A DNA stretch of 29,360 nucleotides, taken from contig JAJPHF010000151.1 of assembly GCA_021325365.1 (NCBI GenBank), positions 1 to 29,360 on the forward strand, written 5' to 3'. Under the pieces are notes generated by a model. That model saw only the letters and a program-made list of their open reading frames with translations. It was not told the origin of the DNA and made no database searches. The stretch's first letter is position 1; each line of letters opens with the position of its first letter. This DNA comes from Pseudomonadota bacterium. Its GTDB lineage: Bacteria; Chloroflexota; UBA6077; JAJPHF01. Both the position numbers and the translations under genes were made by a program. Positions 1 to 29,360 of the stretch are shown piece after piece.

Positions 1-2639
1 ACCCGCTCCTGGTACGCCCGCACGGTGGAGAAGCGCGCGAAGTACTCGCGGATGAACGCCCCCGCCTCGGCGGTGGTCATGCCCAGGCGGCTCGCCAGCC
101 CGTAGTCGGAGATGCGGTAGAGCACGCCGAAGTTCACCGTCTTGGCGATGCGCCGCTGGTCGGGCGTCACGTCCTCCAGCGGCACGCCGAGGATGCGCTC
201 GGCCGTGGCCGCGTGGATGTCCTCGTGGTGCCGGAACGCCTCGACTAGCGCCGGCTCGCCCGTGACGTGGGCCAGGATGCGCAGCTCGATCTGGCTGTAG
301 TCGGCGCCGAGCAGCACGCAGACCGGCGGCGCCACGAATGCCTGCCGCACGCGCCGCCCCAGCTCCGTGCGGATGGGGATGTTCTGAAGGTTCGGGTCCG
401 ACGAGCTGATGCGGCCGGTCGCGGCGAGCGTCTGGTTGAACGACGTGTGGACCCGCCCGGTCTCAGGGTTGACCAGCAGCGGCAGCGCGTCCACGTACGT
501 GCCCTTCAGCTTCAAGAGCTGCCGCGCCCGCAGGATCAGGTTGATGATCGGATGACTGTCGCGCAGCTCGGCCAGCACCTGCACGTTCGTGGAGATGTGG
601 CCCGTCTTCGTGCGCTTGCCCGGCGGCGGCTTCAGGCCCAGCTTGCCGAACAGCACGTCGCTGAGCTGCGGCGGCGAGTTGATGTTGAACGGCCCGCCCG
701 CCAGGTCGTAGATCTCCTGCTCCAGCGTCTGGATCGCCCCGTACAGCTCGGTGCTGAGCCGCTGCAGGAACGGCACGTCGACCATGACGCCGTGCCGCTC
801 CATGACGGCCAGCACCGGCACCAGCGGCAGCTCCAGGTCGAAGTACAGCGCGCGGAGCGCGGCGGCGTCCAGGTCGCGCAGCAGCACCGGCACCAGCCGC
901 TCGATCAGCGTGACCTGCAAGCGCGCGTACTCGGCCGCCTCCGCGACGGGCACCTCGGCCATCGTGCGCGCCCGCTTGCCCTCGCCCAAGATCGTCTTGG
1001 CTGCCGGCACGTCGGCCTGGTCCAGCTTGGCCCAGGCCAGGTCGCGCAGCGTCTGGGCGCGCTGCGAGCTTTCCAGCAGGTAGGCGGCGAGCATCGTGTC
1101 GAAGCTCAGCCCCTCCACCGCCACGCCGTGGCGCGCGAGCACCACTAGCCCGAACTTCGCGTTGTGGGCGTGTTTCGGCAGCGTCTCGTCCGCCAGCACC
1201 GGGCGCAGGGCGGCCAGCGTCGGCTCGACGGCGAGCTGCGGCGGCGCGTCCTCGCCCACGTGGCCGAGCGGCACGTACCAGGCCCGCTCCGGACTGGTGG
1301 CGAACGCCAGCCCGACGAGATCGGCCCGCATGGCGTCCACGCCCGTCGTCTGCACCCCGAACGCGAAGCCCTGGCTCGCGCGCAGCTCCGCCGCCAGCGC
1401 GTCCAGCGCCTCCGTCGTCGTGACGAGGCCTTCCGGGGCCCTCACCCCCGGCCCCTCTCCCATAGGGAGAGGGGTGTCCTGGCCCTCTCCATGGTACCCA
1501 TCCCGAGCGCGCCCATTGGCCGAGGGGGAGCGCGGCGCGCTCCCCTCTCCCTCAGCCGGCGAGCGCGCGCCACTCCCCTCTCCCTCTGAGAGAGGGGCTG
1601 GGGGTGAGGGCACGCCCCCTTCCTCCCCAAACAGGCTCGCCTGCCGCGCCGCGCCGCGCCCCTCGCCCCCTGAGACAGCGACTGAGGGGGCAGGCGGACC
1701 ACTCCCCTCTCCCCCTGGGAGAGGGGCCGGGGGTGAGGGCGGCAGGCGGTCGATCAGGCTGCGGAAGCCCAGCTCATGGAACAGCGCCAGCGCCTTGCCA
1801 CGGTCGTAGCGGCTGAGCGCGCTGCCGGCCAGGTCGAGCTGCACCGGCAGGTCGCTCACGATCTGCGCCAGCCGCCGCGCCTCGCGCACCTGGTCGGCGT
1901 AGGGCGCCAACAGCTTCCGCTGCTTCTCGGGCAGGTCGTCCAGGTGAGCGTACAGGTTCGCCACGTCGCCGTACTCGGCGACCAACCGCGAGGCCGTCTT
2001 GTCGCCGATGCCGGGCACGCCGGGGATGTTGTCGGAGGTGTCGCCGCGCAGCGCCTTGTAGTCTACCAGCTGTGGGGGCGCGAAGCCGAAGCGCTCGCGC
2101 ACCGCCGCCTCGTCGTACATGACGGTGTCCGACAGGCCGCGGCGCGAGGTGAGCACGCGCACGTGCGGGCCGACGAGCTGCAGCGCGTCGAGGTCGCCCG
2201 TCAGGATGACGACCTCCAGCCCCTGCGCCACGGCTTGTTGCGACAGCGCGCCCAGCAGGTCGTCGGCCTCGTAGCCGTCCAGGCGGTAGATGCCCGCGCC
2301 GAAGGCCTCCAGCAGCTCGTACACGCGGTCGAACTGGTCGTGCAGGCCCTCGGCGGCCGGGCCGCGCGTGCCCTTGTAGTCGGCGTAAGCCTCGTGGCGG
2401 AACGTGGGCGCGGCCGTATCGAACGCGGCGGTCAGGTACTGAGGCTTCAGGTCGGCCAGGGCCTTCAGCAGCATCATGGCCACGCCGTAGACGGCGTTCA
2501 CCAGCTCGCCGCGCGGGCTGGTCAGCGGCTGCTGGAGCGCGTGGAAGCCGCGGTGGACCAGCGCGTTGCCGTCGAGCAGCAGCAGGCGGCCGCTCGGCGC
2601 CACGGCGGGGCCGCGGCCGGCGCCTTCGGATTCACTCAT
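1..2639 (-). CDS. polA: DNA polymerase I, 3' end beyond the window
   Basis: Repair and lagging-strand polymerase. The start codon overlaps the rimI stop (ATGAGTGA), so the two are probably coupled. 879 codons are visible. Residues about 15-295 form the 5'-nuclease domain (LLLLDGNALVHRGFHAL, AFDTAAPTFRHEAYADYKG, EADDLLG, ILTGDLDALQLV, DNIPGVPGIGDKT). Residues about 300-400 are an in-frame repeat insertion, free of stop codons in this frame. Next comes a degenerate 3'-5' exonuclease domain reading FAFGVQTTG where proofreading enzymes have FDTET, and NAKFGLVVL where they have KYD, so proofreading is predicted lost, as in Taq polymerase. The polymerase domain shows motif A (GADYSQIELRILAH) and the O helix (RRIAKTVNFGVLYRISDYGLA). 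The residue after the O-helix Tyr is Arg rather than the usual Gly. The coding sequence ends mid-domain at the window edge. Confidence 0.97.
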   Translation of the reverse strand, partial: MSESEGAGRGPAVAPSGRLLLLDGNALVHRGFHALQQPLTSPRGELVNAVYGVAMMLLKALADLKPQYLTAAFDTAAPTFRHEAYADYKGTRGPAAEGLHDQFDRVYELLEAFGAGIYRLDGYEADDLLGALSQQAVAQGLEVVILTGDLDALQLVGPHVRVLTSRRGLSDTVMYDEAAVRERFGFAPPQLVDYKALRGDTSDNIPGVPGIGDKTASRLVAEYGDVANLYAHLDDLPEKQRKLLAPYADQVREARRLAQIVSDLPVQLDLAGSALSRYDRGKALALFHELGFRSLIDRLPPSPPAPLPGGEGSGPPAPSVAVSGGEGRGAARQASLFGEEGGVPSPPAPLSEGEGSGARSPAEGEGSAPRSPSANGRARDGYHGEGQDTPLPMGEGPGVRAPEGLVTTTEALDALAAELRASQGFAFGVQTTGVDAMRADLVGLAFATSPERAWYVPLGHVGEDAPPQLAVEPTLAALRPVLADETLPKHAHNAKFGLVVLARHGVAVEGLSFDTMLAAYLLESSQRAQTLRDLAWAKLDQADVPAAKTILGEGKRARTMAEVPVAEAAEYARLQVTLIERLVPVLLRDLDAAALRALYFDLELPLVPVLAVMERHGVMVDVPFLQRLSTELYGAIQTLEQEIYDLAGGPFNINSPPQLSDVLFGKLGLKPPPGKRTKTGHISTNVQVLAELRDSHPIINLILRARQLLKLKGTYVDALPLLVNPETGRVHTSFNQTLAATGRISSSDPNLQNIPIRTELGRRVRQAFVAPPVCVLLGADYSQIELRILAHVTGEPALVEAFRHHEDIHAATAERILGVPLEDVTPDQRRIAKTVNFGVLYRISDYGLASRLGMTTAEAGAFIREYFARFSTVRAYQER
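1440..1741. repeat. Cluster of GC-rich palindromic repeats inserted in frame in polA
   Basis: Three copies of a palindromic unit lie in about 300 bp. Copy one has perfect 10-bp arms CCCCTCTCCC/GGGAGAGGGG at 1452-1474. Copy two has arms CCCCTCTC/GAGAGGGG at 1575-1597. Copy three has 10-bp arms at 1704-1726. Each is flanked on one side by a C-rich or GGGGGTGAGGGC-like stretch. In the polA frame they encode low-complexity Pro/Gly/Ser/Glu runs such as PSPPAPLSEGEGSG. The cluster falls exactly at the linker between the 5'-nuclease and exonuclease-like domains, where extra residues should be tolerated. The same unit is present in the DnaD-domain gene at 10721-10799. Confidence 0.9.
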
Positions 2640-3285
2640 CGCGGGCCAGCCGTTCGGCCAGCGCCCGACGGTTCGCGGCGAGCACTTCCTGGAAGTGGGG
2701 GGTGTCGATGTCCTCAGTCGTCATAATGTGAGCGTCCTCGCCGTTGTCGCTGTAGTAGCGGCGGCGCAGCCCCGTCTCGCGGAAGGTGTACTTGCGGTAG
2801 AGCGACTGGGCCACGTAGTTGCTCACGCGCACCTCCAGCGTGAGGCACAGCGCGTTCAGCTCGATCGCCTTGTCGATCAGCGAGGTCAGCAGCAGCTCGC
2901 CCAGGCCGCGCCCCTGGTACTCGGGCGCCACAGCGATCGTCGTGACGTGCGCCTCGTTCACCATCAGCCACAGCCCCGCGTAGCCCACCACGCGGCGCAT
3001 CTCGACCTCTTCGGCCGCCGTCAGCGTGGTGCCGGGCCGCAGCAGCCGGGTCAGGCGCGACAGCAGCCCCGCGCTCGTCCCCGCGCCCGCGCTGGCGCCG
3101 ACCTCGGCCGGATGGTCCACGTGCGCGTCGGCGTCGACGCGGCAGGCCACGATGTAATAGGCCGAGCGATTGTGCAGCTCGCTGCGATAGGAGTGGATCG
3201 GCCAGGGGATCGGATAGACGGCCCGGTCGATCGCGCTGATCGCCGGAATGTGCTCGGAGCGCATTTCCTCAATGGCAAAACGCAT
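2632..3285 (-). CDS. rimI: Ribosomal-protein-alanine N-acetyltransferase (RimI-like GNAT)
   Basis: A GNAT-fold acetyltransferase of 217 residues, probably acetylating the N-terminus of ribosomal protein S18. The N-terminal part (IEEMRSEHIPAISAIDRAVYPIPWP) and the acetyl-CoA loop VAPEYQGRGLGELLL (about residues 123-137), followed by TLEVRVSNYVAQSLYRKYTF, are typical RimI. It is longer than the usual 150-160 residues because of a roughly 45-residue Ala/Gly-rich insert at about residues 52-97 and a C-terminal extension. It sits between tsaB and polA, the common tsaE-tsaB-rimI order. The ATG is the first codon after the heptad repeat block. The exact substrate is inferred. Confidence 0.88.
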   Translation of the reverse strand: MRFAIEEMRSEHIPAISAIDRAVYPIPWPIHSYRSELHNRSAYYIVACRVDADAHVDHPAEVGASAGAGTSAGLLSRLTRLLRPGTTLTAAEEVEMRRVVGYAGLWLMVNEAHVTTIAVAPEYQGRGLGELLLTSLIDKAIELNALCLTLEVRVSNYVAQSLYRKYTFRETGLRRRYYSDNGEDAHIMTTEDIDTPHFQEVLAANRRALAERLARDE

Positions 3286-3288
3286 ATT

Positions 3289-3401
3289 AGCCGTCAGCCT
3301 TCAGCAATCAGCTATCAGCTACGATTTGTCAGTTCTCGCGGACCAGCCGCTAGCCGAAATCTCGGCACTGACGGCTGATTGCTGATCGCTGATCGCTATC
3401 C
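3289..3401. repeat. Inverted pair of heptanucleotide tandem arrays
   Basis: The left arm (3289-3323) is five 7-bp units: AGCCGTC, AGCCTTC, AGCAATC, AGCTATC, AGCTACG. The right arm (about 3366-3401) has the opposite orientation: GCTGATT, GCTGATC, GCTGATC, GCTATCC. TCAGCAATCAGC at 3302-3313 is the exact reverse complement of GCTGATTGCTGA at 3374-3385. The element fills the whole rimI-tsaB gap, and its right arm supplies the tsaB stop codon (TAG on the minus strand, 3396-3398). Similar arrays are at 7631-7779 and 21722-21756. Confidence 0.85.
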
Positions 3402-4073
3402 GAGATAAATCGCGTCCACCGTCGCCGGGTCGCTACCGCCCTCGGCGGCCAGGCGGCGCCAGGCCAGCTCGGCCAGGAACCCGGCCCGCCGCAGCGCCGC
3501 CGCCGGCGAGGCGACCTCGACGCCCGGCGCCCCGCCTACCGTATAGTCTGCCGCGCCAGGCCAGTCCGTCGCCAGTCGCGTCCGCGCGGCCGCGTCCAGG
3601 TCGCCCGTAAGGATGACGGGCGGCTGCAGCAGCGCCAGCAGCCCGTCCAGGTCCACGGCCTGGATGGGCTCGGCCTGCACCAGTCCGTCGCCCTGACGCT
3701 CGTAGAGCGCCGTGGCGTAGCGCCGCCGCCCGGCGTCCAGCGCCGGACGCACCGGGCGCCCCGCGGCCACGAACGGCGCCGCCAGCACGTCCAGCGTCGT
3801 CACCCCGACCAGCGGCAGCCGCCGCGCCGCCGCCAGCCCCTTCGCCAGCGCCAGCCCGACCCGCACGCCCGTGTACGACCCCGGCCCGATCGCCACGCCC
3901 ACGGCGGTCAGGTCGCCGGGACCGAGTCCCTGGTCCTGCAGCAGCCGCACGGCCATCGGCATGACCTGCTGCGAGTGGTTGCGCCCCGCGTACCACGTGG
4001 CCTCGGCCCGCAGCGTGCCGTCGTACAGCGCGACGCTGGCCAGCGCCGTGCTCGTGTCAAGCGCCAGCAGCAT
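3396..4073 (-). CDS. tsaB: tRNA threonylcarbamoyladenosine biosynthesis protein TsaB
   Basis: A member of the TsaD/Kae1-like ASKHA fold that acts as partner and scaffold of TsaD and TsaE in making t6A37 on ANN-decoding tRNAs. The 225 residues match the family. LLALDTSTALASVALYD at the N-terminus is the phosphate-1-like motif, NHSQQVMPM follows, and GPGSYTGVRVGLALAKGLA (about residues 63-81) is the family signature. The product ends in DAIYLG, close to the PLYLR-type ends of the family. The start overlaps the end of tsaE by 17 bp, implying coupled translation. The stop codon lies in a heptad-repeat arm. TsaD is not in the window. Confidence 0.95.
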   Translation of the reverse strand: MLLALDTSTALASVALYDGTLRAEATWYAGRNHSQQVMPMAVRLLQDQGLGPGDLTAVGVAIGPGSYTGVRVGLALAKGLAAARRLPLVGVTTLDVLAAPFVAAGRPVRPALDAGRRRYATALYERQGDGLVQAEPIQAVDLDGLLALLQPPVILTGDLDAAARTRLATDWPGAADYTVGGAPGVEVASPAAALRRAGFLAELAWRRLAAEGGSDPATVDAIYLG

Positions 4074-4515
4074 GTCGCAGCGCCTCGGCGAGTCGCGGGG
4101 CCACCAGCCGCGCGGTGATGCGCCGCGACTCCTCGCCCGTCAGCTCGAAGGTCAGCTCGTTCGCTCCCGCCCGCAGCTCCGCCGGCAACAGCGCCGGCCA
4201 CTCCACCGCGCACACCCCGTCGCCGTAGAAGTACTCCTCGAGCGTTTGCAGCGTCGCCGCGTCCAGCCGCTCCAGGCGGAAGAGGTCCAGGTGATACAGC
4301 GGCAGGCGACCCTGATACTCGTTCGCCAGGATGAACGACGGGCTAGTGACCGCACCCTCCACGCCCAGGCCGGCCGCCAGCCCCTGCACCAGGTGCGTCT
4401 TGCCGGCGCCGAACGGCCCGTCGAGCAGAAACACGTCGCCCGCCGCCACGACGGCCCCCAGCCGCCGCCCCAGCGCCACCGTCTCCTCGGGGCTCGCGCT
4501 CACCACCTCGATCAA
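4057..4515 (-). CDS. tsaE: tRNA threonylcarbamoyladenosine biosynthesis ATPase TsaE
   Basis: A P-loop ATPase of 152 residues needed for turnover of the TsaBD t6A complex. Walker A is GPFGAGKT at residues 33-40, followed by TSPSFILANEY, the YHLDLFRL motif and AVEWP, all in the TsaE order. The best start is a TTG one base after the thiL stop codon (TAAGTTG on the minus strand), with the G-rich end of thiL serving as ribosome binding site. A GTG lies a few codons downstream as an alternative. The 3' end overlaps tsaB by 17 bp. Confidence 0.94.
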   Translation of the reverse strand: MIEVVSASPEETVALGRRLGAVVAAGDVFLLDGPFGAGKTHLVQGLAAGLGVEGAVTSPSFILANEYQGRLPLYHLDLFRLERLDAATLQTLEEYFYGDGVCAVEWPALLPAELRAGANELTFELTGEESRRITARLVAPRLAEALRHAAGA

Positions 4516-4516
4516 C

Positions 4517-5602
4517 TTACCCCCGGAAATGCACGTAGCCGCCGCTGATCGGCAGCGGCGCGCCCCGCGCGTCGACCACCCGCACGCGCGGCCCCGCGGC
4601 CGGCGGCGCGACCAGCCGGCCGACCACCGTCAGTGGCGGCTCGCCCCGCGCCGCCAGCGCCGCCGCGGCCTCCGCCAGCACGGCGTCCGGGCCGGCGCAC
4701 AGCAGCTCGTAGTCCTCGCCGCCGCCCAGCGCTAGCGCCAGCGCGTCGTCGGGAAACAGCCGCGCGAGCGCCGGCGCGACCGGCACGCGCGGCGCCTCCA
4801 GCACCACGCCCACGGCGCTCGCGTCGGCCAGCCGCCGCGCGTCGCCCAGCAGGCCGTCGCTGAGGTCCATCGCACAGCGGACGCCCTGGGCGAGCAGCAC
4901 CGCCGCGGCGTCCACGCGGGGCGTGGGGCGCAGGTGCGCCCCGCGCAGCGCCTCGGCCGCCGGGAGATCGGGGCCTGCCGGCGCCGCGCGGGGCGTATCC
5001 CTCAGCGCGGCCCGCGCGGCGTCTTCCAGCAGCCGCAGGCCGCCCGCCGAGGCGCCCAGCTGGCCCGTCACCGCCACCGCGTCGCCCACTCGGCCAGTCG
5101 ACCGCTGAAGCAGCGGCGGCGGCGCGCCCGGCGCCGCGGGCGGCGTCTCGCCGACGACCGTCACGCTGATCGTCGCACATGGCGCGGCCACCGTGTCGCC
5201 GCCGACGAGCGCCGTGCCGTAGCGGGCGCCCACGTCGGCGAGCCCGCGGCCAAACTCCTCCACCGCGGCCACCGCCACGTCGCCCGGCACGCCGAGGCTC
5301 ACGACCGCGTAGCGGGGCCGCGCGCCCATCGCCGCCACGTCGCTGAGGTTCACGGCCAGGCTCTTCCAGCCCAGGTCGTACCAGCTCGTCGTGCGGAGCC
5401 GGAAGTGGACGTTCTCGATCAGGGCGTCGGTGGTGATGACGTTCCAGGTGTTCGGCGTCGGCGCCCACACCGCCGCGTCGTCGCCGATGCCCACCTTGAG
5501 CCCCGGCGCCAGCCCCGGGCTCGCGGGCCACGCCAGGGTGCCAGCCAGTCGCGCGATGAGCCCAAACTCGCCCAGCTCGGCGACGGAGGCGCCGCTGCCC
5601 AC
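4517..5602 (-). CDS. thiL: Thiamine-monophosphate kinase
   Basis: Phosphorylates thiamine monophosphate to thiamine diphosphate; PurM/SelD-type ATP-binding fold. The chosen GTG start (5602) gives 361 residues, beginning at the family N-terminus (VAELGEFGLIARL), and has a strong GGGGAGAGGGAG site about 5 nt upstream. The open frame extends further upstream without family similarity. Seen in order: IGDDAAVWAP, TTDALIENVHFRL, LAVNLSDVAAMGARP, LVGGDTVAA, AVTGQLGASAGGL, MDLSDGLLGD and GGGEDYELL, the conserved Mg/ATP-binding blocks of ThiL. It is the first gene of the minus-strand operon, with a promoter at 5669-5697. Confidence 0.95.
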   Translation of the reverse strand: MGSGASVAELGEFGLIARLAGTLAWPASPGLAPGLKVGIGDDAAVWAPTPNTWNVITTDALIENVHFRLRTTSWYDLGWKSLAVNLSDVAAMGARPRYAVVSLGVPGDVAVAAVEEFGRGLADVGARYGTALVGGDTVAAPCATISVTVVGETPPAAPGAPPPLLQRSTGRVGDAVAVTGQLGASAGGLRLLEDAARAALRDTPRAAPAGPDLPAAEALRGAHLRPTPRVDAAAVLLAQGVRCAMDLSDGLLGDARRLADASAVGVVLEAPRVPVAPALARLFPDDALALALGGGEDYELLCAGPDAVLAEAAAALAARGEPPLTVVGRLVAPPAAGPRVRVVDARGAPLPISGGYVHFRG

Positions 5603-5668
5603 CCTGGCTCCCTCTCCCCGCCGGCACGCGGCGTGCGGCCGGACGGCGATGCGGCTGCTGATACGGCT

Positions 5669-5697
5669 ATTGTACTCGTGCCGCCCGGCTAGACCAA
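5669..5697 (-). promoter_or_regulatory. Sigma70-type promoter of the thiL operon
   Basis: On the minus strand a -35 TTGGTC (5692-5697) is followed after exactly 17 bp by a -10 TACAAT (5669-5674). It lies about 60 bp ahead of the thiL GTG codon and reads into thiL-tsaE-tsaB-rimI-polA. Confidence 0.6.
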
Positions 5698-5704
5698 GCA
5701 GCAT

Positions 5705-5736
5705 GAAGCGGCCCCCGGAGCACCGAGGGCCGCTTC
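5705..5736 (-). terminator. Stem-loop after the surface protein gene
   Basis: A perfect 10-bp inverted repeat GAAGCGGCCC (5705-5714) / GGGCCGCTTC (5727-5736) with a 12-nt loop, 24 bp downstream of the stop codon of the minus-strand surface protein gene and just above the thiL promoter. There is no clear U-run on the minus strand, so it may be a weak or Rho-assisted terminator. Confidence 0.5.
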
Positions 5737-5760
5737 GGCTTTGCACGCGAGGGCGAGCCG

Positions 5761-6894
5761 CTAGGCGCGGCGGCGGCGGTAGAGCGCGACCGCGCCGACG
5801 GCCGCCAGGCCGCCGAGGACCAGCCCGAGGCTATCCGACTCGGGGATCACCGGCACCTCGGGGTACCGCGGCGGCGGCGCCGCGGCGCCCTGGAGCGGCT
5901 GGAGCTGACCCGTCGGCGGCAGCAGCGGCGCGGGCGCCGGCGGGATGAACTGCACGGGCGGCCGCGGCACCGCCGGGATCCCCACCTGCGGCACGGCGAA
6001 CGGCAGCGCCGGATTCGCTACGGGCGGCGCGACCGGCACGACCGCCCCGACGACCCCGCCCGCGACACCCGGGCCGAACGCGTTGCCGACGAGATCGGTG
6101 AAGTTCGCCGGCGTGACTCCCGTGGCCGGGGTGCCTGGCGTGACGAACCGTACGCGGAACTCGGCGCCCTGGAGCACGTCGCCGTTCGTGCGACCCTGGC
6201 AGACCGTCGGGCCGCCGACGGCTACCACCGCCGAGCAGGTGAACGTCGGGTTGTTGATCTGGCTCTCCGTCCCGACCGTCGTGGAGACGAAGATGAAGGG
6301 GTTGCTGCCCACGATGGTGCCGGCCGGGGCGATGGCGGTCACGTTGAACGTGAACGAGCTGACCTTAGTCGTGTTCCCCGACGGACCAACGGTAGGGTTG
6401 ATCGCGGCGCTAACGGTGCAGGTCTCGCCGACCAGCGGCGCGCACGGAACCCCCGGTGTTCCGGCGGGCACCGGCGTGGCCGCCGTGGCGATCGCCGTTA
6501 GCAGCGCGGCAGCCGTTGTCGTGGCGTTCGGCGTCGCCGTGTTCGTGCGGGTGGCGGTCGCCGAGGGCGTGAGCGTCGCCGTGCCGGTCGGGACGAGCGC
6601 CGTCTGCGTTGCCGCAATCGCGGTCTGGGTCGCCGGAAGGGCCAGTGCGGTCTGCGTCGCCGCCACCGCGGTGGCGGTGGCCCCGGCACCGGTGGGGGTC
6701 GGCGATTGCGTCGGGCTCGGCGTGGCCGTCGCGGTCAGTGTCGCGGTCGCCGTAGAGGTGTTGGTTGGCGTCTGCGCCCAACTCGAGCCCGCGCTCAGCA
6801 GCACTGCTGCCGCGGTCGCCAGGAGCGCCACGGCCACCTTGGCTCCCCAAGCGGAGGACCAGCTAGTCTCCTGCCACCGCCTCAACAAGCTCAT
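5761..6894 (-). CDS. Secreted Thr/Ala/Pro-rich surface protein with PESDSL-type C-terminal anchor
   Basis: 377 residues from an ATG with GGGGAGG about 10 nt upstream; a TTG two codons earlier is possible. Residues about 1-42 are a signal peptide (basic start, hydrophobic core, cleavage after SSWA). A low-complexity Thr/Ala stretch follows (about 43-140), with the repeated phrase ATQTAL, as in stalk regions of Chloroflexota exported proteins. A globular domain with two Cys pairs follows (PCAP...TCTV and FTCS...VCQG). The C-terminus is a Pro-rich linker, the motif PESDSL, a hydrophobic segment and RRRR. That tripartite tail resembles PEP-CTERM or sortase-like sorting signals. I do not recognise the globular domain. 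It is probably a cell-surface protein; ligand and role are unknown. Confidence 0.75.
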   Translation of the reverse strand: MSLLRRWQETSWSSAWGAKVAVALLATAAAVLLSAGSSWAQTPTNTSTATATLTATATPSPTQSPTPTGAGATATAVAATQTALALPATQTAIAATQTALVPTGTATLTPSATATRTNTATPNATTTAAALLTAIATAATPVPAGTPGVPCAPLVGETCTVSAAINPTVGPSGNTTKVSSFTFNVTAIAPAGTIVGSNPFIFVSTTVGTESQINNPTFTCSAVVAVGGPTVCQGRTNGDVLQGAEFRVRFVTPGTPATGVTPANFTDLVGNAFGPGVAGGVVGAVVPVAPPVANPALPFAVPQVGIPAVPRPPVQFIPPAPAPLLPPTGQLQPLQGAAAPPPRYPEVPVIPESDSLGLVLGGLAAVGAVALYRRRRA

Positions 6895-7126
6895 CTGCAA
6901 CGAGCCTCCCCGTCCTCACGTCGGCTTCCCGCCGCGTACTCTGGCTCTCAGTACTCGGACTTGACCTTGCGCGATTGCAGGCGCCGCCGCACCGGGCGCA
7001 GCCGGGCACGCGTGCCTACTGGATAGAACGATAAAGGCGCCAAAACGTTACACCCCCGCCGACAATCTTTCGCGCTCCTGCTCGCGGGGCGCGCGGCTCG
7101 CTCGGCCGCTCGCTCGCCCGGCCCTT

Positions 7127-7135
7127 TGCTATAAT
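7127..7135 (+). promoter_or_regulatory. Extended -10 promoter of rplI
   Basis: TTGCTATAAT contains a perfect TATAAT at 7130-7135 with TG one base upstream, which is an extended -10. No good -35 is seen. The predicted start near 7142 gives a leader of about 35 nt before the rplI ATG. The rest of the gap 6895-7126 shows only GC-rich sequence and one 12-bp palindrome (GGCACGCGTGCC, 7005-7016). Confidence 0.65.
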
Positions 7136-7175
7136 CCGACCACATCGACCGCTACTTACGAACGGATCAAGACCG

Positions 7176-7625
7176 ATGAAAGTCGTGCTCCGCGAAGACG
7201 TGAAGGGCCTGGGCGCCGTCGGCGACGTGAAGGACGTCGCGGACGGGTACGCCCGCAATTTCCTCATCCCGCGGCGGCTCGCCGCCCCGGCGACGCCTGG
7301 CGCGCTGAAGAACGTCGAGGCGCAGCGCGCGTCGTCGGCGAAGCGGCAGGCGCAGGCCGAGGCCGAGGCGCGCGCCCTGGCGGCCCGCCTGAACAACACC
7401 ACGCTCACGCTCAAGGCGCGCGTCGGCGGCCAGGACCGCCTCTACGGCTCCATCACCGCCAGCGACATCGCCACGGCGCTCGGCCAGGAGCTGGGCACCG
7501 CCTTCGACCGTCGCAAGCTGGTGCTCGACGAGCCGATCCGCGAGCTGGGCACCCACACGGTGCCCGTCCACCTCGCCCACGACATCACGGCCTCGCTCAC
7601 CGTGCGCGTCGAGGCGGAGGAGTAG
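7176..7625 (+). CDS. rplI: 50S ribosomal protein L9
   Basis: Component of the large ribosomal subunit that binds 23S rRNA near the L1 stalk. At 149 residues it has the normal length. The N-terminal domain MKVVLREDVKGLGAVGDVKDVADGYARNFLIP is canonical, followed by the long linking helix (Ala/Gln/Glu-rich, about residues 45-75) and the C-terminal domain containing LYGSITASDIATAL and HTVPVHLAHDI. It is first in the rplI-dnaB-DnaD-DnaC cluster. The gap to dnaB is occupied by a repeat element. Confidence 0.98.
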   Translation: MKVVLREDVKGLGAVGDVKDVADGYARNFLIPRRLAAPATPGALKNVEAQRASSAKRQAQAEAEARALAARLNNTTLTLKARVGGQDRLYGSITASDIATALGQELGTAFDRRKLVLDEPIRELGTHTVPVHLAHDITASLTVRVEAEE

Positions 7626-7779
7626 CAATTAGCTAACAGCTATCAGCCATCAGCTATCAGCTCCCCGGCGGCGCGGCTAAGATGTGGTGAGAGTGCAGGC
7701 CGTGAGATGGAACGAACCCGAGTGCCGTCGCTGACAACCCGAAAGCCGCCTGCTGATAGCTGAGCGCTGATGGCTATTG
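7626..7779. repeat. Inverted pair of heptanucleotide arrays filling the rplI-dnaB gap
   Basis: The left arm (7631-7665) is AGCTAAC, AGCTATC, AGCCATC, AGCTATC, AGCTCCC. The right arm (7752-7779) is GCTGATA, GCTGAGC, GCTGATG, GCTATTG, in the opposite orientation. The element begins immediately after the rplI stop. The ATG of dnaB (7770-7772) is the last three bases of a right-arm unit, and the next two codons are also repeat. The inner sequence differs from that of the 3289-3401 element. Confidence 0.85.
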
Positions 7780-10382
7780 AGAACCTGCCGGCTGAGAACA
7801 GCCGGGAGCCGCTGCCTCCCCACAACACGGACGCCGAAGCCGCGGTGCTCGGCGGTCTGCTCATCGACCGCGACGCCATCGGGCGCGTCGCGACGTTCCT
7901 GCGTCCCGCCGACTTCTACCGCGAGCGCAACGCCACGATTTTCGCCGCGATGGTGGCGCTGTACGAGCGCCGCGAGCCCGTCGACTACCTCACGCTCTCC
8001 GACGAGCTGCAGCGCACCGGGCGCTACGACGAGGTGGGCGGCCTCGTCTACCTCTCCTCGCTGTTCAACGAGGTGCCGACCTCGCTGCACGTCGAGCAGT
8101 ACGCCCGCATCGTCGAGCAAGCCTCGCTCCGTCGCCGGCTGATCCGTGCCGCCGGCCGCATCGCCGGCCTCGGCTACGACGAGAGCCTGGAGGCCGAGAA
8201 GGCGCTCGAAGAGGCGGAGCAGGTGCTGTTCGCGGTGGCCGAGCGGCGCCTCAGCCGCGACTTCCGGAAGCTGGCGGACGTGCTGCGCGAGTACTGGGAG
8301 CAGCTGCTGCTGGCCGCCGACGTGGACCGCCTGGAGCGCGGCATCCCCACCAGCTACAAGGACCTGGACAAGCTGCTCGGCGGCCTGCAGCGCTCCGACC
8401 TGGTCATCGTCGCGGCGCGGCCCAGCATGGGCAAGTCGTCGTTCGCGCTCTGCCTGGCGCGCAACGCCTCGGTCGACTTCGGCGCCAAGGTGGGCATCTT
8501 CAGCCTGGAGATGTCGCTCGCCCAGCTCGCGCAGCGCCTCCTGTTCAGCGAGTCGGGCGTGGACTCCAGCCGCCTGCGGCAGGGCCTTCTGGGGCAAGTC
8601 GAGCGGCGCAAGCTGGCCGATGCGCTCGGCACACTGGCGAGCGCGCCGATCTACCTGGACGACACGCCGAACATCGCGCTCTCGGAGCTGCGGGCCAAGT
8701 CGCGGCGCCTGCACCAGGAGCTAGGCGGCCTGGACCTGCTGGTCGTGGACTACCTCCAGCTGATTCAAGGCAACGGCAAGGAGAACCGCGTCAACGAGAT
8801 CAGCGAGATCTCGCGCTCGCTGAAGGCGCTCGCCCGCGAGCTGGACGTGCCCGTGGTGGCGCTCAGTCAGCTCTCCCGCGCCGTCGAGAGCCGCTCGCCC
8901 CACATCCCCATGCTCTCGGACCTCCGCGAGTCGGGCTGCCTTACGGGCGATACCCTGGTGGCCCTCGCGGACGGGCGGCGGGTGCCGATCGCGGCGCTGG
9001 TGGGGCAGCAGCCCGAGGTCGTAACGCTCGACGGCTGGCAGGTCACGCACGGCCGCGCCAGCCGCGTCTGGTTGACCGGGCACCGCCCGGTCTATCGTCT
9101 AACAACGCGCAGCGGCCGGACCATTCGCGCCACCGCGAACCATCCCTTCCGGGTGCTGCACGGCTGGCGTGCCCTCGCGGACCTCGCGGTGGGCGAGCGC
9201 ATCGCGCTCCCTCGCCGCTACCCCGAGCCCCCCGCCGCCCAACTGTGGGACGACGATCGTCTCGTCTTGCTCGCCCATCTGATTGGCGATGGCTGCTATG
9301 TTCGGAGGCAACCCCTGCACTACACGAGCGCCTCCGAAGCGAACCGCGCGGCGGTCGAGCAGGCAGCCAAACAGGTGTTCGGCGTGGTCGCTCGCCGCGT
9401 AGTCCAGAGTAGCTGGCAACACGTGTACCTGACGGCGGGCGGCAACCGATGGTCGCCAAATCCCATCCACGTCTGGCTTCGGGAGCTTGGCATCGACGGT
9501 CAGCACTCGTACGAGAAGGTGATCCCGGAGGCCATCTTCCGCCTGTCGAGCGCGCAGATCGGGCTCTTCCTCCGCCATCTCTGGGCCACCGATGGATGCA
9601 CCCGCTTGCGCCGGACGGCACATGGCCAGACCGGCACCGTGTACTACGCGACGACCAGCCCCTACCTGGCGAGCCAGGTGCAGCACCTTCTTGTCCGCTT
9701 GGGTATCGCGTCGCGGGTCTATAGCACCCGGAAGGGGGACCAGCGTGTCGGCTATCAGATCCACGTGACAGGCAGTACCGAGCAACTGAAGTTCGCCCGA
9801 GCGGTAGGGGCATTTGGCGACCGGGTCGAACAGTTGGCTGAGATCGAGGACCTGTATCGCACCGTGGCGCCAAATCCGAATAATGACACCGTGCCCCTGG
9901 AAGTCTGGCGCGACGTGAGGACGGCGATGCAGGCGCTCGGCGTGTCGCAGCGCCAGATGGCCGCCCTGCGGGGCACCAGCTACGGCGGCACCAGCCACTT
10001 CTCGTTCGCCCCCACGCGGCAGACGCTGACCAACTACGCCGAGCTGCTACAGGATCAAAGGCTGCGGGAAGTGGCCGCTGCCGACGTGTATTGGGATCAG
10101 ATCGTTGCCATCGAGCCGGACGGCGAGGCCGACGTCTACGACATGACGGTCCCCGGAACCCACAACTTCGTGGCGAATGGGATGGTAGTACACAACAGCA
10201 TTGAACAAGATGCTGACGTCGTCATGTTCATCTACCGCGAGGAGGTCTACGACCGCGACACGGAGAACAAGGGCATCGCGGAGATTCACGTCGCGAAGCA
10301 CCGCAACGGCCCGACCGGCCAGGTGTCGCTGCTCTGGCTCGAAAAGCTGACGAAGTTCGTCGACCTCGGGGTCGAGCGATGA
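7770..10382 (+). CDS. dnaB: Replicative DNA helicase DnaB containing an intein
   Basis: 870 residues: extein 1-389, intein 390-809, extein 810-870, giving a mature helicase of about 450 residues, the normal DnaB length. The N-terminal domain starts LPPHNTDAEAAVLGGLLID. The RecA-like domain has Walker A ARPSMGKSS (about 216-224), Walker B LLVVDYLQL (about 322-330), LARELDVPVVALSQLSR and the SDLRESG/SIEQDADVVMF motif, which the intein splits. The C-terminus (HVAKHRNGPTG) is canonical. DnaB unwinds DNA at the replication fork. The stop overlaps the next gene's start by 4 bp (ATGA). The start codon comes from a heptad repeat. Confidence 0.97.
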   Translation: MAIENLPAENSREPLPPHNTDAEAAVLGGLLIDRDAIGRVATFLRPADFYRERNATIFAAMVALYERREPVDYLTLSDELQRTGRYDEVGGLVYLSSLFNEVPTSLHVEQYARIVEQASLRRRLIRAAGRIAGLGYDESLEAEKALEEAEQVLFAVAERRLSRDFRKLADVLREYWEQLLLAADVDRLERGIPTSYKDLDKLLGGLQRSDLVIVAARPSMGKSSFALCLARNASVDFGAKVGIFSLEMSLAQLAQRLLFSESGVDSSRLRQGLLGQVERRKLADALGTLASAPIYLDDTPNIALSELRAKSRRLHQELGGLDLLVVDYLQLIQGNGKENRVNEISEISRSLKALARELDVPVVALSQLSRAVESRSPHIPMLSDLRESGCLTGDTLVALADGRRVPIAALVGQQPEVVTLDGWQVTHGRASRVWLTGHRPVYRLTTRSGRTIRATANHPFRVLHGWRALADLAVGERIALPRRYPEPPAAQLWDDDRLVLLAHLIGDGCYVRRQPLHYTSASEANRAAVEQAAKQVFGVVARRVVQSSWQHVYLTAGGNRWSPNPIHVWLRELGIDGQHSYEKVIPEAIFRLSSAQIGLFLRHLWATDGCTRLRRTAHGQTGTVYYATTSPYLASQVQHLLVRLGIASRVYSTRKGDQRVGYQIHVTGSTEQLKFARAVGAFGDRVEQLAEIEDLYRTVAPNPNNDTVPLEVWRDVRTAMQALGVSQRQMAALRGTSYGGTSHFSFAPTRQTLTNYAELLQDQRLREVAAADVYWDQIVAIEPDGEADVYDMTVPGTHNFVANGMVVHNSIEQDADVVMFIYREEVYDRDTENKGIAEIHVAKHRNGPTGQVSLLWLEKLTKFVDLGVER
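8937..10196 (+). other. DnaB intein with LAGLIDADG-type homing endonuclease
   Basis: 420 codons inserted between Gly389 and Ser810, the same DnaB site used by the Rhodothermus marinus and Synechocystis DnaB inteins. Splicing block A is CLTGDTLVALADG with Cys1. Block B is TANHPF. Blocks F/G are VYDMTVPGTHNFVANG and VVHN, with Ser as +1 extein residue. Between them two dodecapeptide motifs of the LAGLIDADG/DOD endonuclease are intact: LLAHLIGDG and FLRHLWATDG, each with its acidic residue. All splice-site residues are present, so splicing and homing both look possible. From memory, the sequence resembles the Rhodothermus intein along its length. Confidence 0.95.
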
Positions 10383-11308
10383 TGCGCGCCTTTCCCGGCT
10401 TTCCGGATCGGGCCGCGACGACGCGCATCCCGACGCTCTGGCTGCGCGCCGTGCTGGCCGAGGCCGAGAGCCTCGCCGAGCTAAAGGTCACCCTGCACGC
10501 GCTGCGCCTGCTCGACGCGAAGCGCGCCTACCCGCGCTACGTGCGCACGAGCGAGCTGCGCGCCGACGCGGCGACCGTCGCCAGCCTGCAAGCCACCGGC
10601 GGCCTGAGCCCCGAAGACGCGCTCGCGGAAGGCGTGCGCCTCGCCGTGGCGCGCGGCGTGTTTCTGGTGGTTCCGGTAGCTGCATCTCCAGCGGGGCAGG
10701 GGCGTGCGGTTGCTGGGCCGGCCCTCACCCCGACCCTCTCCCAGGGGGAGAGGGAGTCCGTCGCCCTCATCCCGCCCTGCTCTCAGGGAGAAAGGGAGAA
10801 CTCGCCTCGGGGGGTGCAGGGGGGCTCCCCTGCCGGGGCGGTGGGGGTGTCCCCCCCGGCTCCCCTTTCTACCTCCCCCCAGGATTGGGGAGCCGCAGGG
10901 GGCGACCTCTTGCTGTTCCTGAACACGCCGGCGCACCGCCAGCTCGTGGCGCGGCTCGCGCGCGGCGAGCAGCGGCTGGACCTCGGGCCGGCCGCGCCGC
11001 CCGTCGTGCTGCCCGCGCGCCGCCCGACGATCTTCGAGCTGTACGAACAAAACATCGGCCTGCTCACGCCGCTCCTCGTCGAGGAGCTGCGCGAGGCCGC
11101 CGAGACCTACCCGCCCGAGTGGCTGGAGGAAGCGTTCCGCGCGGCCGTCGGCTACAACCGCCGCCACTGGCGCTACGTGCGGCGCATCCTGGAAAAGTGG
11201 GCGACAGAGGGGAGAGGGGACCGTGGAATCGCTGGGGGACGTCCTCAAGCGCCTCGAGATCCTCGGCGCTTTATCGAAGGACGCTACGGACACATCGTCC
11301 AGCACTGA
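10379..11308 (+). CDS. DnaD-domain replication protein with in-frame repeat insertion
   Basis: 309 residues. The N-terminal part (FPGFPDRAATTRIPTLWL, then a winged-helix-like segment with LKVTLHALRLLDAKR) and the C-terminal DnaD domain (TIFELYEQNIGLLTPLLVEELREAAETYP, YNRRHWRYVRRILEKWATEG) match DnaD-like primosome proteins that help load the helicase at origins. Residues about 115-171 are low-complexity translation of GC-rich palindromes (LTPTLSQGERE, CSQGEREN). The C-terminal GRYGHIVQ is typical of the family, so the 86-bp overlap with the downstream loader gene appears genuine. ATGATG at the start overlaps the dnaB stop. With dnaB and the DnaC-like gene it forms a helicase-loading operon. 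Confidence 0.85.
   Translation: MMRAFPGFPDRAATTRIPTLWLRAVLAEAESLAELKVTLHALRLLDAKRAYPRYVRTSELRADAATVASLQATGGLSPEDALAEGVRLAVARGVFLVVPVAASPAGQGRAVAGPALTPTLSQGERESVALIPPCSQGERENSPRGVQGGSPAGAVGVSPPAPLSTSPQDWGAAGGDLLLFLNTPAHRQLVARLARGEQRLDLGPAAPPVVLPARRPTIFELYEQNIGLLTPLLVEELREAAETYPPEWLEEAFRAAVGYNRRHWRYVRRILEKWATEGRGDRGIAGGRPQAPRDPRRFIEGRYGHIVQH
10721..10890. repeat. GC-rich palindromic repeats within the DnaD-domain gene
   Basis: A copy of the CCCTCTCCC/GGGAGAGGG unit is at about 10722-10756. A degenerate second copy is at about 10763-10799. A G/C-run region follows to about 10890 (GGGGGGCTCCCC, TCCCCCCCGGCTCCCC). All of it reads through in frame. The repeats at 1440-1741 in polA have the same core. 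Confidence 0.85.
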
Positions 11309-12683
11309 GGCCGAGGCAAGTGAAGCGGCGCCCAGTTGCCCCCTCTGCGGGGACGCCGGCTTCGTGCGCCGCGACGTGCCGGTGGGGCATCCCGACTTCG
11401 GCCGGGCGATCCCCTGTAGCTGCCGCGCCGAGCAGGTTACCGACGCGCGCCGCGCCCGTCTGGAGCGCCTGAGCAACCTCGGCCCGCTCACGCGCCTCAC
11501 CTTCGACACGCTCGTCAAGGACGGCCGCAGCGCGGAGCCGGCGCGCCGTGAGCGCTTCCGTCGCGCCTACACCGCCGCCGTCGAGTACGCCGCCGAGCCG
11601 AACGGCTGGCTGGTGCTGCTCGGGCCGTCTGGCAGCGGCAAGACCCACCTGGCCGCCGCCATCGCGAACGCGCGCATCGCGGCCGGCGCGCCCGCGATCT
11701 TCCAGGTCGTGCCCGACCTGCTCGACTACCTGCGGGCCGCGTTCCACCCTACCAGCGAGGTCACCTACGACGATCTCTTCGAGAACGTGCGCAACGCGCC
11801 GCTGCTGATTCTCGACGACCTCGGCACCCAGAGCGCGACGCCGTGGGCGCAGGAGAAGCTGTTCCAGCTCCTGAACCACCGCTACAACGCGCAGCTCCCC
11901 CTCGTCGTCACCACCAACCACCGCCTAGAGGAGCTGGACGAGCGACTGCGCGCCCGCCTGGCCGACCCGACGCTGGCGCAAGTGTGCGTCGTGGAGGAGT
12001 GGCAGTCCAGCGCCTTGCAGCGGTTGGGCGCGGGCCTGTCGGCCGACCTGCTGGCCAGCATGACCTTCGAGACGTTCGACCCGCACGGCATGGCGGTGGA
12101 TGAGGAGGGCGTGCAAAACCTGGCCCGGGCGCTCGCGCTCGCGCGGACGTTCGCGCAGCAGCCGGACGGCTGGCTCGTCTTCATGGGCGACCCTGCCCGC
12201 GGCAAGACCCACCTGGCCGCGGCCATCGCCAACGCCTGCCAGAATCGCGGCCAGGCTGCCTACTTCGTGGTGGTGCCCGACCTTCTCGACCACCTGCGCG
12301 CCACCTACAGTCCCGACAGCCGCGTGACCTACGACGAGCTATTCGAGGCTATCCGCGCCGCCCCGCTGCTCGTGCTGGACGACCTTGGGGCGCAGAGCAG
12401 CACGCCGTGGGCGCAGGAGAAACTGTTCCAGATCCTCAACCACCGCTACAACGCCCGCCTGCCCACCGTCATCACCACCAACCTCTCGCTGGAAGAGTTC
12501 GAGCCGCGCATCAGCTCGCGGATGCAGGACCAGCGGATCACCACCTGCTTCTCGATCCAGGTGCCGCCCTACCGCATCGGCGACAGCGGCGCGCCGGGCT
12601 TGCCGCCCGGCCGCGCCGCCCGGCCCCGCGGCCCGTCGTCCGACCGGGCGCCCTTCCGCCGCGGCTCCCTCCGCGGGCGCTAG
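11223..12683 (+). CDS. DnaC/IstB-like helicase loader with two tandem AAA+ modules
   Basis: 486 residues from a GTG preceded by a strong GAGGGGAGAGGGGA site. An N-terminal Cys4 motif (CPLCGDAGF...PCSCRAE, about residues 39-68) could bind zinc. AAA+ module 1 has Walker A GPSGSGKT (about 134-141), Walker B LLILDDLG (about 194-201) and sensor VVTTN. Module 2 has Walker A GDPARGKT (about 322-329), Walker B LLVLDDLG (about 382-389) and VITTN. The modules are nearly identical over long stretches (GKTHLAAAIANA, ATPWAQEKLFQ/STPWAQEKLFQ, LNHRYNA), pointing to an internal duplication. The usual DnaC/DnaI is about 250-300 residues with one module. The C-terminus is Arg/Pro-rich. Predicted role: ATP-dependent loading of DnaB, with the DnaD-domain protein. 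Confidence 0.88.
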   Translation: MESLGDVLKRLEILGALSKDATDTSSSTEAEASEAAPSCPLCGDAGFVRRDVPVGHPDFGRAIPCSCRAEQVTDARRARLERLSNLGPLTRLTFDTLVKDGRSAEPARRERFRRAYTAAVEYAAEPNGWLVLLGPSGSGKTHLAAAIANARIAAGAPAIFQVVPDLLDYLRAAFHPTSEVTYDDLFENVRNAPLLILDDLGTQSATPWAQEKLFQLLNHRYNAQLPLVVTTNHRLEELDERLRARLADPTLAQVCVVEEWQSSALQRLGAGLSADLLASMTFETFDPHGMAVDEEGVQNLARALALARTFAQQPDGWLVFMGDPARGKTHLAAAIANACQNRGQAAYFVVVPDLLDHLRATYSPDSRVTYDELFEAIRAAPLLVLDDLGAQSSTPWAQEKLFQILNHRYNARLPTVITTNLSLEEFEPRISSRMQDQRITTCFSIQVPPYRIGDSGAPGLPPGRAARPRGPSSDRAPFRRGSLRGR

Positions 12684-12741
12684 GCCGGTTGAGGTGGGTG
12701 TGGAAGATTGGCGCAGCCAACCGCACACACCCGCCTCGGCC
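12683..12741 (+). terminator. Stem-loop after the DnaC-like gene
   Basis: GAGGTGGGTGTG (12691-12702) pairs with CACACCCGCCTC (12726-12737) with one wobble. Outer GGCC (12683-12686) pairs with GGCC (12738-12741). The sequence continues AGCTCTTTA, only weakly U-rich. It begins at the stop codon of the loader gene. Confidence 0.45.
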
Positions 12742-12777
12742 AGCTCTTTAGTGATCCTGGCGCGCGCGAGGCGCCGG

Positions 12778-12786
12778 TGCTACACT
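12778..12786 (+). promoter_or_regulatory. Extended -10 promoter (TGCTACACT)
   Basis: TGC followed by TACACT (12781-12786), about 45 bp before the secreted protein gene. The same TGCTACACT lies upstream of the molybdopterin hydroxylase gene on the other strand (28033-28041). No convincing -35. Confidence 0.45.
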
Positions 12787-12830
12787 GGGCCACTCGGCCA
12801 TGTAACACAACGCGTCCAGGGAGGGTTATG

Positions 12831-14006
12831 ATGCGGGGGTCACCGTGGAACCTCATCGGCAGCCTGCTCGGCATCGCGGGCATTGCCGTGCTGGGCGTCG
12901 TCGGCAGCGCGGCCGGGCCGGCGGCCCGCGCACAGCAGCCAGGTCCCACGTCGCCGGTGGAGGAGCTGGCCGAGCGCCTGCTCGCCATGCCCTACCCCGG
13001 GCCGACCGGCCAGCAGCCGGCGCCTACCGTACAGCTCCTGCCCGGCCAGGTGCCGGACGCGTTGCCGTTCACGCTCACGCTGCCGCCCGGCGCGCGCGTC
13101 GTTGGCAGCATGGTGCGCAGCGGCGGGCCGCTGGCGGGCACGACGGTGGTGCTGGACGCGCCGGGCACGCGGGAGGACGTGCTGGGGTTCTACGAGCGCG
13201 ACCTGGAGGCGCAGGGCTGGCACGCGGCGTCAGTCGGGCCAATGCCCGCCGGCGGGTTCCAGGTCAGCGGGCCGAGCATCAGCCGGACCTACTGCCAGGA
13301 TTCCGGAGGCCCGTCGCTCTCGGTCACCGTGTTTGCCCGGACCCCCGGGCCGAATGACGTGCGCCTCAGTACGAGCGCGAGTCCGGGACCCTGTAACGTG
13401 CCGGCGCCGCCCGCCGGCCCGCGGTCGATGCCGATGGCAGCCATGCTGCTGCCCCCGCTGACACCGCCGCCCGGCGTCGAGCTGCAGGCCGGCGGCAACA
13501 ACGGCGGCGGCTCGAACCGCTGGTCGTCGGAGGCGACCGCCGAGACGACCCGCCCGCCGTCCGAGCTAGAGGCGCACTTCGCGGCGCAGCTGGCGGCGGC
13601 GGGCTGGACGCGGCAGAGTGGGGGGGCCGACGAGGGCCTGGCGTGGAGCGCCTGGGCGCTGCCGGAAGAGGGCGACTGGAGCGGCCTGCTGCTGGTCGCC
13701 GCGTGGCCCGAGGCCGATCGCCGCCTGCTGTCGGTGCGTGTCGAGTCGCCGACGCAGTCGCACTACGGCGTGGGCGGCATGACCACGGTCGGGGGTGGCC
13801 CCTACTACACCCCGCCCCCGCCACCGCCCGCAACCGCGCCGCCGCCGTCGCAGCCTGGGCCGGGGGGCGTCTTCCCTGCAGCGCCGGTGATCACCCCGCC
13901 GCCGCTGCCGAGCGGGATAGCCCCGCCGCCACCGCCCGACCTGCCGCCGCCGCCCGCCGGCGGCTTCGTGTCACCGCCGCCGTCGCCCGCGGTCGCGCCG
14001 CGCTAA
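12831..14006 (+). CDS. Secreted protein with two related domains and a polyproline tail
   Basis: 391 residues. The second of two adjacent ATGs is chosen because GGAGG lies 6 nt upstream. Residues about 1-35 form a signal peptide (hydrophobic LIGSLLGIAGIAVLGVVG, cleavage near ARA/QQ). Two similar segments follow: about 105-160 (EDVLGFYERDLEAQGWHAAS ... LSVTVF) and about 235-300 (SELEAHFAAQLAAAGWTRQSG ... LLSVRVES). Both have the helix-AGW-strand pattern. The C-terminus (about 315-391) is Pro/Gly-rich with long Pro runs. I do not recognise a named family. It is probably exported and tethered or wall-spanning. The stop overlaps the stop of the convergent gene (CTAA, 14003-14006). Confidence 0.75.
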   Translation: MRGSPWNLIGSLLGIAGIAVLGVVGSAAGPAARAQQPGPTSPVEELAERLLAMPYPGPTGQQPAPTVQLLPGQVPDALPFTLTLPPGARVVGSMVRSGGPLAGTTVVLDAPGTREDVLGFYERDLEAQGWHAASVGPMPAGGFQVSGPSISRTYCQDSGGPSLSVTVFARTPGPNDVRLSTSASPGPCNVPAPPAGPRSMPMAAMLLPPLTPPPGVELQAGGNNGGGSNRWSSEATAETTRPPSELEAHFAAQLAAAGWTRQSGGADEGLAWSAWALPEEGDWSGLLLVAAWPEADRRLLSVRVESPTQSHYGVGGMTTVGGGPYYTPPPPPPATAPPPSQPGPGGVFPAAPVITPPPLPSGIAPPPPPDLPPPPAGGFVSPPPSPAVAPR

Positions 14007-15193
14007 GCAGGCGGCCGACGCGCCGGCGGGGCGGCGCGGGCGTCTACCCGCACGAGCGGCCCCGCCGCGGGCACCGGATACGCCGCCTGGCAGGTCGTGT
14101 AGGCGCCCGCCCGAAGGAAGCACAGGCGATCGCCGGGCGTGAGGCGCGGCAGCCGCGCAGCCGGGTCGACCACGTCCACGGCGCCGCCTGGCCCGAGCAG
14201 GACGCAGCGCTCCAGGCGCGCGGGCGAGTCCCGGCGCGGCCCGGCGCTGCCCGCGCCCTCCGCCTCCGGCACCCAGTAGGGATAGCGGATGCCCAGCCCG
14301 GCCTCCGGCAGCCCCGCGTAGCGGCCCACGTCGAGTGTGAGGCGGGGCCGCCATCCTGCACGCGCCTCGCGATGCACCACCGTTGCCACCAGTACGCCCG
14401 CCCCCGCGGCGACGTAGCGCCCCGGCTCCAGCCAGACCTCGGCGGGCGGCGTGGGGAAGTGCGCGGCCAGGGCTGCCCGGAGGGTCCGGCAAATGGTCGC
14501 CGGCGTCGGCACCGCCTGTCGGTAGCGCACCGGCAGGCCGCCGCCCAGGCTGAGCACGCGCGGGGCGCCGCCGGCCGCCTGTAGCCGCTGCCAGGCGGCG
14601 CCCGCCAGCGCCACCGCCGCCCGCCACGGCGCCAGCCGCTCGCACTGCGAGCCGACGTGGACCGCGACGCCCGCGAGCTGCACCGGCAGGCCGTGCGCGG
14701 CCGCCGCCAGCGCGTCAAGCGCCTCCAGCGACGCCCCGAGGGGTGCGGCCGGGTAGCGCAAGCGCCCCGCCGGCGAACAGCGCAGCGCCACCAGCACGCT
14801 CGCGCCCGGCGCCAGCGCCGCCGTCTTCTGCAGCTCCCAGACGGTATCGACGGTCAGGTGCCCCACGCCCGCCGCTCGGCAGCGCCGCAGCAGCGACGCG
14901 GGCGGCCCGGGCGTCACGCAGGCGATGCGCGCGCCGGCCACGCCCTGCGTCAGCAGCGCGTCCAGCTCGCGCTCGGTCGTCACGGCGAACGCCGCCCCGT
15001 CCGCGGCGAGCGCCCCCAGCAGCGCGGGATGCGGATTCGCCTTCGTCACGTAGCGCACCCGCAGCGGCCCCGCCGCCGCGGTCACCGCCGCGTAGTCTGC
15101 CCGCGCCTGCGCCACGTCCAAATACAGCACCGGGGAGCGTGGCTGTGAGTCCAGGGAGCTTGGGCCAGGTTGCGTCGAACTAGCGGTAAGCAT
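14003..15193 (-). CDS. Fold-type III PLP enzyme, ornithine/diaminopimelate decarboxylase-like
   Basis: 396 residues. Alanine-racemase-like barrel: the PLP lysine is in YVTKANPHPALLGALA (Lys51), followed by AFAVTTERELDALL, HVGSQ, the phosphate-binding LSLGGGLPV and EPGRYVAAGAGVLVATVV. A C-terminal GAYTTCQAAYPVP matches the GAYT segment of the family. Where ornithine and diaminopimelate decarboxylases have the catalytic CD(S/G) after GP, this protein reads GPGGAVDVVD, so the usual Cys-Asp pair is missing. Substrate is therefore uncertain. The start ATG is 15 nt downstream of the MOSC gene end, suggesting co-transcription. Confidence 0.8.
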   Translation of the reverse strand: MLTASSTQPGPSSLDSQPRSPVLYLDVAQARADYAAVTAAAGPLRVRYVTKANPHPALLGALAADGAAFAVTTERELDALLTQGVAGARIACVTPGPPASLLRRCRAAGVGHLTVDTVWELQKTAALAPGASVLVALRCSPAGRLRYPAAPLGASLEALDALAAAAHGLPVQLAGVAVHVGSQCERLAPWRAAVALAGAAWQRLQAAGGAPRVLSLGGGLPVRYRQAVPTPATICRTLRAALAAHFPTPPAEVWLEPGRYVAAGAGVLVATVVHREARAGWRPRLTLDVGRYAGLPEAGLGIRYPYWVPEAEGAGSAGPRRDSPARLERCVLLGPGGAVDVVDPAARLPRLTPGDRLCFLRAGAYTTCQAAYPVPAAGPLVRVDARAAPPARRPPA

Positions 15194-15208
15194 CCCGTAA
15201 CACCCGCC

Positions 15209-15676
15209 TTACGGCGTCTCGCGCACCGTGTCGCCAACATGGATGACGCCCTCGCTGACGATGTCGGCGCGCAGGCCGCCGCGATGGACGAGCGCGCGGC
15301 GCACGCCGGCCTGCGTCAGGCGCTCCAGGTACGCGCACGGCTCGCAGAGCCGCATGCCCCGCAGGCGAACCGCGCCGACGTAGAACTCGCGGTTCACCAG
15401 GTGGTTCAGCGGCACCCCGCGCGTCACGACGTTGCGGCGGCTCGCGCCCGGCGCCAGCTCGATACCCCCCTCGTCGAGCAGCGCCTCCAGCGCCTCGTCC
15501 TCGATCAGCGTCAGCGCGCGGCCGGTTCCCGCGAGCCGCGAGTAAGTGCCCGCTCCCGCGAAGTAGCGGTCGCCCTCCAGCCCCTTGCCCGGCACCGCCC
15601 GCGCGGCCTCGACCGGGGTGGGCGCGGCGCCCGCGGCGGGCGCGAGGTGGATCGAGACGACGACTCCCTCCCACAT
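15209..15676 (-). CDS. MOSC domain protein
   Basis: 155 residues from an ATG with GGAGGAG about 8 nt upstream; the frame is open further upstream but without family similarity. The MOSC fold (molybdenum cofactor sulfurase C-terminal, YiiM-like) is seen as VPGKGLEGDRYFAG, RRNVVTRGVPLNHLVNREFYVG, the conserved Cys in RLCEPCAYLE and LRADIVSEGVIHVGDTV. Such proteins bind molybdenum cofactor or carry sulfur. The window also has a molybdopterin hydroxylase at 25640-27997, though it is not adjacent. Confidence 0.9.
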   Translation of the reverse strand: MWEGVVVSIHLAPAAGAAPTPVEAARAVPGKGLEGDRYFAGAGTYSRLAGTGRALTLIEDEALEALLDEGGIELAPGASRRNVVTRGVPLNHLVNREFYVGAVRLRGMRLCEPCAYLERLTQAGVRRALVHRGGLRADIVSEGVIHVGDTVRETP

Positions 15677-15768
15677 GGGGCTAGCTCCTCCGGACACTTT
15701 GACGCGTGGTGGGCGCACGCGCGTTGGCGGCTCCATTCCGCGTGGCGCGCCGTTGACAGGCGGGCCGG

Positions 15769-16245
15769 CTAGGCCACCTCCGGCGCCAGCGCCCAGACGA
15801 GGCGATAGCCGGCGCGGGTATGCTTGGGCACCAGTTTCACGAGCAGGGCGGGCGCGAAGGCGATAATCTGGGCGTCCTCCTGGCCAGCCAGGAGCCGCGC
15901 GGCCAGGCCGTCAAGGAACGGCAGGTGGCTCACCAGCGCGATGCCCCCCGCGCCGTCGAGCACGGCCGGGTCGAGGAGCCAGCGGACCACGGGCGCCACG
16001 GGGTCGTTCGGCGCCAGCCCCTCGCGCGCCGCCACCTCGGCGGCGCCCAGCGGAGCGCCGAGCAGCGCCGCCGACTGCTCGGCGCGCGTCAGCCCGCTGT
16101 GGTAGACGTGATCCAAGCGCACGCCAGCCGCCGCCGCGCGCGCCGCCACGCGGGCAACTGCCTCCGCGCCGTCGGCCGTCAGCCGGCGCGCGGCGTCGGG
16201 ATACCCCGCCTCGGCCTCGCCGTGCCGCATCAGGTACAGTTCCAC
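15769..16245 (-). CDS. sixA: SixA-like phosphohistidine phosphatase
   Basis: 158 residues of the histidine phosphatase (phosphoglycerate mutase-like) superfamily, SixA type. The N-terminal VELYLMRHGEAEAG has the RHG catalytic His. VYHSGLTRAEQSAALL and the second His in LVSHLPFLDGLAARLL follow. The GTG at 16245 is chosen because SixA proteins start directly at the first strand and GGAG lies 5 nt upstream; a GTG at 16311 would add 22 residues. SixA removes phosphate from phospho-His proteins such as phosphotransfer domains; the target here is unknown. Confidence 0.87.
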   Translation of the reverse strand: MELYLMRHGEAEAGYPDAARRLTADGAEAVARVAARAAAAGVRLDHVYHSGLTRAEQSAALLGAPLGAAEVAAREGLAPNDPVAPVVRWLLDPAVLDGAGGIALVSHLPFLDGLAARLLAGQEDAQIIAFAPALLVKLVPKHTRAGYRLVWALAPEVA

Positions 16246-16370
16246 GGGCGCTCCGTCGCCGCCGCGCAGCCGTCGCGGCGCGAACCGCGCGAGTGCGCGA
16301 ACGTCGTCCACTCAGTCAGATGGTAGACGCGGCACGGCGCCAACAGCAATTCCCTGCTTCGGGAACAGGA

Positions 16371-17462
16371 ATGCACGTCGGGATCGACGGCCGCACCGCC
16401 GACTACACGGCCGGCGGCATCGCGCAGTACACGCGGCAGCTTGCCGCGTGGCTGCCCCGCCTCGCCCTCGGCGACCGTTTCACCCTGTTCCGCGCCCGCC
16501 ATCAGCGCGCGCCGTGGTCGCCACCCGAGGCCGTGCGTCAGCGCCGGCTGGTCACTCCGCCGCACCACCGCTGGGAGCAGGCGCTGCTGCCGATCGAGCT
16601 AGCCGGCGAGCGTCTGGACCTGCTGCACGGGCCCGACTTCACCGTGCCGCTGCGCCGCCGCTGCCCCGCTGTCGTAACCATTCACGACCTCGCCTTTCTG
16701 CGCTACCCGGAGATCCAGACAGCCGACAGCCGCCGCCACTACGGCCAGGTGGCGCGCGTCGTCCAGCGCGTCGAGCGCGTCGTCGTCGACTCTGCCTGGA
16801 CGGGCGCCGACGTGGAGGCGCTTCTCGGCGTGCCGCCCGCCCGCATTCGCGTCGTCCACCTGGCGCCGACGCCGGCGCCGCCGCCCAGCGCGGCCGGCGT
16901 CGCGGCCGTGCGCGCCCACTACGCGCTCGACGGGCCGTTCCTGCTCTACCTGGGCACGCTAGAGCCGCGGAAGAACCTGGGCACCCTGCTGCGCGCGTTC
17001 GCGCGCCTCGGCCCCAGCGAGCCGGCGCGGCTTGTGCTGGCGGGGCCGCGCGGGTGGCTCGACGAGCCGATCGTCGCCGCGGCCGAACGCCTGGGCGAGC
17101 GCGTCCGCTTGCTTGGTCCCGTGCCGCCCGCCGACCTCGCCGCGCTGTACGCGGCCGCCACGGCGTTCGTCTTTCCGTCGCTGTACGAGGGCTTCGGCCT
17201 GCCGCCGCTGGAGGCGATGGCCGCCGGCACGCCGGTCGTGGCGGCGAAGGCCAGTTGCCTGCCAGAGGTTCTCGGGGATGCGGCGCTGTTCGTGCCGCCC
17301 GAGGACGAGGCTGGCCTGACGGAGGCGCTGCGCGCGGTGCTGGCCGACTCGGCTCTGCGCGCCGACCTCCGGGCGCGCGGCCTGGCCCGCGCCGCCGCCT
17401 TCTCCTGGGAGCGCACTGCCGCCGCCACCCTCGCCGTCTACCGCGAGGTGCTCGGCCAGTGA
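16371..17462 (+). CDS. Glycosyltransferase family 4
   Basis: 363 residues, GT-B fold. The start ATG gives [24 protein letters not shown], the GGI donor loop typical of mannosyl/rhamnosyl transferases of this family. [15 protein letters not shown] and [10 protein letters not shown] follow. In the C-terminal half are [29 protein letters not shown] and the nucleotide-sugar site [25 protein letters not shown] with the EGFGLPPLE Glu pair. Probably acts at the inner face of the membrane in surface glycan synthesis. A second glycosyltransferase follows on the same strand. The sugar specificity cannot be read from sequence. Confidence 0.93.
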
Positions 17463-17464
17463 GT

Positions 17465-17497
17465 CTCCCCTTCCTCATGCCGCAACTGCGCTGGCCC
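17465..17497 (+). pseudogene. Relic of a glycosyltransferase start, duplicate of the next gene's N-terminus
   Basis: 33 bp that match 17536-17568 at about 26-27 positions. They encode LPFLMPQLRWP, while the intact gene begins VLFLTPQLPWP. The copy lies immediately after the first glycosyltransferase's stop and is not continued by the rest of a gene. Most simply it is the remnant of a tandem duplication followed by deletion. Confidence 0.6.
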
Positions 17498-17529
17498 ACG
17501 GGTATGGCCGGCGTGCAAGAGGTGTCCCC

Positions 17530-19014
17530 TTGAAAGTCCTCTTCCTGACACCGCAACTGCCCTGGCCGCTCGACCAGGGCGCCCGCATACGCAACTACCA
17601 CCTGCTGCGCGCCGTGGCGGCCGAGCATACCGTGGACCTGCTGAGCCTGGACGTGGCGCCCTTACCCTGTGACGCGGAATACTTCGAGCGTCACTCCGCT
17701 CTCCCAGAGGGAGGGGGGGGCGGGATTGTCGGCTCGGATACTCCGCTGTGGCAGCTCTGTCGCCGCGTCGAGGTGTTCCCGGCGCCGGCCCGCTCGCGCG
17801 CGGACCGCCTGCGCGGCCTCCTGCGGTCGCCGCTCCCCGATCTCGCCCACCGCGCCTGGCTCCCGGCGCTGGCGGCGCGGGTGCGGGCGCTCACCGCTGC
17901 CGAGCCTTACAATGTGGTGCAGATCAGCAGCTTGGAGATGATGCCTTACCGCCGGGCGATTCACGCCCGTGGGCCACGCCGCCCGCTCGTCGTCTTCGAC
18001 GACCTGAACGCCGAGTACCAGCTGCAGCGCCGCGCCTGCCTCACCGATATCGGCACTCCCGCGCGCGTGCACGCCGCGCTCTACTCGGCCGTCCAGGCGC
18101 ACCGCCTGCGGCGCTACGAGGCGCGCGTTTGTCGGGAGGCCGACGCCGTGCTCGTCGTCTCGCCGCTCGACGCCGCGCTGCTGCGCCGCATCGCGCCAGA
18201 CGCGCGCTACGTCCTCCTGCCGAACGGCGTGGACACGGCTGCTTTCGCCTGGCGCGCGAGGCCGCCGGGGGGACCGCCCGCACTGTTGTTCACCGGGACG
18301 ATGGACTACCGGCCCAACGTGGACGCGATGCTGTGGTTCGGCGAGGCGGTCCTACCGCTGCTGCACCGCGTCCGTCCCGATCTGCGGTGTCTGGTCGTCG
18401 GCAAGGCGCCCGACGCGCGGCTGCGGACGCTCGCCGCCCGCCAGCCGGGCCTCGTCTTGACGGGCATGGTGCCCGCAGTGCAGCCTTACCTGGCGCGGGC
18501 GGCCGTCTACGTCGTGCCCATGCGCATGGGCAGCGGCACCCGCCTGAAGGTGCTGGAGGCCATGGCCGCGGGCGTGCCGGTCGTCTCTACCCGCCTGGGC
18601 ATGGAGGGCATCGCCGCGAACGCCGGGGAGTATGCCCTGCTGGCCGAGACGCCGGCCGCTTTCGCCCGCGCCGTCCTGCGCCTCCTCGATACTCCGGCGC
18701 TAGGCGCTGACTTCGCCCGGCGCGGCCGCGCGCTGGTCGAAAGCCACTACGATTGGGCGCGCCTCACTCCGCGCCTGCCCGCGCTCTACCAAAGGCTCGC
18801 GGAGCACTCCGAGGGCGCGGACCTACCCCCCCGCCCCCTCCCTACAGGGAAGGGGGAGGATCTGGGCTGCCGGAGCCTGGTCCCTTCCTTACCCGGGGAA
18901 GCGCGGGGGGCAGGGGAGGACCGGCGTAAGCAGAGCCGGCTCCCCCCTGCCCTGGGAAGGAAGGGGGGCCGGGGGTTAGGTCAGCTGCGCCCCTGCTCCT
19001 CCAGCAGCACGTAG
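17530..19014 (+). CDS. Glycosyltransferase family 4 with repeat-derived C-terminal tail
   Basis: 494 residues from a TTG start (MKVLFLTPQLPWPLDQGARIRNYHLLRAVA) with AGAGGTG 5 nt upstream. N-terminal GT-B half: VFDDLNAEYQLQRR and VVSPLDAALL. C-terminal half: LPNGVDTAAF, LLFTGTMDYRPNVDAMLWF, LVVGKAPD, VYVVPMRMGSGTRLKVLEAMAAGVPVVST. This is the layout of sugar transferases of the TIGR03087/PEP-CTERM-associated stp1-like type. Residues about 58-66 (LPEGGGGGI) derive from a G-rich repeat. The enzyme proper ends near residue 430. The last about 64 residues are translated from the palindromic element at 18820-18982 and from antisense of the next gene, so the natural protein is tailed by non-homologous sequence. 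Confidence 0.9.
   Translation: MKVLFLTPQLPWPLDQGARIRNYHLLRAVAAEHTVDLLSLDVAPLPCDAEYFERHSALPEGGGGGIVGSDTPLWQLCRRVEVFPAPARSRADRLRGLLRSPLPDLAHRAWLPALAARVRALTAAEPYNVVQISSLEMMPYRRAIHARGPRRPLVVFDDLNAEYQLQRRACLTDIGTPARVHAALYSAVQAHRLRRYEARVCREADAVLVVSPLDAALLRRIAPDARYVLLPNGVDTAAFAWRARPPGGPPALLFTGTMDYRPNVDAMLWFGEAVLPLLHRVRPDLRCLVVGKAPDARLRTLAARQPGLVLTGMVPAVQPYLARAAVYVVPMRMGSGTRLKVLEAMAAGVPVVSTRLGMEGIAANAGEYALLAETPAAFARAVLRLLDTPALGADFARRGRALVESHYDWARLTPRLPALYQRLAEHSEGADLPPRPLPTGKGEDLGCRSLVPSLPGEARGAGEDRRKQSRLPPALGRKGGRGLGQLRPCSSSST
18820..18982. mobile_element. MITE-like element with GACCTA(A)CCCCC inverted ends (copy 1)
   Basis: 163 bp beginning GACCTACCCCCCCGCCCC and ending GGCCGGGGGTTAGGTC, which are inverted versions of each other. 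The interior is G/C runs with smaller inverted repeats (CCCCTGCCCTGGGAAGGAAGGGG). It encodes no protein of its own. It begins inside the second glycosyltransferase frame and ends on the stop codon of the garR-like gene. A second copy lies at 19878-19988. Confidence 0.65.
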
Positions 19015-19865
19015 AGCCCCGAGTGGTCGAGATCGCCGAGGCCGGCCGCGACCATCGCGCGGTAGAGGCCCAGCGCCGTCTCCGTGCCGGGGAGCGGCTG
19101 GCTGGTGGCCGCGCCCAGCTCGGCGGCGATGGCGAGGTCTTTGACTTGGAGCGGGGCGCGGAAGCCCGGCGCGAAGCGCCCCTCCAGCATCCGGGCGCCG
19201 TGGAGGTCGAGCACCCGGCTCTGGGCGAAGCCGCCGAGCAGCGCCTCGCGCACCCGCGCCGGGTCCACGCCGGCGGCGCGCGCCAGCAGCAGCGCCTCGG
19301 CCACGGCGTCGATCGTGATCCCCACGACGAGCTGGTTGCAGGCTTTGGCGACCTGCCCAGCGCCCGTGTCGCCGACGTGGACGATGCTCTTGCCCAGCGC
19401 CTCGAAGAGCGGCCGCAGCCGCTCGAACACGGCCGCCGGCCCGCCGACCATGATCGCCAGCGTCGCCTCGCGGGCGCCGACCTCGCCGCCGCTCACCGGC
19501 GCGTCGAGCGCGGCCACGCCCTGCTCGGCCAGCCGCGCGGCGATGCGGCGCGTCGCCAGCGGCGAGATCGAGCTCATGTCCACGTAGGTCGCGCCCGGCC
19601 GCAGCCCCGCGGCCAGCCCCTCCGGCCCGAGCACGACCTGCTCGACCACTTCCGTGTTCAGCAACACGGTAATGACGACGTCGCAGCGTGCGGCCAGCGC
19701 CGCCGGCGTGGCCGCCGCCTCGGCGCCGGCGGCCTGTAGCTCGGCCACTGGCCCGGGCGAGCGGTTCCAGACGACCAGCGGGTAGCCGGCGCGCAGCAGG
19801 TTGTGGGCCATCGGCCGGCCCATGATGCCCAGCCCCACGAAGCCCACGCGCGGCAGCTCTGCCAT
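18981..19865 (-). CDS. GarR-like 3-hydroxyisobutyrate / tartronate semialdehyde reductase family protein
   Basis: 294 residues, a beta-hydroxyacid dehydrogenase. The NAD(P)-binding Rossmann motif VGFVGLGIMGRPMAHNLLRAG (about residues 7-27) precedes the substrate loop DAPVSGGEVGAREATL (about 122-137). The catalytic Lys lies in GAGQVAKACNQLVVG (about 168-182). The C-terminal VKDLAIAAE is also typical. It oxidises or reduces 3-hydroxyacids such as tartronate semialdehyde or 3-hydroxyisobutyrate; the sequence alone does not decide which. ATG 19865 is preferred over the GTG one codon upstream (GGAG 7 nt away). Palindromic elements abut both ends of the gene. Confidence 0.92.
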   Translation of the reverse strand: MAELPRVGFVGLGIMGRPMAHNLLRAGYPLVVWNRSPGPVAELQAAGAEAAATPAALAARCDVVITVLLNTEVVEQVVLGPEGLAAGLRPGATYVDMSSISPLATRRIAARLAEQGVAALDAPVSGGEVGAREATLAIMVGGPAAVFERLRPLFEALGKSIVHVGDTGAGQVAKACNQLVVGITIDAVAEALLLARAAGVDPARVREALLGGFAQSRVLDLHGARMLEGRFAPGFRAPLQVKDLAIAAELGAATSQPLPGTETALGLYRAMVAAGLGDLDHSGLYVLLEEQGRS

Positions 19866-19877
19866 CACCTAGCTCCG

Positions 19878-19988
19878 GACCTAACCCCCCCGGCCCCCCT
19901 GCCCTGGGAAGGAAGGGGGGAGCCCCCCCGGCCTCGTCCCTCTCCCCCTTCCCACAATGGGAGGGGGGCCGGGGGGGTAGGTTAGGTC
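19878..19988. mobile_element. MITE-like element with GACCTAACCCCC inverted ends (copy 2)
   Basis: 111 bp from GACCTAACCCCCCCGGCC to GGGGGGGTAGGTTAGGTC. Interior CCCTGCCCTGGGAAGGAAGG is shared with copy 1. A second palindrome, CCCCCTTCCC/GGGAGGGGGG-like, is nearer the cupin gene. It fills the gap between the garR-like start and the cupin stop. Confidence 0.65.
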
Positions 19989-19995
19989 GGTCCCT

Positions 19996-20430
19996 TTACT
20001 CGTAGTACGCGCCGGGGATTGGGACGCCCTCGACGTGCAGGTTCTCGGCCGAGTCGGCGGGCAACGGGTGGCCGTCGGGGGCGACGCGCAGGCTGCCGTC
20101 GCCGTAGCCCACGCGCAGCATGACCAGCGGCTCGTCGGCGCAGCTCTCGAAACGGTAGAACCACCCCGCCGGGATCAAGATGCCCTGGTTCCGCCCCAGC
20201 ACGCCCGTCTCGCCCTCGGGGCCCCAGAAGCGCGCCTGGCCCTGGAGCACCACGAACACGTGGGGCTCGTCCAGGTGCGTGTGCAGCGCGTTCTCGCCGC
20301 CCTCGGCGTAGCACTTCATCGCCACGCTCATTGGGCCGACCTGGGCCACCACGTTGTGGACGCGCCCCTCCTTCAGCAGCGGGACACGCACCTGGAACTG
20401 CTGGGGCTGCACGCTCGTCTCGATCGCCAT
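19996..20430 (-). CDS. Cupin-domain protein
   Basis: 144 residues, single cupin. Motif 1 is ALHTHLDEPHVFVVLQGQARFWG (His, His, Glu and a following His-type metal site). Motif 2 is LIPAGWFYRFES, in which the second-motif His is replaced by Tyr-Arg-Phe, so metal binding may be incomplete. The ATG has a GAGGAGGAGAG site and a promoter at 20477-20505. No specific function can be named. It is divergent from the cysteine desulfurase gene. Confidence 0.85.
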   Translation of the reverse strand: MAIETSVQPQQFQVRVPLLKEGRVHNVVAQVGPMSVAMKCYAEGGENALHTHLDEPHVFVVLQGQARFWGPEGETGVLGRNQGILIPAGWFYRFESCADEPLVMLRVGYGDGSLRVAPDGHPLPADSAENLHVEGVPIPGAYYE

Positions 20431-20476
20431 CTCTCCTCCTCGGCGCGGCGCCTACCGCCCGCCCTCGTCCTCTCGC

Positions 20477-20505
20477 ATAGTAGGGCGCCGGCCGCGCCGA
20501 GACAA
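20477..20505 (-). promoter_or_regulatory. Sigma70-type promoter of the cupin gene
   Basis: On the minus strand TTGTCT (20500-20505), exactly 17 bp, then TACTAT (20477-20482). It lies about 45 bp upstream of the cupin ATG. No equally good promoter is seen for the divergent desulfurase gene. Confidence 0.55.
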
Positions 20506-20584
20506 GCCGCCGCGGTACAGTATCCTGGAACGCGGCGGCGCGGCCCGAGCAGCATCGTCGCCCGCGCCGAGCCGGAGGGAGGCG

Positions 20585-21769
20585 ATGGACCCAGCAGCTC
20601 CCATCTACCTGGACTACAACGCCACCACCCCGCTCGATCCAGCCGTGATCGAGGCCATGCGCCCCTACCTGGAGCTGCACTTCGGCAACCCGTCGAGCGG
20701 CCACGCCTACGGACGCGCGGCCCTGGCCGGCGTCGTGGCGGCGCGCGCCCAGGTGGCAGCCCTGCTCGGCTGCGCCCCCGACGAGGTCGTCTTCACCGGC
20801 GGCGGCAGCGAGGCCGACAATCAGGCGCTCATCGGCGTGGCTCTCGCCCACCGCGACCGCGGCGATCACCTCATCACAACGCGGATCGAGCACCCGGCCG
20901 TGCTGGAGACGTGCCGCTACCTGGAGCGCCGCCTGGGCTTCCAGGTAACGTACCTGCCGGTGGACGAGCAGGGCCAGGTGGACCCGGCCGCGGTGGAGAC
21001 GGCGATCACGCCCCGCACGCTGCTGATCAGCGTGATGCACGCGAACAACGAGACCGGCGTCCTGCAGCCGATCGCCGCCATCGCCGCGCTGGCCCGGCGC
21101 CACGGCGTGCTGGTGCACACCGACGCCGCCCAATCGGTCGGCAAGCTGCCGGTCGACGTCACCGCGCTCGGCGTGGACCTGCTGGCCGTCGCCGGCCACA
21201 AGCTCTACGCGCCGAAGGGCGTGGGCGTCCTCTACGTGCGCCGCGGCACGACGCTCGATCCGTTCGTCCACGGCGCCGGCCACGAAGGCGGGCGGCGGGC
21301 CGGCACCGAGAACGTGGCGGGCATCGTGGGGCTGGGCGCCGCCTGTGCCGTGGCGCGGGAGCGGCTGTCGGCCGATCGGCCGCGGCTCACCCGCCTGCGC
21401 GACCGGCTGGAGCAGGCGCTAACGGCGGCCGGCTGGGTGCGGAACGGCCATCCGACGGAGCGGCTCCCCAACACCCTGAACGCCTCACTGATCGGCGCCG
21501 AGGGCGAGGCCGTGCTGCAGCGCGCGCCGACGGTGGCCGCCTCCACCGGCTCCGCCTGCCACAGCGGCCACACCGAGCCGTCGGCAGTGCTACTGGCGAT
21601 GGGCTTGACCCGGGAACGCGCGCTCGGCGCCGTGCGGCTGAGCCTGGGGCGCTGGACCACGGAGCCCGCCGTCGACCGCGCCGCCGCGGCCCTCATCGCG
21701 GCCGGGCGCGCGGCGCTGGATAGCCATCAGGTATCAGCAGTCAGCGGTCAGCAGACCACGCCCTCCTGA
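20585..21769 (+). CDS. Cysteine desulfurase, NifS/IscS type
   Basis: 394 residues, PLP fold-type I. It starts IYLDYNATTPLDP, followed by HFGNPSSGHAYGRAA, VVFTGGGSEADNQAL, MHANNETGVLQPI and HTDAAQSVGKLPV. The PLP lysine lies in VAGHKLYAPKGVG (about residue 208), followed by GGRRAGTENVAGIVGLGAA. The catalytic Cys is in STGSACHSGHTEPS (about residue 326). It removes sulfur (or selenium) from cysteine (or selenocysteine) for Fe-S, thio-cofactor or selenide supply. The ATG has GGAGGGAGG directly upstream. The final residues HQVSAVSGQQ are encoded by heptad repeats. The next gene is the putative selenoglutaredoxin, which makes a selenium role worth considering. Confidence 0.95.
   Translation: MDPAAPIYLDYNATTPLDPAVIEAMRPYLELHFGNPSSGHAYGRAALAGVVAARAQVAALLGCAPDEVVFTGGGSEADNQALIGVALAHRDRGDHLITTRIEHPAVLETCRYLERRLGFQVTYLPVDEQGQVDPAAVETAITPRTLLISVMHANNETGVLQPIAAIAALARRHGVLVHTDAAQSVGKLPVDVTALGVDLLAVAGHKLYAPKGVGVLYVRRGTTLDPFVHGAGHEGGRRAGTENVAGIVGLGAACAVARERLSADRPRLTRLRDRLEQALTAAGWVRNGHPTERLPNTLNASLIGAEGEAVLQRAPTVAASTGSACHSGHTEPSAVLLAMGLTRERALGAVRLSLGRWTTEPAVDRAAAALIAAGRAALDSHQVSAVSGQQTTPS
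21722..21756 (+). repeat. Heptanucleotide array at the 3' end of the desulfurase gene
   Basis: Five 7-bp units: AGCCATC, AGGTATC, AGCAGTC, AGCGGTC, AGCAGAC. It is read in frame as the C-terminal tail of the desulfurase. It is a single arm; no inverted partner is seen before the glutaredoxin gene. Confidence 0.75.
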
Positions 21770-21832
21770 GTGTACCCAGACCGTCGCTTGCAGCCCGGCC
21801 GCGCGAGGGTGTGGCCGCGAACTTGCGCAACG

Positions 21833-21838
21833 TACACT
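21833..21838 (+). promoter_or_regulatory. Possible -10 box ahead of the glutaredoxin gene
   Basis: TACACT, the same -10 hexamer as at 12781-12786 and 28033-28038, about 60 bp before the ATG at 21898. No -35 or TG extension; low support. Confidence 0.25.
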
Positions 21839-21897
21839 AGAGCAGGCTTGTCGCCGGCGGCGACGGGCACCGATACCTGATGGGGAGGCTGAGGGGC

Positions 21898-22137
21898 ATG
21901 GCGAAGCGGGTCATCATGTACACCACCACCTGGTGAGTGTACTGCCGTACGGCAAAACGCCAGTTGGCGGAATTGGGCGTACCCTTCGAGGAAGTCGACG
22001 TCGAGGAGCACCCGGAGGCCGGGGCGATCATCGAGCAGCACACCGGCGGCTTTCGCACCGTGCCGACCTTCGACATCGACGGCAAGATCTACGTGAACCC
22101 GAACCGCGCGGAGCTCGAGCAGGCCGTGCGCGGCTAG
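21898..22137 (+). CDS. Putative selenocysteine-containing glutaredoxin (UxxC), TGA at codon 13
   Basis: 79 codons. The ATG has GAGGGGC just upstream. The translation starts MAKRVIMYTTTW, then TGA (21934-21936), then VYCRTAKRQLAELGVPFEE. It continues with VDVEEHPEAG, the cis-Pro motif TVPTFDIDG and NPNRAELEQAV, a complete NrdH/mycoredoxin-like glutaredoxin. The TGA stands exactly at the first (nucleophilic) Cys of the TTTWCxYC active site, and the downstream half shows no decay. A SECIS-like hairpin follows at the right distance. The likely reading is selenocysteine: U13-V-Y-C16. A caller that treats TGA as a stop would start at the GTG at 21937 and miss the first strand. Alternatives are a fresh nonsense mutation or a sequencing error (TGC to TGA). 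Confidence 0.8.
21937..21982 (+). promoter_or_regulatory. Candidate bacterial SECIS element
   Basis: Directly downstream of the TGA. The outer stem is GTACG (21947-21951) with CGTAC (21978-21982). After an internal loop comes an upper stem CGCC (21958-21961) with GGCG (21966-21969), capped by the tetraloop AGTT. The loop begins 25 nt after the TGA and has G in its second position. Both fit the known bacterial SECIS pattern (apical loop about 16-37 nt away, G among its first two bases). Structure is inferred by eye. Confidence 0.6.
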
Positions 22138-22191
22138 CCCCTCGTCAACAATATGAGAGGCCACTAGCGCGGGGTTGCGGGCGGACGCGAG

Positions 22192-22230
22192 CAGGGCCCG
22201 GAGCGACTCCTACAGTCGCTCCGGGCCCTG
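22192..22230 (+). terminator. Strong stem-loop after the glutaredoxin gene, probably bidirectional
   Basis: Perfect 17-bp stem: 22192-22208 pairs with 22214-22230 around the 5-nt loop CCTAC, followed by ATTTGAG on the plus strand. It stands between the plus-strand glutaredoxin gene and the convergent minus-strand leader-like peptide gene, so it can end both transcripts. Confidence 0.8.
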
Positions 22231-22279
22231 ATTTGAGTGATGGCGTGTGCATGCCGCGCCGCGCCATTGGTCCGTGCTG

Positions 22280-22534
22280 CTAGCTAAACGGCCCGGTGGG
22301 GAACGCGTCGCCAGGCACCGCCGGGTTGTCGAGCGGGCCCCCCTCCTGCTTGGTGATCCGCGCGTCCACGCCGAGCGTGTGCAGCGTCGCGCTGTCGCCG
22401 CTGCGCAGGGCTGCGTGCTCGTCGGGCGTCAGATCGTAGCCCGCTAGCGCGCCCGCCGGGTCGCTCTGCAGCCGCGCCCGGAACGCCGCGTCCGTGCTCG
22501 CGCGCTCGATCACCTGGTTCAATGCCTCGGACAT
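22280..22534 (-). CDS. Small leader-like peptide (NHLP/Nif11-style, possible RiPP precursor)
   Basis: 84 residues from an ATG with GGGAGA about 5 nt upstream; an in-frame ATG at 22582 would add 16 residues. Residues 1-50 (MSEALNQVIERASTDAAF, RLQSDPAGALAGYDLTPDE, ALRSGD) have the helical pattern xxDxxFRxxLxxDPxxALxxYxLTxxExxAL. It is shared by nitrile-hydratase-leader/Nif11-like RiPP leaders (for example the Os1348/Franean1_4349 groups) and by small LigA-type subunits. LGVDARITK then precedes a short Gly/Pro-rich tail ending PTGPFS that could be a core peptide. No maturation enzyme is visible nearby. The assignment rests on recalled family patterns; the function is unknown. Confidence 0.65.
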   Translation of the reverse strand: MSEALNQVIERASTDAAFRARLQSDPAGALAGYDLTPDEHAALRSGDSATLHTLGVDARITKQEGGPLDNPAVPGDAFPTGPFS

Positions 22535-22600
22535 CTCTATCTCCCTTTCTCCCTTCGCGCATCCGCGCTCCGTTAACGACATGATAGGTTCCGTTGCGGC

Positions 22601-22630
22601 GCGCCACTGTCAGCCCCGCGACAGTGGCGC
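22601..22630 (-). terminator. Inverted repeat between the substrate-binding protein and peptide genes
   Basis: GCGCCACTGTC (22601-22611) and GACAGTGGCGC (22620-22630) form a perfect 11-bp stem with an 8-nt loop. It lies downstream of the minus-strand substrate-binding protein gene and upstream of the peptide gene. There is no U-run on the minus strand. It could equally be an operator, since TTGACA-like sequence adjoins it. Confidence 0.45.
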
Positions 22631-22659
22631 TGTCAATTTTCGGACGTTGGGAGGACCGA

Positions 22660-23820
22660 TCACGGCTGGTAGGGGCCGAGCTGCTGGAGCGCCGCGTCCA
22701 GCCACGTGTAGTCCACGTACTGGTTCAGGTCCAGCGGCTCCCGGTAGTTCAGGTAGCCGCGGTCGGCGAAGAACTGCTGCTGCTGCTCCAGGTGCGCCAC
22801 ATTGATCCTGCCGTTCGGGTCCACGTACGACGGCACCGCGCGCATCACCAGGTCGGCGGGGATCTTCGTGTACTGCGAGATGATCTCGACGTCGCTCGGG
22901 TCCTTGAATTCGCTGCGGGCCAGCTCGCGCAGCGCCCGCAGGTAGCCGACCATGAAGCGCCGGGCGCCCTCGGGGTTGTCGCGGATGAATTGCTCGCCGT
23001 AGAGCAGCACCTGCGACTGACCGTTCGGGTCGGCGCCCTCCCGCGCGATGGACACGGCGATGCCGCGCTCGGTCGCCTGTGCCACGGTTGGCTCGATGAG
23101 GTCCGCCGCGTCTACCGAGCCGCCCTGCAGGCCCGCCAGCATGTCGGGGATGCCCAGGATCACCATGTCCACGTCGTCTAGCGTCAGCCCGCCCAGCCGC
23201 AGGTGCCGGTCCGCTAGCCACTCGCCATACACGCCCTTGCCGTTCACCGCCACGCGCTTGCCCCGCAAGTCCGCCGGCTTCGTGTAGAGCCCCGAATCGT
23301 AATTGTCCTTGCGCACCATCAGCGCCGCGCCCGAGAGCCCGTCCGGCCGCACGCCGCCGAGCGTCGCCACCATGCGGCTGGTGACGCCCTGGCTGAGCGC
23401 GTTCAGGAAGCCGGCGCCCGCTGAGCCGCCGGCCACGTCGATCTGGCCGTTGGCGAGGAACGGCATCGCCTGGTCGCTGCCGCCGAACTGCGTCCCCTCG
23501 ACCTCCAGGCCCAGCTCGCGCCAGTAGCCCTTCTCGAAGGCAACCATGAAGCTGCCGTGGGTCAGGAGCGGCAGGTAGGCGAGCTTCACCGTCGCCACCG
23601 GCGCGGGCGGCGCGGGCTGGGCGGCCGCGGCGGCGCCGCCCGCCGCGGCCGCATTGCTGGCCGGCACCGCGGCGGGCGCCCCGGACGGTGCGGCGGGCGG
23701 GCTTCCCGCGGGCGCCGCCGCGGTGCTCGCCGGCGCCGCGCTCGGCGCCCCGCACGCCAGGCCGACAAGCGAGAGGGCCAGATAGGCAGTCGCGAGCAGC
23801 GTGGCACGGTAGCGAGCCAT
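22660..23820 (-). CDS. ABC transporter substrate-binding lipoprotein, SsuA/THI5/NMT1 type
   Basis: 386 residues. Lipoprotein signal peptide with the lipobox LVGLACG (Cys at about 23), then an Ala/Pro/Gly linker to about 75. The periplasmic-binding domain begins VKLAYLPLLTHGSFMVAFEKGYWRELGLEVE, typical of SsuA/NMT1-like binding proteins for sulfonates, nitrate or pyrimidine precursors. It continues with ANGQIDVAGGSAGAGFLNAL, DLRGKRVAVNGKG and LQGGSVDAADLIEPTVAQA. No permease or ATPase gene is visible in the window, so the ligand cannot be deduced. The ATG is 3 nt after the stop codon of the Ddn-like gene, so the two are co-transcribed. Confidence 0.9.
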   Translation of the reverse strand: MARYRATLLATAYLALSLVGLACGAPSAAPASTAAAPAGSPPAAPSGAPAAVPASNAAAAGGAAAAAQPAPPAPVATVKLAYLPLLTHGSFMVAFEKGYWRELGLEVEGTQFGGSDQAMPFLANGQIDVAGGSAGAGFLNALSQGVTSRMVATLGGVRPDGLSGAALMVRKDNYDSGLYTKPADLRGKRVAVNGKGVYGEWLADRHLRLGGLTLDDVDMVILGIPDMLAGLQGGSVDAADLIEPTVAQATERGIAVSIAREGADPNGQSQVLLYGEQFIRDNPEGARRFMVGYLRALRELARSEFKDPSDVEIISQYTKIPADLVMRAVPSYVDPNGRINVAHLEQQQQFFADRGYLNYREPLDLNQYVDYTWLDAALQQLGPYQP

Positions 23821-23823
23821 GTC

Positions 23824-24318
23824 CTATACGCCCCTTTCCGGTGCGCGCCGCGGGCGAAAGGCGACCATCGGCAGCGATGCCGCGAACGCCCGCAGCGCGG
23901 CCTCCGACCGACCGAACGGAATGCCCAACAGCCGCGCGCCGATCCAGGCCGCTAGCGGATGGGCGCGCTCATAGCCGCGCAGCATCGCATACCGCTCGTC
24001 CGGTGTCAAGAACTGCTGGGCTGGCGTGTAACGCACCCCCGCCGTCTGCACGCGGAGGGCGGGCCGCGCCTGGATGTTGCGATACCAGTCGGCGCGGTTC
24101 TGCCACGCGGCCGCGACAATGCTCTCGCGCGTGGCCGGGTCGTAGTGGACCACCTCCAGCACCGTGCGGCGGACCCGGCCGGTCTTGCGCCCGCGATGCG
24201 TGAGCAGCAGGAAGCGGTGCCCGAGCAGCCAGCCCAGTCGCAGCCGGTACAGCCAGATCGGTAGCCGCAACACCAGGCGCAGCAGCCCGCGGGGTCGCCT
24301 CCGAAAGTGACTGGCCAT
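23824..24318 (-). CDS. Ddn-like nitroreductase family (deazaflavin/F420-dependent) oxidoreductase
   Basis: 164 residues. After a basic N-terminus (RRRPRGLLRLVLRLPIWLY) comes the family motif FLLLTHRGRKTGRVRRTVLEVV, then AAAWQNRADWYRNIQARPAL, as in the split-barrel F420H2-dependent Ddn/FGD-type proteins. Such enzymes reduce nitroaromatics, quinones or other small acceptors using F420H2. The ATG at 24318 follows GCGGGGGCGGT; a GTG at 24351 is less likely. It is just upstream of the substrate-binding lipoprotein in the same transcript. Presence of F420 in the organism is inferred from the family only. Confidence 0.88.
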   Translation of the reverse strand: MASHFRRRPRGLLRLVLRLPIWLYRLRLGWLLGHRFLLLTHRGRKTGRVRRTVLEVVHYDPATRESIVAAAWQNRADWYRNIQARPALRVQTAGVRYTPAQQFLTPDERYAMLRGYERAHPLAAWIGARLLGIPFGRSEAALRAFAASLPMVAFRPRRAPERGV

Positions 24319-24445
24319 ACCGCCCCCGCGGCTATGTGCGTCCGACCACACGTCAGCAGCCCGCCGCGTGCCCGCCGCCCGGCTGCCGACTCCGCTGCAT
24401 CGGGGCTATCTCTGAGCGTACCGAGATGAGAAGGGACAAGGACAT

Positions 24446-24475
24446 GCCGGGTGCTTGTCACCACAAGCGCCCGGC
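24446..24475 (-). terminator. Stem-loop after the amidohydrolase gene
   Basis: GCCGGGTGCTTG (24446-24457) pairs with CAAGCGCCCGGC (24464-24475) with one wobble and a 6-nt loop, 12 bp past the minus-strand stop codon. There is no long U-run, but CATGTCCTTGTCCCTT follows. Confidence 0.55.
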
Positions 24476-24487
24476 ACGTTAGCCGGG

Positions 24488-25459
24488 CTAGCCGGCCGCC
24501 GCCGCCGTTGGGCGGTTGGCGCGCGCGAGCGCGGCCGCGGCGTTGCCGTCCAGGATCGCTTGCTTCTCGGCGTCGCTGATGCGCGCCTCGGCCACCGCCC
24601 GCCGCGTCCAGGCCATGCCGAAGCTGGTGCCGTCGGTGCCGCAGACGATCTTCTCCGCGCCGTACACCGCGACGGCCATCTCGATCGCGCGCGAGCCGAA
24701 CGAGTTGCAGTCCACCAGCATGCGGGTCGCGCGGATCCGCTTGGACGGCAGCTCCTCGTCCGGCCGATCCATCATGTAGCGATGATCGAGGCGTTCGATC
24801 TCGAAGGGGATGTTGCCGCCGAGGTTGTGGCTGATGACGGTCACGTTGGGGTAGGCGTCCAGGAAGTCGGTCATGCAGAAGGTGATCATGTTCGAGGAGA
24901 TGCGGGCCTGCATGTCCAGGGTGCCGCGGCGCGCGGTCCCGTTGTCGGACAGGTCCAGCCGGCGCGGCTCCGGGTCGTCGGCGATCGGGCCGTAGTGGAC
25001 CAGGAAGAGCGCCGCGCGCTTCTCGCCCGCCGCGAAGATCGGCCGGAACCGCTCCGCGCGGCGCAGGGTCAGGAAGCCGTCGCCGGGCAGCACGGCGCCC
25101 ACCATGCCCGGTAGCTCCATCGCCCGCTCGAACTCGTCGATCATGGCGCCCATGTCCGCGCTCGGCAGGAGGGCGAACCCCGAGTAGCGCTCGGGGTAGG
25201 CGCTGCACGCCGCGGCCGTCGTGTCGTTGAACGTGCGGCACAGGGGGAGCGCCTCCGCCAGGGGCCGCGAGTCGACGCCGCCGACCGGGCTCAGCGACAG
25301 GACGCCCCGGGTGAAGCCGTGCTCGTCCATCTCGGCCAGCCGGGTCTCTGCCGTGTCGAACCGTCCGGTATCGACCGGAATCTTCGGCGGCTCGGTGCGC
25401 TCGCGGAGCGCGTCGTACAGCGCCTTGGGCATCCAGTGGGCGTGCATGTCGATCGGCAT
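24488..25459 (-). CDS. Amidohydrolase 2 family metal-dependent hydrolase (ACMSD-like)
   Basis: 323 residues from an ATG with GGAGGAGTGGAG upstream. The first metal motif is PIDMHAHWMP (HxH) at the very start. The TIM-barrel course includes FALLPSADMGAMIDEFERAM, MVGAVLPGDGF, LVHYGPI, VISHNLGGNIPFEIERLDHRY (the metal His) and the catalytic Asp in CGTDGTSFG. This is the pattern of aminocarboxymuconate-semialdehyde decarboxylase, gamma-resorcylate decarboxylase and related hydrolases, so the reaction may be a non-oxidative decarboxylation or a hydrolysis. It lies downstream of the molybdenum hydroxylase but has its own promoter (25559-25587). Confidence 0.88.
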   Translation of the reverse strand: MPIDMHAHWMPKALYDALRERTEPPKIPVDTGRFDTAETRLAEMDEHGFTRGVLSLSPVGGVDSRPLAEALPLCRTFNDTTAAACSAYPERYSGFALLPSADMGAMIDEFERAMELPGMVGAVLPGDGFLTLRRAERFRPIFAAGEKRAALFLVHYGPIADDPEPRRLDLSDNGTARRGTLDMQARISSNMITFCMTDFLDAYPNVTVISHNLGGNIPFEIERLDHRYMMDRPDEELPSKRIRATRMLVDCNSFGSRAIEMAVAVYGAEKIVCGTDGTSFGMAWTRRAVAEARISDAEKQAILDGNAAAALARANRPTAAAAG

Positions 25460-25558
25460 AGCGCTCTCCACTCCTCCGTAGCCGCCTACCGCCGTCGGGA
25501 CCGCTCCGTCGCCAGGCCGCGCACCCGCCCGTCTCCTGACGAGCCGCACCGGCGCGGA

Positions 25559-25587
25559 ATGCTAGCCCATGTGCTGGAACGTGTCAA
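25559..25587 (-). promoter_or_regulatory. Sigma70-type promoter of the amidohydrolase gene
   Basis: A consensus TTGACA (25582-25587, minus strand), 17-bp spacer, then TAGCAT (25559-25564). It lies about 95 bp upstream of the ATG, leaving a leader in which I see no obvious structure. Confidence 0.7.
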
Positions 25588-25639
25588 CGGGAACGGCCAC
25601 GCCGAGCCGCACCCAACCGTTGTGCGCGCTTTATCCCGT

Positions 25640-27997
25640 TTATCCGTGTACTGGCCCGAGCTTGCCGAGGGCGCGGAGGACCTTCTCGGGCGTGAAGGGC
25701 ACGGAGTCGAGGTACACGCCGATGGCGTCGGCGATGGCGTTGTTGATCGCGGGCGCCGTGCAGGGGATCGAGGTCTGCGACATGCCCTTCGCGCCGAACG
25801 GGCCGGGGCCGTCGCCGTGCTCCACGATGTCCACGTGGAACGCCGCCGGCACGTCGCGCAGCAGCGGCAGGCGGTACTGGAACGGGTCGGCGTTCAGCAG
25901 CTGCCCCTCCTCGTACCGCACCTCCTCGAACAGCGCGTTGCCCAGCCCCATGATCGCGCCGCCCTCGATCTGGCGCTGCGCCGACATATGATGGATCGTC
26001 TTGCCCGCATCCGACGCCGCCGCGTACTGGACGACGCGCACCTCGCCGGTGTCGGCGTCCACCTCCACCTCGGCCGCGGCGGCGCCCGGCGACCAGTGGT
26101 CGAGGCCGCCGAACGCCTGGTCCAGCGTGTGCGGCGAGCTGTACGAGCCGATGCCCTTCAGCATCACGTTGCCCTTGAAGGCGCGGCTGATCTCGGAGAA
26201 GCTGTAGCTCTCGTCGCCTCGCCAGACGCGGCCGTCGGCCACGCGCCAGTCCTCGGGCCGGCCGCCCTTCGCCTGGCTCGCGGCGTCGGCGATCTCGCGC
26301 TTGAGGTTCTCGCAGGCCGCCTGCACCGCCGAGCCCATCTGCACGGTCGTGCGCTGGGCGTTCGTGCCGCCGAACGGCAGGTCGTTGCTCGTGTCGGGGT
26401 CGCCCACGCGCACCAGGCTCTCGGGGATGCCCAGCGTGCGGGCCGCGATCACGGCGATGATCGTGTACACGCCGGTGCCCAGGTCGGGCGCGTTGTGGCT
26501 GATCTTCACACTGCCGTCGCGGTACAGCGTCGCCATGGCGTAGGTGCGCCCGACTCCTTGCGCCCCGTGGCGCAGCGACACCGCCAGCCCCTTGCCGCGT
26601 AGCAGGTGCGGCGCGCTGCCCCGGCCGGCGCGGCCCGCCCGCCCGTCCCAGCGGATCGCCTCGACCACCCGCTGCATCAGCTCGCCGAAGTCGGTGTCGA
26701 TGGGCGGCGTGTCGGCCACGAACTCCTCGCCGCGCACGCGCCACTTGTCGGTCACGTACTCGCCGCGTCGCAGCAGGTTGCGCTCGCGGAAGGTGATCGG
26801 ATCAAGGCCCAGCTTGCGCGCCACGCTGTCCATCGTGCTCTCGACGCCAAACGTCGTCTGCGTCTTGCCCGTGCCGCGGAAGGTGCCGGCGGGCACCTTG
26901 TTCGTGTACGCCGTGCGAGCGCGCACGCGGTAGTGGGGCAGGCGGTAGGCGCCCCAGGCGGAGATGCAGGCGTTATGCGTGGCGATGCCGCCGGCCGTGT
27001 GGTAGGCGCCGGTGTCCACGTCCAGCGTCACGTCGAGCGCGACCAGCGTGCCGTCGGCCTTCACGCCCACGCGCGCCCGGTAGGTCATCGCGTGGCGGGC
27101 GTTGGCGCGGAAGCTCTCCTCGGCGGTGGCGACGTACTTGATCGGCCGCCCGACGATGCGGGACAGCCCGAGCGCCGCCAGCATGACCGGCAGGAACTGC
27201 TTGGCGCCGAAGCCGCCGCCGACGTAGGGCACGCGCACGCGCACCTGCTCAGGGGGAATGCCGAGCAGCGTGGCGATCGGCTCGGCGATGCCGTAGGGCT
27301 TCTCGGTGGGCGCCCATAGCTCGGCCTCGTCGGGCGTGGCGTAGGCGACGAACGAACTAGCCGGCTCCATCGGGTGGTGGAAGATCGTGCTCGACTGGAA
27401 CGTCTCCTCGAAGATGCGATCGGCCTCGGCAAAGCCCCGCTCGACGTCGCCCCACTCCAGGCTGTCTTCGAGTGCCAGGTTGTTGCCGCGGTCCTCGTGG
27501 ACGAGCGGGGCGCCGGGCGTCAGCGCCTCGGCCGCGGAGAACACCGCCGGCAGCACCTCGTATTCCACGTCGATGAGGCTGACGGCGTGGCGGGCGGTGC
27601 GGAGATCCGTGGCAGCCACCAGGGCGAGCAGGTCCCCGTCGAAGCGCGCCTTGTCGGTGGTCAGCCAGCGCTGGTCGGCGGTGCCGCCAGCCGCGCCGGC
27701 CTCGTGGCGCACGGGCTCGACGCGCGTGTCGGGGTCCAGGCCGCCCAGGTGCTCGCGGTCGAGCACGCCGAGCACGCCCGGCAGCGCCAGCGCCCGCGAG
27801 GCGTCGATGGACACGATGCGGGCGTGGGAGTAGGGGCTGCGCAGCGCGGCGGCGTAGACCATGCCGGGCAGCGCCGGCAGGTCCTCGACGTACTTCGCCG
27901 CGCCGGTGACCTTGGCGCGCGCGTCCACGCGCGGCTGGTCCTCCCACGCCTCGACCGCCCGCGGCTGCCCTGCCCCGCGCCGTATCTCCGTCGCCAT
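25640..27997 (-). CDS. Xanthine dehydrogenase-family molybdopterin-binding (large) subunit
   Basis: 785 residues from an ATG with a strong AGGAGGTG site. The aldehyde oxidase/xanthine dehydrogenase a/b-hammerhead domain comes first (RVDARAKVTGAAKYVEDL, YAAALRSPYSHARI). The MoCo-binding domain has FHHPMEPASSF, VGGGFGAKQ, the TFRGTGKTQTTFGVESTMD loop, LGTGVYT, EGGAIMGLGNALFEE and GPFGAKGMSQTSIPCTAPAINNAIADAIG. In most relatives the last reads GAKGxGE, with Glu as catalytic base. Here Gln replaces it, and the loop lacks the CoxL AYRCSFR sequence. No [2Fe-2S] or FAD subunit genes lie nearby. Hydroxylase of an unknown N-heterocycle or aldehyde, or a divergent homologue. Confidence 0.9.
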   Translation of the reverse strand: MATEIRRGAGQPRAVEAWEDQPRVDARAKVTGAAKYVEDLPALPGMVYAAALRSPYSHARIVSIDASRALALPGVLGVLDREHLGGLDPDTRVEPVRHEAGAAGGTADQRWLTTDKARFDGDLLALVAATDLRTARHAVSLIDVEYEVLPAVFSAAEALTPGAPLVHEDRGNNLALEDSLEWGDVERGFAEADRIFEETFQSSTIFHHPMEPASSFVAYATPDEAELWAPTEKPYGIAEPIATLLGIPPEQVRVRVPYVGGGFGAKQFLPVMLAALGLSRIVGRPIKYVATAEESFRANARHAMTYRARVGVKADGTLVALDVTLDVDTGAYHTAGGIATHNACISAWGAYRLPHYRVRARTAYTNKVPAGTFRGTGKTQTTFGVESTMDSVARKLGLDPITFRERNLLRRGEYVTDKWRVRGEEFVADTPPIDTDFGELMQRVVEAIRWDGRAGRAGRGSAPHLLRGKGLAVSLRHGAQGVGRTYAMATLYRDGSVKISHNAPDLGTGVYTIIAVIAARTLGIPESLVRVGDPDTSNDLPFGGTNAQRTTVQMGSAVQAACENLKREIADAASQAKGGRPEDWRVADGRVWRGDESYSFSEISRAFKGNVMLKGIGSYSSPHTLDQAFGGLDHWSPGAAAAEVEVDADTGEVRVVQYAAASDAGKTIHHMSAQRQIEGGAIMGLGNALFEEVRYEEGQLLNADPFQYRLPLLRDVPAAFHVDIVEHGDGPGPFGAKGMSQTSIPCTAPAINNAIADAIGVYLDSVPFTPEKVLRALGKLGPVHG

Positions 27998-28032
27998 CGC
28001 CCACCTCCTGTCGCCCGGCCCCGGTGCCCGGC

Positions 28033-28041
28033 AGTGTAGCA
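28033..28041 (-). promoter_or_regulatory. Extended -10 promoter of the molybdopterin hydroxylase gene
   Basis: TGCTACACT on the minus strand (-10 at 28033-28038), about 35 bp upstream of the ATG. It is identical to the extended -10 at 12778-12786 and similar to TGCTATAAT at 7127-7135. A poor GTGAGA-like -35 lies about 17 bp upstream. Confidence 0.5.
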
Positions 28042-28249
28042 CAGCGCCCGCCCGCTCTCACCCCATCTCTCGTGGACGGGTGATCCGACGCTTTACCCGC
28101 AGACGCATACGCCAGCCGTTCAAAAGGGCACGCTAAGCGCTAAGGTAGGATGTCATGGGTGCTTACAGGCTCGTGGGGCGGGCGCCCGGTCGTCGCCGGT
28201 GCCCGCTCGCCTGGCCGATCTCTGCCAATAGGCTACAGGAGTGATTGCC

Positions 28250-28837
28250 ATGCCCGGCACCGTACGTCCGGTCGTCGACGAGCGCGACGGCCTGCTCGCC
28301 TTCCTGGCACAGCAGCGCGATGGCCTCCGCTTCGCCGTCCACGGCCTGACTGACGAGCAGGCCACGTCCAAGCCCACCGTCAGCGCCCTCAGCCTTGCGG
28401 GCCTGATCAAGCACGCCGCCCGCGTCGAGCGGTACTGGATCGTCGGGATCCTGGCGCAGCGTCCGTTGCCCGAGATGCAGACCCAGGACTACGAAGCCGG
28501 CTTCCGGCTCGAGGCCGGGGAGACGCTGGCCAGTGTGCTCGACAACTACGCGGCGACGGCGGCGGAGACGGAAGCGATCATCGGCGCGATCCCCGATATG
28601 GGGCAGCCGGTGCCGGTGCCGAAAGGCGTGCCGTGGTTCCCCCAGGACGTCGAGGCGTGGTCCGTCCGCTGGGTGCTGCTCCACCTCATCCAGGAGACGG
28701 CGCGGCACGCCGGCCACGCCGACATCATCCGCGAATCGCTGGACGGCCAGACCATGTACGAGCTGATGGCGGCGTCCGAGGGGTGGCTGGACGACCTGAA
28801 GCGCTGGCAAGCCGAGTACGCGAGCGGCCAAGAATAA
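28250..28837 (+). CDS. DinB-family protein (DUF664-like)
   Basis: 195 residues from an ATG with AGGAG 8 nt upstream; a GTG at 28241 is less likely. It is a four-helix bundle with the three-His metal site of the DinB/YfiT superfamily: His in LAGLIKHAARVERYW and two His in LLHLIQETARHAGHADIIRE. Members are metal-dependent enzymes, often thiol (mycothiol or bacillithiol) transferases, or proteins of unknown function. It is monocistronic with no informative neighbours. The 250 bp upstream shows only GC-rich inverted repeats and no clear promoter. Confidence 0.9.
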   Translation: MPGTVRPVVDERDGLLAFLAQQRDGLRFAVHGLTDEQATSKPTVSALSLAGLIKHAARVERYWIVGILAQRPLPEMQTQDYEAGFRLEAGETLASVLDNYAATAAETEAIIGAIPDMGQPVPVPKGVPWFPQDVEAWSVRWVLLHLIQETARHAGHADIIRESLDGQTMYELMAASEGWLDDLKRWQAEYASGQE

Positions 28838-28944
28838 CGCCTTGCCGCCGAGCGAGCCTGGACCAATCCCCGCCCGGGGGGCGGCTATCCCGCTCGCCCC
28901 GCAGGGACGGGCAAGACGCCCGTGATCCCAGGCGGACGGCCGGG

Positions 28945-29229
28945 CTAGTGCTGCCGGACCTCCATATGGTCGACGAGCCCGCCGCGCAGGCGGTAGACGT
29001 GCTGGACCACGGTGTCGGCCAGCAGCGCGCCGGCGTGGTCCCGCACTACCTGGTGGACCTCGACCGCCACCCGGCCGTCCGGCTCCAGGCGGAAGCGTTG
29101 CGGCTCGACGTGCGGGTCGATCATCGCGAACTGCCGCGCCCAGTAGTCGCGGACCGCGGCGTGTCCGTGCAGGCGGGTGCCTTCCAGCACGTTCGGCCAG
29201 TCGACCTCGGGGTGCAGCGTCGCCATCAC
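28945..29229 (-). CDS. SnoaL/NTF2-like protein, probably 5'-truncated
   Basis: 94 residues. MATLHPEVDWPNVLEGTRLHGHAAVRDYWARQFAMIDPHVEPQRF-type sequence is the polyketide-cyclase/SnoaL-like NTF2 fold, ending DTVVQHVYRLRGGLVDHMEV. The family usually has 25-35 more residues at the N-terminus. The frame upstream of the Met does read EKPYFNARDVDSV, which fits the family (FNARDVDxV), but then meets a TAG at about 29271 with no start codon before it. The gene is therefore either a short variant starting at this GTG/ATG or a remnant cut at about 29270. The ribosome binding site is weak. Confidence 0.65.
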   Translation of the reverse strand: MMATLHPEVDWPNVLEGTRLHGHAAVRDYWARQFAMIDPHVEPQRFRLEPDGRVAVEVHQVVRDHAGALLADTVVQHVYRLRGGLVDHMEVRQH

Positions 29230-29317
29230 GCTGTCGACGTCGCGCGCGTTGAAGTAGGGCTTTTCACTGCTCTAGTGAGATGGTAGAACAAGCGTCACCG
29301 AAGGGAGGTGGCGCGCG

Positions 29318-29360
29318 ATGGAGTGGGGCGAGCCGGTCCATCCGCAGAGTGTGTTAGCGC
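29318..29360 (+). CDS. Start of an unidentified gene cut by the window edge
   Basis: ATG with GGGAGGTGG about 7 nt upstream. The first residues are MEWGEPVHPQSVLA and the frame stays open to the last base. Too short to identify. Confidence 0.4.
   Translation, partial: MEWGEPVHPQSVLA

Follow-up and report, generated by a model that had tools for sequence, protein, structure and literature searches.

Glutaredoxins with selenocysteine (Sec) in a UxxC site are an established bacterial family within PF00462 (PMC1794560, PMC9312934, PMC13188914). In the selenoprotein glutaredoxins of Geobacter, Moorella, and Alkaliphilus, as two of these papers describe them (PMC1794560, PMC13188914), a TGA-encoded Sec is the first residue of that site. 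Selenoproteins also occur in Uxx-star (NF041212), another glutaredoxin-like family. For Chloroflexota, two further papers (PMC4918011, PMC5736913) describe Sec in formate dehydrogenase and SelD, and our literature search, judged by titles and abstract openings, found no description of a Sec glutaredoxin from this phylum.

Here, we analyzed a 29,360-nucleotide stretch of DNA (the window) with a glutaredoxin gene whose product, like the proteins above, belongs to PF00462 and has a TGA at the first position of its active site. We consider this protein a further member of the known Sec glutaredoxin family rather than a new kind of protein, because selenoprotein glutaredoxins are already known; what appears to be new is the lineage. 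The initial annotation was aware of no such protein described in its lineage, a remark that applies to the lineage only, as Sec glutaredoxins are established in other bacteria (PMC13188914, PMC1794560). Relative to those known proteins, the window protein differs in its Chloroflexota lineage, in its W-U-V-Y-C site, and in being closest to mycoredoxin-1 by both sequence and fold.

The gene occupies a frame of 79 residues with a single internal stop, the TGA at residue 13 (Table 1). This frame runs from MAKRVIMYTTTW through the TGA to VYCRTAKRQLAELGVPFEEVDVEEHPEAGAIIEQHTGGFRTVPTFDIDGKIYVNPNRAELEQAVRG and the terminal TAG; the residues directly 3' of the TGA begin VYCRTAKRQLAELG, and the site reads TGA-VYC. 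When aligned with Cys homologs, the TGA falls on the first Cys of their CxxC. The read-through protein matches PF00462 (Pfam Glutaredoxin) at 2.7e-17 over residues 5-63 (63.2 bits versus a cut-off of 22.9), and in its AlphaFold2 model (mean pLDDT 87) the strands and helices follow one another as in a glutaredoxin, strand 1 (residues 5-9) and helix 1 (residues 14-26) flanking the residue encoded by the TGA. Cys16 presumably acts as the resolving thiol, as glutaredoxin chemistry would lead us to expect, and we take Pro56 to be the cis-proline of the glutaredoxin TVPT motif.

A mechanical scan for in-frame TGAs, filtered on an open frame and on the neighboring residues, returned this TGA as the only one that we recognized, by eye, within a conserved redox motif. 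Both of its flanks match P0003, P0004, P0005, and P0008, the four closest full-length Cys homologs, at 70-78% identity, a match that marks the TGA in this glutaredoxin frame as no chance occurrence. The initial annotation had claimed a TGA at the first active-site Cys of a glutaredoxin that was otherwise intact, and had proposed a search for Cys-for-TGA pairs with conserved flanks; we saw the former, with MAKRVIMYTTTW and VYCRTAKRQLAELG on either side, and found the latter in these four homologs.

Table 1. Positions in the window of the glutaredoxin gene, its proposed functional elements, and the adjacent desulfurase gene
Feature	Position	Strand	Basis
Glutaredoxin gene, 79 codons including one in-frame TGA, stop TAG	21898..22137	+	translation, PF00462, AlphaFold2 model
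TGA codon, proposed Sec (U13), position 1 of U-V-Y-C	21934..21936	+	aligned to first Cys of CxxC
Cys16 (TGC), presumed to be the resolving thiol in UxxC	21943..21945	+	sequence
Pro56 in TVPT motif, expected cis-proline	22063..22065	+	invariant in a 20-sequence alignment
Shine-Dalgarno GGGGAGG for ATG 21898	21882..21888	+	duplex energy
Apical hairpin of the candidate SECIS, CGCC-AGTT-GGCG, with its loop 25 nt past the TGA	21958..21969	+	base pairing
GTACG, 5' arm of the outer stem of the candidate SECIS	21947..21951	+	pairing with 21978-21982, by criteria chosen afterward
CGTAC, 3' arm of the outer stem of the candidate SECIS	21978..21982	+	pairing with 21947-21951, by criteria chosen afterward
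NifS/IscS-type cysteine desulfurase, possible sulfur or selenium donor	20585..21769	+	TIGR03402, 462.6 bits, below cut-off of 530.75

We compared the window protein with solved structures and with curated family models. Mycoredoxin-1 (Rv3198.1, PDB 2lqo) was its best PDB match by sequence (5e-11) and by fold, although mycoredoxin-1 has Cys where we propose Sec. In the fold search, 2lqo (Mrx1, TMq 0.76) was followed by cGrx2 (4tr0), and the entry 7c10 ("Dithiol cGrx1"), representing a protein that we take to be natively a selenoprotein, also ranked near the top. The mycoredoxin model TIGR02200 was the top NCBIfam model, with a score of 63.5 bits that lies below its cut-off of 89.5, and the score against NF041212 (55.1 bits) likewise lies below the cut-off of 66. 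Sec would be a feature shared with members of Uxx-star, although the window protein, unlike Uxx-star, retains the second Cys.

The relatives of the window protein fall mainly into forms with Cys at the site and forms that begin after it. Of 20 proteins returned by a single-sequence search, 6 are full-length and have Cys there, and the other 14 start after the site. A profile search returned 326 proteins, and the best 120 of these 326 comprised 23 starting after the site, 92 full-length proteins with CxxC (a class set by pattern match), and 5 other full-length proteins. The start lies exactly one residue past the TGA in five shortened clusters (P0002, P0006, P0007, P0009, and P0142). The first of these contains the window gene's own shortened product: the initial annotation had predicted that a gene caller would report a truncated 66-residue protein from GTG 21937 or a pseudogene, and this open reading frame is present, its product being listed in the protein database as P0002, a cluster at 90% identity whose 16 member sequences come from 5 contigs, the longest of 39,297 bases. 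Seven of the 23 shortened clusters are known only from contigs of <1,000 bases, for which the end of the contig might equally explain the missing start, and five others include long contigs (66,149, 62,133, 39,297, 35,084, and 32,383 bases). Since the shortened relatives are known from their protein starts rather than from their DNA, a TGA at their site is something that we infer from where the predictions begin.

The region downstream of the site is highly conserved across the aligned relatives. We placed every shortened protein, together with 28 of the 97 full-length proteins chosen by hand, on a tree of 51 sequences that was built from few columns and has many unresolved forks; 21 of the 23 shortened proteins fell into one group of 26 (support 82/73) together with five Cys forms, namely P0003, P0004, P0008, P0143, and P0146, and the shortened P0021 and P0173 were placed outside it. 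Among the four shortened proteins of the single-sequence search in which all 14 post-site residues are visible, none of these 14 columns varies, versus 21 of 52 later columns (hypergeometric P 0.002); the four closest Cys relatives vary at 8 of the 14 columns just after the site, versus 20 of the 52 later ones. The residues RQLA, whose codons in the window gene (CGC CAG TTG GCG) form the candidate hairpin considered below, are kept in 9 of 9 shortened proteins where they are visible versus 2 of 97 full-length proteins (Fisher P 1.7e-11, with relatedness ignored). Close relatives make up just 7 of the full-length set, and RQLA is present in two of these seven Cys forms; both this count and that of the shortened relatives ignore kinship. 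A scan of viral contigs returned no relative of the window glutaredoxin.

We looked for the machinery that reads TGA as Sec in related organisms. The nearest named relatives of the window's DNA polymerase I (P0022 in the protein database) are Chloroflexota metagenome-assembled genomes, and the nearest of 201 genomes from the phylum was G076, at 72% over the polymerase half of this protein; on the basis of this one gene, the window probably belongs to the same class as G076. We found selA in 26 of the 29 genomes of that class (controls, 1/14), selB in 25 (controls, 2/14), and selD in 22 (controls, 2/14). A tRNA-Sec scored above the cut-off in 23 of the 29; because 5 of 14 control genomes also exceed this cut-off, it is not specific on its own. 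ARAGORN called tRNA-SeC with anticodon TCA at all 10 of the 10 best loci of the class, and all four components (tRNA-Sec, selA, selB, and selD) are present in G076 itself. All but one of the 23 SelD loci of the class have an in-frame TGA, and of 20 loci that we fetched, 19 showed this codon directly. Given these counts, most organisms of the class look able to decode TGA as selenocysteine.

Within this class, five glutaredoxin matches at E <= 1e-14, from 4 of the 29 genomes, included no TGA form, and G076 contains no close copy of the window glutaredoxin. A search of 400 Chloroflexota genomes gave a best match of 57% identity, in G068, which is a Cys form; among the matches listed, one had a TGA (G252, about 39% identity) and the others had stop-free frames.

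G252 belongs to a second Chloroflexota class, which includes G001 (Dehalococcoidia bacterium), and its glutaredoxin (L119, 5020-5541, minus strand) reads MKVTVYTTQT-TGA-PHC, followed by a C-terminal extension that looks PDZ-like by eye. When we used this protein as a query, matches at E <= 1e-14 came from 91 of the 393 genomes in the class; an in-frame TGA was present in 52 of the 109 matches listed, as counted from that listing. Of 30 loci that we fetched (L135-L164), 22 have a TGA, in every case at the first active-site Cys and thus at the same position as in the window gene, and the other 8 have Cys. The active sites in this class read T-U-P-[HYW]-C or T-U-G-Y-C. We found selA in G252, G042, and G189, and did not find it in G001, although G001 carries a TGA glutaredoxin. 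G042 and G189 also each have a thioredoxin-like frame, recognized by eye, that reads MFTGDW-TGA-GYC (L044 at 2816, plus strand, and L052 at 403, minus strand); this frame, in two genomes that both bear selA, is a second candidate selenoprotein.

The TGA glutaredoxins of this second class share a SECIS-like hairpin downstream of the TGA. All 21 TGA loci tested (L162 was excluded) have a hairpin with 6 or more base pairs and a G-containing loop that starts at position 26 or 27 when the T of the TGA is position 1, and hairpins of that length occur in 2 of the 8 Cys paralogs, at other positions. Over a 7-pair helix, 90.5% of pair cells are formed in the TGA set, a value that none of 500 shuffles reached, and 44.6% are formed in the 8 Cys paralogs; three of the TGA sequences use a helix register offset by one base. 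Two-sided changes occur at two helix pairs of the TGA set. Since 46 of 500 shuffles equaled this and a slide of -1 gave a higher covariation score (0.185 versus 0.144), the case for the hairpin leans on conservation more than on covariation, which is modest.

Compared with this hairpin, the candidate in the window gene lies one codon later and is shorter, with a similar loop and four pairs only. When the stretch was recoded synonymously 2,000 times, 61% of the versions formed a hairpin of this type, as did 88 of the 449 TGAs in the window, and because the type is so common, the hairpin proves nothing alone. For the two-stem form, which adds the outer stem, the counts were 108 among 20,000 synonymous recodings and 24 among the 449 TGAs, by criteria fixed after we had seen the window and G252 cases; it is present in G252 and absent from 2 of 2 Cys homologs and 17 of 17 SelD sites. 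A third pairing option is CCAGTT-GGCGG-AATTGG, and when 45 to 60 bases are folded for minimum energy, a structure unlike any of these is favored. The folding energy of the window stretch was equaled by 14 to 64 of 200 shuffles, and synonymous recodings were as stable or more so in 86% of cases for 48 bases and 45% for 39 bases. We also built a covariance model (R1) from the 21 sequences of the second class, and its best match in the window was the glutaredoxin TGA (17.2 bits, E 0.0023; the next scored 7.1 bits). As the match leaves the hairpin section unaligned, this score comes mostly from the flanks.

The most serious alternative to a selenoprotein is a pseudogene, or a glutaredoxin gene that is intact except for a Cys codon recently mutated to a stop. 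Such a change needs only one substitution, and both the unclear statistics of the window SECIS and the lack of a close copy in G076, the nearest genome examined, are compatible with it; we nevertheless consider it quite unlikely, given that 23 of the best 120 clusters begin past the site, five of them exactly one residue past, that P0002 has 16 member sequences on 5 contigs, that the post-site part is highly conserved with the frame and Shine-Dalgarno sequence intact, and that the nearest class has the Sec machinery in most of its genomes. For this TGA, read from the assembly, a sequencing or assembly error is very improbable when the 16 members of the P0002 cluster come from 5 contigs and P0006, P0007, P0009, and P0142 start at the identical residue. 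We find it equally hard to credit that translation really starts at GTG 21937 and yields a 66-residue protein that has lost the first active-site residue: this frame exists and is in the protein database, but its product would be without the nucleophile and the first strand of the model, its predicted ribosome binding is weaker than that of ATG 21898 (-6.6 versus -12.5 kcal/mol, duplex energies computed with an anti-Shine-Dalgarno sequence), and the 12 codons 5' of the TGA match the Cys homologs. Reassignment of TGA to an ordinary amino acid such as Trp, for which we found no support, is extremely improbable, since TGA is the ordinary stop of 8 of the 19 window genes and Trp at the site would give no catalytic thiol.

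By far the best reading, and in our view a very probable one, is therefore that the window gene encodes a selenoprotein glutaredoxin in which the in-frame TGA is read as Sec, because Cys homologs keep the flanks, relatives are shortened, the nearest class has the Sec machinery, and the second class has TGA forms with a hairpin. These same four lines of evidence support the proposal of a probable selenoprotein glutaredoxin made in the initial annotation. We infer Sec incorporation at residue 13, and the same holds for the precise SECIS element, the substrate, and the redox partner. The product would be a small glutaredoxin/mycoredoxin-like selenoprotein whose active site, U-V-Y-C, results from decoding of UGA as Sec by SelB and tRNA-Sec. 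A disulfide or mixed disulfide of a target would be attacked by the Sec13 selenolate, Cys16 would resolve the resulting intermediate, and a low-molecular-weight thiol or a thioredoxin-type reductase would recycle the glutaredoxin. Attack by Sec followed by resolution by Cys is the expected chemistry of the glutaredoxin family.

A more speculative proposal, which we regard as rather unlikely, is that the Sec glutaredoxin is a mycoredoxin working with a mycothiol-like thiol, that it evolved apart from the TGA glutaredoxins of the G252 class, and that its SECIS stem shrank to about four pairs in palindromic Arg-Gln-Leu-Ala codons. MshC did not score above its cut-off in any of the 29 genomes of G076's class. 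Proteins resembling MshC or CysS, at 347-386 bits, are present in 14 of the 29 by our own count, and the two that we tested score best as cysS. A CysS/MshC-like protein at L126 and L127 has the motif TPYDTTHLGHA. Separately, the window contains a gene resembling mycothiol-S-transferases (PF04978, 28241-28837).

The NifS-like gene upstream, whose start we picked by eye from its conserved N-terminus, ends 128 bases before the glutaredoxin start on the same strand. In G092 (L132, 815-3529), selD with a TGA, a gene for a CGGC-motif protein, and nifS lie in that order on one strand, and this nifS is a 65% relative of the window's NifS-like gene. By analogy with this single neighborhood, the NifS-like gene of the window may have a role in selenium supply. 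On the other side, the glutaredoxin gene adjoins a gene for an Os1348/NHLP-type RiPP precursor-like peptide (22280-22582, minus strand; NF038399 over cut-off). Elsewhere in the window, positions 7770-10382 encode a replicative helicase DnaB with an intein that bears a LAGLIDADG domain.

Gene callers render the window gene and 22 related clusters as proteins of 52-66 residues without the first active-site residue, and for this reason a selenium-dependent redox protein has probably been overlooked in uncultured Chloroflexota. The 21 sequences from the second class provide a SECIS alignment for glutaredoxins in this phylum. Moreover, the shortened, presumed Sec forms and the Cys forms are close in sequence, which makes the exchange of Sec and Cys in one small enzyme directly testable.
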